Source: Synechococcus sp. MVIR-18-1
GTDB taxonomy: Bacteria > Cyanobacteriota > Cyanobacteriia > PCC-6307 > Cyanobiaceae
Assembly: GCF_014279835.1 (NCBI RefSeq)
Contig: NZ_CP047942.1
Location: 2,294,001 to 2,358,000, forward strand
Reading direction: 5' to 3'
Length of the DNA: 64,000 bases
Shown: positions 1 to 64,000 of the stretch, piece by piece
Layout of the letters: the number at the start of each line of letters is the position of its first letter
Numbering within the stretch: position 1 is the stretch's first letter
The notes under the pieces: model-generated
Seen by the model: the letters and a program-made list of their open reading frames with translations, nothing else
Databases searched by the model: none
What the model was told of the DNA's origin: nothing
Translations under genes and position numbers: made by a program

Positions 1-2
1 CA

Positions 3-1607
3 TGGCCGCGTAGCACCCATGCACTGGTGCTGAGTCGCCTGATCGCAGCCGGAGCAAAGGTCATTGGTTTCGACTTGCTCTTTGATACCCCCAGCAGCCA
101 TGGCAAAGAAGACGATGCCACCTTCGCTGCCAGCCTTCGACGCCACGCCGACAAAGTGGTCTTAGGTGTGCAAACACTGAACAGTCAAGGGCCTGTTGCC
201 GGGTTGTCCTTGCTAGATCTCACCCCTTCCCTAAGGAATGCTCACCCATCGATCAAACGCGGGCTTCTCAACGGCCGTCCAGATCGCGATGGCGTCCTTA
301 GGAGAACGCCTGGAACCACGAGCATGGATTTGCGACAAAAGCTTGGTCCAGCAGTCCCACCCGGTATGGCATCAGCCCTTCTCAATACACCCCCAGAAAC
401 CCAAAACAAAGGGATTTCACTGCTAGCCCCTTATGGACCACCACGCACCATCCCTACCTTTTCAATCTGGGAACTGCTGGAACCCAAGGCATACGCCGCA
501 CTCAAGCAATCAGGAACGTTCCAAGACGCAATCGTTTTAATAGGCCCCACTGCAGCTGTGTTCCAAGACCTACATCGAAGCGTCTTCTCTGGCGCCGTGG
601 GAATGCCGGGGGTCGAGATTCATGCCACTGAAGTAGCCAATCGACTTGAAGGTCGGAGCCTCCAATTCTTTCCACCCATCCCCGGTTGGAACTTGATCTT
701 GGCCGCCCTCGCTTGTGGCCTGGGAATTGCCCTTGGTGGTATTGAACGCCCGCTACAAAGGCTGAGCGTTGCAGCTATTGCAGCAGTTGGAACCTTGTTC
801 GTGGGGGTAGGACTCGTCACCAAAGCCTGGTTGGTCCTCCCTATCGCCAGCATCGCTGTGGCCATTCTCGCCACAGGCATCATCTCCAGCGCCGATGCCA
901 CTGTGAAGCTGCAATGGCAGCGCCGACGTCTACGCAACACCTTGGGGCGCTACCTGTCTCCCGCAGTTGCAGCAGAAATCGCAGACAAACCCAACAACGC
1001 CGAAGGTTTATTGCAAAGTCGGCTTGTGGATGTTGTCGTGCTGATGAGCGACATCCGTGGCTTCACAGCATTTACGCAATCCATGACCGCGAAAGGCGAA
1101 GTACACAAACTCGTGGACAGACTCAATGCCTATTTCAGTGAGGTTGTTGAAGCAGTCCATACGGAGCAAGGCACCGTCGATAAATTCATTGGCGATGCAA
1201 CGCTCGCTGTTTTTGGAGCTCCCGTACAACGCAGTGGAGCCATGAATGCAGAAGCCGGAATAAAGACCGCCATTGCTATTCAAGAACGTCTCGAAGGTTT
1301 AAATCAGGCCTGGATTTCAGAGGGTCAAGAGCCCTGGGCCCAGGTGATCGTTCTTAGCTATGGATGGGTCGTCAGTGGCAACATCGGTAGCAACAGCCGA
1401 ATGGATTACACGGTCATCGGTGATGCAGTGAATACAGCAAGCCGGCTCGAACAAATCGCGAAGCAATGCAAACGCACGATCGTGATGAGCGAAGCAGTGG
1501 CAGAACTGATCGGTGATCAATGGCCTCTTGATGATCTCGGTGAATTTCCGATCAGAGGCCAGAAACCACAACGGGTGTTCGCCCTACAAACCGCCACTGC
1601 GCAATAA
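3..1607 (+). CDS. CHASE2-domain class III adenylate/guanylate cyclase (5' end outside window)
   Basis: This membrane sensor makes cyclic nucleotide from NTP. The frame is open to the left edge, so the true start lies upstream; the GTG at 27 is internal. The visible N-terminal part is the end of a CHASE2 sensor domain (motif IGFDLLFDTP). About three hydrophobic segments follow between bases 685 and 895, then a class III cyclase domain from about 1030 to 1580. Both metal-binding aspartates are present (MSDIRGFT and IGDATLAVFG), as are the purine-selecting lysine in VDKFIGDA, the aspartate of DYTVIGD and the transition-state Asn/Arg of NTASRLE, so it should be active. These residues suit ATP better than GTP. 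A FecR-domain gene follows 49 bases downstream on the same strand, a pairing that fits an extracytoplasmic sensing unit. Confidence 0.9.
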   Translation, partial: WPRSTHALVLSRLIAAGAKVIGFDLLFDTPSSHGKEDDATFAASLRRHADKVVLGVQTLNSQGPVAGLSLLDLTPSLRNAHPSIKRGLLNGRPDRDGVLRRTPGTTSMDLRQKLGPAVPPGMASALLNTPPETQNKGISLLAPYGPPRTIPTFSIWELLEPKAYAALKQSGTFQDAIVLIGPTAAVFQDLHRSVFSGAVGMPGVEIHATEVANRLEGRSLQFFPPIPGWNLILAALACGLGIALGGIERPLQRLSVAAIAAVGTLFVGVGLVTKAWLVLPIASIAVAILATGIISSADATVKLQWQRRRLRNTLGRYLSPAVAAEIADKPNNAEGLLQSRLVDVVVLMSDIRGFTAFTQSMTAKGEVHKLVDRLNAYFSEVVEAVHTEQGTVDKFIGDATLAVFGAPVQRSGAMNAEAGIKTAIAIQERLEGLNQAWISEGQEPWAQVIVLSYGWVVSGNIGSNSRMDYTVIGDAVNTASRLEQIAKQCKRTIVMSEAVAELIGDQWPLDDLGEFPIRGQKPQRVFALQTATAQ

Positions 1608-1656
1608 CAGTTCAGCCTTTATCACTCCTAGGTGATGTCCAGCGAAACAGGCATCG

Positions 1657-3486
1657 ATGAAATTGAGACAAGGCCTGCTGGGTGTACTGGCAATCTCTTC
1701 ATTGACGGTGCCCGCTATGGCTGCACCATTTCAATCCGCCACGATCAGGCGGATCGTTGACGGGAAAGAGGTGTTCATAGACAAGAAACCAGCACGTATT
1801 CAGCAAACAGCAGGTCATGGTCAAGAACTCAGTACTGGCAAAAGTCGTGCTGAACTTTTATTTGATCGCCGTGCCCTGGGATTCCTCGGGACTAACAGCT
1901 TGATCCGTCTCGGCGAGGAATGCTTTCGCCTCGACAAAGGCCAAGTGCTGATTAATGGACCGCAAAGCGGTTGCCTTGGAAGCAAGGTGCTTGGTATCCG
2001 CGGGACGACATACGTACTCAACGCGCTCAATGAAGGGGGATACAGACTTTCAGTTTTAAGCGGCGCGGCGAGCATTTCAGAAGAAAAAACACCTACATCT
2101 GGTGAAAACGCCCCAGATATTCTCGAGCAATATCCCCGTCTCAATCCTGTGATCGGATTTGGCTCGAGCGCATGGGGAAGCAATGCCAAAGGTGAAACGC
2201 TCGGACAAGCCGCAGGTCTTATTTTGGGTGATGCCTCATTTTTCGTCCCTCTAAGCCAGAGCAATGGGAGCAAATTGTTGTACAACTACTCCACGGCAAG
2301 CAGCAACTTTGACAACGCATGGGGAGCAAGTACTGAATTTGGTTATAAGTGGTTTGATCCCAACAACCGCAGCATTACATCTCTGTTGGTTGGCTATGAC
2401 GGATGGGAATCTCCAGGATGTTTCCACTCTCAATTAGCCGTTGGTGGTCAATGGCAAAAGGGACGCTGGCAATTTGGTGCCACCGGAGGAGTACCAATAG
2501 ATGGCTGTGATAACAACCTCGGATTCGCCATTGGGCAACTCGGAATCCCTGTAGTCAATCTAGGTGAACAATCAGTCTTACTATCTTTATCTCCCTACGT
2601 GATGCATGGCATCGGCAACACCTATGGCGGCGGGCGACTTGGACTGAACGTACCGGTGGGAGAGAACGTGAGTCTGTCGGCTTACGGGCAGTACGACGAA
2701 CTTCTGGACACAGTGGTCGGCGGACAGATCAGCTACCGCTTCAGCACCAATGGCGGATTCATCAACGATCCCAATCTCCAGAGACAGACTCTTGCTGCTC
2801 CTATCCCGTGGCAGGCAGGTGAATTCAAAAGCGAGCGCCCTATCCAGTTAGCGGTAGGAGGAGACATTTCCGTTCTCGGTCAAATGATCACAGCTCCATC
2901 AGAGGCTGTGTCAGAACAGCTAACGCCAACCAAATCCAGCATCACAATTAAGGCAGGGGAAGAGGCTGTTTTGGATTCTGACGGAAGACTTATCAGCAAA
3001 AATGCAATGTCGCGTGAGCGATTTTCACAGCTCATTCAGGAAACAATGGAAGGACAAAACCTTCTCCCAGAAAGCCACATGATCGGCGTTGTCTATCAAC
3101 AACTCTACGGCCTGCCAAATCAAGAACTTCTCTCCATTCTCGGATCTGATTGGCTCATTGCTGCACGCCGGCCTTATCCACGCTTAAGGGGAACCAACAA
3201 CTTAGTCATCCCAGAGAATAAGTTACCGAAGGAAGAAGTTGAAGAAGTTGAAGAAGTTGAAGAAGTTGAAGAAATCACACCAGAAGCCATTGTTCTGACT
3301 TACGTGTGCAAGGCTTACGGAAATTCACCCAATTTTGATTACTACAAGGGACAAACACCGCCGAATTCGGGTGGGAACCTTACGCAAGCCACGCGATTCA
3401 CAACTACATCAAAAGCGTCTGCAACCTGTAGCGGCAAAAAAGCAGGGTCAACGGGCAATGATCCCACTAGCCCTAATTTCCTCTAA
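1657..3486 (+). CDS. Exported FecR-domain protein
   Basis: A 609-residue protein with an N-terminal signal peptide (MKLRQGLLGVLAISSLTVP, cleavage near AMA-AP). A FecR domain spans about residues 50-150 and includes the GTTYVL and LSVLSGAA segments typical of this sensor/scaffold family. The middle (about 200-370) is rich in glycine and aromatic residues with alternating strands and could be a beta structure at the outer membrane. A run of Glu-Glu-Val repeats near residue 530 is followed by a short cysteine-containing tail. It lies just after the cyclase gene and probably shares its transcript. Partnership with the CHASE2 sensor is inferred from family habit and order. The ligand is unknown. 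Confidence 0.8.
   Translation: MKLRQGLLGVLAISSLTVPAMAAPFQSATIRRIVDGKEVFIDKKPARIQQTAGHGQELSTGKSRAELLFDRRALGFLGTNSLIRLGEECFRLDKGQVLINGPQSGCLGSKVLGIRGTTYVLNALNEGGYRLSVLSGAASISEEKTPTSGENAPDILEQYPRLNPVIGFGSSAWGSNAKGETLGQAAGLILGDASFFVPLSQSNGSKLLYNYSTASSNFDNAWGASTEFGYKWFDPNNRSITSLLVGYDGWESPGCFHSQLAVGGQWQKGRWQFGATGGVPIDGCDNNLGFAIGQLGIPVVNLGEQSVLLSLSPYVMHGIGNTYGGGRLGLNVPVGENVSLSAYGQYDELLDTVVGGQISYRFSTNGGFINDPNLQRQTLAAPIPWQAGEFKSERPIQLAVGGDISVLGQMITAPSEAVSEQLTPTKSSITIKAGEEAVLDSDGRLISKNAMSRERFSQLIQETMEGQNLLPESHMIGVVYQQLYGLPNQELLSILGSDWLIAARRPYPRLRGTNNLVIPENKLPKEEVEEVEEVEEVEEITPEAIVLTYVCKAYGNSPNFDYYKGQTPPNSGGNLTQATRFTTTSKASATCSGKKAGSTGNDPTSPNFL
3232..3276 (+). repeat. In-frame 9-bp tandem repeat (Glu-Glu-Val)
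   Basis: Four perfect copies of GAAGAAGTT lie at 3232-3267 and a fifth degenerate copy (GAAGAAATC) at 3268-3276, inside the FecR-domain gene. The unit is a multiple of three, so gain or loss of copies by slippage would change the length of an acidic linker without breaking the frame. Confidence 0.95.
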
Positions 3487-3709
3487 TCAATTGCGATCAA
3501 ATAACGTTTTACATACAAAAAATCTTTACAGGGACAGCAAATTTTGAATTAACGCAATGAAGCAATCCCTTTGCTTTGAACATATCCTTAATGCCCTCGT
3601 ATCAGAATAATGCCAACAAATAACCAGAAATCCTCATCCTTACTAGAAGCATTAAACTCCTAAAAGCAGGAGCTATACGAAGTCATACTGGAACACCTAC
3701 TCTCCTGTC

Positions 3710-4372
3710 ATGCAACTCAGACTGCACGAACGCCTCCAGAGTTTAAAAATGGTGGCCAGCCTCGCCACATTTCTAAAAAATCCAGGCTCCCTTAACAGCA
3801 TCTTTGCCGTATCAAACAGCATCAAAGACGGACCACTGGGCGAACAAACCGTCCGCCACCTGCTCTCAAATCCCCAATTCAAAGCCCTCGTGGACGAAGG
3901 CTGGAGACCGGATCCCATTGACCTACAAAAACTGCAAATGCTGCCTGAGGGCAGCCTCGGACGTTGCTATGCCAATCAGTTGATCAGCCTTGGAATCACT
4001 CCCGACACCCTGATCGACCCCTCACCTGTAACCAACGCAAACGAGTTCGTGATTCACAGGCTCAAAGAAACGCACGACATCGTGCATGTGCTCACAGGGT
4101 TTGGCATTGATGGCATCAGCGAGATCGGTCTTCAGGGATTCAACCTCGCTCAAAACCGCTCGCCTCTTGCAGTCATGCTGATTTTTGGATCCATGCTCAG
4201 CAGCCTGCAAGACGATGCACCACTCGAGCCCCTGCTGCGCGCGCTGGCCCATGGCTTCCAGATGGGACTTGATGCAGAGCTCGTTGTGAGCCGAAAATTA
4301 GAAGAGGGCTGGGAGCGGCCACTGAAAGAGTGGCGCGAGCAGTTAAAGCTTCCCTTAGACACTGAAGATTGA
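3710..4372 (+). CDS. Coq4-family protein
   Basis: A 220-residue protein of the Coq4 family, known in ubiquinone-making organisms as a quinone-biosynthesis factor. The family metal motif, HDxxH followed by a distant Glu, is visible as HDIVHVLTGFGIDGISE near residues 121-137. The C-terminal helical segment rich in Leu and Ala (AHGFQMGLDAE) also fits. Cyanobacteria make plastoquinone rather than ubiquinone, so the exact role here is open. The gene is flanked by about 220 bases of AT-rich spacer on the left and converges on alaS on the right. The spacer 3487-3709 shows only a small inverted repeat (CTCCT/AGGAG near 3657-3672). Confidence 0.8.
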   Translation: MQLRLHERLQSLKMVASLATFLKNPGSLNSIFAVSNSIKDGPLGEQTVRHLLSNPQFKALVDEGWRPDPIDLQKLQMLPEGSLGRCYANQLISLGITPDTLIDPSPVTNANEFVIHRLKETHDIVHVLTGFGIDGISEIGLQGFNLAQNRSPLAVMLIFGSMLSSLQDDAPLEPLLRALAHGFQMGLDAELVVSRKLEEGWERPLKEWREQLKLPLDTED

Positions 4373-4446
4373 ACGGCATCAGCAAGGGCAACTGTCAGGC
4401 CCCTGCAGCATGCATTTTGATCGCAGAAATATCGGGAAACAAGGCA

Positions 4447-4468
4447 GCTCTCACCAAGCGGTGAGAGC
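4447..4468. terminator. Perfect 9-bp stem-loop between convergent genes
   Basis: GCTCTCACC and GGTGAGAGC pair perfectly around the 4-base loop AAGC, between the 3' ends of the Coq4-like gene and alaS. No clean T-run follows on either strand, so termination, possibly in both directions, is inferred from position and stem strength only. Confidence 0.5.
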
Positions 4469-4476
4469 CATCAAAG

Positions 4477-7158
4477 TCATCCCAAATGATGTTTTAAATC
4501 GTCGCTAGCCGCCTCAAGCGCCCCATCCAAAGCTCCTCCATCGCGTCCACCTGCCTGAGCGAGATTCGGGCGACCGCCGCCGCCACCGCCGCAGCGCTTA
4601 GCAATCGCGCCAATGAACTTGCCCGCCTGCTGACCTTGCGCGATCACAGCTTTGCCAAACGCTGCCACCAAAATCACCTTTCCTTGGTCGCTTAGATCAG
4701 GCAAACCTCCCAATACAACAGCCGTGGAATCACCCAACTGATCCAGCAATCCCAAGGCAGCGCCCTGTAAGCCGTCACCATCCACACCATCAAGACGGGC
4801 CACCAAGAGCTGGTACTCACCAACCGCTACGGCTTGGGTAGCCAAGGCCGCTGACTTCGCAACAGCGAGTTCAGCGCGTGCCGCAGTCAACGCTTTTTGG
4901 CTGCTCTTCAGTTCCTCCTGCAACGCCGACACACGCTCAACGATCTCGCCGGGCTGAGCCTTAAAGCGATCACCGAGCTGCTTCACCACGACCTCACGCT
5001 CATTGAGATACGCCAGCACAGAAGCACCAGCCACCGCTTCAATCCTGCGGATCCCAGCAGCAACACCGCTCTCACTCACGATCTTGAACAGACCGATCTC
5101 GGCCGTATTGCTCACATGTGTACCACCACAAAGCTCCATCGACACACCGGGAACATCAACCACGCGAACCACGTCGGAATACTTCTCGCCAAACATCGCC
5201 ACGGCTCCAGCAGCTTTTGCTTGATCGATCGCCATCTCGTTGACGTCTAGACGGTGCGCATCGCTGATCCAGTCATTAATCAAGGCTTCGATCTGCTCGA
5301 GCTCCGCTGGCTTCACCGCCCGCGGGCAGTGGAAATCGAAGCGCAGACGCTCGAAGTTGACCAAGGATCCAGCCTGGCCGATGCCTGGATCCACAACCTG
5401 TTTCAGTGCCGCTTGAAGCAAGTGGGTAGCCGTGTGATTCGCTTGAGCGCGACGGCGGCAGGCACGATCCACTTGACCATGCACCACATCACCAACGCCG
5501 AGACGTCCACGCTGAACCCTGCCGCTATGAACAAACACTCCGCGGTTGCGACTGACGCCCTCAATCACAACGATCAAACCATTGCCATCAGCTCCATCGC
5601 CGACGAGAAGGCCGCGATCACCCACTTGACCTCCGCCCTCTCCATAAAAAGGTGTGCGGTCCAGCAGCACTTGCACCGCATCGCCATCCGAGGCTGAGGC
5701 AGCCGCTTCACCGTTAACCAATAACGCCTGCACGCTGCTGCTGCTCGACATTGAGAGTTCATATCCCTCAAACGCCGTGGCGTTGAGATCTGCCGCCACT
5801 TGATCGATCGCATCTTGCAGCGTGAGATCAATACTGACTGCCGCGGCCTTGGCCCGCTGACGCTGTTGCTCCATCGCCTGCTCGAATCCGGCCAGGTCCA
5901 CATCCAGGCCCTGCTCTTCGGCAATTTCCTGGGTGAGCTCCAGGGGAAAGCCGTAGGTGTCATAGAGCTCAAAGGCTTGGGCTCCACTGATCTGTTTGGG
6001 CTTGCTCTCAAGAACATCTGCCAACAGCTTCTCCCCCCGCTCCAAGGTCTCTAAGAAGCGCGACTCCTCCCTCTGAAGCTCTGCCAAGATCACCTCCTTC
6101 CGCTCAATCACCGACGGGTGGGCGTCCTGGAGGAGTGCGATCGAGGCCTGTCCCATCGTGACAAGAAAGGGTTGATGAATGCCCAACAAACGGCCATGCC
6201 GCACCACTCGACGTAAGAGACGGCGCAGGATGTACCCCCGCCCCAAGTTGCTTGCCGAAACTCCATCACAAATCAGTTGTGTCACAGCACGGCTGTGGTC
6301 ACCAATCACCTTGAGAGACGTTTGTTTTGCATCGTCGAGCTGGTGGTAGTCGACCCCAGCAAGATCAGCTGCCGCTTGAATGAGGGGAAAGATTAGGTCT
6401 GTTTCATAGTTATTAGGGACCTTCTGCAGGATCTGAGCCATCCGCTCCAGGCCCAGGCCAGTGTCGATGTTCCGGTTTGCAAGCGGCGTGAGAGTTCCCT
6501 CAGCGTCGCGGTTGTATTGCATAAACACCAAGTTGTAGAACTCGATGAAGCGGTCATCGTCCTCGAGATCGATTCCTTCATCACCCAGTTCGGGCTTGAA
6601 GTCGTAGTAGATCTCCGAGCAGGGGCCACAGGGCCCGGTCGGGCCAGACGCCCAAAAGTTGTCGGCTTCGTCCATGCGGATGATCCGCTTGGGATTCACC
6701 CCCACCACATCACGCCAAATCTGTTCGGCCTCATCGTCTTCACGGAAGACACTCACCACCAAATGCTTGGGGGCGATACCAAAGACATCCGTACTCAGCT
6801 CCCAGGCCCACTCAATCGCCTGTTGCTTGAAATAATCGCCGAAGGAAAAGTTGCCGAGCATCTCAAAAAACGTGTGATGCCGCGCTGTACGGCCCACGTT
6901 CTCGATGTCGTTGGTGCGAATGCACTTTTGACTACTTGTGGCCCGCGGCGCTGGCCGCTTCTGCTGCCCGAGGAAGACCGGCTTAAACGGCAACATCCCC
7001 GCAATGGTGAGCAACACCGTGGGATCTTCTGGAATAAGGGAGGCGCTTGCCATCACCTTGTGGCCCCGCTCCTCGTAGAAGCTCAGGAATGCCGCCCGAA
7101 TCTCCGCACCGGTGCGGGGGGTGGCAGCAGCGGATCGCGACGAACGTGCAACAGCCAT
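4477..7158 (-). CDS. alaS: Alanyl-tRNA synthetase
   Basis: Charges tRNA-Ala with alanine. The protein is 893 residues from the chosen start, the usual length. The catalytic domain begins with the motif AAFLSFYEERGHK. The editing domain carries HTATH and the zinc-site CGGTH, and a C-terminal coiled-coil/DHHA1 region with a Gly-rich run (CGGGGGGRPNLAQ) ends it. The ATG at 7158 (MAVARSS) is preferred because GGAA lies about 10 bases upstream. An ATG at 7194 and a start at 7275 are also in frame, but they would overlap the divergent membrane-protein gene. The 34-base gap between the two divergent starts must hold part of both promoters. Confidence 0.97.
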   Translation of the reverse strand: MAVARSSRSAAATPRTGAEIRAAFLSFYEERGHKVMASASLIPEDPTVLLTIAGMLPFKPVFLGQQKRPAPRATSSQKCIRTNDIENVGRTARHHTFFEMLGNFSFGDYFKQQAIEWAWELSTDVFGIAPKHLVVSVFREDDEAEQIWRDVVGVNPKRIIRMDEADNFWASGPTGPCGPCSEIYYDFKPELGDEGIDLEDDDRFIEFYNLVFMQYNRDAEGTLTPLANRNIDTGLGLERMAQILQKVPNNYETDLIFPLIQAAADLAGVDYHQLDDAKQTSLKVIGDHSRAVTQLICDGVSASNLGRGYILRRLLRRVVRHGRLLGIHQPFLVTMGQASIALLQDAHPSVIERKEVILAELQREESRFLETLERGEKLLADVLESKPKQISGAQAFELYDTYGFPLELTQEIAEEQGLDVDLAGFEQAMEQQRQRAKAAAVSIDLTLQDAIDQVAADLNATAFEGYELSMSSSSSVQALLVNGEAAASASDGDAVQVLLDRTPFYGEGGGQVGDRGLLVGDGADGNGLIVVIEGVSRNRGVFVHSGRVQRGRLGVGDVVHGQVDRACRRRAQANHTATHLLQAALKQVVDPGIGQAGSLVNFERLRFDFHCPRAVKPAELEQIEALINDWISDAHRLDVNEMAIDQAKAAGAVAMFGEKYSDVVRVVDVPGVSMELCGGTHVSNTAEIGLFKIVSESGVAAGIRRIEAVAGASVLAYLNEREVVVKQLGDRFKAQPGEIVERVSALQEELKSSQKALTAARAELAVAKSAALATQAVAVGEYQLLVARLDGVDGDGLQGAALGLLDQLGDSTAVVLGGLPDLSDQGKVILVAAFGKAVIAQGQQAGKFIGAIAKRCGGGGGGRPNLAQAGGRDGGALDGALEAASDDLKHHLG

Positions 7159-7192
7159 GGCGGATTCCGCGTCAACAACAGATCGAACGGCC

Positions 7193-7609
7193 ATGATCGC
7201 CCCTGAGCCGCCGCGCCCCGTCGTCGCACCGTCTCCTGCCACCGACAGTCGCGATCGCCTGCGCCGCCTCTCCATCGGCTGGGCCTGTCTTGCTGGCCTA
7301 ACAGCAGGCCTTTGCAGCCTCCCCTTTGGCCTTGAAATGGCGGTCCGCTCCAGTGGCTGCGGATTGTTTTATGGCCTTCTGGCCTTTCATCTCGAGCGGG
7401 TGGACTCCAACGACTCTCACCTGCGTGCTGGCCTCGTTGGAGCGGTCTGTGGGTTACGAAGCCTGGGAATGTCGTTACCTTCCCCCTTGGCAGGGGCCGA
7501 TGCCCTGGCAGTATTGGGATTGGATCTCCTCATTGGGTGGTTGCCGTTGATCGGCAGTGCACTCGTGCTTTACGGAACCCAACGCATGTTTTCTGCGTCG
7601 CGGCCATGA
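7193..7609 (+). CDS. Small membrane protein, function unknown
   Basis: A 138-residue protein with a proline-rich N-terminus, then about three to four hydrophobic segments (for example LSIGWACLAGLTAG and LLIGWLPLIGSALVL). I do not recognise a family. The start at 7193 (MIAPEPPRP) is preferred over in-frame ATGs at 7112 and 7157, which would run into alaS. Its stop overlaps the start of the SNF2 helicase gene by 4 bases (ATGA), so the two are translationally coupled and head a run of four rightward genes. Confidence 0.65.
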   Translation: MIAPEPPRPVVAPSPATDSRDRLRRLSIGWACLAGLTAGLCSLPFGLEMAVRSSGCGLFYGLLAFHLERVDSNDSHLRAGLVGAVCGLRSLGMSLPSPLAGADALAVLGLDLLIGWLPLIGSALVLYGTQRMFSASRP

Positions 7610-10600
7610 GCCTGCTGCACGCCACCTGGCTCCCGGCCATTCGTACTCCGACCAGCTCTGGACGAGCTGCCCTGTTGGTGTGGGCTGACACCTGGCGCGT
7701 TGCCGAACCCGCAGGCCCAAGTACAACCCCCGCCCTTCACCCCTTCACCCTCAGCCCAGATGATCTCAGGGCCTTGCTGACGGAACGGGATCTCTTGCCC
7801 GACGGCATCATTGACGCCACGGCATGCCTCACCCTGCCGAGCCGCAGCGTGAAGCCCCGAAAGAAACGCGGCACAGTAACCAGCAGCACTGAAGAACCGG
7901 GCTGGACAGGCCTTCCCTTACAAGCTGGAGAGCCGATCCCCAAACAAACAGAGTGGTGGCCTTGGCAGGTACAGGGCCTCGCCATTGAACCGATGGCAGC
8001 TACCGCCTGGCTCTCCAAACTTCCTCTTTCAGGACGTCATCCTGAGTTAGCGGATGAGTTGCGCTGGTGGAGTCACATGCAGCGATGGTCCCTCAGCCTC
8101 GTCGCACGAAGTCGCTGGCTCCCGCAAGTGGAGCTGAGCAAAGGTGAGGGCTATCCCCATCGCGCCCGCTGGGTACCGCTCCTGAATCGGGAAGAAGACC
8201 GGCGCCGCCTTGAGGACCTGGCCTCAGGGCTTCCTCTCGTTGCCACCTGTGCCCTGCCTTGGCGAGAACCCACCGGCAAACGCAGCAACCGGATCACCAG
8301 GCTCAGACCAGAAGCCATGCGCGCCGCGAATCCAGTGGCTTGCTGCCGGCCTCGCAGCGGACGACTACGGGTCGCCACGCTGTTGGCCGATCTGATGGAT
8401 GCGCAACTGCGCAAAGGCTTCACCCCTAACCATGAAGGCTTGGATCCCCTGCTACGCGCCTGGGAGGAGGCCTTGAGCTCGGACTCAGGTGAGCTCCAAC
8501 TCAGCGATGAAGAAACCGAACGCCTAGCCACCGCCAGTCATCACTGGCGTGAAGGGGTTGCTGGAAATGTGGCAGCGGCCCGCGCCTGCTTGGAACTGGC
8601 AACACCAGCAGACGATGAGGACCTTTGGCCACTGCGCTTCTTTCTGCAAGCAGAGGCAGATCCAACCCTCAAGCTGCCCGCGGGAGCGGCCTGGGCTGCA
8701 GGCCTCAGCGGCCTCCAACTTGGGGAAATCAAAGTGGATCAACCCAGCGAGGTCTTGCTCGAGGGCATGGGCCGAGCCCTGACCGTGTTCCAGCCGATCG
8801 AAAGGGGGCTAAACAGCGCCACACCCGAGAGCATGCAGCTCACACCAGCTGAAGCCTTTGTTTTGGTGCGCACAGCAGCCCGACAGCTGCGGGATGTGGG
8901 CGTAGGCGTTGACCTACCACCAAGCCTTTCTGGAGGGTTAGCCAGCCGGCTTGGCCTCGCCATCAAGGCAGAGCTCTCCGAGCGCTCGCGAGGCTTCACG
9001 CTCGGTGAAAACCTCGACTGGAGCTGGGAGCTGATGATCGGCGGGGTGACGCTGACCTTGCGAGAACTTGAGCGATTGGCTGGAAAGCGCAGCCCTCTGG
9101 TGCGTCACAAAGGCGCTTGGATCGAACTACGCCCCAATGACCTCAAAAATGCCGAGCGCTTTTGCGCCGCCAATCCAGACCTGAGCCTCGACGACGCGCT
9201 TCGACTGACTGCCACCGAAGGCGACACGATGATGCGCCTGCCCGTCCATCAATTTGATGCCGGTCCGCGGCTGCAAGCCGTGCTCGAGCAGTACCACCAG
9301 CAGAAAGCGCCAGACCCACTCCCCGCCCCCGAAGGATTTTCGGGTCAACTCAGGCCCTATCAAGAGCGAGGACTCGGCTGGCTTGCCTTCCTGCATCGCT
9401 TTGACCAAGGCGCCTGCTTGGCCGATGACATGGGCCTCGGCAAAACGATCCAGTTGCTGGCCTTTCTGCAACACCTCAAGGCAGAAAACGAACTCAAGCG
9501 AACGGTGCTTTTAATCGCACCCACATCCGTGCTCACCAACTGGAAGCGGGAGGCAACAGCGTTCACGCCCGAGCTCAATGTGCATGAGCACTACGGTCCA
9601 AAACGCCCCAGCACCCCAGCAGCACTGAAGAAAGCGCTGAAGGATGTGGATCTCGTGCTCACCAGCTACGGCCTGTTGCAACGCGACAGTGAACTGCTCG
9701 AAAGTCACGATTGGCAAGGTCTCGTGATCGATGAAGCGCAGGCGATTAAAAACCCCTCCGCGAAACAAAGCCAAGCCGTCCGTGACCTGGCCCGCCCCAA
9801 AAAGAACAGCCGTTTTCGCATCGCACTCACTGGCACACCGGTTGAAAACCGCGTCAGCGAGCTCTGGGCCCTGATGGACTTCCTCAATCCACGGGTTCTG
9901 GGAGAGGAAGAATTTTTCCGGCATCGCTATCGCATGCCAATTGAGCGTTACGGAGACCTGTCATCCCTTCGCGATCTCAAAGCCAGGGTGGGACCGTTCA
10001 TCCTCAGACGGCTGAAAACCGACAAATCGATCATCTCGGATCTGCCCGAAAAAGTGGAATTGAGCGAATGGGTAGGTCTGAGTAAAGAGCAGAAATCCTT
10101 GTATGCCAAAACCGTTGAAGACACCTTGGATGCCATTGCCCGCGCGCCGCATGGCAAACGTCATGGTCAGGTGTTGGGTCTGCTCACCAAGCTCAAGCAG
10201 ATCTGCAACCACCCTGCCCTTGCCCTCAAGGAGCAGGGAGCCAGCGAAGATTTCCTCAAGCGGTCCGTGAAGCTGCAACGCCTCGAAGAAATTCTGGACG
10301 AGGTGGTTGAAGCTGGGGATCGAGCCTTGCTGTTCACCCAGTTCGCGGAATGGGGCAAGTTGCTCCAGGATTATTTGCAACGTCGCTGGCGCAGTGAAGT
10401 GCCCTTCCTCAGCGGCAGCACCAGCAAAAGTGAACGGCAAGCCATGGTTGATCGCTTCCAGGAGGATCCGCGCGGGCCTCAGCTTTTCCTGTTGTCACTC
10501 AAGGCTGGCGGAGTCGGCCTCAACCTCACGCGCGCCAGTCATGTCTTTCACATCGACCGTTGGTGGAATCCCGCCGTTGAGAATCAAGCCACGGACCGCG

Positions 10601-10800
10601 CCTATCGCATCGGACAAACGAACCGGGTAATGGTGCATAAGTTCATCACCAGCGGCTCCGTTGAGGAGAAAATTGACCGCATGATCCGCGAGAAGTCCAG
10701 ACTGGCGGAAGACATCATTGGCTCCGGCGAAGACTGGCTAGGAGGCCTCGAAATGGGACAGCTCAAAGAGCTCGTAAGCCTGGAGGACAACCAATCATGA
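7606..10800 (+). CDS. SNF2/HepA-family helicase-like ATPase
   Basis: A 1064-residue Swi2/Snf2 ATPase that should move along or remodel nucleic acid-protein complexes. The first 580 residues are an extended N-terminal region of the bacterial SNF2 type. The helicase core follows: motif I LADDMGLGKTIQ (about 605), motif II VIDEAQAIKN (about 710), motif III ALTGTPVENR (about 743) and motifs V-VI LKAGGVGLNLT and ATDRAYRIGQ (about 965-1005). The start at 7606 gives a 4-base overlap with the upstream gene; an extended frame to 7537 is less likely. It overlaps the SWIM-protein gene by 4 bases, a common bacterial pairing that suggests the zinc-finger protein is its partner. Confidence 0.93.
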   Translation: MSLLHATWLPAIRTPTSSGRAALLVWADTWRVAEPAGPSTTPALHPFTLSPDDLRALLTERDLLPDGIIDATACLTLPSRSVKPRKKRGTVTSSTEEPGWTGLPLQAGEPIPKQTEWWPWQVQGLAIEPMAATAWLSKLPLSGRHPELADELRWWSHMQRWSLSLVARSRWLPQVELSKGEGYPHRARWVPLLNREEDRRRLEDLASGLPLVATCALPWREPTGKRSNRITRLRPEAMRAANPVACCRPRSGRLRVATLLADLMDAQLRKGFTPNHEGLDPLLRAWEEALSSDSGELQLSDEETERLATASHHWREGVAGNVAAARACLELATPADDEDLWPLRFFLQAEADPTLKLPAGAAWAAGLSGLQLGEIKVDQPSEVLLEGMGRALTVFQPIERGLNSATPESMQLTPAEAFVLVRTAARQLRDVGVGVDLPPSLSGGLASRLGLAIKAELSERSRGFTLGENLDWSWELMIGGVTLTLRELERLAGKRSPLVRHKGAWIELRPNDLKNAERFCAANPDLSLDDALRLTATEGDTMMRLPVHQFDAGPRLQAVLEQYHQQKAPDPLPAPEGFSGQLRPYQERGLGWLAFLHRFDQGACLADDMGLGKTIQLLAFLQHLKAENELKRTVLLIAPTSVLTNWKREATAFTPELNVHEHYGPKRPSTPAALKKALKDVDLVLTSYGLLQRDSELLESHDWQGLVIDEAQAIKNPSAKQSQAVRDLARPKKNSRFRIALTGTPVENRVSELWALMDFLNPRVLGEEEFFRHRYRMPIERYGDLSSLRDLKARVGPFILRRLKTDKSIISDLPEKVELSEWVGLSKEQKSLYAKTVEDTLDAIARAPHGKRHGQVLGLLTKLKQICNHPALALKEQGASEDFLKRSVKLQRLEEILDEVVEAGDRALLFTQFAEWGKLLQDYLQRRWRSEVPFLSGSTSKSERQAMVDRFQEDPRGPQLFLLSLKAGGVGLNLTRASHVFHIDRWWNPAVENQATDRAYRIGQTNRVMVHKFITSGSVEEKIDRMIREKSRLAEDIIGSGEDWLGGLEMGQLKELVSLEDNQS

Positions 10801-11684
10801 GCATCACCCCACCAAGCGGGATTAACACCTCGATCAGTGACGACGGTCTGTCCCAGCAACCCTGGTGGGTTGAGCAGTGGATGGAGCTCATCAATTCCTA
10901 CCGCTTTAAAAAGCGCTTGGAACGGGCCTGGGCCTACGCGCGAGAAGGTCATGTGACCTCCATTCGCTTTGAAGGCAGGCGGGTGCATGCCCGCGTCCAA
11001 GGCACAGACGAAGACCCATACAAAGTGAAGCTCTGGCTCGACGTTCTGAAAGATGAGGACTGGCGCTACGTGCTCGAAGCGCTCACGATGAAGGCCCGCT
11101 GGTCCGCTCAACTCTTGGCCGGGATCATGCCAGCCGACATCGAACGGGCCTTCGCTGCCAGTGGTCGGCGTCTGTTCCCGTTCAAGCTTCAAGAGGTGAG
11201 GAGCGAATGCAGCTGTCCAGACAAAGCCAACCCTTGTAAGCACATCAGCGCCGTTTACTTCTTGATGGGAGAACGGTTCAGTGAAGATCCGTTTGTGCTG
11301 TTTCAGCTGCGCGGTCGCACGCGAGCCAAGTTGCTGGAAGACCTGGCGGCGTATCGCCTACAAGCCATTGCGGAGAGCGCAAACCAGAGCGGCAACGCAG
11401 AAGCGCTTGCGATCGACGCCAGCAGCAGCGAACTCAATCCTCCCCATCCCGCAGTTCTCGATCCAACGCTTTGGTGGCGTTATGACGCTGGACTCGACGG
11501 AGACCTCGTGGTGATCACCCCAGCGATGGAAGGGGACACGGGACTGGACGCTGCAGGTGAACTGCCTCTCGCTGAAGAGCCCCGCTTTCCGGAGGCCAAG
11601 CCCCGGTTCTTGCAGCACCTCCGCGACCAGGGACAAGCCATGGCGCAACAGGCGATGTTGGAGGCGATGGCAGCGGGGAATTAA
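10797..11684 (+). CDS. SWIM zinc-finger protein
   Basis: A 295-residue protein with a SWIM zinc finger, visible as CSCPDKANPCKH (C-x-C-x6-C-x-H) near residues 139-150. SWIM fingers bind DNA or protein and are often encoded beside SNF2 ATPases, as here through a 4-base overlap. The N-terminal part (WWVEQWMELINSYRFKKRLE) matches the conserved lead-in of this group. The C-terminal third is low-complexity and unrecognised. It is probably the accessory factor of the upstream ATPase. Confidence 0.88.
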   Translation: MSITPPSGINTSISDDGLSQQPWWVEQWMELINSYRFKKRLERAWAYAREGHVTSIRFEGRRVHARVQGTDEDPYKVKLWLDVLKDEDWRYVLEALTMKARWSAQLLAGIMPADIERAFAASGRRLFPFKLQEVRSECSCPDKANPCKHISAVYFLMGERFSEDPFVLFQLRGRTRAKLLEDLAAYRLQAIAESANQSGNAEALAIDASSSELNPPHPAVLDPTLWWRYDAGLDGDLVVITPAMEGDTGLDAAGELPLAEEPRFPEAKPRFLQHLRDQGQAMAQQAMLEAMAAGN

Positions 11685-11687
11685 GCC

Positions 11688-12182
11688 ATGACGGGCATGA
11701 TTTCAAGCACCACGGCGCCTTGGTTGAGGCCCGACACCCAGGCGTTAATCAACCGCTTGCTGATCTCCTATCAACGGGCCTTTGCTCAACCCCTACTGGT
11801 GGGTGATCAGGGCATTCAGTTCCATCGCACAGCAGCGCAAGAGGTTTTCGCGAGTTCTATCGCTGTGTTGGCTCATGACCACAGTGCTGACCCGCTGCTG
11901 ACCTATGCCAACGGCACTGCCCTGCGGCTCTGGGGGCGCAATTGGCAGACCATGGTGGGCATGCCCTCCAGGCTGACGGCTGAAGAAAGTGCGCGACGTG
12001 AGCGAGCAAGCGCCCTTCAGCAAGCCCATCAACGGGCTGGCTTCAAGGGCTATTGCGGGGTTCGAGTGAATCAAGAGGGCCGGCGTTTCATGATTCACAA
12101 CGCGCGAATCTGGCCCCTCTTGAACACAAATAATGAGTTCTGCGGTCAGGCCGCTGCTTTTTCCAGCTGGTGGTGGCTTTAA
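11688..12182 (+). CDS. MEKHLA-domain (PAS-like) protein
   Basis: A 164-residue protein that is essentially one MEKHLA domain, a PAS-related small-molecule or redox sensor fold. Visible features include LTYANGTALRLW, a PAS-like core strand-helix, and WQTMVGMPSRLTAE. The C-terminus ends FSSWWWL. It begins 3 bases after the SWIM gene stop and is likely cotranscribed with the SNF2 run, though a functional link is not evident. A second ATG at 11697 is also possible. Confidence 0.75.
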   Translation: MTGMISSTTAPWLRPDTQALINRLLISYQRAFAQPLLVGDQGIQFHRTAAQEVFASSIAVLAHDHSADPLLTYANGTALRLWGRNWQTMVGMPSRLTAEESARRERASALQQAHQRAGFKGYCGVRVNQEGRRFMIHNARIWPLLNTNNEFCGQAAAFSSWWWL

Positions 12183-12211
12183 GTCCTGAAGCAAACGGGA
12201 TGACTGCTTGT

Positions 12212-13525
12212 TCAGGCACCCCAACCAAAAGCCGACCAACCGATAAACAGCAAGCTAAAGCCTGTCAAAAAGGCCAGGCCAAACCAAGTGAGCACTCGCA
12301 TGGCAGGGCCATCGCGATGCTCTACCGCCACCAAGTCACTATTCATCGTGTCCATCGCCATCCAGGCAAACAACGGAGCTGTCAGAAAGCTTCCTGTCAT
12401 CGCACCGAAGACAAAATCTTTCACGCCAATCCCGCCACTGAACGCAAACAGCAGGGCTACCAATGCGGCCATTAGATGCAGCACCAACCACACAGACAGC
12501 CGGCGCTGCTGAGGAGCTGAGGCCAAATCCCCTCGATCAGACCCCTGCAACAAGCCTTGGATCGCCGAAATACTGCGTGGATAGGCATCTAAACAGGTGA
12601 GCGTGGTGCTGAACATCGCCGCAAATGCGGCCGGGACAATCACCCATGCAGCCCAGCCACCCATCGCTTCGGTGTAGAGGCGAATGAGGTTCTGAGCAAA
12701 AGACACCCCACTACCCGCAAACATTCCCTCACCGGTGCCATACATCGTGTAAGCGCCCAGAATCACAAAGAAGACAGCCGTCACAACAGTGACCGCATAG
12801 CCAAGGTTGAAATCAAATTCGGCCTCCTTCAAAGACGCCGAATGCTTGCTGTCTTGGGCGCGCGAGAACATCCACAACGACGGCCACACGCACATCTCCA
12901 CCGGACCGGGCATCCAGCCCATAAGGGGAATCAGGAATGCCAAGTTTGCCGCTGTCCAGGGAGAGGGAGTCGTGCCCACCCAGGTGGCTGCCACATCGCC
13001 AACAGAACCACGCAACAACAGGGTCAACGCGGCCACACCAGAAAGGATGGTCAGCAGAACAACCAGCACTTTTGAAAGACGATCCAGCGCCCGGTAGTGC
13101 CCGAGCAGAAGAATCAAACCACTCACAGCCAGCACGGCGATCGCCAAGCCGAACGTATTGAAATTCGCCAACAGCGGCACATTGGTCAGCAAGAGTCCGG
13201 CCACAAAGCTCACCGCCGCAATCGTGAGCGTTCCCGTCACCAAACTGACGAGGAGATAAAGCGGGAGGTAAAAGCGATTACGGCGCTGAAACCCCTCTAA
13301 TAACGTCAATCCAGTCACTGCTGTAAAGCGTGTGCCCACCCGCAGGAATGGATACTTCACCAAATTGGTGAGCAGGATTAGACCCAATAACGCAAAACCA
13401 AATCTCGCCCCAGCCGTTGTGGACGACATCAAGTGAGACCCGCCAATACAGGCCCCCGCCATCAAAATCCCCGGCCCCAAGCTTTGCCTGAGACCAGCTG
13501 CCGAACGTGGGGCGGAGGTGGCCAT
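12212..13525 (-). CDS. Divergent Nramp-like transporter
   Basis: A 437-residue integral membrane protein with about 11 hydrophobic segments and the Nramp (SLC11) start GPGILMAGACIGGSH. In true Mn/Fe Nramp transporters the first helix carries DPGN and helix 6 carries an M-P-H metal site. Here those positions read GGSH (about residues 28-31) and GWMPGPVEM (about 201-209), so the usual metal ligands are largely missing. It is best described as an Nramp-related transporter of unknown substrate. It stands alone, converging on the MEKHLA gene with only 29 bases between stops. Confidence 0.8.
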   Translation of the reverse strand: MATSAPRSAAGLRQSLGPGILMAGACIGGSHLMSSTTAGARFGFALLGLILLTNLVKYPFLRVGTRFTAVTGLTLLEGFQRRNRFYLPLYLLVSLVTGTLTIAAVSFVAGLLLTNVPLLANFNTFGLAIAVLAVSGLILLLGHYRALDRLSKVLVVLLTILSGVAALTLLLRGSVGDVAATWVGTTPSPWTAANLAFLIPLMGWMPGPVEMCVWPSLWMFSRAQDSKHSASLKEAEFDFNLGYAVTVVTAVFFVILGAYTMYGTGEGMFAGSGVSFAQNLIRLYTEAMGGWAAWVIVPAAFAAMFSTTLTCLDAYPRSISAIQGLLQGSDRGDLASAPQQRRLSVWLVLHLMAALVALLFAFSGGIGVKDFVFGAMTGSFLTAPLFAWMAMDTMNSDLVAVEHRDGPAMRVLTWFGLAFLTGFSLLFIGWSAFGWGA

Positions 13526-13950
13526 AAAAAGTCGAATGCTTGGCGGCCATCATCCTGCCAAGCCTCACGCAGTAGGCCATCCGTTCATCGGACGAGATCA
13601 AGATGCGGCACGCTCTGAACGCGCATTCGTAGCGGTCGAACACGAATGAAGCCAGAACGCCAAGCTTGCCTAATGAACAAGGCCTCAATCTTCTTCCTTT
13701 GCGATGTGCTTTGCGGTGAGCTCCAAGGAGTTTGCAGGCGAGACAGTTCGCTTTCCAATGAGAGGCGATTTGAGCCATCTCCATCACAGTTCGGCTCTCA
13801 CGACTTCTCAGTAGCAGCAACCGAACTTGGTGGTCTAGGCCGTACCAAAACGGGCGGTTCTTACACTCCCAGTTGAGATCAATTCAGCGCAGATTGGCGG
13901 AGCGGGAAACACAAATTTCCTGAATTTCATAGCCAATTTGAGATTGACCC
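13526..13950. other. 425-bp gap without a convincing gene
   Basis: The region lies between divergent genes and must hold both upstream regions. Short open frames exist (a rightward one from 13646 and leftward extensions of the transporter frame), but none has a recognisable composition or ribosome site. No CIRCE-type heat-shock inverted repeat was seen before hsp20. No tRNA-like fold was noticed. Confidence 0.6.
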
Positions 13951-14385
13951 ATGATCACCCTTCGTACATCACCCTTCGATTTGCTGGATCGCCTGGAGCA
14001 GCAAGTTTCACAAGCTGAGCGCGTTCCTGCTGCTGAAGTGATCGAAACCAACGCCAGCTACACCGTGCGGCTGGAATTGCCAGGCGTTGACCACGACTCC
14101 ATTGATGTCAAAGCCACGGATCGTTCGCTTGTGATCAGCGCTGAACGACAACCCACCATCTCCGCTGAAGACAACACCCCCCCAACCGAGACAGACGCAG
14201 CCTCAAACGCAAATGCGCAGCAACTGCTCAGCGAGTTCCGGACGGGAACGTGGAGTCGCAGTTTTCGCTTCGCCAAGCCACTCGATCGCGACCAATTGGA
14301 AGCCTCCTATCGCGACGGCATTCTTGAGATCAGGGCGGCAAAAAGCGACAACCGCACCACCGTGTCTGTGAAGGTGGAAAGCTGA
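13951..14385 (+). CDS. Small heat-shock protein (Hsp20/alpha-crystallin)
   Basis: A 144-residue ATP-independent chaperone. The alpha-crystallin domain runs from about residue 30 (SYTVRLELPGVDHDSI) to about 132 (DGILEIRAAKS), the last part standing in for the usual GVL and I-x-I signature. A short Ser/Thr/Asp-rich insertion around residues 70-88 separates the two halves. It is a single gene with its own terminator immediately downstream, as expected of an independently induced stress gene. Confidence 0.92.
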   Translation: MITLRTSPFDLLDRLEQQVSQAERVPAAEVIETNASYTVRLELPGVDHDSIDVKATDRSLVISAERQPTISAEDNTPPTETDAASNANAQQLLSEFRTGTWSRSFRFAKPLDRDQLEASYRDGILEIRAAKSDNRTTVSVKVES

Positions 14386-14450
14386 AACAGAGGTGAACGC
14401 CTGTTCAAGAGCACGCGTACAACGGACGCACACAACGGAAAAGAGGTATC

Positions 14451-14482
14451 GGGCTCCTCGCCATGGCGGGGGGCCTTTTTTA
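14451..14482 (+). terminator. Rho-independent terminator after hsp20
   Basis: Bases 14452-14462 and 14465-14475 form an almost perfect GC-rich stem (GGCTCC...GGGGCC type, one or two wobble pairs), followed at once by six T residues (14476-14481). It lies 66 bases after the hsp20 stop. Confidence 0.9.
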
Positions 14483-14583
14483 AGGGAATAACCAAGACGG
14501 TGAAAGGTCCAGAGATCAACGAGAAAAACCTGCTCGATAAAATCCATGGCTGTTCCGTCGATTGACCGACGGGCTTCTGGAGG

Positions 14584-15729
14584 ATGCAAGCCATGCAACG
14601 ACGGCAGCTGCTTCGCCGCGGTGGTCAGGCGGCAGCGGCAGCGGCAGGGACCGCAGCTTTGAGTGCCTGCACGATCCGCCGAGCGGAAGAGACGCGCGCC
14701 AGCGGCCTACCGCAAGTGCGCTGGCGCATGGCCACCAGCTGGCCTATCTCCCTCGACACCATCTATGGAGGTGCCGTCACCATCTGCCAACGCGTCGAGG
14801 AGATGAGTGGTGGAGCCTTCCGCATTGAACCGTTTGCAGCAGGGGAAATCGTCCCGGGCTTGGAAGTGCTGGATGCCGTGCAAGCCCGTTCCGTTGAATG
14901 CGGCCACACCGCGAGTTACTACTACATCGGCAAAAACCCAGCCTTTGCCTTTGGGACAGCGGTGCCGTTTGGCTTGTCTGCCCAACAGCAAAACACCTGG
15001 TTGTATTACGGCGGCGGCAACGAAGCCATGAACGCCCTGTTTGCCGATTTCGGAGTGATGAGCTTCCCTGCTGGAAACACAGGCGGGCAGCTGGGGGGTT
15101 GGTTTAAAAAACCGGTCGAGAACCTGGCATCCCTTCAGGGCTTAAAAATGCGCATCCCCGGGCTGGGGGGGAAGGTGATGGCCAAATTGGGCGTGAACGT
15201 CCAGGTGCTTCCTGGGGGCGAGATTTACCTGGCTCTAGAGCGAGGCACCATCGATGCCGCCGAATTCACCGGCCCCTACGACGATGAAAAGCTTGGCTTA
15301 GCCAAAGCCGCTAAGCACTATTACTACCCCGGTTGGTGGGAGCCAGGTCCCACCTTGATGGCGCTTGTGAACCGCAAAGCCTGGTCCAACCTGCCGAAGG
15401 AGTATCAAGCCATGTTCAGCACGGCCTGCTACGAAGCCAACCTGGGAATGTTGAGTGATTACGAGCGGCGGAACAGCGAAGCTCTGCAACGCATCACCCG
15501 CCAAGGCATCAAGCTCGAGCGCTACAGCGACGACATCCTGAAGGCGGCCCGTCGCGCTAGCGCGGAGATTTTTAAAGAGCTCGCGGATGCGGATGCCGGG
15601 TTCAGAGATCTATTGGAACGCTGGCGCCTCTTCCGCCGTGAGGCCAGAACCTGGAACAACATCAATGAATTACCGCTTGCTGAATTTGATGACAGCAGCG
15701 AGGGAGATCAGCCAGGAGATCAGCGATGA
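14584..15729 (+). CDS. TRAP transporter solute-binding protein (DctP/TakP type)
   Basis: A 381-residue periplasmic binding protein. The N-terminus MQRRQLLRRGGQAAAA is a twin-arginine type signal followed by Ala-rich hydrophobic residues and SACT, so export folded by Tat is likely. Family marks include GNTGGQLGGWFKKP, LKMRIPGLGGKVMAKLG, the arginine-containing substrate region and TIDAAEFTGPYDDEKLG. These resemble the branch that binds 2-oxo acids such as pyruvate (TakP-like); the substrate is inferred. Its stop overlaps the dctQ start by 4 bases. Confidence 0.93.
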   Translation: MQAMQRRQLLRRGGQAAAAAAGTAALSACTIRRAEETRASGLPQVRWRMATSWPISLDTIYGGAVTICQRVEEMSGGAFRIEPFAAGEIVPGLEVLDAVQARSVECGHTASYYYIGKNPAFAFGTAVPFGLSAQQQNTWLYYGGGNEAMNALFADFGVMSFPAGNTGGQLGGWFKKPVENLASLQGLKMRIPGLGGKVMAKLGVNVQVLPGGEIYLALERGTIDAAEFTGPYDDEKLGLAKAAKHYYYPGWWEPGPTLMALVNRKAWSNLPKEYQAMFSTACYEANLGMLSDYERRNSEALQRITRQGIKLERYSDDILKAARRASAEIFKELADADAGFRDLLERWRLFRREARTWNNINELPLAEFDDSSEGDQPGDQR

Positions 15730-16295
15730 ACGATCGCTTGGCAGGTCTCGTGCGCATGCTCGACGGGCTGAATGCCGCCGCAGCATGGCTAGCGCGCTGG
15801 GCAGTGTTGCTGATGCTCGCTATCGGCTTCTGGAATGTGGTGGGGCGGTATGTGGGATCAGCGATCGGAATCAACCTCAGCAGCAATGGCCTGATCGAAG
15901 CCCAGTGGTATTTGTTTGCCCTAATTTTTCTGCTCGGACTGGGCTGGACGCTGCAAAAAGGCGGCCACGTTCGCGTTGATGTCCTGCAAAACCGCTGGAG
16001 CCCCCGCCGCCGGGATCGCCAAGAGCTCAGCTCTTTACTGCTGTTATTGCTGCCCTTCGCCTTTGGCGTGATGGCCTTATCGATCGCACCGGCACTACGC
16101 GCTTGGAGTATTGGAGAGATGTCTCCCGATCCGGGTGGCTTACCCCGCACATGGTTAAAGACTCTGATCCCAGTGGGGTTTCTGTTGCTGGGCCTCCAAG
16201 GAGTTGCGGAAGCCTTGCGGCTGCGCTGGAAGCTGATGCATGGGGATGAGCCATCCGATGGTCAACAACCAAGCCAGGGAGGCCCGGGCCTGTGA
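15726..16295 (+). CDS. TRAP transporter small membrane subunit (DctQ)
   Basis: A 189-residue four-helix membrane subunit that bridges the binding protein and DctM. Hydrophobic segments lie near residues 20-40, 58-78, 98-120 and 138-158, and GWTLQKGGHVRVD is the conserved family core. It overlaps both neighbours by 4 bases (ATGA and GTGA), so the three TRAP genes form one coupled operon. Confidence 0.92.
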   Translation: MNDRLAGLVRMLDGLNAAAAWLARWAVLLMLAIGFWNVVGRYVGSAIGINLSSNGLIEAQWYLFALIFLLGLGWTLQKGGHVRVDVLQNRWSPRRRDRQELSSLLLLLLPFAFGVMALSIAPALRAWSIGEMSPDPGGLPRTWLKTLIPVGFLLLGLQGVAEALRLRWKLMHGDEPSDGQQPSQGGPGL

Positions 16296-17683
16296 TTGAA
16301 ATTGAATCCATGGGTTGGGTGCTGAGTTTCGACCCCTCAGCGGTCCTCGCACCCGGGATGTTTCTGGCCCTGATCGTGGCCCTGCTGAGTGGATTCCCCG
16401 TGGCCTTCTGCCTGGGAGGCATCGGCGTGATTTTCGCGCTGTTGGGGATGCTCAGCGGCGAAATCGAAGCTCAATTCGTGAGCGCGCTGCCCCAACGGAT
16501 TTTGGGAGTCATGGGCAACTTCACGTTGCTGGCGATCCCCGCTTTCGTGTTTATGGGGTCGATGCTGGAAAGTTCGGGCATCGCCGAACGCTTGCTCGAA
16601 AGCATGGGTCGCCTGCTGGGGCGCGTCCGCGGCGGACTGGCCCTCGCCGTGGTGCTCGTTGGCTCACTCCTTGCCGCCACCACCGGTGTGGTCGCGGCAA
16701 CGGTCACCACCATGGGAATGATTTCTCTGCCAGCCATGTTGAAGGCTGGCTACGACAAAACGCTTGCCACGGGCGTGATCGTGGCATCGGGAACCCTGGG
16801 GCAGATCATCCCTCCAAGCATCGTGCTCGTCGTCCTCGGCGATCAGTTGGGAATCTCGGTTGGAGACCTCTTCATGGGCGCCTTGCTTCCTGGCCTGTTG
16901 ATGGCGGCGGTGTTTGCGATCTATGTGCTGGTCATCAGTGCACTGAAGCCCGAACTCGCACCCCAACGTCCTCAAGCTGAACTGGGCGCCACCCAGCCGC
17001 TGCAGCTGGTGCAATCGATGCTGCCGCCCTTGTCCTTAATCCTGATCGTGCTGGGGAGCATCTTTTTCGGCATCGCCACCCCAACGGAAGCGGGCGTGAT
17101 TGGTGCGGTAGGCGCAATCCTTCTGGCCGCTCTCAATGGAGGCTTCAGCCGCAAGCAACTCTCCAACGTGTGCGAAAGCACGATGAGAACCACGGCCATG
17201 GTGATGGCCATCCTGCTGGGATCCACCGCCTTCAGTCTTGTCTTCCGCGGCGTCGGCGGCGATCAACTCATTGCTGACGTGCTCCTCAACCTCCCGGGAG
17301 GTCGGGTTGGATTCCTGGTGTTCAGCATGCTGATCATCTTTTTGCTCGGCTTCTTCATCGATTTCTTTGAAATCGCATTCATTGCAGTGCCGTTGCTTTT
17401 ACCAGCAGCGCGGCAGCTGCTGGGCCCCGATGCTCTGATCTGGTTTGGCGTGATGATCGGGGCCAATCTGCAAACGTCCTTTCTCACCCCACCCTTCGGA
17501 TTCGCTCTCTTCTATCTCCGCGGCGTTGCACCCAAGGAGGTGAAAACCCGGGATATCTATCGGGGGGCCTTGCCTTTTGTTGGCTTGCAGGTGGCCGTTT
17601 TGGCTTTGATCATCGCCGTTCCAGGATTAGTGGACTGGTTACCTCGCCTTACAGCTGCGATGACACCTGGACCATTGGCCTGA
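16292..17683 (+). CDS. TRAP transporter large membrane subunit (DctM)
   Basis: A 463-residue channel subunit of the sodium-driven TRAP system, with about 12 hydrophobic segments. Typical features are SGFPVAFCLGGIG near the start, FTLLAIPAFVFMG, ASGTLGQIIPPSIVLVVLG and TPTEAGVIGAVGA. The start is GTG at 16292, fixed by the overlap with dctQ. Only 36 bases separate its stop from flv3, so read-through into the flavodiiron genes is possible. Confidence 0.95.
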   Translation: MIEIESMGWVLSFDPSAVLAPGMFLALIVALLSGFPVAFCLGGIGVIFALLGMLSGEIEAQFVSALPQRILGVMGNFTLLAIPAFVFMGSMLESSGIAERLLESMGRLLGRVRGGLALAVVLVGSLLAATTGVVAATVTTMGMISLPAMLKAGYDKTLATGVIVASGTLGQIIPPSIVLVVLGDQLGISVGDLFMGALLPGLLMAAVFAIYVLVISALKPELAPQRPQAELGATQPLQLVQSMLPPLSLILIVLGSIFFGIATPTEAGVIGAVGAILLAALNGGFSRKQLSNVCESTMRTTAMVMAILLGSTAFSLVFRGVGGDQLIADVLLNLPGGRVGFLVFSMLIIFLLGFFIDFFEIAFIAVPLLLPAARQLLGPDALIWFGVMIGANLQTSFLTPPFGFALFYLRGVAPKEVKTRDIYRGALPFVGLQVAVLALIIAVPGLVDWLPRLTAAMTPGPLA

Positions 17684-17719
17684 CGTTCTCCGTAGAGTTC
17701 AGGTCAGCGAGTAACTGCT

Positions 17720-19495
17720 ATGGCCACCTCCAGCTTGAAGCCATCAGTGACTGCATCCAGCACCAGTCCGAGGCTCTCCCTTCAATCGGAAGTAATTGCG
17801 GCTGACAGCAGCACGATTCGCTCCCTCGACTGGGAGCGAAGTCGTTTTGATATTGAATTTGGCCTGCGCAACGGCACCACCTACAACGCGTTTCTGGTGC
17901 GGGGTGAACGCACCGCCCTGATTGATACGAGTCACGCCAAATTTCGGGACACCTGGTTGCCGCTCTTAAAGGAGCAAATCGATCCCAAACAGATCGATTA
18001 CCTGATCGTGAGCCATACCGAACCAGACCACTCAGGGCTGATTGGCGACCTGATTGACCTGAACCCTGAGATCGAAATTGTTGGATCGAAGGTTGCGATT
18101 CAATTCCTAAACGACCAGGTCCATCGTCCGTTCCGCTCTCGAGCCGTCAAAAGCGGAGAAGAGCTCGATCTCGGCATCAATCCTGAGAGCGGCGTGCAGC
18201 ATCGCTTTGAGTTTTTAAGCGCACCCAACCTGCACTGGCCAGACACGATTTTTTCGTTTGATCACGGCAGTGGGATTCTCTACACCTGCGATGCCTTTGG
18301 GCTGCACTACTGCTCAGAAGAGGTCTTTGACAGCGACCCTGGCGCCATTGCCCCGGATTTCCGCTTCTACTACGACTGCTTGATGGGGCCCAATGCCCGC
18401 AGCGTGCTTCAAGCCCTCAAGCGCATGGATGGGCTGCCCGAGATCAACACGATCGCAGTGGGTCATGGCCCTTTGCTTCGCCACCACCTCAGCCACTGGA
18501 TCAACGATTACCGCGAATGGAGCGGGCAACGCAATAAGGGCGAAAGTTACGCAGCGGTCTGTTATTTGAGTCAATACGGCTTCTGTGATCGCCTGAGTCA
18601 GGCGATCGCCCACGGGATTGGCAAGACCGACGCCCAGGTTCAACTTGTGGATCTACGCGCCACCGATGCCCAAGAGCTCACAGCCCTAATCAGTGACGCC
18701 AAGGCCGTGGTGGTTCCCACCTGGCCAGCGAAGGCAGATGCTGAACTGCAAAGCAGCATCGGGACCTTGTTGGCTGCCCTAAACGGCAAACAACTCGTGG
18801 GCGTCTATGACGCTTTTGGTGGAGATGACGAGCCGATCGATTCCGTGGCAGGACAGCTACGCAGTCAGGGACAGAAAGAGGCCTTTTCCCCCCTGCGCAT
18901 TCGCCAGCTTCCTCAAGGTGGCGATTACCAGCGCTGCGAAGAATCAGGCACGGACCTAGGCCAACTCTTAACGCGCGACAAAACGATCGCAGCCATGAAG
19001 AGCTTGGATGGCGATCTCGATAAAGCGCTAGGCCGTCTCAGCGGCGGGCTTTATGTGGTGACTGCCAGCCAGGGCGATGGCGACAGCCTGCGCCGTAGCG
19101 CGATGGTCGCGAGCTGGGTCAGTCAGGCCAGTTTCACCCCACCAGGTATCACGGTGGCCGTGGCCAAAGACAGGGCAATCGAGGCTCTGATGCAGGTTGG
19201 CGACCAATTTGTGCTGAATATCCTCCGCGAGGAGAACCATCAACAACTTCTCAGACATTTTCTCAAGCGATTCCCACCCGGCGCCGATCGTTTTGCTGGC
19301 ATCAATGTGCTGGAGGAAGAGGCCGAAGGCGGTCCCGTCCTCGGAGACGCACTGGCCTACCTGGGTTGCCGCGTGGAACAACGCATGGAAGGCCCCGATC
19401 ACTGGGTGATCTACGCCGTGGTGGAACAGGGGAACGTGGCTGATGCCAATGCGATGACCGCCGTCCATCACCGCAAAGTAGGGAACCACTACTAA
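17720..19495 (+). CDS. flv3: Flavodiiron protein Flv3
   Basis: A 591-residue cyanobacterial flavodiiron protein that reduces oxygen to water with electrons from the photosystem I side, working as a pair with Flv1. The lactamase-like domain has the full set of diiron ligands, HTEPDH (residues 99-104), His in LHWPDT, Asp in CDAFG and His in GHGP. The flavodoxin domain follows from about 272 (VCYLSQYGFCDRLSQ), then a C-terminal flavin reductase domain from about 435 (ASWVSQASFTPPG). Canonical ligands identify the Flv3 (FlvB) type. The stop overlaps the flv1 start by one base (TAATG). Confidence 0.93.
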   Translation: MATSSLKPSVTASSTSPRLSLQSEVIAADSSTIRSLDWERSRFDIEFGLRNGTTYNAFLVRGERTALIDTSHAKFRDTWLPLLKEQIDPKQIDYLIVSHTEPDHSGLIGDLIDLNPEIEIVGSKVAIQFLNDQVHRPFRSRAVKSGEELDLGINPESGVQHRFEFLSAPNLHWPDTIFSFDHGSGILYTCDAFGLHYCSEEVFDSDPGAIAPDFRFYYDCLMGPNARSVLQALKRMDGLPEINTIAVGHGPLLRHHLSHWINDYREWSGQRNKGESYAAVCYLSQYGFCDRLSQAIAHGIGKTDAQVQLVDLRATDAQELTALISDAKAVVVPTWPAKADAELQSSIGTLLAALNGKQLVGVYDAFGGDDEPIDSVAGQLRSQGQKEAFSPLRIRQLPQGGDYQRCEESGTDLGQLLTRDKTIAAMKSLDGDLDKALGRLSGGLYVVTASQGDGDSLRRSAMVASWVSQASFTPPGITVAVAKDRAIEALMQVGDQFVLNILREENHQQLLRHFLKRFPPGADRFAGINVLEEEAEGGPVLGDALAYLGCRVEQRMEGPDHWVIYAVVEQGNVADANAMTAVHHRKVGNHY

Positions 19496-21324
19496 TGGCA
19501 ACATCGAACCTCGAGGCCCCTGCAGCAACGACGCGGCAAGTGATCAGCCTGCCCATCGATGACGGACTCACTTGCCTGCGGGGACTGAGTCCTCAACGGC
19601 TCCGATTCGAATTGGAATATGCGCTGGAGCGGGGCAGCACCGCCAACAGTTTTCTGTTTGATGCCGGCACGGATGGCGAGGGCCAGCGTCAAAGCGCACT
19701 CCTGGTGCATCCTCCCGGCAAGGCCTATGAGAAGGCATTCCTCCCGGCTCTTGCCGGCCTGCTTCCCGCCGAAACCACCGCACTCAAGGTGGTGGTTGGC
19801 CACGTCAATCCCAACAGGGTGGCGCTGCTCCGCGATCTGGCCAGCCTGTATCCCGAGCTCGAACTGGTTGCCTCCAACGCTGGAGCCAAGCTCTTAGGAG
19901 AACTCTGGTCACAACGCAAACCTGCACCCCCGGGACAGGAGAGCGAACAGCCAGAGATCCCGGACCTGCCAGCCATCCAGGTGATCCGCCAAGAGCAAAC
20001 CCTCTCTCTCAGCCATCGGCACCAGCTTCAACTCGTTCCCGCTCCAACCCCCAGATGGCCTGGGGGTTTGCTGGCGTTTGAAGAATCCCTCGGACTTCTG
20101 ATGAGCGGCAAGCTGTTTTCGGCGCACATCTGTACCCATGAATGGGCTGAATCGGGTCGCAGTGCAACGGAAGAAGAGCGGCGTCACTTTTATGACTGCC
20201 TCATGGCACCGATGGCAGGCCAAGTGGACTCCCTGGTGGAACGCCTCGAAGAGCTGGACATCACCACGGTGGCGCCGGGTCACGGTCCAGCCATCGACAC
20301 CAGCTGGCGCAGTTTGTTCAATGACTACAGGCGCTGGGGCGAAAGCCAACAGCAAGCCAGCTTGTCGGTGGCCCTGCTGTTTGCCAGTGCTTACGGAAAC
20401 ACGGCTGCCATTGCTGATGCTTTAGCTCAGGGTGTTGGCCGCACTGGGATTCGCATCACCAGCCTCAACTGTGAGTTCACACCTCCCGACGAACTCATCA
20501 ACACGATCAACCAAGCAGACGGCATTTTGATCGGCTCACCAACGCTCGGCGGCCATGCGCCAACCCCGATCGTCTCCGCCTTAGGGACACTTCTTGCCGA
20601 GGGGGACCGCAGTAAGCCCGTGGGCGTTTTTGGCAGCTTTGGCTGGAGCGGTGAAGCCATCGACCTGCTGGAGAACAAGCTTCGTGACGGCGGATTTCAC
20701 TTTGCATTCGACCCCATCCGGGTGAAGTTCAGCCCCGATGCAGCGATGATTCGAACCCTGGAAGAAACCGGCACCCGGTTCGGTCGCGAGTTGCATCGAG
20801 AGCAACGCAAACAGCAGCGACGTAGCGGCGGCGGGCTCAGTGAAAGCCGCAGTGATCCTGCCGTTCTTGCCCTCGGTCGGGTCGTGGGATCCCTCTGCGT
20901 TCTCACCGCGCGCAAGGGTGAACTCTCCGGCGCCATGATTGCGAGCTGGGTCACCCAAGCCAGTTTCACGCCACCGGGATTCACCGTGGCCGTTGCGAAA
21001 GATCGAGCCGTTGAAGCCCTCCTGCATATCGGCGATTGCTTTGCCTTAAACGTGCTCGCCGAAGGGCGCGAGAGCGGGCCCATGAAGCAATTCCTGCAAC
21101 CGTTTGAGCCTGGAGCAGATCGCTTTGCCGGCCTGGAATTGAAAGCCAGTCCACGGGAACAGCCCTTGCTGCCAGACGCCTTGGCCTGGATGGAAGCAAC
21201 GGTGAAACAACGCATGGAATGCGGCGATCACTGGCTGATTTACGCCGAGGTCTCCCATGGAGGCGTGCTCGATTCCGAAAGCGGCACGGCGGTGCATCAG
21301 CGGCGCAGCGGCGCGAACTACTAA
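19495..21324 (+). CDS. flv1: Flavodiiron protein Flv1
   Basis: A 609-residue partner of Flv3 with the same three domains: lactamase-like, flavodoxin-like (from about 285, LLFASAYGNTAAIADAL) and flavin reductase. The diiron site is degenerate. Where Flv3 has HTEPDH, this protein has HVNPNR, and the later His and Asp positions read PRWPGG and MSGKLF, although GHGP remains. Such losses are characteristic of the Flv1 (FlvA) branch, so the heteromer probably depends on Flv3 for iron chemistry or on a different site. A repeated Gln/Arg-rich linker (HREQRKQQRRS) precedes the reductase domain. Confidence 0.93.
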   Translation: MATSNLEAPAATTRQVISLPIDDGLTCLRGLSPQRLRFELEYALERGSTANSFLFDAGTDGEGQRQSALLVHPPGKAYEKAFLPALAGLLPAETTALKVVVGHVNPNRVALLRDLASLYPELELVASNAGAKLLGELWSQRKPAPPGQESEQPEIPDLPAIQVIRQEQTLSLSHRHQLQLVPAPTPRWPGGLLAFEESLGLLMSGKLFSAHICTHEWAESGRSATEEERRHFYDCLMAPMAGQVDSLVERLEELDITTVAPGHGPAIDTSWRSLFNDYRRWGESQQQASLSVALLFASAYGNTAAIADALAQGVGRTGIRITSLNCEFTPPDELINTINQADGILIGSPTLGGHAPTPIVSALGTLLAEGDRSKPVGVFGSFGWSGEAIDLLENKLRDGGFHFAFDPIRVKFSPDAAMIRTLEETGTRFGRELHREQRKQQRRSGGGLSESRSDPAVLALGRVVGSLCVLTARKGELSGAMIASWVTQASFTPPGFTVAVAKDRAVEALLHIGDCFALNVLAEGRESGPMKQFLQPFEPGADRFAGLELKASPREQPLLPDALAWMEATVKQRMECGDHWLIYAEVSHGGVLDSESGTAVHQRRSGANY

Positions 21325-21363
21325 CGGACTCCGCGAAGCAAGCGCATCAACCCTGAGCCTTAA

Positions 21364-21380
21364 CTCATAGTGAGTATGAG
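21364..21380. promoter_or_regulatory. Inverted repeat upstream of rubrerythrin
   Basis: CTCATA-GTGAG-TATGAG is a perfect 6-5-6 inverted repeat located 36 bases before the rubrerythrin start and just upstream of a possible -10 element (TAGTAT near 21389-21394). Its place suits an operator, perhaps for a peroxide- or iron-responsive regulator, but it does not match a known Fur or PerR consensus well. Confidence 0.4.
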
Positions 21381-21415
21381 ATAGGGCTAGTATCAAATGA
21401 TCGGCTCATCAATCT

Positions 21416-22129
21416 ATGGATCTTTCCAAGCCTTCCACCCAGGCCAACATCGAAGCGGCCTTTGGCGGCGAAAGCATGGCCAATCGCAAGTACCTGTTTT
21501 TTGCCGATGTCGCCAAGAAACTCGGCCGCAGCGATCTCGCCAAACTCTTCCGCGACACCGCCGCCCAAGAAACAGAGCACGCCTTTGCTCACTTTCGGCT
21601 GCTCCATCCGGAGCTCGTAGTCAGCGACCCCAGTGCACTCAGCGACGACGACAAACAGGTCTTGCTCAGCCGCTGCCTTGAGCTTGCCATCGAAGGCGAA
21701 ACCTACGAATACACCACGATGTATCCGGAGTTTGCTGCGCAAGCCCGCAACGATCGTGATCACGGAGCTGAAGCGGAGTTCGAGGAACAGACCAGCGAAT
21801 CCAAAGAACACGCAGGAATCTTTAAAACTGCAGCCAAAAACTTTGGCTTGCTCACGCCTATCGAGCAGCACCATGCCGAGTCCTATGGCGTTGCCCTCCA
21901 AGCCCTTCAAGGCAAGGGCCAAGCGGGACAGGCCGATGAGCCGGTAGCCGGAAAATGGATCTGCAAGGTGTGCTCGATGATTTATGACCCTGCAGAGGGC
22001 GATCCCGACTCCGGAATTGAGCCCGGCACACCGTTTGAAGCGATTCCAGATGATTGGTCCTGCCCGATTTGTGGTGTTCGCAAAGCCAGCTTCGTGCCTT
22101 ACCGGGAAGCGGAATTAAAGGCCGCCTGA
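21416..22129 (+). CDS. Rubrerythrin
   Basis: A 237-residue peroxide-reducing protein. The ferritin-like diiron domain (about 1-160) shows the paired helix motifs [27 protein letters not shown] and ESKEHAGIF. The C-terminal rubredoxin domain (about 178-225) has both iron knuckles, [12 protein letters not shown] and [11 protein letters not shown], four cysteines in all. It should take electrons from an NAD(P)H-dependent reductase or ferredoxin and detoxify peroxide. It follows flv1 after 91 bases and precedes an FMN reductase gene, which fits a shared oxygen-defence role. Confidence 0.94.
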
Positions 22130-22204
22130 CGTTCTGCGACGGCAGCCATGCCCTGGACACAAAGACATCAGGCAAAATTCAGCGTCATGGTGGAAAGTCT
22201 GGGC

Positions 22205-22729
22205 ATGGGCAAAGCAAACACAAGCGATGTGCTGGTGATCACCGCCAGCAACGGCGAAAACCTCAAGCTGGCCCAGCGCTTCGTTGAGATGGCAGGAAGC
22301 CTGGGCCAATCAGCCAACCTGCTCGATCTCACGACCATCGACCTGCCCTTGTTCACCCCAAGAGCTCAAGAGCAGGTCACTCCGGAGGCGATTGCCCCGC
22401 TCGAGGCCCAACTCAAAGCCGCCCCCCGCTGGGTGATCTGCGCACCGGAATACAACGGCTCGATTCCGCCCTGCCTCACCAACGCCATTGCCTGGCTGTC
22501 TGTGCAAGGCGACGACTTCCGGGCGCTCTTCAACAGTCGGCCGATCGCAATCGCCACCTTCTCAGGAGGCGGAGGCATGGAACTTCTCCTCTCTCTTCGC
22601 ATCCAGCTCACCCACCTCGGAGCGGAGGTTGTGGGTCGTCAATTGCTCAGCAATCACTCCAAACCAGCCAAAGACGACAGCATTCAGGACCTGCTGCATC
22701 GCCTAGGACAAAAACAACCGATTCAATGA
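22205..22729 (+). CDS. NAD(P)H-dependent FMN reductase family protein
   Basis: A 174-residue flavodoxin-fold reductase. Visible motifs are VLVITASNGENLKLAQ (phosphate-binding loop) and CAPEYNGSIPPCLTNAIAW, the flavin-binding signature of the family. The ATG at 22205 is chosen because GGAAAG lies 7-8 bases upstream; in-frame ATGs at 22148 and 22187 lack one. It could supply reduced flavin or electrons to the adjacent rubrerythrin or flavodiiron proteins; this is inferred from order alone. Its stop overlaps the pirin gene by 4 bases. Confidence 0.87.
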   Translation: MGKANTSDVLVITASNGENLKLAQRFVEMAGSLGQSANLLDLTTIDLPLFTPRAQEQVTPEAIAPLEAQLKAAPRWVICAPEYNGSIPPCLTNAIAWLSVQGDDFRALFNSRPIAIATFSGGGGMELLLSLRIQLTHLGAEVVGRQLLSNHSKPAKDDSIQDLLHRLGQKQPIQ

Positions 22730-23469
22730 CTACGGCCCACAGCACAAACCAGCCAACGCTGGTGTTCCGTCCAGCCCAAGAACGCTTTCACAGCGTTCGC
22801 AACTGGCTTGAGTCTTGGCATAGCTTTTCGTTCGCCGGTCATCACGATCCCAACTGGATGGGATTCGGCCCCCTCCTTGTGATCAATGACGACACGATTT
22901 CTGCAGGACGGGGTTTTGGCATGCATTCCCATCGCGACATGGAAATCATCACGGTGATGATCGAGGGGGAACTCCAACATCAGGATTCGGCCGGAAACAG
23001 CGGCGTGATTCAGGCTGGAGATGTGCAGCGGATGAGCGCCGGAACCGGAATCATGCACAGCGAAATCAATGCAAGCGCAAAACCCTGCCGATTGCTGCAG
23101 ATCTGGATCGAACCCAATCATCAAGGACTCGAGCCTGCCTATGAGCAACGCAGGATTGCCATCACCGATCAACACTGGATCCCTGTTCTAGATCCAAACA
23201 ACAGCAAAGCCATGGCGATTGCGCGACCAGTTCAGCTCTGGCGCCTAAAGCTTGCTCAAAGCGAAAGCATTCCACTTCCAGAACTCGCCTATCCACAGGC
23301 CTGGATTCAGATGATCAAAGGCAAGATCTCAATCTCAGGCGAAATCGCAGCATCCCAATCAGATCTTGTCCAAGGCGATGGACTTGGATTTCATCCAAGC
23401 CAAGCAGGCATCCGCCACATTCATTCCTCAAGCAATCAAACCGACTTACTCCTATTTGGGCTGAACTAA
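22726..23469 (+). CDS. Pirin family protein
   Basis: A 247-residue bicupin protein. The N-terminal cupin holds the metal ligands in GMHSHRDMEIIT and the later histidine in GTGIMHSE. The C-terminal cupin (about 165-247) is degenerate. Pirins act as quercetin-type dioxygenases or redox-responsive cofactors; the substrate here is unknown. The 4-base overlap with the FMN reductase gene indicates cotranslation, closing the rightward redox block. The following 226 bases are AT-rich and hold no visible gene. Confidence 0.9.
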   Translation: MTTAHSTNQPTLVFRPAQERFHSVRNWLESWHSFSFAGHHDPNWMGFGPLLVINDDTISAGRGFGMHSHRDMEIITVMIEGELQHQDSAGNSGVIQAGDVQRMSAGTGIMHSEINASAKPCRLLQIWIEPNHQGLEPAYEQRRIAITDQHWIPVLDPNNSKAMAIARPVQLWRLKLAQSESIPLPELAYPQAWIQMIKGKISISGEIAASQSDLVQGDGLGFHPSQAGIRHIHSSSNQTDLLLFGLN

Positions 23470-23695
23470 TACAGAGCCATTATTGGTACAGCAAGCCCAA
23501 GACATTTGTTGTATCAAATGCCATCAAAGCGACTCACATCAAAGCTTTGTTATGCCGAATGCATGGACGGATAATCAAAAACATTCAAACACTGACAATC
23601 AAAAAGCGAAATCTAAAGAAAATCACCTGCTAGCACTTAATTTTATTTTTTTGCCTTGAAATAACGTACATAACCACTCATCAACCCAAGCATCC

Positions 23696-23902
23696 ATGGG
23701 ATTCCTTGGTAAACCACAATTCGCAGTGCGCTACCGCGGATTTATTTTGATGCAACAACCGAATCAGAGCTGGTTGGTTCGGCCAGAACGAAGCCCAATG
23801 CAACTTCTCCCGTTTAGGACAACCATTTGTTCTCTTGAAGATGCGAAATCCCTTGTGGACTGGAAACTAGAAACCAGTCAAGACTTAAGAGAAGTTGCCT
23901 AA
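23696..23902 (+). CDS. Small protein of unknown function
   Basis: A 68-residue protein (begins MGFLGKPQFAVRYRGF, contains NQSWLVRPE and SLEDAKSLVDWKLE). The pattern of a small beta sheet followed by a helix looks like a genuine folded protein, and it resembles short conserved unknowns of marine cyanobacteria, although I cannot name a family. It stands alone before a convergent gene 12 bases away. Confidence 0.6.
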   Translation: MGFLGKPQFAVRYRGFILMQQPNQSWLVRPERSPMQLLPFRTTICSLEDAKSLVDWKLETSQDLREVA

Positions 23903-23914
23903 TTAAAAACTGTT

Positions 23915-24184
23915 TTAAGCCGCTTGTGGAGGGGTTGGAGATCCATGGGGCTGCAATGGCAACACCAACGTTGCCCAACGCTCTGGACGTTCGGGGCGTA
24001 CGCGACGGGAACGCCTCACTCCAAAAGGAACACGCACCACGTTGGTGCCCTCAATCACGAGAGTGTGGCCTCTGCCTAATGCTGCCTGGAGGCACTCGGG
24101 GAGCTCAGGCAACTGAAGAGAATCGCCTGCTGCAGTTGGAGTTAGCGCTCCTTGACCGTGAATGTTGGAAATGTCGCTGCTCAT
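23915..24184 (-). CDS. Small protein of unknown function
   Basis: An 89-residue protein (MSSDISNIHGQG start) with a helix-like segment (LPELPECLQAALGRG), a short beta stretch (HTLVIEGTNVVRVPFG) and an Arg/Pro-rich end. No family recognised. It follows gcvP on the same strand after 94 bases and could be its transcript tail or independently expressed. Confidence 0.5.
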   Translation of the reverse strand: MSSDISNIHGQGALTPTAAGDSLQLPELPECLQAALGRGHTLVIEGTNVVRVPFGVRRSRRVRPERPERWATLVLPLQPHGSPTPPQAA

Positions 24185-24278
24185 GTTGTCTCCTGAGACG
24201 GAGCAATTGCCGATCAGTGTGCAAACAGGTCAGCATGCGTGGTTGGAATCGAAACGTTTATTTCCGATTTCCGTGAAC

Positions 24279-27215
24279 TTAACGCATTGCAAGGGGTTCG
24301 GCCATCTCTTCAACGCTTGGACAGGTGCAAATCAAATTTCGATCGCCATAGGCATTGTCGATGCGTGCCACGGAAGGCCAAAACTTGTTGCTGGCCTGTT
24401 CAGGAAGTGGAAATGCAGCCTGCTGCCGGCTATAGGGGCGATCCCAGCTATCCGCTGTGACTGCAGCCAAAGTGTGCGGTGCACGGCGCAGAGGATTGTT
24501 CTCCCGATCACTGGATCCGTCTTCGATTGCTGCGGCTTCAGCGCGGATGGCAATCATCGCGTCGCAAAAGCGATCCAGCTCTTCCAAGCTCTCGCTTTCC
24601 GTGGGTTCCACCATCACCGTGCCCGCCACAGGCCAACTCACCGTTGGGGCGTGAAAGCCAAAGTCCATCAAGCGTTTCGCCAGATCATCCACTTCCAATC
24701 CAGCAGTTCGCTTCAAGCCCCGCAGATCAAGGATGCATTCATGGGCCACCAGGCCACTCTCCCCTCGGAACAGCACGGGGTAGTGCGCATCCAAGCGACT
24801 CGCTAAGTAATTAGCGGAGAGAAGGGCGATCGCCGTGGCCTGACGCAGGCCAAAAGGGCCCATCAAACGCAAATACATCCAGCTGATTGGCAAGATGCCC
24901 GCACTTCCCCAAGGGGCAGCAGACACGGCCTGAATGGCCTGCTCTCCACCACAGTCCATTAGGGGATGTCCTGGCAAAAACGGCAGCAGATGCGCTGCCA
25001 CTCCAATCGGACCGACCCCTGGCCCACCACCACCGTGAGGAATGCAGAAGGTCTTGTGCAAATTCAGATGGCAGACATCAGCCCCAAAGGCGCCAGGCCT
25101 GCAAAGCCCCACCTGCGCATTCAAGTTGGCCCCATCGAGATACACCTGCCCTCCATGCTCATGAACAAGCGCGCAGATTTCGCGAATCCGCACCTCAAAC
25201 ACGCCGTGCGTTGAGGGATAGGTGACCATCAAGGCCGCGAGAGATGCGCTGTGCTGCTCCGCTTTGGCGCGCAGATCCTCCACATCCACATTCCCCTCGT
25301 CATCACAGGCCACCGGCACCACGCGCATGCCCGCCATGACGGCGCTCGCTGGATTGGTGCCATGGGCACTCGTTGGAATCAAGCACACATTTCTAGACGC
25401 CTCGCCGCGGGAGCGATGCCAGGCGCGAATCACAAGCAGACCTGCGTATTCACCCTGCGATCCGGCATTGGGCTGGAGCGACACACCGGCAAAACCTGTG
25501 AGTGCCGCCAACCAGGTTGAGAGGTCTTGAACCATCCGCTGGGACCCCTGCTGCTGCTCGAGCGGAGCGAAGGGATGCATCGCCGCAAACTCCCGCCAAC
25601 TCACAGGCACAAGCTCAGAAGCCGCATTGAGCTTCATGGTGCAACTCCCCAGGGGAATCATTCCGTGCACCAAGGAAAGATCCTTACTCACCAATCGCTG
25701 GATGTAGCGCATCAGCTCGGTTTCACTGTGGTAACGGTGAAACACCGACTGTTGAAGCCAGGGCGCTTGGCGAGAGGGAACGCCACTTAAAGGAGCATCC
25801 GTGCTCAGCTCACCGAGATCCGTTGGGACTGGAGCCTCCACCGCTTGTGCCAAAACCGCGATGAGACGCTTGATTTCGTCCGAATCCGAGAGTTCATCCA
25901 GGCTGATTCCAAAGCCCTTAGCCGTCTCGAATGAGGCTCCGTCCGGCAAGACACGGAGATTGATGCCTTCGCGTGCTGCCAGGCGATGGACCTGGGGAGC
26001 CATCGATCCGTAGACATCAAAACTGTCAAAACGAGGCGTGGCCTCAAGCGAATAGCCCAACTGACGCACCGCCTGTTCAAGCTGAAGGCGTAGTGCCACA
26101 AGCTTGTGAGCCATCGCTTCCAGCCCTTCAGGGCCGTGATGGATGGCATAAAACGACGCCATCACAGCCAGCAGCACTTGGGCCGTACAAATATTGCTCG
26201 TGGCTTTGTCGCGTCGGATGTGCTGCTCGCGGGTCTGCAAGGCCAACCGAAACGCTGGCTGGCCATCAGCATCGCGAGACTGGCCGACAATCCGGCCAGG
26301 CACCTGGCGGCGAAACGCATCGCGGGTGGCAAAAAAGGCGGCATGGGGACCGCCACCGCCCATGGGCACTCCAAAACGCTGGGTGCTGCCAACAGCGATG
26401 TCGGCGCCCAGCTCACCAACGGGTGCAAGCAACACCTGGGCCAGGGGGTCGACCGCGACGGTGACAAGGGCACCGCTGTCATGGGCAGCAGCGATGCAGG
26501 CGGAGGGATCCCAAAGCCGCCCACAACGTCCTGGCAATTGGAGCAACACCCCAAAGACATCGTCTCCCCAGCGGAACGACTCGGGCTCCACCACATCCAG
26601 CTCCACCCCAATCGGTAGGGCCCTGGTTTGCAACACGGCCAAGGTCTGGGGCAACACAGCTGCGTCCACCAAAAAGCGCTTGGCCTGCGGCCGGCGACAG
26701 GCGGCAAAGCTCAGGCCCATCGCTTCTGCCGCGGCAGTGCCTTCATCGAGGAGCGAGGCGTTAGCGATCGGCAAGCCAGTGAGCTCACTGATCAGGGTCT
26801 GGAAATTGAACAACGCTTCCAGGCGACCCTGAGCGATTTCAGCTTGGTAGGGCGTGTAGGCCGTGTACCAAGAGGGGTTTTCGAGCACCTGACGCTGAAT
26901 GACCGCTGGCGTCACGGTGTCGTAGTAACCAAGACCAATCAGCGATCGCCTGAGCTGATTGGCGTCAGCCAAGCCACGCAGCTCCGCCAGAGCACTGGCT
27001 TCCGTACACCCTCGGGGAAGGTCCTCAACAGGAGGAAGTGCATCAAAAATATTGGCCGGAACAACCGCACGCAGAAAGGAATCGAGATCCTCAAATCCCA
27101 GCGCCTTCAACATCCGTTGTTGCGCCTGATCCCCGGGTCCGACATGCCGGCTCACGAATGGAGACAGGGTCTCTGCCACCGACGCGTCAGACACACGCTG
27201 TTCAAGCAAGGTCAA
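24279..27215 (-). CDS. gcvP: Glycine dehydrogenase (decarboxylating), P protein
   Basis: The 978-residue PLP enzyme of the glycine cleavage system. It decarboxylates glycine and passes the aminomethyl group to the lipoyl arm of GcvH, chiefly in photorespiration and one-carbon supply. The N-terminus [15 protein letters not shown] and the PLP-lysine region [18 protein letters not shown] are characteristic. Length is normal for the single-chain form. gcvH lies 68 bases upstream on the same strand, and the aminomethyltransferase gene (gcvT) is not in the window. Confidence 0.97.
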
Positions 27216-27283
27216 AAGGCCGGGTGCAGGGACAGCGACTGTAAGGAAGTCCCCGCGGCATTGACGGCCTAATCAAGCCTCGG

Positions 27284-27697
27284 TTAGGCAGCCGCCACCT
27301 TGGCGGAGTAGGTCGCTGAATCCATCAACTCCCCAATCTGGGCTGGATCTGACGGGCGGATGACCAAGAGCCAACCCTCCCCATGAGGATCGTTTTGAAG
27401 CTCCTCAGGATTGGCCAACACCGCTTCATTGCGCTGCACCACTTCGCCCGTAATCGGCGCGTACATCTCCTCAACGGCTTTCACCGATTCCACCGTTCCA
27501 AAGCTGGTTCCGCGGCTGAGCTCAGACCCCAGCTCAGGCACATCCACAAACACAATGTCGCCGAGCTGATCCACGGCGTAGGCGCTCAGGCCAACCCGCA
27601 CGAGCTCCGCTTCCTGCCGGACATATTCATGACTGTCGGCGAACCGAAACTGGTCGGGAAAGTCGAAGGCCATCGGGCCAGGAGATGCGGTTGTCAC
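27284..27697 (-). CDS. gcvH: Glycine cleavage system H protein
   Basis: A 137-residue lipoyl carrier (129 if started at the ATG at 27673). The lipoylated lysine sits in ESVKAVEEMYAP, and GDIVFVDVPELG and HGEGWLLVIRPSD are family features. The GTG at 27697 overlaps the stop of the upstream PLP-enzyme gene by 4 bases (GTGA), while the ATG at 27673 leaves a short gap. Neither has a strong ribosome site. It is in one leftward group with gcvP. Confidence 0.95.
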   Translation of the reverse strand: MTTASPGPMAFDFPDQFRFADSHEYVRQEAELVRVGLSAYAVDQLGDIVFVDVPELGSELSRGTSFGTVESVKAVEEMYAPITGEVVQRNEAVLANPEELQNDPHGEGWLLVIRPSDPAQIGELMDSATYSAKVAAA

Positions 27698-28998
27698 CCA
27701 GTCTGCGCCAGATCAACCCAACCTGCCGTCCGCAACGCGCAAAGGGCCTTGATCAGTGCCAGTTCGACATGGGCGCGATGGGTTCCGCCTTGCACGTAAA
27801 GATTGAAGGGCTCTCGCAGGGGAGCATCTGCCGAAAATTCACTGGTGCTGCCATCGATGAAGGTGCCGCCGGCCATCACCAAATCACTGACATAACCAGG
27901 CATCGGCCCTGGCACCGGGTCGAGATAGGACCCCACTGGCGAGATCCCCTGGAAGGCCCGACAAATCACTTTCAAAGCGTCTGGGTCTCCGATCTGCACC
28001 GCCTGAATCAGGTCACTGCGTGGCTCCCCTGCAGAGGGCTGCACTGGATAGCCCAGATCAGCAAACACAGCCGCCACCAAATCAGCACCAATTAAGGCTT
28101 CCGCCACCATCTGCGGCGCAAGAAACAAGCCCTGCAACAGCAGGCGATGCAGGTCAAAACCACTGCCGCCCTCGCTCCCAATCCCTGGAGCCGTGAGCCT
28201 GCAACAAGCCTGTTCCACCAGCGAGGCTCTACCTGCCACGTAACCGCCGGCGGGAGCGATTGTGCCACCGAGATTTTTTATGAGTGAGCCGGCCACCAGA
28301 TCGGCACCGACCTCAGGAGGCTCCCGCTCTTCCACCAGCTCTCCATAACAGTTGTCGACGAAACAAACGCAATCGGGCTGCCGCTGATGAATGCGCTCAC
28401 AAAGGCGTTCAATCGTGTCGATGGAGAGCGATGGCCGCCAGCTGTAGCCACAGCTGCGCTGAATCAACACCAGCCGGCGGGGGGTTTCTAACGCCGCATC
28501 CAATGCAGCCTCATCGACCGCTCCAGAGTTGAGCAGGGGAAGTTCCTCGTAGTGCACTCCGAAGTCCCGGAGAGAGCCCTGCCCCTCTCCCCTCAGACCA
28601 ATCACCTCTTCAAGGGTGTCGTAAGGACGACCCGTAATCGAGAGCATCCGCTCTCCAGGGCGCAACACCCCGAACAAAGCGGCGGCAATCGCATGGGTGC
28701 CACTCACAAATTGAAGTCGCACTGCCGCGGCTTCAGCACCCAGCACCCTGGCAAACACGCGATCGAGCACCTCTCGCCCTTGATCGCCATGGCCATAACC
28801 ACTTACAGACGCGAAATGCTGGGTCCCAACGCGCTCAGCAGCGAAGGCATTCAGCACCTTTTCCAAGCGCACCGACACGCCCGCCGTGCGTTGCTCTGCC
28901 ATGGGCCTGAGCCGATCTCTCGCTTGCCGAATGCGCGCTTTTGCCCACTGCTCAGCGCTCGCAGCATCCGTTGCGCCATCCCCAGGATTTGAATCCAT
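27694..28998 (-). CDS. PLP-dependent Cys/Met-metabolism-like enzyme (aluminium resistance family)
   Basis: A 434-residue fold-type I PLP enzyme of the group annotated as aluminium resistance or methionine gamma-lyase-like protein. Visible are VSGTHAIAAALFG, the Asp-containing CVCFVDNCYGELVE and the probable PLP lysine in GSLIKNLGGTIAP. The true reaction is uncertain, and a lyase or desulfhydrase acting on a sulfur amino acid is possible. It is the first gene of the leftward group with gcvH and gcvP and shares a 116-bp divergent promoter region with a desaturase. Confidence 0.85.
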   Translation of the reverse strand: MDSNPGDGATDAASAEQWAKARIRQARDRLRPMAEQRTAGVSVRLEKVLNAFAAERVGTQHFASVSGYGHGDQGREVLDRVFARVLGAEAAAVRLQFVSGTHAIAAALFGVLRPGERMLSITGRPYDTLEEVIGLRGEGQGSLRDFGVHYEELPLLNSGAVDEAALDAALETPRRLVLIQRSCGYSWRPSLSIDTIERLCERIHQRQPDCVCFVDNCYGELVEEREPPEVGADLVAGSLIKNLGGTIAPAGGYVAGRASLVEQACCRLTAPGIGSEGGSGFDLHRLLLQGLFLAPQMVAEALIGADLVAAVFADLGYPVQPSAGEPRSDLIQAVQIGDPDALKVICRAFQGISPVGSYLDPVPGPMPGYVSDLVMAGGTFIDGSTSEFSADAPLREPFNLYVQGGTHRAHVELALIKALCALRTAGWVDLAQTG

Positions 28999-29114
28999 CT
29001 GTCCTTATTCGCACTTTTTGTGCTCAGTTCTTTTACATTCGCATCTTCCAGCCGACTCAAGATTCGCCGATTTCTCGTCGTCTGAATCTCTAGAACCGGT
29101 GCAAGGAGACTCTT

Positions 29115-30026
29115 TTGGTTACATCCACCCCGGCTGACGCCAGCACCCAACGCGAGCTGCGCATGCGCGCAGCTGTGATGGCCCCGCGTCAGACGCTCCC
29201 CTCAACACAGCGCCGCCTTAAAGGTGGGACCACCAGCTTCATGGTGGTGATCCACGTGCTGGCAACGGTGGCCTTACTCCCACGCTTTTGGAGCTGGCAG
29301 GGGTTAGTTGCCTTCGGCGTTCTGTATTGGATGACCGTGCTTGGCGTCACCCTCGGCCTGCACCGGCTTGTGGCGCACCGCAGCTTTGAAGTGCCCGGCT
29401 GGCTGGAGCGGGTTCTCGTTGTGATGGGCACGCTGGCCTGCCAAAGCGGACCGATCGATTGGGTGGCTCTCCATCGCCACCATCACCGCTTTTCCGATCA
29501 GCCCAATGATCATCACGATGCAGGACGGGGCCTGTGGTGGAGTCACAGCGAGTGGATGCTGCATGACATTCCTGCTCTCAAAGAAAAGCATCGCTATGCG
29601 GGCGATCTTCTGAACGATCGTTTCTACGTGTGGCTCGACCGCTGGTTTTTAGTGCTTCAAATCCCACTGGGATTAGCGCTGTATTGGTACGGAGAGGCCG
29701 CAGGAATTCACGGAGGTGGTGTTGGCCTCGTTCTATGGGCCATCCCTTTGCGTCTTGCTGTGGTGTATCACGTGACTTGGCTGGTGAATTCCGCCACTCA
29801 CGCGTTTGGCTACCGGAACTTCAACAGTCCTGATCTGTCACGCAACTGCTGGTGGGTGGCGGTGCTGTCCTTTGGAGAGGGCTGGCACAACAACCACCAT
29901 GCCTATCCAGATAGCGCGCGCCACGGCTTGCGCTGGTTCGAATTTGACATCACCTGGATGCACATCCGCCTGCTGCGCAGACTCGGACTCACCCGCAAAG
30001 TGCGCCAAGCCCGCTATTCCGGCTGA
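29115..30026 (+). CDS. Acyl-lipid fatty acid desaturase (delta-9 type)
   Basis: A 303-residue membrane di-iron desaturase that introduces a double bond into membrane-lipid acyl chains. All three histidine boxes are visible: HRLVAHR (about 77-83), HRHHH (about 118-122) and HNNHH (about 257-261), among four hydrophobic helices. The start is TTG at 29115, supported by AAGGAGA (29103-29109) at good spacing. Its last 13 bases overlap the end of an opposing HTH-like gene, beyond which a second, related desaturase lies. Confidence 0.93.
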   Translation: MVTSTPADASTQRELRMRAAVMAPRQTLPSTQRRLKGGTTSFMVVIHVLATVALLPRFWSWQGLVAFGVLYWMTVLGVTLGLHRLVAHRSFEVPGWLERVLVVMGTLACQSGPIDWVALHRHHHRFSDQPNDHHDAGRGLWWSHSEWMLHDIPALKEKHRYAGDLLNDRFYVWLDRWFLVLQIPLGLALYWYGEAAGIHGGGVGLVLWAIPLRLAVVYHVTWLVNSATHAFGYRNFNSPDLSRNCWWVAVLSFGEGWHNNHHAYPDSARHGLRWFEFDITWMHIRLLRRLGLTRKVRQARYSG

Positions 30027-30766
30027 TCGCTCAGGGTTGCCTTAAAGGGGAGGCGACGCCGCAATTCATCAAGAAATGCGGCTGGCGTCGCCCCGTTTTG
30101 ACCATCCAGCGAGAGATAGGTGGCGTGGAGATCGAGAAACTCCCCATCAAGCTCCTCAGCTGAGTAATCACGCAGACCGGCCATGACGGCAGCGAAGCGT
30201 TCACGCCGTTGGGTTTTGCCAACCGGATAGGCGCTCATCAATTGATCGCGACACTGACGCCAGGACTGCCCTCGGCAGAGGCAATCGGCGAGCGCTGCAC
30301 TCAAAGCGGCCGCTTCCATCGGATCAATGCGCCAATCGAAACCCGGTGGCAAAGGGGCAAGGCCTACAAAAATCTCCAATAACTGGCCTGCCCCCAACGG
30401 CTTGCCGTTGGCACTGATCACGGGCACAGCGCTCACTTTGAGCACCTTGAGCAGATCGGGATGCACCTCGGCGAGATGCTCTTGGATCGGATCCAAGCCT
30501 GCATCGAGGATCGCATTGGCCTGCCCGAGAGCCAGAAACACCTCGGGGCCGGGAGAGGCGAGCTTGCCGTTGCGCAAGTTCGAGATTTGGGAGTTGTGAA
30601 CACGGCCGAGATCAAGGGCATCAGCGAGGGCTGGCAACACCTTGTGAGACCAGCCATTGCGCTCGTGCCAGACATGGATCAAGTGCGCCATCGCCCGACG
30701 GCCCTCATCGAGCCGATCCCGGTAACCCTTGGTCACACGATCAGAAACGGCTTCCCCCTTGGTCAC
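30014..30766 (-). CDS. HTH-domain protein between two desaturases
   Basis: A 250-residue protein with a probable helix-turn-helix in the first 100 residues (ALDLGRVHNSQISNLRNGK, followed by SPGPEVFLALGQAN). The rest has no named domain. Two GTG starts are possible, at 30766 and 30736, because an 11-base stretch (GTGACCAAGGG on the minus strand) is duplicated 30 bases apart. It faces away from desaturase 2 across 51 bases and overlaps the 3' end of desaturase 1 by 13 bases. A regulatory role on the desaturases is suggested by position only. Confidence 0.7.
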   Translation of the reverse strand: MTKGEAVSDRVTKGYRDRLDEGRRAMAHLIHVWHERNGWSHKVLPALADALDLGRVHNSQISNLRNGKLASPGPEVFLALGQANAILDAGLDPIQEHLAEVHPDLLKVLKVSAVPVISANGKPLGAGQLLEIFVGLAPLPPGFDWRIDPMEAAALSAALADCLCRGQSWRQCRDQLMSAYPVGKTQRRERFAAVMAGLRDYSAEELDGEFLDLHATYLSLDGQNGATPAAFLDELRRRLPFKATLSDQPE

Positions 30767-30795
30767 TTGATACGGATCCTTATTGGGTGTAGTTT
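30767..30795 (+). promoter_or_regulatory. Possible sigma-70-type promoter for the second desaturase
   Basis: TTGATA (30767-30772) and TAGTTT (30790-30795) are separated by 17 bases, 22 bases before the ATG. The -35 is a good match and the -10 is weak. It abuts the opposing HTH gene start, so binding there could affect both. Confidence 0.3.
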
Positions 30796-30817
30796 ATGGA
30801 CATCAAGCGGATTAGGC

Positions 30818-31750
30818 ATGGTTTCAAGCACGATCAGAACTCCGTCGCCACCCAGTCGGCCGGCAGCTTCGCACCTGGCAGCAGCTCAAGCAAGACTTCT
30901 TCATCGTCCACGCAAGGGACAGCCTGCGGCCAGCCCTAAAAATCACCAGCATTCCGTCACGATTGGATTCATGATCGTGATCCACGCCCTCGCGGTCGTG
31001 GCCCTTCTGCCTGGCTTCTGGAGCTGGCCTGCTGTGACCAGCCTGCTGGTTCTGTACTGGGTCACGGCCTGCCTCGGCGTCACCCTTGGCTATCACCGCC
31101 TGCTCACGCACCGATCCTTCCGCCTACCGCAGTGGCTGGAACGATTTTTCGCAACCTGCGGCGCCCTGAGCTGCCAACACGGCCCGATCGACTGGGTGGG
31201 GCTGCACCGGCATCACCACAAGTTTTCCGATACAGATGCGGATCATCACAACAGCCATCGCGGCTTCTGGTGGAGCCACATGGGTTGGATGTTCCACCCG
31301 ATCGAGGCCATGCCTGCGGTGCCCCGTCTCACCGGCGATCTTGTGGGCGATCCCTATTACCGCTGGCTGAATGCCCACTTCCTCTGGCTCCAGCTCCCCC
31401 TTGGCTTGCTGTTGTTCTGGATCGGCACCGCGACAGGCGCCGGCGGTTGGGCCCTGGTGTTGTGGGGAATTCCCTTGCGCTTAGTGGTCGTGTATCACGT
31501 CACCTGGCTTGTGAACTCCGCCACCCATTGCTGGGGCAATGTTGTCTTCGACAGCGGTGATGCCTCACGCAATAACAAATGGGTCGCAGCGCTCACCTTC
31601 GGTGAGGGCTGGCACAACAATCATCACGCCTTCCCCCATTCCGCACGCCATGGCATGCAGCCTGGTCAGATCGATCTCACCTGGGAACACATCCGCTTGA
31701 TGCGCGCCTTAGGGCTCGCCACCAAGGTTCGCCTACCGGTCGCGTCGTAA
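30818..31750 (+). CDS. Acyl-lipid fatty acid desaturase, second copy
   Basis: A 310-residue paralogue of the desaturase at 29115. The three histidine boxes are HRLLTHR, HRHHH and HNNHH, and the core HVTWLVNSATH is shared. The N-terminal 50 residues are Ser/Pro/Arg-rich and unlike the first copy. ATG 30818 is chosen; the frame is open far upstream but would then run through the opposing HTH gene. The pair may differ in regiospecificity or in temperature or light control. Confidence 0.92.
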   Translation: MVSSTIRTPSPPSRPAASHLAAAQARLLHRPRKGQPAASPKNHQHSVTIGFMIVIHALAVVALLPGFWSWPAVTSLLVLYWVTACLGVTLGYHRLLTHRSFRLPQWLERFFATCGALSCQHGPIDWVGLHRHHHKFSDTDADHHNSHRGFWWSHMGWMFHPIEAMPAVPRLTGDLVGDPYYRWLNAHFLWLQLPLGLLLFWIGTATGAGGWALVLWGIPLRLVVVYHVTWLVNSATHCWGNVVFDSGDASRNNKWVAALTFGEGWHNNHHAFPHSARHGMQPGQIDLTWEHIRLMRALGLATKVRLPVAS

Positions 31751-31792
31751 ACTTCGCAATCGCTTCTCATCGTCAACCTCTTCTAAATCGCC

Positions 31793-32251
31793 ATGGCCAA
31801 GCGCGTACAAGTCGTACTCAATGAGGACATCCTCAGCCTGGGCCGCAATGGCGATCTGGTTGACGTTGCCCCCGGATACGCCCGCAACTTCCTGCTTCCC
31901 TTCGGAAAAGCTGTTCCCGTCACCCCAGCGGTGATGAAGCAGGTGGAGCACCGCAGGGCGAAAGAGGCCGAGCGTCAAGCCACCCTCAAGCAGGACGCTG
32001 TGGCGTTCCGCACCGCCCTCGACACGATCGGGCGCTTCACCGTGAAGAAGCAAACCGGTGGAGACGACGTGCTGTTTGGCACCGTGACCAATGGCGATGT
32101 CGCCGAAGCGATCGAAGCAGCCACCAAGAAAGAAGTGGATCGCCGCGATATCACCGTTCCCGATATCCACCGCACGGGCTCCTACAAGGTGCACGTGAAG
32201 CTGCACAGCGAAGTCACAGCAGAAATCAATCTCGAAGTTGTTAGCTATTGA
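31793..32251 (+). CDS. rplI: Ribosomal protein L9
   Basis: A 152-residue large-subunit protein. The N-terminal domain begins [13 protein letters not shown] and contains [19 protein letters not shown], followed by a long connecting helix and the C-terminal domain ending [15 protein letters not shown]. It sits 61 bases before dnaB, the usual cyanobacterial order. Confidence 0.97.
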
Positions 32252-32312
32252 TGCTTGGCATGGCCTCACGGCCAGCCAGAGTGTGATGACTTAACGGCGC
32301 CAAATCACTTCC

Positions 32313-33728
32313 ATGGCGAGTGTCTCCCAACCCGATCACAGCGCGAGTGAAGGTGGGGGACAGCGGGGCTACGGCAAGGGCCGTCAACGCGATGAGCCCA
32401 ATTTCGAAGCCCTCCCCGACTCGCTTCCGCCCCAGAACCTGGAAGCGGAAGAAGCGGTTTTGGGTGGGATCTTGTTGGATCCCGATGCGATCAGCCGGGT
32501 TGCCGACGTGCTCCAACCTGAGGCGTTTTATCTAGGAGCCCACCGGGAGATCTTCCGCACCGCGGTGATGCTCCATAGCCAGGGCAAACCCACAGATCTC
32601 ACGGCGATGACCGCCTGGCTGGCGGATACGGGATCGCTCGAGAAGGTTGGCGGTAGCGGCCGCTTGGTGGAGCTGGTGGAACGGGTGGCCTCCACGGCCT
32701 CGATCGAACAGGTGGCCAGGCTGGTGATGGATAAGTTCCTGCGCCGGCAGCTGATCCGCTCGGGCAATGAGGTAATTCAGCTGGGCTTTGACCAAAGCCT
32801 GCCGATGGAACAGGTGCTGGATCAAGCCGAACAGAAGATTTTTGCGATTAGCCAGGAGAAACCATCCAAAGGCCTCACGCCCACCGCCGAAATCCTCACC
32901 AGCACCTTCAACGAGATCGAAAGCCGGTCACTTGGCACCTCGGTGGCAGGCATTCCGGTGAACTTCTACGACCTGGATGCGATGACCCAAGGCCTGCAGC
33001 GCAGTGACCTGATCATCGTGGCGGGCCGCCCAGCGATGGGCAAAACCTCGATCGTGCTCAACCTCGCCAAAAACGTGGCGCAATTGCACAACCTCCCGGT
33101 GTGCATGTTCAGCTTGGAGATGAGCAAAGAACAGCTCACCTACCGGCTGCTCTCGATGGAGGTTGGCATCGAAGCGGGAAGACTGCGCACCGGCCGTCTG
33201 CAACAGGAGGAATGGCCCTTGCTGGGCCAAGGCATCAACACCCTGGGGCAATTACCGATGTACATCGATGACAAGCCCAACTCAGGGGTGCTCGAGATGC
33301 GCTCTCTCTGCCGGCGGCTGATGGCCGAACAGGGAAAAGAACTGGGCCTGGTGGTGATTGATTACCTGCAGCTGATGGAAGGATCAACCCCAGACAATCG
33401 CGTCCAGGAAATCTCGCGGATTACGCGGGGCCTCAAGGGCATGGCCCGCGAACTGAACGTGCCGGTAATCGCCCTCTCTCAGCTCAGCCGCGGGGTGGAA
33501 TCACGCACCAACAAACGACCGATGCTCAGCGACCTACGCGAATCAGGCTCGATTGAGCAAGACGCCGACCTGGTGTTGATGATCTACCGCGACGAGTACT
33601 ACAACCCTGAAACCCCAGACCGAGGCATCACCGAAGTAATCGTGACCAAGCACCGCAACGGACCAGTGGGCACCGTAAAACTGCTGTTCGAACCGCAGTT
33701 CACCCGCTTCCGCAACCTGGCGGCGTAA
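32313..33728 (+). CDS. dnaB: Replicative DNA helicase
   Basis: The 471-residue hexameric helicase of the replication fork. The N-terminal domain starts at LPPQNLEAEEAVLGGILLD. The RecA-like motor has Walker A GRPAMGKTS (about 237-245) and Walker B LGLVVIDYLQLM, and ends with SGSIEQDADLVLMIYRDEYY. No intein interrupts it, although several cyanobacterial dnaB genes carry one. In many picocyanobacteria mnmG follows directly; here a long unrelated gene intervenes. Confidence 0.97.
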   Translation: MASVSQPDHSASEGGGQRGYGKGRQRDEPNFEALPDSLPPQNLEAEEAVLGGILLDPDAISRVADVLQPEAFYLGAHREIFRTAVMLHSQGKPTDLTAMTAWLADTGSLEKVGGSGRLVELVERVASTASIEQVARLVMDKFLRRQLIRSGNEVIQLGFDQSLPMEQVLDQAEQKIFAISQEKPSKGLTPTAEILTSTFNEIESRSLGTSVAGIPVNFYDLDAMTQGLQRSDLIIVAGRPAMGKTSIVLNLAKNVAQLHNLPVCMFSLEMSKEQLTYRLLSMEVGIEAGRLRTGRLQQEEWPLLGQGINTLGQLPMYIDDKPNSGVLEMRSLCRRLMAEQGKELGLVVIDYLQLMEGSTPDNRVQEISRITRGLKGMARELNVPVIALSQLSRGVESRTNKRPMLSDLRESGSIEQDADLVLMIYRDEYYNPETPDRGITEVIVTKHRNGPVGTVKLLFEPQFTRFRNLAA

Positions 33729-33804
33729 TCCAATCGAGCCGCTCTCAAAGAAGGATTTCAGCTCATCGACTGGTTTGATCCGAATCGTGCAAAAAAAGAC
33801 GTCT

Positions 33805-33820
33805 TCCCCCATTTGGGGGA
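33805..33820. repeat. Hairpin downstream of dnaB
   Basis: TCCCCC-ATTT-GGGGGA forms a perfect 6-bp stem with a 4-base loop. There is no T-run on the plus strand, so it may be an mRNA 3' structure rather than a standard terminator. On the minus strand seven T residues lie a few bases beyond it. Confidence 0.45.
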
Positions 33821-33870
33821 TACACCTTGCGGCAACCTTTCTGAGAATGAGCTGAGAAGCCAATGAGACC

Positions 33871-36800
33871 TTGCCCTCAACCTCCGCACTGTTAAAAGGC
33901 AACAATGCCCTTGCGGGGGGAAACCAAAAGACGGTCTGCGCGGCTCAGCGCACATCAAGCAACCTCAAGACGCCGAAAGACAGCGAATCAGATCACCGAC
34001 GAAGACAAACAAGCCGTCTCGTTGCGACCAATCACAACATTAACGATGTTGACTGGCTCCAAGGTCTGAATGAACAGATCACCTGGATCCAAGGTGATCC
34101 GATCCATGAAATATCAAATCAATTAAGGCAGAGAAATCAAGCAGGAATAGAAACAAGCGAACTACACATTATTGCCCACGGCAATAATGGCGATATCAAG
34201 CTCGGCAATACATTACTCACGAAACAATATTTAGAGAAGTCAGCCCAGCTCCTTCAAAGCTGGAAACTTGAAGCCATTTATTTATGGAGCTGCGAAGCAG
34301 GACTCAATGCGAAGCTAATAACAGCTCTAAAAGATTGCACAGAGGCTGAGGTTTATACCAGCAAATCTAGAATCAGCAGAGAGCACCCAAATATTTCCAA
34401 CGGAGTAGGAAGGATAGCTTCGCTCGAAGAGCTAATCGGACAGAAGCAACTCAGGCAATGGGAAAATTCATTGTTTGCAGCGCCGTTTTTAGGAAAAGCC
34501 GCTTCAAGCTACGAAGAAATAACTATATCCGTAGACACAATATCTGCTTACTTATCATCGCCACCGCCTGGCTTAACAGTCTCAGCGCAGACTCTAGTTG
34601 ACGATGGAGCCGGCAATATCAGCCTGTCTTCAGCATCGACCAGCCACATTTCAATAGTAGATGCGCCATCAGTAAAGGGATTCGGGGTAACAGGAGACAT
34701 TGCTAGTGGCGACACACGAGAACTTGGGTATCACAACTCTTCAGGATTATCGGAAAAAATAACACTTGAATTCGATGAGATTGTTCCTGAAATTGGCTTT
34801 GCCACTTCCTGGCTTGCGGATGTAGAGGGAGATGGCATTTACAAAATGTATCGAGATGGAGTTTTAGTAAAAACTGGAGCTGTTGATGGCGAAACTGATC
34901 AAATAGATCCAGACGTCACTCTTTCAAGTGATGATGGATATGGATTCGATAAAATTGAGTTCACAGCAAATGGATTTGACAATGACTACCTCATTCATAA
35001 AATTATTTATGATGCACCAAAAGCTAACAACGCTGCAACCGCAAGCGTTAACGAATTAGATGATGCTTCGAGTCAAGATATTGCAAGCCAGACGGGAAGC
35101 CTAACTGTCAGCGACTCCGACAATTCAGGAACAATCACTGCTTCAATTGTTGGCGACCCAATTATTACTCTTAATGGAAGCTCTTACACATTACCGGCTT
35201 CAGCCAATGCCCTGACAGCAGATGGCGCAATGTCCATATCTCCTACTTCCCAGACGTGGGGAGGATCATGGACTCCAATAACATGGACTTATAACCCTGC
35301 TTCGGCAGATCTTGATTTTATACCTGCCGGGCAAGATCTTGTCATTGGCTATGACATTCGTGTTAACGATGGAACCAACAACAGCAACACAGTACGCGTT
35401 GAATTCACTATCGTTGGTGAAAACGATGCTCCATCAATCTCGGACGCAACTTACACACTAGACGAAGACACTGCAGCTGGAACAATTTTTCATGACACAG
35501 ATGAAGATTCAACTGGCAATGATACAGATATCGAATCTGAAACCATCACTTATTCAATTACAGCAGGTAATCCAGATGGCATTTTTTCGATCGACAGCAA
35601 TACCGGAGAAATCTTTATCGCAGCCGGTCAATCACTTGACTACGAAACAGACGACCAACATATTTTAACGGTAAAAGCCTCTGACTCAACAGAGAGCAAC
35701 ACTGCAAATGTCACGGTAAATGTTGACAACGTTCGGCCCAAAATTGCCATCAGCTCTGATGTCTCCTCGCTAAAAGCTGGCGAGACCGCTGCGATCTCCT
35801 TCACCCTTTCAGAAACATCAACCAACTTCATCGAATCAGATATCACCGTTAACGGCGGCGAACTCTCAAACTTCTCTGGCTCTGGCACCTCCTATTCCGC
35901 CACTTTCACGCCAACAGCTGACAGCACTTCCGAAGGAGTGATTCACGTCGCCAATGACAAATTCTCTGATGGTGCTGGCGACAACAACCAAGACGAATCC
36001 GATGCCAATAACACTGTCACCCTCACCATTGACACCAACAGCATCACAATTGAGCAAACCGAGAATTCTCAGAAAGAAAAAATCACAACCCCTAAAGATT
36101 TAAATGAATCCTTTGATTCAGGTCAAACGAGCACAGCCACGCCAATACCTACCATAACGAATAAAGAGAGCAATCAATTACTTTCTACATTTGGCTCAGA
36201 CATACTAACGAATTATTATGAATTTCAGCCAAAGACATTATTTGCACAATACAATTCATTACTGGGAGATAGCGGTGGCGGTGGCGGCCAAATCCCCAAT
36301 CCACCTAGCGACGGCGGAACTGGCCAAGAAAGAGGAGTAAGAATTATTGCCAATTCTTTCTGCTCGACATTAGACGACAGCATCATTCAACATGATGCAT
36401 CTACGAATGACACATTTTTTGTAGTCCTCACAGGTGCGCCGACCAGCGGCGTCAAAGTTTCCTTAAAAGCACCAGACTCGCTCCAGGGAATACTCTCAAG
36501 TGATGAATTATATTTCACATCAGAAAATTGGAATATACCTCAAAAAGTTACATTCTCGCCAGAATCCTTAAGGGTATCAACCAAAGACGAAAGATTTAAA
36601 CTTATTGCCATAGCAAGCCAAGAAGGCGGATACACGGGCAAAGAGCAAGATTCAGCAATTTTCAACAACTCAGAAAAGTCAATCAAGCAAGCATCAACAG
36701 AAATCAAACGCGCCGAAAACCCTAAAGAAGATCTTGTCAACTTAGACGTCGAAAGAATAACTGTTCACGAAGAGCTAAGCCCTATGTTTACGATTCTACG

Positions 36801-37074
36801 AATCATATCTTTCCCAGCGGTCGTCTTTATAAGTTTTGCCCTAAACAGCATTGAGAGATTTCAATCAGACATTCCTCCCTCAAATCAATCCATAGATCAA
36901 AATAACAAACATCAGCAAACTTCTACATTCCAAACAAAACCGATTGAGGCCAATCATTTGAATGGAATCGGGAGTGAATCAGATTTCCACTTAGTTAACA
37001 GCAGTCAAGATTACGCAAGCGCTAGCTCACTACTATTAGCTCAAATGAGCCAGGCCACTGATTGTTATTTTTAA
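33871..37074 (+). CDS. Large DUF4347/cadherin-like surface protein
   Basis: About 1067 residues. A DUF4347 domain (about 50-200) shows LHIIAHGNNGDIKLGNTLL and IYLWSCEAGLN. Beta-sandwich repeats follow: a cadherin-type unit (about 505-620, with GENDAPSISDATYTLDEDT) and a bacterial Ig-like unit with VRPKIAISSDVSSLKAGE. A Gly-rich stretch precedes the C-terminal region, and one hydrophobic segment lies near 975-990. These are features of large secreted or adhesive proteins. Composition is clearly AT-richer than both flanks. No in-frame ATG or GTG start is available. TTG 33871 is used by default, and an ATG at 33905 with a good AAGG site is in another frame. Confidence 0.75.
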   Translation: MPSTSALLKGNNALAGGNQKTVCAAQRTSSNLKTPKDSESDHRRRQTSRLVATNHNINDVDWLQGLNEQITWIQGDPIHEISNQLRQRNQAGIETSELHIIAHGNNGDIKLGNTLLTKQYLEKSAQLLQSWKLEAIYLWSCEAGLNAKLITALKDCTEAEVYTSKSRISREHPNISNGVGRIASLEELIGQKQLRQWENSLFAAPFLGKAASSYEEITISVDTISAYLSSPPPGLTVSAQTLVDDGAGNISLSSASTSHISIVDAPSVKGFGVTGDIASGDTRELGYHNSSGLSEKITLEFDEIVPEIGFATSWLADVEGDGIYKMYRDGVLVKTGAVDGETDQIDPDVTLSSDDGYGFDKIEFTANGFDNDYLIHKIIYDAPKANNAATASVNELDDASSQDIASQTGSLTVSDSDNSGTITASIVGDPIITLNGSSYTLPASANALTADGAMSISPTSQTWGGSWTPITWTYNPASADLDFIPAGQDLVIGYDIRVNDGTNNSNTVRVEFTIVGENDAPSISDATYTLDEDTAAGTIFHDTDEDSTGNDTDIESETITYSITAGNPDGIFSIDSNTGEIFIAAGQSLDYETDDQHILTVKASDSTESNTANVTVNVDNVRPKIAISSDVSSLKAGETAAISFTLSETSTNFIESDITVNGGELSNFSGSGTSYSATFTPTADSTSEGVIHVANDKFSDGAGDNNQDESDANNTVTLTIDTNSITIEQTENSQKEKITTPKDLNESFDSGQTSTATPIPTITNKESNQLLSTFGSDILTNYYEFQPKTLFAQYNSLLGDSGGGGGQIPNPPSDGGTGQERGVRIIANSFCSTLDDSIIQHDASTNDTFFVVLTGAPTSGVKVSLKAPDSLQGILSSDELYFTSENWNIPQKVTFSPESLRVSTKDERFKLIAIASQEGGYTGKEQDSAIFNNSEKSIKQASTEIKRAENPKEDLVNLDVERITVHEELSPMFTILRIISFPAVVFISFALNSIERFQSDIPPSNQSIDQNNKHQQTSTFQTKPIEANHLNGIGSESDFHLVNSSQDYASASSLLLAQMSQATDCYF

Positions 37075-37311
37075 GGATGAAGCCGCAAGACTGATAAGCA
37101 AATGCGGCATAGATTCAAATTAACGATTCGCCTAGCCCCTAACTCTCCATTCCTAGCTCTACCTACTAACAGAATCTTTTACCAAGACAGATTCTTCCAA
37201 AGACCAAAGCGCATTTAAGTTTAAAGTGAGTTGCGCAAAATCAGTCATTAATTGTGCAGGCAGAGACTTCAGCCACTCACTGTCCCACCAGATGATTGGG
37301 ATAATGAACTG

Positions 37312-39261
37312 ATGATCGTCAGCACTGCCCCCACCGAAGTCTTCGACGTGATCGTCGTAGGGGGCGGTCATGCCGGTTGTGAAGCAGCTATTACGGCTGC
37401 TCGCTTGGGGCTGAATACCGCCCTATTCACCCTCAATCTCGACCGAATCGCCTGGCAGCCCTGCAATCCCGCCGTTGGTGGTCCGGCCAAAAGCCAACTC
37501 GTGCATGAAGTGGATGCCCTCGGTGGCGTGATCGGACGCCTTGCCGATGCCACAGCCATTCAAAAACGAGTACTCAACGCCAGCCGCGGCCCTGCCGTCT
37601 GGGCCCTGCGTGCCCAGACCGACAAACGCCATTACTCCCGGGAGATGCTGAAGCTGCTGCATCACACCCCCAACCTGGCCCTGCGCGAAGCAATGGTGAC
37701 CGGCTTGGAAGTGGATGGGGATCCAAAGCAAGCCGGCCAGGCACGAATCACAGGGATTCGTACTTACTTCGGCAGTGTGTACGGCGCCCAAGCCGTGGTG
37801 CTCACCGCTGGCACTTTCCTTGGCGGTCGCATCTGGGTGGGCCATCAATCGATGTCTGCCGGGCGCGCTGGCGAACAGGCTGCTGAAGGTCTAACCGACG
37901 CCTTGAAGCAGCTGGGCTTCCACACCGATCGACTCAAAACCGGCACCCCTGCCCGCGTTGATCGCCGCAGCATTGCGCTCGACCAATTGGAAGCGCAACC
38001 AAGCGATGCCGCTGATCGCTTCTTTTCGTTTGACCCAACGGCCTGGGCCAGCGGCGAACAGATGAGCTGTCACATCACCCGCACCACAGCGGCAACCCAT
38101 CAACTGATCAAAGACAACCTGCATCTCACTGCGATTTACGGCGGCATCATCGATAGCAAAGGTCCGCGCTATTGCCCCTCGATCGAAGACAAGATTGTGC
38201 GCTTTGCCGACAAAGAATCCCACCAAATCTTCCTCGAGCCAGAAGGACGCGACACCCCAGAGATTTACGTGCAGGGCTTTTCTACGGGATTACCTGAAAC
38301 GATCCAACTGGACCTGCTGCGCACCCTCCCTGGCTTGGAGCACTGCGTGATGCTTCGGCCGGCCTATTCCGTGGATTACGACTACCTGCCAGCCACCCAA
38401 CTCAAACCCTCCCTGGAAACCAAACGGGTACGCGGTCTGTTTAGTGCCGGGCAACTTAACGGCACCACTGGCTACGAGGAAGCCGCGGCCCAAGGCCTGG
38501 TGGCTGGCCTCAACGTCGCCCGACTGATCGGAGATCAGGAGCCCGTGCACTTCCCCAGGGAAAACAGCTACATCGGCACGATGATCGACGATCTGGTTAG
38601 CCAAGACTTGCGCGAGCCTTACCGGGTGCTGACCAGCCGCAGTGAATACCGTTTGGTGTTGCGTGGTGATAACGCCGACCGGCGTCTCACCCCCCTGGGC
38701 CGTGAGCTTGGACTGATTGACGACCGGCGTTGGCAGCTGTTCAACGACAAGCTCCAGGCCATGGACAACGAAAAACAGCGCCTTGAGACGGTTCGCCTCA
38801 AAGTCAGCGACCCAGTCGCCCCCACCATTGAGAAAGAAAGCGGGGCTCCGATCAGAGGCTCGATCACACTCGCGGACCTATTGCGTCGATCAGGGGTCCA
38901 CAGCTCTGATCTCGTGCGCCATGGCCTGGCCGATCCCGCACTTCCCCTAGCGGTGCGGGAGGGCGCGGAAATCGACATTAAATACAGCGGCTACCTGCAG
39001 CGCCAGCAACAACAGATCGATCAAGTGAAACGCCAAAGCCTGCGCAAACTCCCCGCCGATCTCGATTACGCCAGCATCGGCACCTTGTCGCGGGAGGCGC
39101 GCGAAAAGCTCACGGCCATTCAACCCACCACGTTGGGCCAGGCCACCCATATTCCTGGCGTCAGCCCAGCAGATCTCACCGCCCTGCTGCTTTGGCTCGA
39201 GCTGCAAAAACGCCGATCCCAAAAGAGTGAGGGTCTCGCCAGCGGCGCCAACTCTCGATAA
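37312..39261 (+). CDS. mnmG: tRNA uridine 5-carboxymethylaminomethyl modification enzyme
   Basis: The 649-residue FAD enzyme that, with MnmE, modifies U34 in the wobble position of certain tRNAs. The FAD-binding motif [12 protein letters not shown] is at the N-terminus, followed by [37 protein letters not shown]-like [16 protein letters not shown] and [19 protein letters not shown] 37312 is the normal start; an upstream in-frame codon at 37252 adds an unlikely extension. The preceding 237 bases hold a weak stem (GCCGCA/TGCGGC near 37083-37107) and nothing else recognised. Confidence 0.97.
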
Positions 39262-39285
39262 CTTTGCTTCAACAAAAGGTTTGCA

Positions 39286-39996
39286 GTGCCCTCTCGCCTC
39301 TCCACATCCACGGCGTATTGGAATCTGCGCGCTGAACAGGTGATGGATCAGGTGTTCCACGCAGCGGAACCCTCGCTGAAGGCCGTTGACATTCAAGTGG
39401 AGCCGGCACCAGATCCAGCCAACAATCCCATTGCGGCACCCCTGCCAATAACGCGTCTCAGTATTCAGCCGTGGCAGCAGCTCACCCTGATCGGTGTGAC
39501 ACTCGGCGCCCTGCTCTGTAGTGCATGGTTGGCACGCAGCTGGCAGCTCTCCGAGCAAGCCCTCTACCGCGAGCGCAATCTGGCTCTCACTGAAAAGCTC
39601 AAAGCACGCGCCATCCCCTCACCCTCTGCACCTCCAAAAGCAACTGAATCTGAAGCAGAACCTGAGACAGTCGCCACACTGCCCAGCCTCGAACCACTCA
39701 CGCTGCCGCTCAGTGCAGCGATTGCGCCAATCACAGCCCCATCCGGCGCCTCCCTCTCCAGCTCAGAGGCAGGTCCTGCAGCGCCAGCGCCTATGAGCCA
39801 GCCCGCTCTCGTGGGAGTTGTACACGCCGAAGTGGGGGGATCGGCCATCTTCCAATTAGACAATCAATCACTCTCTGCCACCCCTGGCGAAAGCATCGGC
39901 AACAGTGGCTGGTCCTTGCTCAGCCTTTCCAGCACTGGTGCCGTGATTGAACGCAATGGTGAACGCCAATCCCTCTCGATCGGCGGCGCCTTCTAG
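39286..39996 (+). CDS. Single-span membrane protein with Ala/Pro linker, function unknown
   Basis: A 236-residue protein. One transmembrane helix (LTLIGVTLGALLCSAWLA, about 66-83) is followed by a charged helix, a long Ala/Pro/Ser/Glu linker and a compact C-terminal domain (about 172-236, ALVGVVHAEVGGSAIFQL and EHRNG-like turns). That plan resembles the periplasmic domain of PilP/GspC assembly proteins, but this is only a structural impression. GTG 39286 has AAAGG upstream. It follows mnmG by 24 bases. Confidence 0.65.
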   Translation: MPSRLSTSTAYWNLRAEQVMDQVFHAAEPSLKAVDIQVEPAPDPANNPIAAPLPITRLSIQPWQQLTLIGVTLGALLCSAWLARSWQLSEQALYRERNLALTEKLKARAIPSPSAPPKATESEAEPETVATLPSLEPLTLPLSAAIAPITAPSGASLSSSEAGPAAPAPMSQPALVGVVHAEVGGSAIFQLDNQSLSATPGESIGNSGWSLLSLSSTGAVIERNGERQSLSIGGAF

Positions 39997-40059
39997 ATAG
40001 AAAGATTCAATCCCAATTCTGCCAATTGTCGGATAAATAGCAGAGTTGCATTCTCTCGA

Positions 40060-40701
40060 ATGAGAGATACAACGAGCTCATTGTGGTTCCAGCCGGTGCA
40101 TCGACAGACATTCGCCGTATTGCTGCTGAGCGCAATGCTTGCCAACACAAACGTAGAAGCCAAGCCAGCAAAGCCAAGGAATACGCCAATCCTGACGAGC
40201 GTCTCAGACCTTGCACTTCTGGGGCCAGAAGTAAGGCCGCTGCCTCAACGCTTGTGGCCAATACAACGTGGAGAGAGGATCAGACTCAAGTATCCACTCC
40301 CCTATCTTGCCCAGGAAGTAAGCCCTTACGGTTGGCGATTTTCAGACCATAGAAAGAAGTGGCGCTTACATACAGGACATGATTTGATCGCACCCGCTGG
40401 AACAGGAGTCTTGGCTGCACTCTCCGGTAAAGCCTTGATCGTGCAACCCATCTCTGGATACGGACTGACTGTTGTGCTGGATCATGGCAATGGTTGGCAA
40501 ACGCTTTACGCTCATTTGCTCAGCGCTCGAATCAGACCCGGTCAGCTCGTACAAACGGGTGATCGCATCGGAAACGTAGGGAAAAGTGGCTACGCCAGCA
40601 CCGCCCATCTCCATTTCGAGCTCCGTCGCCTCAAGAATGGGCAACTCATGGCGATTGACCCTGCCCCACTTCTTCAGCTGCGCCAGGCATCGAGACGTTG
40701 A
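40060..40701 (+). CDS. M23-family (LytM) metallopeptidase
   Basis: A 213-residue exported peptidoglycan hydrolase or regulator. A signal sequence (residues 15-34, FAVLLLSAMLANTNVEA) is followed by a LytM domain with zinc ligands HTGHD (about 107-111) and HLHFEL (about 186-191). Both halves of the metal site are intact, so it may be an active endopeptidase. It lies downstream of a single-span membrane protein and could act with it in envelope remodelling. Confidence 0.9.
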   Translation: MRDTTSSLWFQPVHRQTFAVLLLSAMLANTNVEAKPAKPRNTPILTSVSDLALLGPEVRPLPQRLWPIQRGERIRLKYPLPYLAQEVSPYGWRFSDHRKKWRLHTGHDLIAPAGTGVLAALSGKALIVQPISGYGLTVVLDHGNGWQTLYAHLLSARIRPGQLVQTGDRIGNVGKSGYASTAHLHFELRRLKNGQLMAIDPAPLLQLRQASRR

Positions 40702-40920
40702 GAGAAGAAATCAAGCGAAAGCCTGACGACACGTGAGTCAAAGCACCCATCGAAAAACGCATCCATGCCCCCTCATTAGACATTTATGAATTTAGATCGG
40801 TAAATCAAAGTGTAGAAACGTTGCCTTTCGCCCAGCAAAGCTGGGGGGTTCAGCCTTACTGACACGAACTTCATGAAGTTGAGTGAAATCAGTGCAGCAA
40901 ATGCGTCTGATGATTGATTC
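40702..40920. other. Gap after the M23 gene
   Basis: With the short frame that follows, about 460 bases lack an obvious long gene up to the chorismate lyase. A GC-rich hairpin (CCCAGCAAAGCTGGG, near 40831-40845) is the only clear structure. No RNA gene was recognised. Confidence 0.5.
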
Positions 40921-41097
40921 ATGAAACACGTCTCAATATTGGAGCTCGAGATTCCATTTAGATTTTTTGGAGCGTTAGTCGTGGGTTCTGCCCTAATGAT
41001 CATGGCTCGTGCTTTTAAAGAAGCTGCATTACTTGGCGGAACCTTTCTCTGCGGACTTGGCGCCCTTGAGCTAGCTCTTCGTTTCAGTGGGTACTGA
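40921..41097 (+). CDS. Possible 58-residue membrane protein
   Basis: An ATG-initiated frame of 58 residues. It begins MKHVSILELEIPFRFFG and has two hydrophobic stretches (ALVVGSALMIM and AALLGGTFLCGLGALELAL) separated by a short basic turn. The composition fits a small two-span membrane protein. No good ribosome-binding site precedes it, and the opposite strand has a frame of 75 codons, so the call is tentative. Confidence 0.4.
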   Translation: MKHVSILELEIPFRFFGALVVGSALMIMARAFKEAALLGGTFLCGLGALELALRFSGY

Positions 41098-41214
41098 GCA
41101 AGGCCAGCCCCAGCTGCGAACCTGGTAGGAAAGGCTCGTTAGGGTGCGCCCACTTTTCTGGTGCAACAGCTTTTGCAAAGCAAAGCTCCTCCCACAGCAC
41201 CTTCAGGACGGGCA

Positions 41215-41814
41215 ATGTTGTCCGAGCTCAGTCCCTCTCCCACCTGTTTATGGGAAGCACCCGCTGCAACGGTTCTGGCCGGTGATGACCCAGGGGATTT
41301 ACCCGGCCCTTGGAGACTGATGCTCCTCGGAGACGGCAGTCCAACCCGTCACCTGCATCTGCTCACAGGACATCCAGTGTCCGTGGAATTAGTGGCCATG
41401 GCAGAAGAACCAGAGGGGCAAGCTGCCCTTGGTTGCCCCAGCGAGGTGAAGGAACTCACGCCTCCCCTCCTCCGCCGTCAAGTCTGGTTGAGCTGTGGAG
41501 AACAAACCTTGGCTTGGGCTGAAAGCTGGTGGAACCAGGATGAAGCCAACCAGCACCTACAAGACCGCAACCTGCCGATCTGGCTCAGCCTCACCCAGGG
41601 GCGCTCCGAGCTCTTTCGCGAAGTGGACGGCTTAGCGCTGGTGCAAGAACCCTGGCTTGAGGACCGGTTTGGCTGCTCGGGGCCGTTTTGGAGCCGCCAT
41701 TATCGATTTTTCCGTCAAGGACGAGAGCTCACGGTGATTCGCGAGGTGTTCAGTCCTGCTTTAGAGGAATGGCTAGGGGCTACTCCACGCCAGCCTCTTC
41801 ATCTAACTAGATGA
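41215..41814 (+). CDS. Chorismate lyase (cyanobacterial type)
   Basis: A 199-residue protein of the chorismate pyruvate-lyase-like family, which makes 4-hydroxybenzoate, the head-group precursor of plastoquinone in cyanobacteria. WRLMLLGDGSPTRHLHLLTG (about residues 26-45) and the C-terminal REVFSPALEEWLG are the marks I used. ATG 41215 has AGGACGGG at good distance; an upstream GTG (41161) would add 18 residues without a ribosome site. Confidence 0.85.
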   Translation: MLSELSPSPTCLWEAPAATVLAGDDPGDLPGPWRLMLLGDGSPTRHLHLLTGHPVSVELVAMAEEPEGQAALGCPSEVKELTPPLLRRQVWLSCGEQTLAWAESWWNQDEANQHLQDRNLPIWLSLTQGRSELFREVDGLALVQEPWLEDRFGCSGPFWSRHYRFFRQGRELTVIREVFSPALEEWLGATPRQPLHLTR

Positions 41815-41901
41815 AGAAACCGAGCGTTTTCGCCACATTCGTGCATTTCAACTTGCAGCAGCTCTAGCGATCGGGATCATGTCGCTAGTTGCGATGGTTT
41901 C

Positions 41902-42336
41902 ATGACAACGTCCCAGTGGCTAACCCTCTCCGACCTCGGACACAGATTTGGCCTCTCAGCAAGACATTGCGGCCGTGTTCTTGACCATGAAGGATGGCGT
42001 GACCACAGCGGACATCCAACCCAAGCTGCGATGACAGCCGGTGCCGCCCAGCAGCACAACAGCCATCACCACATCCCCTCAAATCGCTGGAACGCGGACA
42101 TCTGCGCTGCCGTGCTCTCCAGCCATGGCCAACGTCCGATCAAGCGCAGCGAACGGGTTTCACAGTGGGTGACATTGCTTGAGGCCATGGAAGAAGGATC
42201 GGCCTCGATCTCCATGAGCACCGAACAAATGGCCGAAGACCTGCCCAACGATCTCATTGACGACGTGAACCATCAGCTCAGCCATCGAGGCTGTCGCTTT
42301 CAGGTTCAGCGTCTTGAGGAGAGCAGCAGCTGCTAG
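41902..42336 (+). CDS. Protein of unknown function with HTH-like start
   Basis: A 144-residue hydrophilic protein. The N-terminus (WLTLSDLGHRFGLSARHCGRV) looks like a helix-turn-helix of the excisionase or short DNA-binding type, followed by a His/Gln/Ser-rich stretch (AAQQHNSHHH) that could bind metal. The C-terminal half is helical and acidic. I recognise no family. It meets the DUF1269 gene end to end with no spacer. Confidence 0.55.
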   Translation: MTTSQWLTLSDLGHRFGLSARHCGRVLDHEGWRDHSGHPTQAAMTAGAAQQHNSHHHIPSNRWNADICAAVLSSHGQRPIKRSERVSQWVTLLEAMEEGSASISMSTEQMAEDLPNDLIDDVNHQLSHRGCRFQVQRLEESSSC

Positions 42337-42858
42337 TCAGCCCAACCTGAGGCCTTCAGCCTGCCGTTTTGCCTTCTCGAGTTGCTCTTTCAGCAAGTCT
42401 TCATCGGTATGGCTGAGGTTGGTGTGGATCAACCGGGCGTGGGGCGCATGGCGACGCAAGCGCTCGATCACACGATCGGGCGTGGCATCCCTCACTAACA
42501 ACGCCAAAGCAGCACTGCCCTTCGGCAGGGTTTCCGCGAGTTCTTTCAAAAAGTTGTCGTTGATGCCCATGTCATTAAGCGAACCCGAGGCAGCACCAGC
42601 ACCGGCACCAACAGCGAGACCCAACAAAGGATTGGCAAACAACAAACCGATCAACAACCCCCAGAAGCTTCCGCCCATGGCTCCAGCCGCCGTCATATTG
42701 ATCGCCTGACGCAAGTGCACATGGCCGTCTTCTCCATGCTCAAGCACCACCGCATCCTCAAGCGCAATCAAATGCTCTTGCTGGATCGTGACCAATTCGC
42801 GACGGACCTCCTCCGCTTCTTGGGCCTTGGGAAAGCCCACAACCACCAAATTGCTCAT
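42337..42858 (-). CDS. DUF1269 membrane protein
   Basis: A 173-residue protein of the DUF1269 group. A soluble N-terminal part (MSNLVVVGFPKAQEAEEVRR) is followed by a Gly/Ala-rich double hydrophobic hairpin (MGGSFWGLLIGLLFANPL and LAVGAGAGAASG), then a soluble C-terminal domain containing ALALLVRD. The family is widespread, membrane-linked and of unknown function, and often stress-associated in bacteria. Confidence 0.85.
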   Translation of the reverse strand: MSNLVVVGFPKAQEAEEVRRELVTIQQEHLIALEDAVVLEHGEDGHVHLRQAINMTAAGAMGGSFWGLLIGLLFANPLLGLAVGAGAGAASGSLNDMGINDNFLKELAETLPKGSAALALLVRDATPDRVIERLRRHAPHARLIHTNLSHTDEDLLKEQLEKAKRQAEGLRLG

Positions 42859-42916
42859 ACAAACAGAGTGTTTTTAAAAGAGTAGAGATCAATCGATCCA
42901 GCGATCAGTCTCGTGA

Positions 42917-43450
42917 TCAGTCTCGTCGCCTGCTGGAGCGAGGTAATGGACGTCTGGATGGGCCAGGGCCACGGGACACAGGCTGAGGCGCTGGCGTGAT
43001 TGCTGGGGGCGCTGCAGAACGGGACCAGCGCTCCACACGAAAGCTTTCGTCATCGGGCCAGCCGTTGTCATCCTCGCCGTAGGCGGGCTGAGGCTCAGGT
43101 ACGGGCGCCACAATCTGCTGCCCAACACCTTGCCGCCGTGAGATCGCATCGAGAGGCCGCTTACGACTGGATGCGGCAGGCGATTCAGTCCGCAGGGGTG
43201 GTTCAACCGGATCCCTCCAGTCTTCTTCTTCGTCCATCAGCCAATCGATCTTGTCGCCGACCCAGCGACCCACTGTTTCGAGATCCATTGAGGGACGCCC
43301 GCCACCGGCAGACCGTCGACCAGGTCGCGTGCCAGCCACACCATCCACCAGCTGACGACCGGTTTCAAGCCACTGATCCAATCGCCGATCACCAGAGTCC
43401 TGACTGCGCTGCCCCTGACTGCGCTGCCGCGGTTGAAAACGTCCATCCAT
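42917..43450 (-). CDS. Arg/Pro-rich protein of unknown function
   Basis: A 177-residue protein. A central helical segment (ETVGRWVGDKIDWLMDEEED) is flanked by low-complexity Arg-, Pro-, Ser- and Gln-rich ends, including a C-terminus GPSRRPLPRSSRRRD. The basic tails suggest binding to nucleic acid or membrane, but no family is known to me. It is the last gene of a leftward group with the 31-residue peptide gene (9-base gap) and the SprT-like gene. Confidence 0.6.
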   Translation of the reverse strand: MDGRFQPRQRSQGQRSQDSGDRRLDQWLETGRQLVDGVAGTRPGRRSAGGGRPSMDLETVGRWVGDKIDWLMDEEEDWRDPVEPPLRTESPAASSRKRPLDAISRRQGVGQQIVAPVPEPQPAYGEDDNGWPDDESFRVERWSRSAAPPAITPAPQPVSRGPGPSRRPLPRSSRRRD

Positions 43451-43459
43451 CCTCCGACC

Positions 43460-43555
43460 TTAACGACGACGCTGCTGCAGCCAACGCTCCCGTTGCCAAC
43501 CGATTAGCGCGATCGACACCCCACCTGCTTCTAGGACCCAAAGAAACAAATCCAT
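43460..43555 (-). CDS. 31-residue membrane peptide
   Basis: A complete frame MDLFLWVLEAGGVSIALIGW followed by a basic tail QRERWLQQRRR. It has one hydrophobic segment and then eleven residues with five arginines, the positive-inside signature of a small single-span protein. AGGA lies 5 bases before the ATG. The start is one base from the SprT-like stop (TGAGATG), and its own stop is 9 bases from the next start, so it fills the gap between two genes exactly. It is too short for ordinary ORF lists. Confidence 0.7.
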   Translation of the reverse strand: MDLFLWVLEAGGVSIALIGWQRERWLQQRRR

Positions 43556-43556
43556 C

Positions 43557-44105
43557 TCAATCCTGAGCGGGGGCAGGTACATAACTGAGTAGACAACTCA
43601 CATGCCAGTGACCGTCATGATGCCGATCACAGCACAACCTGCAAGCCGCTTGCCTAACCCGGCGCCGATATGGCGTGCGCTGCCCGCACATAGGGCAGAT
43701 AGCAATCCAGCGAGGGGGGGTCTGCTGAACCGGAAAACGATGGCGAATGCTCACCTTGAACCGGGATTGAGAGGCATTAATCACCTCCATCTGAGCCCGA
43801 AAACAAGGGCCATGCCCCTCCCGTTGACCCAACACCAAATCCACCCAGGCATGAATCATTTCATGACAAAGAGTGCTCTCGGTGGCGCAGCGAGGCAAGG
43901 GTTCCAGCAAGGGTTTTGAGAGCACAATCTCCCGTCCAAGCGGGGGAGCCACCGCCGGTCCGCGGCGATAAAAGCCTGCCGTCTTTCGCATCCGCCCATC
44001 ACTCCAACGCAAAGCAACCAGCGGGCCCGTGCCCCGCACAAGGCAGCCATCAAAGTGTTCTCGATTGAGCCTGTGAAACAACGGCAGCAGGGGCTCGAGG
44101 GGCAT
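43557..44105 (-). CDS. SprT-like zinc metalloprotein
   Basis: A 182-residue protein from ATG 44105. The zinc protease motif HEMIH is in CHEMIHAWVDLVLG (about residues 79-92), and a further His appears in GHGPCFRAQM. The C-terminus carries a zinc-ribbon-like set of cysteines (CPMCGQRTPY and CRLCCDRHH). SprT/SPRTN proteins cleave DNA-crosslinked proteins in eukaryotes, while bacterial members are poorly understood. In-frame starts at 44165 (ATG) and 44186 (GTG) are possible. Confidence 0.82.
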   Translation of the reverse strand: MPLEPLLPLFHRLNREHFDGCLVRGTGPLVALRWSDGRMRKTAGFYRRGPAVAPPLGREIVLSKPLLEPLPRCATESTLCHEMIHAWVDLVLGQREGHGPCFRAQMEVINASQSRFKVSIRHRFPVQQTPPRWIAICPMCGQRTPYRRRVRQAACRLCCDRHHDGHWHVSCLLSYVPAPAQD

Positions 44106-44194
44106 GGGGACTGCGAAAGAAGCCAAACAGGACGAAAGCCGGCTCAGTCTGCCTCGTTCCTGCATCCGGTCAGTCAGAATCTGCACTTATTCGG

Positions 44195-46733
<2,539 letters not shown>

Positions 46734-46864
46734 CAACCGCTGCGGCAGCTCATCCAGCATTTCAATGGAGATCTCGGATGAGATCCGCCACGTCATCGAT
46801 GCATCCACCTAATGGTTGTGATGAAGGAGACTGAATAGGCAGTTATGTCCAGCGTCTAGCACCA

Positions 46865-47992
46865 GTGGACTCCTCATCTCCCCGTCGAAGCGTTCTGGAC
46901 AGCCTGTCCGGTGAATGGAAAATCAACCTCGAGAACCGGATCCCACCGAAGGAGCTCTACCAGGCCCGAATCGCTTCATCGAAGCCCTCACTTGGATTCT
47001 TCGTGCTGCTGCTTTGCGCAGCGGTGATCGCCACGCTGGGACTGATCGCCAACAGCACGGCGGTGGTGATCGGAGCGATGATCGTGGCGCCGCTGATGGA
47101 TCCGATCCTCAGCCTCGCTTTCGGCCTCTCGATTAGCAACAACCAGCTGGCGAAACGCTCGATGCTCACGGTGGTGATTGGAGTGATCAGCGTGATCGCC
47201 ACAGCAGCACTGCTTTCATCACTGCTAGATGTGAGTGAAGTGAATCGGGAGATGACGTCTCGCACGGCGCCCAACCTGATTGACCTTGGAGTGGCCGTGG
47301 CCGCAGCGGTGGCCGGGTCCTTCAGCATGACCCGCGAACGGCTCTCCAATTCTCTTGCCGGCGTCGCAATCGCCGTGGCGTTGGTTCCACCACTGTGCGT
47401 CTGCGGTATCGGCCTGAGCATGGGCAATGAGGTGGTGGCGGTGTTCGGTCGCGGCACCGTGGCCGGTATCACCAATCAGATCTCTGAAGGCTCCTTTCTG
47501 CTGTTTCTGGTCAACCTGATCGGGATCACGGTGGCAAGCCTGTTCATCTTTCTCGTTCAGCGCTACGGAAGCATCATTCAGTGCTGGCGCAATCTGCTGG
47601 TGTGTCTGGCTCTGCTTGGTCTGTTGTGCATCCCCCTGTCTTCGGCTCTGCACGACTTCAGCATCAAGCAAGAAATTGTCAGCAGGTTCGACACCTTCAA
47701 AGCAGGTCAGATCAATCAGCTCAAGATCACCAGCAAGAACCCCTATCTATGGCAGAGGGTGAGACTGCTGTTCAGCAATGTACGGGTGCTCAACAACAAG
47801 GCCACCGTGGATCTTGTCTTCAGTGCGCCAAAAGGTATTCTCAGCGAAGAATTGGCCAATGAACTCTCCGGAACCATGGTCAGCAGCGCCAAAGAAGAGT
47901 TCAACCTCGATGACGCCAAGATCACGATCAGTGTGATTCCCAATCAGATCAACAAATTCAGCGGTATCTCAGAGCTTCCATCAAGGCAATGA
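46865..47992 (+). CDS. DUF389 membrane protein
   Basis: A 375-residue membrane protein of the DUF389 (TIGR00341) family, with about six to eight hydrophobic helices and the signature GLIANSTAVVIGAMIVAPLM followed by DPILSLAFGL. The C-terminal 100 residues are soluble and cytoplasmic or periplasmic. The family is sometimes called a hydrophobic domain protein and has no settled function. GTG 46865 is used because upstream ATGs are closed by stops. Its stop overlaps the next small gene by 4 bases. Confidence 0.88.
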   Translation: MDSSSPRRSVLDSLSGEWKINLENRIPPKELYQARIASSKPSLGFFVLLLCAAVIATLGLIANSTAVVIGAMIVAPLMDPILSLAFGLSISNNQLAKRSMLTVVIGVISVIATAALLSSLLDVSEVNREMTSRTAPNLIDLGVAVAAAVAGSFSMTRERLSNSLAGVAIAVALVPPLCVCGIGLSMGNEVVAVFGRGTVAGITNQISEGSFLLFLVNLIGITVASLFIFLVQRYGSIIQCWRNLLVCLALLGLLCIPLSSALHDFSIKQEIVSRFDTFKAGQINQLKITSKNPYLWQRVRLLFSNVRVLNNKATVDLVFSAPKGILSEELANELSGTMVSSAKEEFNLDDAKITISVIPNQINKFSGISELPSRQ

Positions 47993-48162
47993 ACAATTCA
48001 GAGAAAGCTCGTCCGACCATCTTTAAATGGATCAAAACAGAGTGTGGTCGAGCTAAGTATGTCGACTTGGCCTCTCGCAACGGCATCACAGCAAAGCTTC
48101 GTCTCGGATGGTTTGTCCTGATTGCTGCAGCAAGAGACCTTCAAGTTCCAAACCCAGACTGA
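47989..48162 (+). CDS. 57-residue small protein coupled to the DUF389 gene
   Basis: A 57-residue frame starting MNNSEKARPTIFKWIKTECG. Its ATG overlaps the DUF389 stop (ATGA). A basic helical half is followed by a short hydrophobic run (LGWFVLIAAARDLQV). The exact translational-coupling geometry is the main support. It is below the length cut of common ORF lists. No family recognised. Confidence 0.65.
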   Translation: MNNSEKARPTIFKWIKTECGRAKYVDLASRNGITAKLRLGWFVLIAAARDLQVPNPD

Positions 48163-48333
48163 AGACCTCACTCCCGCAAACAGATCAACCTCAAAAAATT
48201 GAAGTCATCAAAGAAATCGTATATTTACCTATACCTATCTTGATGCTTCTAGGCAGAGAATTAAACCGGCAATCTTATTGTTCAACTCATGATTTCCTGC
48301 TGAGCAGCAATTGATAAGCGATTCAATCGTGTT

Positions 48334-48984
48334 TTAAGAAAAGTTGGTTTGTTCATCCGACAGAGCCCGTTTTGCTGCGCGCCCGACCAACCAAACCACC
48401 GCAACGGTGGCCAAAATACCCACTACACGCAGAATCCAGCCCTGTGCTGAAGCTTCTCCAGCGAGCACCTCACCAAAACGCGCGGCATCGCCGGCCAGCG
48501 CGCCCAACGCACAAAACAAAATGGTGCCGGGAATGATGCCAATTAAACCGATGCTGTAATCACGCAAGCTCACCTCACTGAGGCCGTAAACCAAATTCAA
48601 TAACGAAAACGGAAACGCTGGAGATAGACGCGTTAAAAGCACAAGTTTGAGCCCCTCCCGGCTCACGGCCCGCTCCACAGCCTGAAGCTTTGGATACTGC
48701 ATCAGACGCTTGCTCGTCCAATCCCGCAACCAATATCGGCCGAGCAAAAACGCTGCCTCTGCACCGAGACTGGCCCCCACAAACACAATCAGGCTCCCCC
48801 ACCAAGTGCCATAAAGAGCTCCAGCCAACATCGAAGCCCAGACCCCTGGAAGCAACAGCGTCACCCAAACCGCATAAAGCGGGATGAACACCAGTCCGCC
48901 CAAAGGAGAGCGCAGCCAGAGCATCAATGGCTCAAACCAGGACATTCCCTCAATCATGTGTTCCACACCACCAGAGGCCAGCAT
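48334..48984 (-). CDS. TVP38/TMEM64 (VTT-domain) membrane protein
   Basis: A 216-residue membrane protein of the DedA-related VTT family. It has about five hydrophobic segments and the core GASLGAEAAFLLGRYWLRDW plus RLSPAFPFSLLNLVYGLS. Relatives in eukaryotes are lipid scramblases; the bacterial role is open, possibly phospholipid handling. Three possible starts (48984, 48957, 48945) differ only in a short leader. Confidence 0.87.
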   Translation of the reverse strand: MLASGGVEHMIEGMSWFEPLMLWLRSPLGGLVFIPLYAVWVTLLLPGVWASMLAGALYGTWWGSLIVFVGASLGAEAAFLLGRYWLRDWTSKRLMQYPKLQAVERAVSREGLKLVLLTRLSPAFPFSLLNLVYGLSEVSLRDYSIGLIGIIPGTILFCALGALAGDAARFGEVLAGEASAQGWILRVVGILATVAVVWLVGRAAKRALSDEQTNFS

Positions 48985-49060
48985 TCCATCGTGATCGTTT
49001 TGGTGCCGAAGGGGAACATGCCAACTTTTACGCTAAAGATTGGATAACGGTTCTAGAGGT

Positions 49061-50332
49061 ATGGCAGCAACCCGCCTTTGTGCATCGATCAGAAGGAACA
49101 GGTACCGCGGCATCGCTCTCGTTCTGAGCACATCCTTGCTTGGGGGCTGTGCCATGACCGACAACCAAAGATCGATCGTGTTGAAGGTGGCTCAAGCCAG
49201 CAATGAAAACGAACAACACTCCAACGATCGTTTTAAAACAGAACGGAAGATCACCAAGAATTTTCAACAGCAATTAAAAGAAATGCAGCCTGGCATCAAG
49301 CTGCATCCCTCGATCTATCCCGAAGAGTCTCTAGAGAAGGCTCTGAAAGTTCAAACCAACAGCGGCCTAGGGCCAGACCTTGTGATTGCAGATAGCAATC
49401 AAGCCTTGAGCCTTCTTGCCTTGGGCCTGACCGATCCAATCAAGCTGACGGAAGAGCGTCAAAACTTGATTAACCCAGCAGCCCTAGAGCGCGTTAAAAC
49501 AGCCAACGGATCCCTAGCGGGTCAACCGGTCTCGCAGTATCTCCAGCTGGCTTGCTTCGATAAACGCAAACTCAAAAAAGCACCTGAAACACTCAAAGCA
49601 CTGTCCGAAGCCAGTGGCACTGGCAAAGTCTTTGGAATGGTCACCAACCTCCAGGATCTGTACTGGAGCCTTGGCAGCTTCGGGGCGGGCGAGGCCTTAA
49701 CAGCCTCATTAGCAGGGCAAAAAGTCACTGTGGCGGCCCATGAACGCCTAATTCAATGGATGCGTTGGCTCAAGGCATCCAGCTATCAGCAAAATATTGT
49801 GTTTTTGCGAAATCAAGCCGCACTTCGAAAGGCGTTTATGGAGGGCGACATGCAGTGGATCAGCTGTTGGAGTTCCCAGCTACCCCAACTCCGTGAAAAG
49901 CTCAAAGATCATCTCGGCATCGCCCCCCTACCCAGCGGAGACTTTGGACGAGCAACACCAATCACACGCTTGCAAGTTTGGGCTCTTGGTAAAAACTCAA
50001 GCAGACGCCAACGGGCGGAAAGCCTGCATTTACTGGATTTCATGGTGCAACCCTGGGCTCAGAAAACCTATGCTCTCAAATACCGGACGGGCTTTCCAGT
50101 TAATCCTGCGGCGGCAATGATCGTTAGCAAACAATTACCTCCAGGGTTCTCTAAGTTTAGCGAAGAGGAAAACAAGCGCGTAAGCCGCGGTGATGCCATT
50201 GTCTCGGCAATTGATGCAAAGCCAAGATTAAAAAAAGGGATTCAGTCCACACTCAATGAGTTAATTTTTGATGGATTATCTCCCGAAAAAGCGGCCACTG
50301 AGCTCGAAACCCAGATGAAGGCGAAGCGATGA
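49061..50332 (+). CDS. Lipoprotein of the ABC solute-binding fold, paired with MscS channel (copy 1)
   Basis: A 423-residue exported protein. A signal peptide (RGIALVLSTSLLGGC) ends in a lipobox with Cys near residue 31, so it should be anchored as a lipoprotein. The body is a solute-binding fold of the sugar-binding (family 1) type (SGLGPDLVIADSNQ and LGIAPLPSGDFG). Cysteines at 165 (LQLACFDKRK) and 269 (QWISCWSSQ) match the paralogue at 55734. The start is ATG 49061 (TTG 49040 is also possible). It overlaps the MscS gene by 4 bases, and no importer permease or ATPase lies beside it. Confidence 0.88.
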   Translation: MAATRLCASIRRNRYRGIALVLSTSLLGGCAMTDNQRSIVLKVAQASNENEQHSNDRFKTERKITKNFQQQLKEMQPGIKLHPSIYPEESLEKALKVQTNSGLGPDLVIADSNQALSLLALGLTDPIKLTEERQNLINPAALERVKTANGSLAGQPVSQYLQLACFDKRKLKKAPETLKALSEASGTGKVFGMVTNLQDLYWSLGSFGAGEALTASLAGQKVTVAAHERLIQWMRWLKASSYQQNIVFLRNQAALRKAFMEGDMQWISCWSSQLPQLREKLKDHLGIAPLPSGDFGRATPITRLQVWALGKNSSRRQRAESLHLLDFMVQPWAQKTYALKYRTGFPVNPAAAMIVSKQLPPGFSKFSEEENKRVSRGDAIVSAIDAKPRLKKGIQSTLNELIFDGLSPEKAATELETQMKAKR

Positions 50333-51699
50333 CTCTTTCCATGTCTTACCTCATCACTATTAACCCAGGGGCAATCTTCAATGAGCTCCTGAGCTGGTTG
50401 GCATACCTGAACCGTGGAACCGTTCTTCTCCAACTCTTTTTGGTTGGCATTGTGATGGTCGCAGAACAACGTGGCGCGCTTCGGCGCCGCGTGGAGCACA
50501 GGCTAGTTCCCGAATACATACGCGTGCTGATCGGCCCCCTGCTGCTTTTAATCAGTTCAGGTCTTTTTCTTTTAGTGGGCTTGCCATGGGGATTACTTCG
50601 ATATTTCGGACTGCTCTGGCTGGGATGGATGTCATTCACACCCTTAAAAACATTAATTTTGAGCATCAACAAAAAATTTCCAGTTGATGAATTAGAAAGC
50701 ACATTTTTAAGACCCGTCTACATCATTGTGGCCATCATGTCCTTCATAAGACTGATGGGAAGTACGGAAAATTTATCACAAACTCCAATCGCTATTTTAT
50801 TTGGAGTTGAGCTGACACTAGGCAGAATTTATCTTGCGATAATAGCGGTCTATGTCATCATGACGCTCTCCTCTAGGCCTGCAACATTTCTGGCATGGCT
50901 AAGTGGAGTGCTGTTTGGAGTCCGTCCGAGAAATAGGCGAGGACTGGAGCTCCTGTTCCGTTACAGCGTGATCATCATTGGCATCACTGGGGTGGCTTAT
51001 TTTATCGGCATCGATGGCACTGCATTCATTGCCATCGCAGGTGGATTATCTGTTGGAATCGGCTTTGGCATAAAAGAAATTATCTCCAATTTCATCAGCA
51101 GCATCTGGTTGCTGTTTGAAGGATCAGTTCGCCCCGGAGAGATTCTGATGATTAACGGCGACCCCTGCACCGTGCGCAAACTAGGCCTAAGAGCAACACA
51201 ATTACGACGTGGGCGTGATGGAGCCGAGCTATTAATCCCAAATCAGATCTTCTTCACACAAGAAGCCACATCCTTCACCGCAACGGAAACATCAAGGCGT
51301 GACAGCGTCGTCGTTGGTGCCGCCTACGAGCACGACCCAGACATCATTGTGGAGCTATTAAAAACAATTGCTAAAGAGCACAAAAAAGTTCTAGAATATC
51401 CACCAGTCAATGCATTTGTGATTGACTTTGCTGATTCTTCGATTAATTACAAGGTTCTTTTCTGGGTCTCCAACCCCCTCGAAGCCTTTGAAGTCGGCAG
51501 TGATATACGACGAACAATCTGGAAGCAATTTGAGAAGAAAGGAATCACCATTCCGTTCCCACAACGTCAGGTCTATCCAATGGAGTGGCCGCCCAGCCTG
51601 CAACAAAGCCTGCATTCAACTGGAGGCGGAGGTGTAGTGCCTCAAGGCATACAGCCAGAACTGACGGGCAGCGATGAAAAAACCCACGGCGAGGCCTAA
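50329..51699 (+). CDS. MscS-type channel (copy 1, paired with binding lipoprotein)
   Basis: A 456-residue mechanosensitive-type channel. Several N-terminal helices are followed by the pore-lining helix and the neck GGLSVGIGFGIKEIISNF, then the beta-domain start PGEILMINGDPC and the vestibule-type C-terminus containing RRDSVVVGAAYEHDP and PFPQRQVYPMEWPP. Cys280 in GDPC is conserved in the paralogue (EPC, residue 266). Its ATG overlaps the binding-protein stop. The last 84 bases overlap the end of an opposing ABC-2 permease gene. Confidence 0.93.
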   Translation: MTLSMSYLITINPGAIFNELLSWLAYLNRGTVLLQLFLVGIVMVAEQRGALRRRVEHRLVPEYIRVLIGPLLLLISSGLFLLVGLPWGLLRYFGLLWLGWMSFTPLKTLILSINKKFPVDELESTFLRPVYIIVAIMSFIRLMGSTENLSQTPIAILFGVELTLGRIYLAIIAVYVIMTLSSRPATFLAWLSGVLFGVRPRNRRGLELLFRYSVIIIGITGVAYFIGIDGTAFIAIAGGLSVGIGFGIKEIISNFISSIWLLFEGSVRPGEILMINGDPCTVRKLGLRATQLRRGRDGAELLIPNQIFFTQEATSFTATETSRRDSVVVGAAYEHDPDIIVELLKTIAKEHKKVLEYPPVNAFVIDFADSSINYKVLFWVSNPLEAFEVGSDIRRTIWKQFEKKGITIPFPQRQVYPMEWPPSLQQSLHSTGGGGVVPQGIQPELTGSDEKTHGEA

Positions 51700-52404
51700 T
51701 CCAAGCCAGAGGGTGGGGGCGTTTGCGCGTCCCAGCACAACTTCAGCCGGAACAGTTGTTAGAAATGCCACCGGAATCACCAAGGTAAACAGCAAACGCA
51801 AGGGGGCTGGGTAGGCCGCTACGGGATAGCGACCAGAGGCCAACACAGCCCGCAAAACCTCAGTGGCATTCCAGGTTTTCACAAACCAAATGCTGGTCGC
51901 TGCAATTAAAAACCAAAGGGAATACAGGATCAATCCACCAGCCAAGAGCATCAGCAACACCACCGCAAAGCCTCCTGGCGACAACGAAGCGCCAGCCTGT
52001 TGCCCACCCCAAATCACTAACAACAAACCAAGGACGATCTCCGGCAACCCTGCTGGCGAGATCGTTCGCAACGACAACCAAAACTGACTGTCAATTGGCT
52101 TGAGCAAGATGAAATCAAGCGTGCCTTCGCGCACATGGGTCACGATCGAAGAGAGGTTGGGGCGTAACCAGGTGCTCGCCATCCCATCGAGAACGGTATA
52201 AAAACCTTGAACAATCAAGGCTTCATGCCAGCTCCAGCCACCCAACGCTCGTCCTGGTCCAAAAAAGAGCGACAGCATGAATAAGCTGCCAAGCAAGCTC
52301 AAGCCAACAGCTACCAGCTCAATCACAACGTTGAGTTGATACTCCAGCTGCGAGGCCACGGCTGTTCCCCAAAATCGCCGAAGGCTTTTGAAATAACGCC
52401 CCAT
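51616..52404 (-). CDS. ABC-2 type exporter permease (second gene)
   Basis: A 262-residue membrane protein with about six helices. It belongs to the ABC-2/DUF990-like permease group found as pairs of permeases with one ATPase (WSWHEALIVQGFYTVLDG and TLDFILLKPIDSQFWL). It directly follows the partner permease. Its C-terminal coding end (RHYTSASS) overlaps the opposing MscS gene by 84 bases, and the match to the usual family ending suggests the overlap is real. Confidence 0.88.
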   Translation of the reverse strand: MGRYFKSLRRFWGTAVASQLEYQLNVVIELVAVGLSLLGSLFMLSLFFGPGRALGGWSWHEALIVQGFYTVLDGMASTWLRPNLSSIVTHVREGTLDFILLKPIDSQFWLSLRTISPAGLPEIVLGLLLVIWGGQQAGASLSPGGFAVVLLMLLAGGLILYSLWFLIAATSIWFVKTWNATEVLRAVLASGRYPVAAYPAPLRLLFTLVIPVAFLTTVPAEVVLGRANAPTLWLGLGLAVGFFIAARQFWLYALRHYTSASS

Positions 52405-53202
52405 TCAGGCCCCCATCGCGCTGTAACGCCGAACCCCAGCGCGCCAAAGCAGAAGAACCAGTGGCAACAGCAGCACGATCCATGCCAACTGAATGGCAAA
52501 TCCAACCAACAAATTCACAGGCTGTTCGGCTAGAACACGCGCCGGGAAGTCAATCAAATAAGGGAACGGCGTCCACTGAGCCAAGGTGCGCACAAAGGGT
52601 GGGAATGCAGTGAGTGGAGCAAGAAGCCCAGACAGGAAAAGAAAAGGTATAAACAACAATCTCTCCAGAGCACTGGCCTTCTCACTCCAAAAGCAAAGGG
52701 AGGCAATCAGGCTTTGCAATAGAAAAGCGATCGAGAAGGCCATCCATGTAGCCAACCAAGCCAGCACGAAGTGTCCCAACGATGGCAACCAGAAGGCATT
52801 GGGCTGAATCAGAAAAAAGATCGCGGTAATCACCGCAGCAAAAGGCAAGCGCGTGAGCTGCTCGCCAAGATGACTTGCCACATAACGCCATAGCGGATGA
52901 AGTGGCTGAAGAAGATAAGGAGACAATCTGCCAGTGAGAGCATCCTCTTCAAAGGCATAAATCATCCAAACAACAGAAAATTGACGCACTAAAAAGGCGC
53001 TCAAAAAATAACGATCAAGGCCTACACCATCCATCCCCAACGCATCGCGTGCGTCACTGCCATTCCAAAGGCTGAGCATGATGAAAGGGAGCACACCGGA
53101 TAGAGCCCACAGGGCGATTTCGGCGCGATATTCCAACATATGGGCATATTCCGTTCCTAAGAGAACACGAATAATCTTGCGATTGAGTCCAAAAATCCGC
53201 AT
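52405..53202 (-). CDS. ABC-2 type exporter permease (first gene)
   Basis: A 265-residue partner permease with about six helices. Typical segments are LEYRAEIALWALSGVLP near the start and EEDALTGRLSPYLLQPLHPL in the loop before helix 3. It abuts the second permease with no gap and overlaps the ATPase stop by one base. Together they form a heterodimeric export channel; the substrate is unknown, and drug- or lipid-like compounds are typical of the group. Confidence 0.88.
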   Translation of the reverse strand: MRIFGLNRKIIRVLLGTEYAHMLEYRAEIALWALSGVLPFIMLSLWNGSDARDALGMDGVGLDRYFLSAFLVRQFSVVWMIYAFEEDALTGRLSPYLLQPLHPLWRYVASHLGEQLTRLPFAAVITAIFFLIQPNAFWLPSLGHFVLAWLATWMAFSIAFLLQSLIASLCFWSEKASALERLLFIPFLFLSGLLAPLTAFPPFVRTLAQWTPFPYLIDFPARVLAEQPVNLLVGFAIQLAWIVLLLPLVLLLWRAGVRRYSAMGA

Positions 53203-54224
53203 TAAACGCTTCCCTGGCGAAACAGATCACCAATCAGCTGATCAATCGGGGGATCATTCACCTCCAGATCCCGCACCTCAAAGCGTTCCAACAGTTGGGC
53301 CACCACAGCCGTGAGCTCATCAGGCTGCACTCGCAAGTTCACCTCGCAGTCACAGCAACTGTCGAGCCGGCCAAGACCAGCAAACGCCTCAGCCCCAACG
53401 GGTGCATCAAGTTCCAAACGAACATGGCGCTCAGGCGCGAGCCGACTGGCCAAGCGATCAAGGGGGCCGTCATGGAATAAATGCCCCTGATGAATCAACA
53501 ACACGCGCGGACATAGGGCCGTGATGTCAGCCATGTAATGGCTCGTCAGCAACATGGTGGCACCAGTCCTTTGGTTGTAATCAGCCAAAAACTGCCGCAC
53601 ACGGGCCTGCGCATTCACATCCAATCCCAGGGTGGGCTCATCAAGAAACAACACATCAGGTTGGTGCAGCAAGGCTGCGAGTAGCTCAGCTTTCATGCGC
53701 TGGCCCAACGACAGCTTGCGAACAGGACGGGTGAGCTCCTCTCCCAACTCCAATAAGTCCGACAGCTCGGAAATACGGCGCTTGGCATCCCGGTCACTGA
53801 TGCCATACACAGCAGCATTCACCCTCAAAGAATCCATCGGCGGCAGATCCCAGAGCAACTGCTGCTTTTGCCCCATCACCAAAGTGATCCGACGCAAAAA
53901 ATCTGGGTGACGCTTTTGCGGCTGATGACCTGCAACGACAACCTGACCCGCGCTGGGATGGATCAACCCACACAACATTTTCAACGTGGTGGTTTTGCCC
54001 GCCCCATTCGCCCCAAGAAATCCCACCATCTCTCCAGGGGCAATGCTGAAGCTGATGTCACGCACGGCGTGCACATCACGGTATCGCCTGCGCATGAAGT
54101 GTTTCAAGGTTCCAGATAAACCCGGTTGCTTGTCGGCAACCCGGTAAATCTTGCTGAGGCCTTCAACCTCGATCACAACAGAACCATGAGCAACTTGTGG
54201 ATGTAGGGAACGTTGTGGCGCCAC
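53202..54224 (-). CDS. ABC transporter ATPase
   Basis: A 340-residue ATPase for the ABC-2 permeases. Walker A GANGAGKTT (about 74-82), the Q-loop near MGQKQQLLW, the signature LSLGQ and Walker B VLFLDEPTLGLD are all visible. The extension after residue 260 (VRLELDAPVGAEAF) is a regulatory C-terminal part. GTG 54224 is used; GTG 54176 would begin near the domain edge and is possible. It heads a three-gene leftward operon. Confidence 0.93.
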   Translation of the reverse strand: MAPQRSLHPQVAHGSVVIEVEGLSKIYRVADKQPGLSGTLKHFMRRRYRDVHAVRDISFSIAPGEMVGFLGANGAGKTTTLKMLCGLIHPSAGQVVVAGHQPQKRHPDFLRRITLVMGQKQQLLWDLPPMDSLRVNAAVYGISDRDAKRRISELSDLLELGEELTRPVRKLSLGQRMKAELLAALLHQPDVLFLDEPTLGLDVNAQARVRQFLADYNQRTGATMLLTSHYMADITALCPRVLLIHQGHLFHDGPLDRLASRLAPERHVRLELDAPVGAEAFAGLGRLDSCCDCEVNLRVQPDELTAVVAQLLERFEVRDLEVNDPPIDQLIGDLFRQGSV

Positions 54225-54314
54225 GTGAATGGGAGTTTTAAAGCAGCTGCATTTGGACTGAAGCTAAGCAGCTGAGAAGGCAGACTGCATGAAGCAAGGC
54301 ACCACGATGGCTCC

Positions 54315-55388
54315 ATGAAAGAAAAGATCATTCAAGACGTGGATTTGATCCACTCCAACACTGGAGTCTTGATTGGAACTGTGGTCCTCATCCTGCTCTG
54401 GCTTGTTCTTGGGCTGATGGAGCGGAGAGGACAACATCTTGGAGGAATGGTCGCGAGAGCTATCCGTAAGCCGTTGCTGTTAGGGCTAAGCGCCTCTATG
54501 TATTTGGGCTGGCTGGGACGTCAAATCGCCAGCAATGTGGAATGGCTCGATGGCAGCAATGCTTTAAAGCTCTCAGCAACAATCACGGTCGTCGCCGTCA
54601 TGTGGGCGCTGAGCCGATTGGGCCATGCCGTCATGAAGACCAGACGTTTTGAACGCTGGCTCCAGATGGACGACCCGAAAGATCTGTCGATGGCGATCAG
54701 CTTTATCGGCCGGATCTACACGATTTTAATTCTGGTGATTGGCGCAGGCGCCTTAATGATCACCTTCGGCGTTCCCGCCACAGCCCTAGCCGCTCTAGGA
54801 GGCGGCGCTGGAGTCGGCCTCGCCTTCGGAACGCAAAACATCTCCCAAAACTTCTTCTCTGGTTTCATGCTGTTCTTTAACCGACCCTTTAAGGAGGGGG
54901 ACTGGATTAGCACGAATGGAATGGAAGGAACCGTTGAAAATATCGGCTGGTATCACACACGCCTACGCACATTTGACCGCCGACCAATGTATATCCCCAA
55001 CGCAGTCTTTGCGACCAATAGCATCATCAATCCTGGACAGATGTATAACCGCCGAATCCTGGCAAATATTGGCTTGCGATATGAAGATATCCCCGCGATG
55101 GATACGATTACCAAACAAGTGCGCGAACTCCTCAAAAACCACGACGCCATTGATACTAATCAGATCATTCTTGTAAACTTCAATGCATGGGAAAGCTCCT
55201 CACTAAATTTACAAGTTTACTGTTTCACCAAAACAACAAACTGGCAGGACTATTTAGACATCCAGCAAGAAGTTTTTCTGGAGATTGCAAAGGTCGTGAA
55301 AGCCAATAATGCCGATTTTGCCTTCGATTGCACGACCCTCTATCCAGCGCCCAATTTAAAACCAGAGCAACTATTTCCCTCCAGCTGA
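54315..55388 (+). CDS. MscS-family channel (conventional, not paired)
   Basis: A 357-residue mechanosensitive channel with about four helices before the MscS core (LAALGGGAGVGLAFGTQNIS, then FFSGFMLFFNRPFKEGDWIS) and the beta domain GMEGTVENIGW. It is closer to ordinary MscS than the two paired channels and lacks the GD/EPC motif. No binding-protein gene precedes it. It should release solutes on osmotic downshock. A valS remnant begins about 50 bases after its stop. Confidence 0.93.
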   Translation: MKEKIIQDVDLIHSNTGVLIGTVVLILLWLVLGLMERRGQHLGGMVARAIRKPLLLGLSASMYLGWLGRQIASNVEWLDGSNALKLSATITVVAVMWALSRLGHAVMKTRRFERWLQMDDPKDLSMAISFIGRIYTILILVIGAGALMITFGVPATALAALGGGAGVGLAFGTQNISQNFFSGFMLFFNRPFKEGDWISTNGMEGTVENIGWYHTRLRTFDRRPMYIPNAVFATNSIINPGQMYNRRILANIGLRYEDIPAMDTITKQVRELLKNHDAIDTNQIILVNFNAWESSSLNLQVYCFTKTTNWQDYLDIQQEVFLEIAKVVKANNADFAFDCTTLYPAPNLKPEQLFPSS

Positions 55389-55440
55389 GACCCACTCTTC
55401 ATCCCAAATCTGCCTACCGATTACGCGCTAGGGCAACCTT

Positions 55441-55561
55441 AGCCTCCGCTTCAGCAAGCTTTGCCTTGCATTCAGCCACCACCTCTGGCGGAGCCTTATC
55501 GGCAAATTGGGATTGCTGAGGCGTCCTGCTAGCCCCTTGATCTCCTTCTCTGCGTTGGCGA
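55441..55561. repeat. Direct repeat (left copy) of the valS 3' end
   Basis: This 121-bp block matches 58335-58456 in the same orientation, with three substitutions and one missing base. The two copies bracket the second binding-protein/MscS pair. Confidence 0.95.
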
Positions 55562-55685
55562 CAAGAGCAAAACCGGCAGAGATGGGAACTGCTTTAAGTC
55601 GGAATCCCGAGAGATCAAGCTTACCGAGCTGCGCAGGACTGCCCAACCCAGATTCATTGAGGCAAACCAGCTGGCATTTCAGCAT
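55441..55685 (-). pseudogene. Internally deleted valS remnant
   Basis: Read leftwards, three segments match valS in order. 55623-55682 resembles valS 59178-59239 (PAQLG region). About 55565-55615 recalls valS near 58680-58715 (LKxxxxPVxF). 55441-55561 is about 97% identical to 58335-58456 ([15 protein letters not shown] region). A one-base deletion at the G following CAAA breaks the last frame. Large internal deletions remove the rest, so no functional product is expected. Its position, convergent after an MscS gene, copies the arrangement of the true valS. Confidence 0.85.
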
Positions 55686-55733
55686 TTATTCACACCACAT
55701 ACAATTAGCTAAAGCCGCAAAGTACCCCCTGGC

Positions 55734-56984
55734 ATGTCAACAAGAGCTCGAATAATCAACACCATCACAGCCGCAACAACGCTGTTGACGATGCTGCTCT
55801 CCGGTTGCTCATCAGCGAACAAGCCAGCGCAAACCCTCTATATCGCCTATCCAATTGCAGACAACGAATTCACACAGACCACAAAGGAACGTACAGAAAA
55901 GCAATTTCGCCTTTTTAATCAGCAATTCCTCAAAACAAATCCCAACACGCGTGTTGTCACTGTTGCCTACAAATTGAATACGATGAAGCGTCAGATCAAG
56001 GAAGACAGCGAACTCAACCTTGGGCCAGACCTAATATTGAGCACCAATACTCATCTACAAAGTTTTTATCTAGACTCATTAATAAGTGCCTTTCCCAACA
56101 GTTCTCAGTGGACACAACAATACGGCGATGTCCTCAAAAACCTCTCCATCGTCGACGACAAGCTTATCTTCGCTCCCTTTGTAATCTTCCCGCAAGTGTC
56201 GTGTTATAACAACAAGACCATAAAACAGCCGCCCAAAACAATCCAAGAATTGGTGAAGCTTGGTGCCAGCGGCATTCGTATTGGCTTATCAACGAAAACC
56301 TATGAGATCCAATGGACGGCTGGATCAACCGGTGCCATCCCAGAAATCAGCTCACTGGTGAACAAGAAAAATCAAAATAAACCAAAGCCAAAAATCAAAG
56401 AGTGGATCACATGGCTACGACAAGCGGCCCTCTACCAAAACATATTCTTTTACAGCCAGCAATCTGAACTGGTTAATGAATTGACTGCCAATAACCTTGA
56501 CTGGATCACCTGCAATTCATTCGAAGCCCTGGAAATAAGAGAGACAATGGGAGAACAGCTCAGCATTGCCCCCCTTCCAGATGGAGTGCAAACAAAAGCG
56601 TTTGCAACGCCAACCATCTTCGCTTTTGGCCTAGGCACTGATTCAAGCCCATCACAACGGGCGCTCGCACTGAGTTATGTGAGATCGCTTACTAATCCTG
56701 TTGGACAACGGCAGGTGTCCCTTCGCACTGAAGGCTACCTTCCAGCGAACAAGGCTGTTGATATTCCGAATCAAAGCTCACGAACTCTCAAAGCTTACAA
56801 CGATTCTTGGAACGATCAATCACTAAGTTATATCAAACAGTGGCCGATGATCACTCAATACCTAGCAACTGAACAGGGTTACCCTGCAATCGACAAAGTA
56901 TTAACCGAGCTCTCTAGTGGGATTATCAGCGTTGACGAAGCAGTAAAAGCTTTCACCAACCATGACTCAAAAGGCAAGCAATGA
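55734..56984 (+). CDS. Lipoprotein of the ABC solute-binding fold, paired with MscS channel (copy 2)
   Basis: A 416-residue paralogue of the protein at 49061. The signal peptide and lipobox LLTMLLSGC place it as a lipoprotein. Colinear segments include SELNLGPDLILSTNT, QVSCYNNKT (Cys157), DWITCNSFE (Cys260) and LSIAPLPDG. The spacing of the two cysteines (103 residues) is almost the same as in copy 1 (104). Overall it is Asn/Gln/Lys-richer than copy 1. Its stop overlaps the channel start by 4 bases. No ABC importer genes adjoin it. Confidence 0.88.
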   Translation: MSTRARIINTITAATTLLTMLLSGCSSANKPAQTLYIAYPIADNEFTQTTKERTEKQFRLFNQQFLKTNPNTRVVTVAYKLNTMKRQIKEDSELNLGPDLILSTNTHLQSFYLDSLISAFPNSSQWTQQYGDVLKNLSIVDDKLIFAPFVIFPQVSCYNNKTIKQPPKTIQELVKLGASGIRIGLSTKTYEIQWTAGSTGAIPEISSLVNKKNQNKPKPKIKEWITWLRQAALYQNIFFYSQQSELVNELTANNLDWITCNSFEALEIRETMGEQLSIAPLPDGVQTKAFATPTIFAFGLGTDSSPSQRALALSYVRSLTNPVGQRQVSLRTEGYLPANKAVDIPNQSSRTLKAYNDSWNDQSLSYIKQWPMITQYLATEQGYPAIDKVLTELSSGIISVDEAVKAFTNHDSKGKQ

Positions 56985-58279
56985 ATAATCTTCTCTTCGA
57001 AGTTTCATCCTGGACTGGATACATTGGTCGAGCAGCAGTTACCTGGCAGCTGATCTTGATTGGCTGCGCACTGATCGCTGATGTATTCATTCGCAACAAG
57101 CTGGGTACAAAAAATGTTTCACTCATCATTTGTCAGGCTGTAGGTCCTCTTGCACTACTTGGCATCAGCATTGTGCTTGGGTTGGCCTCCATTCCCACAG
57201 GAATCGCGAACCGCTTTGGATTGATCTGGGCAGCCTGGAACCTTCTTTTGTGGATCGAACTGAAGCTGATCCAACGCAACCCGAAGGATCGAAGAGCACT
57301 CTGGCTCAGGCGTCTAGTGCGGCCTGCCATTCTTGTTTCTGCACTGCTTTACTGCATCCAGAGACTCAGCAGTCTCTCATCCATTGGTCTTATTAGTGTG
57401 GGTACATTGCTGAATACCCAACTGGCGCTAGGCCAACTTTTTTACTCCTTAATCGGCCTCTATCTAATTCTGCTTGCCAGCGCACCGATCGCATTCCTGA
57501 TCTCATGGATCTCAAAAGAAGGGCTTAAAATCAGCAATCAAAGCCGTGATGCGATTGAAATCATCGTTCGTTATTTAATCATCAGTTTTGGCCTCCTGGC
57601 TGTAGCCCTTCAGGCTGGTTTTAACCCAACAGCATTACTCACCATTTCAGCAGGTTTGTCAGTTGGTCTTGGCTTTGGCATCAAAGAAATCTTTGCCAAT
57701 TTCATCAGCGGAATTTGGCTTTTGTTTGAAGGATCGATCCGACCTGGAGAGATTCTGATGATCAAAGGGGAGCCTTGCCGAGTCAACAAATTAGGACTTC
57801 GAGCCACATTTCTATCCCGTCAACGGGATGACGCTGAACTGATCATTCCCAATCAAACTTTTTTCACCCAAGATGCTGAATCATTCACAACTGGCGAAAA
57901 CTACAGACGAGACGAAGTGGTTGTCGGTGCTGCCTATCACCATGAACCGCAGCAGGTGATAACACTTCTCGAACAGATCGCCTGCCAACATCCAAGAGTC
58001 TTGCAACATCCCGTACCCCAGGCTTTCGCGATCGACTTTGCAGAGTCGTCGATCAACTACACACTCAAATACTCGGGCCACAATCCCTTGGATGCTCGCA
58101 CCGTGAGCAGTGACTTGCGTCAGGAAATCTGGACTGCATTCAACAACCACGGAATTGGCATCCCCTTCCCACAACGCCAGGTGTATCCGATGGAGTGGCC
58201 ACCAAACAGGCAATCAAGCCTGCAAACCCAGCAAAACCCACACGAGCACTCCACAGCGGATCAGCAAGATCGGGGTTGA
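56981..58279 (+). CDS. MscS-type channel (copy 2, paired with binding lipoprotein)
   Basis: A 432-residue paralogue of the channel at 50329. The neck GLSVGLGFGIKEIFANF, PGEILMIKGEPC (Cys266), RRDEVVVGAAYHHEP and the end PFPQRQVYPMEWPP line up closely with copy 1; N-terminal helices and the tail diverge. The ATGA overlap with the lipoprotein gene is the same as in copy 1. It converges on valS with 13 bases between stops. Confidence 0.92.
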   Translation: MNNLLFEVSSWTGYIGRAAVTWQLILIGCALIADVFIRNKLGTKNVSLIICQAVGPLALLGISIVLGLASIPTGIANRFGLIWAAWNLLLWIELKLIQRNPKDRRALWLRRLVRPAILVSALLYCIQRLSSLSSIGLISVGTLLNTQLALGQLFYSLIGLYLILLASAPIAFLISWISKEGLKISNQSRDAIEIIVRYLIISFGLLAVALQAGFNPTALLTISAGLSVGLGFGIKEIFANFISGIWLLFEGSIRPGEILMIKGEPCRVNKLGLRATFLSRQRDDAELIIPNQTFFTQDAESFTTGENYRRDEVVVGAAYHHEPQQVITLLEQIACQHPRVLQHPVPQAFAIDFAESSINYTLKYSGHNPLDARTVSSDLRQEIWTAFNNHGIGIPFPQRQVYPMEWPPNRQSSLQTQQNPHEHSTADQQDRG

Positions 58280-58292
58280 GCTTGCGCTCAGA

Positions 58293-61037
58293 TCAACCCA
58301 GATCCGCCAACCGTCTGCGTGCCAAGTCAGCCTGAGCCTCCGCTTCAGCAAGCTTGGCCTTGCATTCAGCCACCACCTCTGGCGGAGCCTTATCCGCAAA
58401 GTTGGGATTGCTGAGGCGTCCTGCTAGCCCCTTGATCTCCTTCTCTGCTTTGGCGATGTCTTTTTCAAGACGACCCTGAAGCGCTTCCAGATCCACAAGG
58501 CCTTCAATGGGCAGCAACACCTGCAACTCACCGCTGATGCCAGCGAGTGCTTTCGCAACAGGTGCAGCCTCGGCCTGAGCCTGCGTCATCAACTCCACCG
58601 ATTCCGCTCGCGTGAGCGCGGTGATATCAGGAGTCCCTTGCTCTAACACTGCCATCAGCTCTGGGCGGCTCGTCACGAAACGCACGGGCACCGATTGGGA
58701 TGGCTTTAAGCCCGCCACCGCGCGCAAGTTACGCACCACTCGGATCGCAGCGATCAATTCAGAAAAGGACGCTTCCAAGCCATCATCCAAAGCAACCTCG
58801 TCCACAGCCGGCCAAGGCTGAAGCGCTAAGAACGTGATTTCGGGCTCAGCCGTCACGCTGTGCCACAGCTCTTCGGTGAGGTGGGGCATCAACGGATGCA
58901 ACATCAAATGCATTTGGCTGATCACCTTTGCCAGCACCTGTTTGGCCGTGTGCTGATCCGCCAAAGCTGCAGTGCTGGGCTCCTCTCCTGGATTCAAGCG
59001 ACACTTGCTCAGCTCCAAATACCAGTCACAAACATCGTTCCAAGCGAATTCATACAAGCCTTTAGCGGCTTCACCAAGGGCATAGCTGCTGTAGCGGGCT
59101 GCCGTTTCCCGGTTCACACGCGCCAAGCGCGACAAAATCCAGCGGTCGGCGAGCTGCAACGCCGACGGATCTGGCTCGCCGAGCTGTGCTGGTGTGGCTC
59201 CACCCAGATTCATCAGGGCGAACCTGGTGGCATTCCAGAGCTTGTTCGCGAAATTGCGCGAGGCCTCAACCGTGGCAGATGTGTCCTTCTTACGGTCGTA
59301 ATCAAGGCGAATGTCTTGACCCGCGCCGGCCACCTCGCGCACGAGAGCGAAACGCAGGGCATCGGTGCCATAGCGCTCAATCAACAACAGGGGATCGATC
59401 CCGTTGCCGGCGCTTTTGCTCATCTTGCGGTTCTGCTCGTCCCGCACCAGACCGTGGATATAAACGTCCTTAAACGGCATCTCACCGGTGAAGGCACCAG
59501 CCATCATCGTCATCCGGGCCACCCAGAAAAAGATGATATCGAAGCCCGTGATCAAGGTGCTGGTGGGGTACCAACGCTGAAAATCAGCCGCATTCTCATC
59601 GGGCCAACCCAGGGTTGAGAACGGCCAGAGGCCGCTGGAAAACCAGGTGTCGAGAACGTCTTCGTCCTGCTCAATGCGGGCCTCAGCTCCAAACTTTTCT
59701 TTGGCTTGGGCAAGAGCATCGGCTTCGTTCCGAGCCACCACATAGGGCGTGGTGTCGGTGTACTTGCCGCCGGTTTCACTAATCACAAACCAGGCAGGGA
59801 TGCGATGGCCCCACCAGAGCTGACGGCTGATGCACCAGTCGCGAATATCCGTAAGCCAGTCGCGGTAGACCTTTTCCCAGCGCTCAGGGATGAAGCGGGG
59901 ATCCTGTTTGGCCAATGCTTCTCGACAGCGAGCCGCAAGAGGCTCGGTGTTCACAAACCACTGGGTGGAGAGCAGGGGCTCCACCGGCACCTTGCCCCGA
60001 TCGGAGTGGGGAACGCTGTGGCGGTAGTCCTCCACCTTGACCAACAAACCCTCCTCGTCGAGGGCTGCCACCACAGCCTGACGCGCCTCAAAGCGATCCA
60101 TGCCTTCGAAGCGGCCGGCTTCGGCATTCATCGTGCCGTTCTTGCGCATCACCGTGATCTGAGCCAAACCGTGACGCTGCCCAATCGCAAAGTCATTGGG
60201 GTCATGGGCCGGAGTGACCTTGACGCAGCCAGTGCCGAACTCCTTCTCCACGTGATCGTCGGCAACGATCGGGATCTGACGGCCCGTAAAAGGAAGGTCA
60301 AGGGTCTGACCCACGAGATGGGCATAGCGCTCATCGCTGGGGTTCACTGCTACTGCCGTATCACCGAGCATGGTTTCTGGCCGCGTCGTGGCCACCTCGA
60401 GATGGCCATCCCCACTGCTGAGCGGGTAGCGGAAATGCCAGAGATGGCCATCCACCTCTTTCATCTCCACCTCCAGGTCACTCACCGCGGAGCCCGAAGC
60501 AGGACACCAATTCACCAGGTATTCACCGCGGTAGATCAAGCCCTGCTCATGGAGACGAACGAAGGCCTCTTTCACCGCCTCGCTAAGACCTTCATCCAAC
60601 GTGAAGCGTTGTCGCTTCCAGTCGACGGAATACCCCAACCGGCGCAACTGGTCGACAATGCGACCACCACTTTCTGCTTTCCACTGCCAGGCGCGCTCCA
60701 AGAAGGCCTCACGGCCAAGGTCATGGCGCGTCTTGCCCTCCTCCTTCAGCTGCTTCTCAAGGATCGTCTGCACTGCGATCGAAGCGTGATCCGTGCCCGG
60801 CAGACAAAGCACGTTTTTGCCCGCCAACCGTTGATAGCGCACGATCGTATCGATCAGAGCCGTATTAAAGGCATGCCCCATGTGCAGGCTGCCGGTGACG
60901 TTGGGCGGCGGGATGACCACTGCAAACGGTTCGCCCTCAGCCGCAGGATCCGGATGAAAGGCCCCCTCGTCCTCCCAGGCCTTCTGCCATCTGGCTTCCG
61001 TACCAACCGGGTCATAGGTCTTGGCCAGATCCGACAC
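58293..61037 (-). CDS. valS: Valyl-tRNA synthetase
   Basis: The enzyme that charges tRNA-Val, 914 residues from GTG 61037 ([16 protein letters not shown]). Class I motifs HMGH ([12 protein letters not shown], about 50) and KMSKS (RKMSKSAGN) are intact, as are the editing-domain segment [13 protein letters not shown] and the C-terminal coiled coil (about 850-914). A TTG at 61106 would add 23 residues that do not look like the family. Its 3' 120 bases are the right copy of the direct repeat. Confidence 0.96.
58335..58456. repeat. Direct repeat (right copy), within valS
   Basis: This 122-bp block is the functional valS 3' part corresponding to the remnant at 55441-55561. Homologous recombination between the two would delete the second binding-protein/MscS pair and leave one valS end. 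Confidence 0.95.
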
Positions 61038-61128
61038 GGGGAGAACCCATACACGCCATTCATGGTCGCAAAAGACGTTTTCAGGCGGCTTGACAGCGAT
61101 GATCAACCAGCATCAATGCCAAGGATCC

Positions 61129-61416
61129 ATGGGCTCCACTTCCAACGATCTCAGCACTGCCATCCAGCAGATGCTTGAAACTGTGGCCCAGAACGATGAG
61201 CTCAAGAGGGGCTTGCGGATGGCCACCACAGCGGCTGCCGTTAGCGAGGTGGCAGCACTGGCAGGGTTTGAGATCGCCCCTGCTGCACTCGTGAAGCATT
61301 ACGCCCAGCGCCTACTCGATGCACCCGATGCAACCGCAGTCCACAATTTCGACCTTTGCAGCTGGGATGCCGGTGAATTGCTCTGGGCGATGAACAACTG
61401 GAGTGTTCAGGACTGA
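61129..61416 (+). CDS. Nif11-like small protein
   Basis: A 95-residue protein. The N-terminal helix pair (STAIQQMLETVAQNDELKRGL and VSEVAALAGFEIAPAALVKH) resembles Nif11-type domains, some of which are leader peptides of modified peptides in marine picocyanobacteria. The short C-terminus has one Cys (FDLCSWDAGELLWAMNNW) and no double-glycine core, so it is probably not a precursor. ATG 61129 has AAGGA just upstream. Confidence 0.6.
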   Translation: MGSTSNDLSTAIQQMLETVAQNDELKRGLRMATTAAAVSEVAALAGFEIAPAALVKHYAQRLLDAPDATAVHNFDLCSWDAGELLWAMNNWSVQD

Positions 61417-62039
61417 GCAAGACGCTTGAGGTAATCCTGCTGAGCGCCCGCATTAATCCAACCCGTGGCAATCGTCTTACTCAGCTCTGGATTCACCCTG
61501 CCGCGGTGAATATGCGATGGGCCCGCTGGAAAGATCACTAATTTGCCGCGTTCGGCAGGTTCGTGATGGTTCTGCCAATGGAACTCCGTGCCTGCCTCTT
61601 CCACGGTGTCGCAATAAAGAATCCAAGCCAACACCCGATGCACGGGCTCAGTCGCTTCATCGCTGATCGTCCAATCGCAATGCCACTGCTTAAACCCTTC
61701 TCCAGGCGCGTACCGCTGCAAGTTAAAGATCGGCATCACAAACAACTCTTGTTCGGGGCAAACCGAACGAAACAGAGGTCTTTCCTGCACATAGCGCTCT
61801 AATCCAGCGGCAACGCCGCGCAAGACCACCTCAGACAAACCGAAGGCATCAGGATCACTGCGATCAATCGCGACCAAGCTGATATCCGTTGAAACCTTGG
61901 CCGGCTCCTCTCCGCCGCCAGGCCCGAAAGCCACCCCAGCCCGTTGCAAATCAATGCGGCGATCAAAAAAGGCCATGGCACCATCCGCCACCGCTTCGAA
62001 ACCAGCGTTGCGATACCGCGCGATCAGGTCTTTAGACAT
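61407..62039 (-). CDS. 2OG-Fe(II) oxygenase-like protein
   Basis: A 210-residue protein of the double-stranded beta-helix oxygenase family. The iron ligands HxD appear in KQWHCDW and the distal His in SHIHRG, with the 2-oxoglutarate-binding Arg likely nearby. It resembles prolyl-4-hydroxylase-type enzymes that may modify proteins or small molecules. It overlaps the end of the Nif11-like gene by 10 bases and its own start by one base with the stop of the upstream gene. Confidence 0.8.
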   Translation of the reverse strand: MSKDLIARYRNAGFEAVADGAMAFFDRRIDLQRAGVAFGPGGGEEPAKVSTDISLVAIDRSDPDAFGLSEVVLRGVAAGLERYVQERPLFRSVCPEQELFVMPIFNLQRYAPGEGFKQWHCDWTISDEATEPVHRVLAWILYCDTVEEAGTEFHWQNHHEPAERGKLVIFPAGPSHIHRGRVNPELSKTIATGWINAGAQQDYLKRLAQS

Positions 62040-62539
62040 CAGGATTCAGGACGTTTCCAAGGGATCGCAACAACGCCATCAAGGGCTTGCCACTGACTTT
62101 GGTCAGCTGTTACGAGCTCGAGCAAATCAGCCCTCTCTAAGGCACGGGTTAGACGTTCCGGTGCCAGCACCGAGGGATCTTGCGGGGCTTGAGACAGCAA
62201 CAGCACTTGAGCATCAGCTGGATCCGCCAAGACATGGAGTTCAAGATCCCCCAACTCTCGTTCAAAAAATGTGCGACGCATCCGCATCGTGATCGGCTCC
62301 CCCAGAGACCTCGCGAAGTGCTCAAGGCTGTCTGTATCCCCTGAAAGGCCGCAATTCAAGGCAAGCCAAATCATTAATTTCGCCCAGCCATCCACCGTCC
62401 AAAGCGGTTGAAAACTGAGCCGGTGCTGTCGAATCAGCTCCAAAAGGGCAAAGTCCACAAGGGTTCCTTGCAGCTGATCAGAGTCCGGAAGGCCCATATC
62501 AAACATCGTCTTCGAGACATCTTCCCTGCCGAAGGTCAA
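62039..62539 (-). CDS. Protein of unknown function
   Basis: A 166-residue protein with helical character in its first half (GTLVDFALLELIRQHRLSF, WAKLMIWLALNCGL) and a mixed second half (DLELHVLADPADAQVLLLSQ). No family recognised. It overlaps the oxygenase gene by one base and is likely in the same operon. ATG 62539 or 62506 may serve as start. Confidence 0.6.
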   Translation of the reverse strand: MTFGREDVSKTMFDMGLPDSDQLQGTLVDFALLELIRQHRLSFQPLWTVDGWAKLMIWLALNCGLSGDTDSLEHFARSLGEPITMRMRRTFFERELGDLELHVLADPADAQVLLLSQAPQDPSVLAPERLTRALERADLLELVTADQSQWQALDGVVAIPWKRPES

Positions 62540-62568
62540 AATGGTGGTGCTATCGATCGACTCTGGCC

Positions 62569-62826
62569 ATGACCCTGGATCTCAACGATCCCGAACTCGA
62601 GTTCTCGGATCTGGTGTACGCCTATCAGAGCTGGGTGATGGCCGTCATCAATGACGAGAAGCTCGAAGGCGATGACCTCCTCCTGACGGACGAGATCGCC
62701 GAGGATGCTCTCAACGCCATGAGATTCCTTCCAGGCGAAGTCACCAGTGCAATTGAAACGTCTCTAGCCCGTGTCTACGACGTCGATGCCGACGAATTAG
62801 CGGAATTGCTCTTCCCCGAAGACTGA
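62569..62826 (+). CDS. Small acidic protein of unknown function
   Basis: An 85-residue, strongly acidic protein (LNDPELEFSDLVYAYQSW, DDLLLTDEIAEDALNAM, ETSLARVYDVDADELAELL). The helical, leucine- and acid-rich pattern looks like a real small protein of cyanobacterial type. No name known to me. Confidence 0.6.
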   Translation: MTLDLNDPELEFSDLVYAYQSWVMAVINDEKLEGDDLLLTDEIAEDALNAMRFLPGEVTSAIETSLARVYDVDADELAELLFPED

Positions 62827-62865
62827 TTCGAACAGCGAGACTGGATCTTCTCTGACGTCTGCTCC

Positions 62866-63783
62866 ATGGGCTGGACCCTGAAGGACATCCCAGACCAAAC
62901 GGGACGTGTGGCCCTCGTCACTGGGGCCAACAGCGGCCTGGGTTTGGAAACCAGTCGTGCGCTTTTAGAAAAAGGCGCAACCGTGCTCATGGCTTGCCGC
63001 AGCCAACGCAAAAGCGAAGAGGCACGACGCGACTTGCTGGATCAAGGCACAACGGGCGTTGACCTGCTGGATCTTGATTTATCCGATCTCAATAGTGTTG
63101 AGCGCTGCGCCAACGTTGTCCGAGAGCGTTATGGCCGCCTGGACCTGTTGATGAACAACGCTGGCCTGATGGCACCTCCACGGCGGTTGAGCGTTCAAGG
63201 CTTCGAAATGCAGTTTGCCGTGAACCATCTCGGGCACATGGCACTCACCCAACAGCTTCTTCCCCTGATGGAAGGCCGCCAAGATGCGCGGGTGGTCACT
63301 GTGACGTCTGGTGCGCAATATTTCGGCAAAATGGCGTGGTCAGATCTGCAGGGCGAGCAGCGCTATGACCGATGGAGCGCCTACTGCCAGAGCAAATTGG
63401 CCAACGTGATGTTTGCACTCGAGCTCAATCAGCGGCTTCAACAGCACAACAGCACCGTGATCTCTCTCGCCGCCCATCCAGGCCTCGCCCGCACCAACCT
63501 TCAACCGGTCTCCGTCGCCGCGACCGGAGCCTGGCAAGAGTCTCTGGCCTACCGAATCATGGACCCCTTATTTCAAAGCGCAGCGATGGGTGCACTCCCC
63601 CAACTCCATGCAGCAACAGCAAGCGTGAAAGGTGGAGAGCACTTCGGTCCGGGTGGCTTTGCAGCCATGCGCGGAATGCCGACACGTCAACCTGTGGCCC
63701 GTACAGCCCGAGACACCGAACAACGCAAGCGCCTTTGGACGACCAGCGAAGACATGATTCAATCCAATACGCGCAAGGTCTGA
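62866..63783 (+). CDS. Short-chain dehydrogenase/reductase
   Basis: A 305-residue SDR. Cofactor motif TGANSGLG (about 19-26), NNAGLM (about 99) and the catalytic Tyr-x3-Lys in YCQSK (about 173-177) are intact. The pattern and length are close to the retinol-dehydrogenase/protochlorophyllide-reductase-like branch, but the extra features of light-dependent protochlorophyllide reductase are absent, so the substrate is unknown. Confidence 0.9.
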   Translation: MGWTLKDIPDQTGRVALVTGANSGLGLETSRALLEKGATVLMACRSQRKSEEARRDLLDQGTTGVDLLDLDLSDLNSVERCANVVRERYGRLDLLMNNAGLMAPPRRLSVQGFEMQFAVNHLGHMALTQQLLPLMEGRQDARVVTVTSGAQYFGKMAWSDLQGEQRYDRWSAYCQSKLANVMFALELNQRLQQHNSTVISLAAHPGLARTNLQPVSVAATGAWQESLAYRIMDPLFQSAAMGALPQLHAATASVKGGEHFGPGGFAAMRGMPTRQPVARTARDTEQRKRLWTTSEDMIQSNTRKV

Positions 63784-63789
63784 ATCACC

Positions 63790-64000
63790 ATGAAGACCCA
63801 GCCGACAGCGAGCCGACAGCGACAACAGCGCCTTCTTGACGCCTTGCGTGGCTGCGGTGACGAAATGAGTGGTCAACAGCTCCATCGGCTCTTAGAGAAC
63901 GGATCCAGCGCCATGGGACTGGCCACGGTGTACAGAAACCTCAGACAACTGCAGCAGCAGGGTCTTGTGCGCTGCCGGCATCTACCCACCGGGGAGGCCC
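63790..64000 (+). CDS. Fur-family regulator (3' end outside window)
   Basis: The first 70 residues of a metal- or peroxide-responsive repressor. The winged-helix recognition motif GLATVYRNLRQLQQQGLV is seen; the metal-binding C-terminal domain is outside the window. It is a Fur, PerR or Zur member, and the fragment cannot tell which. It starts 6 bases after the SDR stop. Confidence 0.85.
   Translation, partial: MKTQPTASRQRQQRLLDALRGCGDEMSGQQLHRLLENGSSAMGLATVYRNLRQLQQQGLVRCRHLPTGEA

Follow-up and report, generated by a model that had tools for sequence, protein, structure and literature searches.

A conserved 31-residue, probably membrane-spanning peptide encoded between two larger genes in picocyanobacteria

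Introduction

Picocyanobacteria account for a large share of ocean photosynthesis. At one locus of Synechococcus sp. MVIR-18-1, a frame of 31 codons lies between two larger genes, a placement found in both ocean and lake picocyanobacteria, and genes this short are easily missed in annotation. Is such a frame a genuine gene, and what might a product of this size do? The question was raised by a sequence-only reading of the window, the whole stretch of 64,000 nucleotides analyzed here, which lies within one 2.45 Mb contig (G000). The Cyanorak authors report that over 1,750 genes overlooked by automatic prediction, including petM and psbM, were added to that resource by hand (PMC7779031), so the peptide may be listed there as well.

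The locus and its neighbors

The features of the locus, in window coordinates, are as follows.

43557..44105, minus strand: gene upstream, for an SprT-like metalloprotease that carries a zinc ribbon and an HEMIH motif (PF10263, PF17283)
43561..43564, minus strand: AGGA, a Shine-Dalgarno-like site within the end of the SprT-like gene (from sequence and from enrichment over 76 loci)
43460..43555 (stop included), minus strand: 31-codon gene for a single-helix, probably membrane-spanning small protein (from frame, conservation and helical periodicity)
42917..43450, minus strand: gene downstream, for an orphan of 177 residues that prediction shows as largely disordered, apart from two helices; short motifs in it are conserved
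42337..42858, minus strand: DUF1269 protein, 58 bases past the 177-residue gene, present in the compared stretch at 25 of 36 loci (context only)

Read on the minus strand from 43555 to 43460, the gene begins with ATG at 43555-43553, ends with TAA at 43462-43460 and encodes the 31-residue product MDLFLWVLEAGGVSIALIGWQRERWLQQRRR. The sequence-only reading had omitted the strand; stops interrupt the plus strand of the same 43460-43555 span. Its account of the spacing holds to the base, as the SprT-like TGA occupies 43559-43557, one base ahead of the ATG, and the TAA is followed, after nine bases (43459-43451), by the next ATG at 43450. The good ribosome site that it had claimed is likewise found: AGGA at 43564-43561 stands five bases ahead of the ATG, and a Shine-Dalgarno-like 4-mer lies upstream of codon 1 at 37 of 76 homologous loci, compared with 10.7 expected from shuffles, which leaves about half of the loci without one.

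A longer, 40-residue reading from an in-frame ATG at 43582, nine codons upstream, was considered and rejected. That ATG lies within the SprT coding sequence and is confined to the closest clade, where 8 of 9 loci have it (L006 has TTG at the equivalent codon) and none of the remaining 27 loci in the comparison of starts does; for these two reasons the 31-residue start is preferred. Across loci the start codon is mostly ATG, with GTG and TTG also used, and in L026 and L029 position 1 is ATC, with an ATG three codons earlier giving an MAE or MLE prefix. The stop follows directly after residue 31 at every one of the 36 loci of the first set, and lengths in the second set of 40 loci run from 31 to 47 residues; among the named loci, L138 has an ambiguous base.

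The upstream gene matches PF10263 (E 3.8e-23) and PF17283 (E 7.1e-7), and a longer form from a GTG at 44186 is possible. Its nearest named relatives, the window's own genome possibly being excluded from this comparison, are from marine Synechococcus, for example AG-686-F08 at 97% identity, and WH7803 (L111) also has the peptide. On the plus strand at 44195-44623, divergent from the SprT-like gene, lies a DUF4864-like protein of 142 residues (E 7.9e-7), which adjoins at 35 of 36 loci; the one locus without it, L012, is on a short contig.

The fit between two genes, from which the sequence-only reading had argued for a real small protein, recurs widely. SprT-like gene, peptide gene and gene for the 177-residue protein follow one another on the same strand, with the peptide filling the gap, at 36 of 36 loci and at all 40 further loci. 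From this spacing, the peptide and the SprT-like protein are probably co-translated, and it is by spacing that the three genes may be called an operon. A promoter and terminator scan gave no promoter-like site (0.3 expected, by a pattern that picocyanobacterial promoters may not fit) and two terminator-like sites (2.1 expected).

A coding sequence under selection

Comparison of 32 coding sequences shows the pattern expected of a protein under constraint. Pooled pN/pS is 0.24 in the frame but 1.24 and 1.80 in the two alternative frames of the same alignment. Diversity at codon positions 1, 2 and 3 is 0.23, 0.13 and 0.43, and the median dN/dS, taken from the 191 pairs whose pS lies between 0 and 0.6, is 0.13. 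Between the window and L006 the peptide gene differs by 10 synonymous changes and no nonsynonymous change, and the best local matches of the flanking proteins of the same two loci are 85% (SprT-like) and 62% (downstream) identical. The sequence-only reading had proposed a conservation favoring synonymous changes as the check on its claim, and this is what these comparisons return. Mean identity to the window over 31 loci is 82.8% for the peptide, 81.5% for the SprT-like protein and 57.8% for the downstream protein, both flanking proteins being compared by local match; across the full 75 loci the values, obtained in the same way, are 68.9, 71.3 and 48.0%, so that SprT is slightly the better conserved of the two once distant relatives are included.

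Conservation is concentrated in particular residues. Among 102 distinct peptides (a set that excludes the divergent L081, L082 and L084), Gly-12, Ile-15, Gly-19 and Glu-23 are present in all, followed by Arg-22 in 100, Phe-4 in 99, Leu-26 in 98, Leu-8 in 95 and Arg-30 in 90; in 99, a Glu or Gln occupies position 9, midway along the span. The four invariant residues remain so in an alignment of 36 rows (A2) that includes divergent relatives. The conservation across genomes and the suppression of nonsynonymous change together exclude a chance frame and, on this comparative evidence, 43460-43555 is a genuine, selected protein gene.

These data also bear on the suggestion that the frame serves only as a leader or coupling device, passing ribosomes on from the SprT-like frame to the gene for the 177-residue protein and yielding no functional protein. 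Spacings of one and nine bases are indeed typical of translational coupling. For that purpose, however, a length and a stop would suffice, and neither the invariance of four residues across 102 distinct peptides nor the low rate of nonsynonymous change would be called for; moreover, the downstream gene is retained in genomes from which the peptide is missing. This explanation is therefore strongly disfavored and is given very little probability.

One helix with a conserved face

Along residues 4-31, conservation peaks at 100 degrees per residue, the period of an α-helix, a peak equaled within the helical band by none of 20,000 shuffles (55 rows); for residues 4-20 only, 25 of 20,000 equal it. 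On a helical wheel, positions 4, 8, 12, 15, 19, 22, 23, 26 and 30 all fall, by arithmetic, inside 100 degrees. AlphaFold likewise predicts a helix over residues 2-30 at a mean pLDDT of 94.0, which is weak evidence, since almost any such peptide comes out helical.

The description of the protein as one hydrophobic span with a strongly basic end agrees with its composition. In the window's copy the best 17-residue stretch, beginning at residue 3, has a mean hydropathy of 1.92, and residues 21-31 carry a net charge of +4. Over the 102 peptides the corresponding hydropathy averages 2.00 (range 1.32-2.74, some members being only moderately hydrophobic), the charge of residues 21-31 averages +4.0 (range +1 to +7), and the first eight residues have a charge of -1 or 0 in 101. 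The charge bias fits the positive-inside rule. One hydrophobic helix of membrane-spanning length combined with such a bias is expected of a single-pass small membrane protein, and this composition, with the predicted helix, suggests that the hydrophobic stretch spans the membrane and that the basic tail lies in the cytoplasm. The modest hydropathy of some members and the Glu or Gln at position 9 count against a membrane span.

Distribution and repeated loss

The peptide is found in the window's genome and in all 30 others of the genus that were searched (E <= 7.1e-7), as well as in five of six other genomes of the family (E <= 3.5e-5); the sixth, G036, which is 83% complete, has neither the peptide nor a SprT match. 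In 23 genomes outside the family the best match has an E of 0.2. Across the order, a profile built from the copies of the first genome set, whose genomes thus match by construction, finds 139 of 299 genomes at E <= 3e-4 and another 39 only at E 0.03-0.9, with 121 showing nothing at E <= 1. Each genome of the first set has a single significant place, and order-wide only G316 (contamination 3%) shows two. A class-wide search of 388 genomes with profile A2 gave four matches outside the family (E 0.0011-0.0078), about the number due to chance at a per-genome limit of 0.01, and these were not accepted as homologs; SprT, sought with no positive control in these four and in 17 more genomes from other families, was found in none of the 21. 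Nor did any of 23 genomes from beyond the family yield the 177-residue protein. At the sensitivity of these searches, none of the three proteins appears convincingly outside the family.

At 80 named loci found via the SprT-like protein, where the scan was limited to the surroundings of the SprT stop and the bases that follow it, the peptide is present in 71 and absent in 9. One of the nine, L174, is on a contig that ends 136 bases past the SprT stop; of the other eight, seven are titled Prochlorococcus and the eighth, L151, is an uncultured cyanobacterium. Of 20 family genomes chosen from those lacking a strong match, the SprT-like gene is present in 17, of which three carry a divergent form of the peptide and 14 no recognizable peptide. 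Both neighbors are kept at all 14 of these loci, the downstream match reaching residue 176 or 177 in 13, and the genomes are 1.6-2.0 Mb in size in 13 cases and 2.2 Mb in G154. As several Prochlorococcus lineages without the peptide keep the SprT-like and downstream proteins, the peptide is dispensable there. The sequence-only reading had held that loss of the frame in close relatives keeping both neighbors would count against it: in all 30 other genomes of the genus that were searched the frame is kept, and elsewhere in the family, mainly in small-genome Prochlorococcus, it has been lost while both neighbors stayed. Prochlorococcus-like loci that keep the SprT-like and downstream genes with the peptide absent or truncated include L127 (stop at codon 29), L154, L157, L163, L165, L167, L175 and L178.

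The estimated gap from SprT to the next gene is 40-115 bases at 20 of 22 peptide-less loci, such as a decayed gene would leave, and there is none in L091 and L178. Scored with the profile, these loci gave no significant match (best non-divergent E 0.058). Candidate remnants can be picked out by eye, such as LDVFLFLSLELFIFLM, which a stop follows in L090, but no claim is made for them. The divergent form, found in L067, L081, L082 and L084, shares the core xAEFLxGxxVSGxVISxxGxxRE; its frame opens within the SprT stop, and its tail is both longer and different. The copy in L082 scores E 0.053 on an incomplete stretch, and its membership rests on reading the frame. On a tree of 97 SprT proteins, with divergent copies counted as present, the fewest changes that suffice are 7, and 3 of them are required by branches with support; made by a quick method, this tree is weak, with 39 of 94 inner branches open.

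The downstream protein and a possible adaptor role

The 177-residue protein has no Pfam or NCBIfam match at E <= 0.01 and one insignificant PDB match (E 0.22), and its AlphaFold model has a mean pLDDT of 57.2, which is insufficient for searching by fold. Its conserved motifs are GRQxVDGVxGxRPGxR, GRWVxDKxDW, KRPLxAISRR, WPDxxSFRVxRWQR and RPLPRSSRRR, and it also has an acidic stretch. In overall build it resembles a scaffold with several docking sites.

Such a neighbor brings in the main rival to the role proposed below, in which the helix would serve as membrane anchor for the disordered 177-residue protein or for the SprT-like protease, its basic tail binding the acidic stretches of the former. 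The fixed gene order, the confinement of all three proteins to the family at the sensitivity used, and the short motifs and acidic stretch of the downstream protein are all in keeping with this. So is a contrast in one motif, AISRR or a near variant ending in RR, which occurs in 66 of the 70 peptide-bearing loci in which the motif was found, whereas in peptide-less loci it ends in LR in 17 of 21, RR in 3 and KR in 1. This contrast, however, is exploratory, having been chosen by eye after the alignment was viewed, and does not survive correction for relatedness (median sign-test p 1, from two independent pairs on branches with support). More directly, both neighbors survive at all 14 peptide-less loci, so that neither needs the peptide there. 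An adaptor role is thus possible but unlikely. An extended version, in which peptide, SprT-like protease and disordered multi-motif scaffold would act together at the membrane as a three-gene system peculiar to picocyanobacteria, streamlined Prochlorococcus having dropped the anchor while the scaffold shifted from AISRR to AISLR, is rather improbable.

Proposed role

The reading favored here, with a probability of roughly 0.57, is that the peptide is a family-restricted single-helix membrane protein that may act as a helper subunit, docking one conserved face on a membrane partner. It would form one continuous α-helix in which residues 3-20 or so cross the membrane and the basic tail, residues 21-31, lies on the cytoplasmic side. 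The face made up of Phe-4, Leu-8, Gly-12, Ile-15, Gly-19, Arg-22, Glu-23, Leu-26 and Arg-30, a 100-degree arc, would dock along its whole length on the partner, with Gly-12 and Gly-19 permitting close helix packing within the membrane and Arg-22, Glu-23 and the tail making contacts just outside it. A helix docked in this manner would work like the one-helix accessory subunits of membrane complexes and, as they do, might tune or stabilize a larger membrane protein. An accessory subunit of a membrane protein or complex is the most economical reading of these features.

The conserved face fits a homo-oligomer as well as it fits a docked subunit. The peptide might therefore assemble with itself and act on the membrane directly, like stress-linked or type I toxin-like peptides; two invariant glycines seven residues apart on one face and a polar residue at position 9 would suit self-packing. 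Searches brush against toxins in the same vein, the best Pfam match being Hol_Tox (E 0.042) and an NCBIfam match being the Fst toxin (E 1.5), but each involves one of 23 members and neither is significant. Type I toxin loci usually stand alone and have an antisense RNA. The single significant place per genome in the first genome set and the fixed chromosomal site speak against this reading, as does the phage side: tblastn of the window's copy in a phage collection gave no match at E <= 1. The best PHROGs match (E 0.091, two of 23 members) is insignificant. Self-assembly is accordingly regarded as distinctly improbable.

The peptide offers a clear handle, with four invariant residues and a repeated absence under genome streamlining: the conserved face names the residues to change, and the natural losses name what to compare. 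Among the literature matches listed, no title or abstract opening names the peptide.

Comparison with known systems

The small subunits PetL, PetN, PsbT and PsaM each consist of one hydrophobic helix and are conserved. The peptide has the same build and falls within their length range of 29-32 residues (PMC5126843), and such subunits are plentiful in cyanobacteria. A special case of the accessory-subunit reading would accordingly make it a lineage-specific subunit, so far unrecognized, of photosystem II, the cytochrome b6f complex or NDH-1. PDB sequences, however, gave no match to the peptide profile (A1) at E <= 10, so that no known complex is implicated, and Pfam and NCBIfam gave no significant match. 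Nor does the peptide follow the distribution of PsbU and PsbV in 33 chosen genomes: no PsbU is seen in nine that bear the peptide, two of which are less than 90% complete, and G086 lacks the peptide but carries both PsbU and PsbV. This special case is doubtful; unlike the established subunits, the peptide is found here in one family only and is absent from many Prochlorococcus.

Likewise, the CydX-type small subunits of bacterial oxidases, as described in one account (PMC4325964), are short, conserved members of membrane complexes that are hard to annotate. The peptide shares their shortness, conservation and elusiveness in annotation, but its neighbors are not a membrane enzyme and it has no significant match in PDB, Pfam or NCBIfam. 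PSHCP offers a further parallel as a group-specific, very conserved, small basic protein with a fixed place in the genome, for which ribosome association has been hypothesized by its authors. It differs in lying between rpl19 and gltX, in being present in MED4 and in combining an α-helix with strands.

A parallel of equal size is Norf4 of Synechocystis, described as a highly conserved protein of 31 residues with one predicted span that lay outside earlier annotation (PMC5126843). It has the same length as the peptide, and both have one predicted membrane span and are highly conserved. According to the same paper, Norf4 has no homologs in the α-cyanobacteria (mainly marine Synechococcus and Prochlorococcus), a pI of 5.59 and a transcript that overlaps gap1 (PMC5126843). 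Its ends as translated from the published primers, MTADQLL at the start and FAKGG at the finish, are without the RE..L..RRR tail of the peptide. In the features compared, namely ends, pI, distribution and neighbors, the two differ. Most likely, then, the peptide represents a further family of small cyanobacterial membrane proteins of the Norf4 type rather than a new kind of system.
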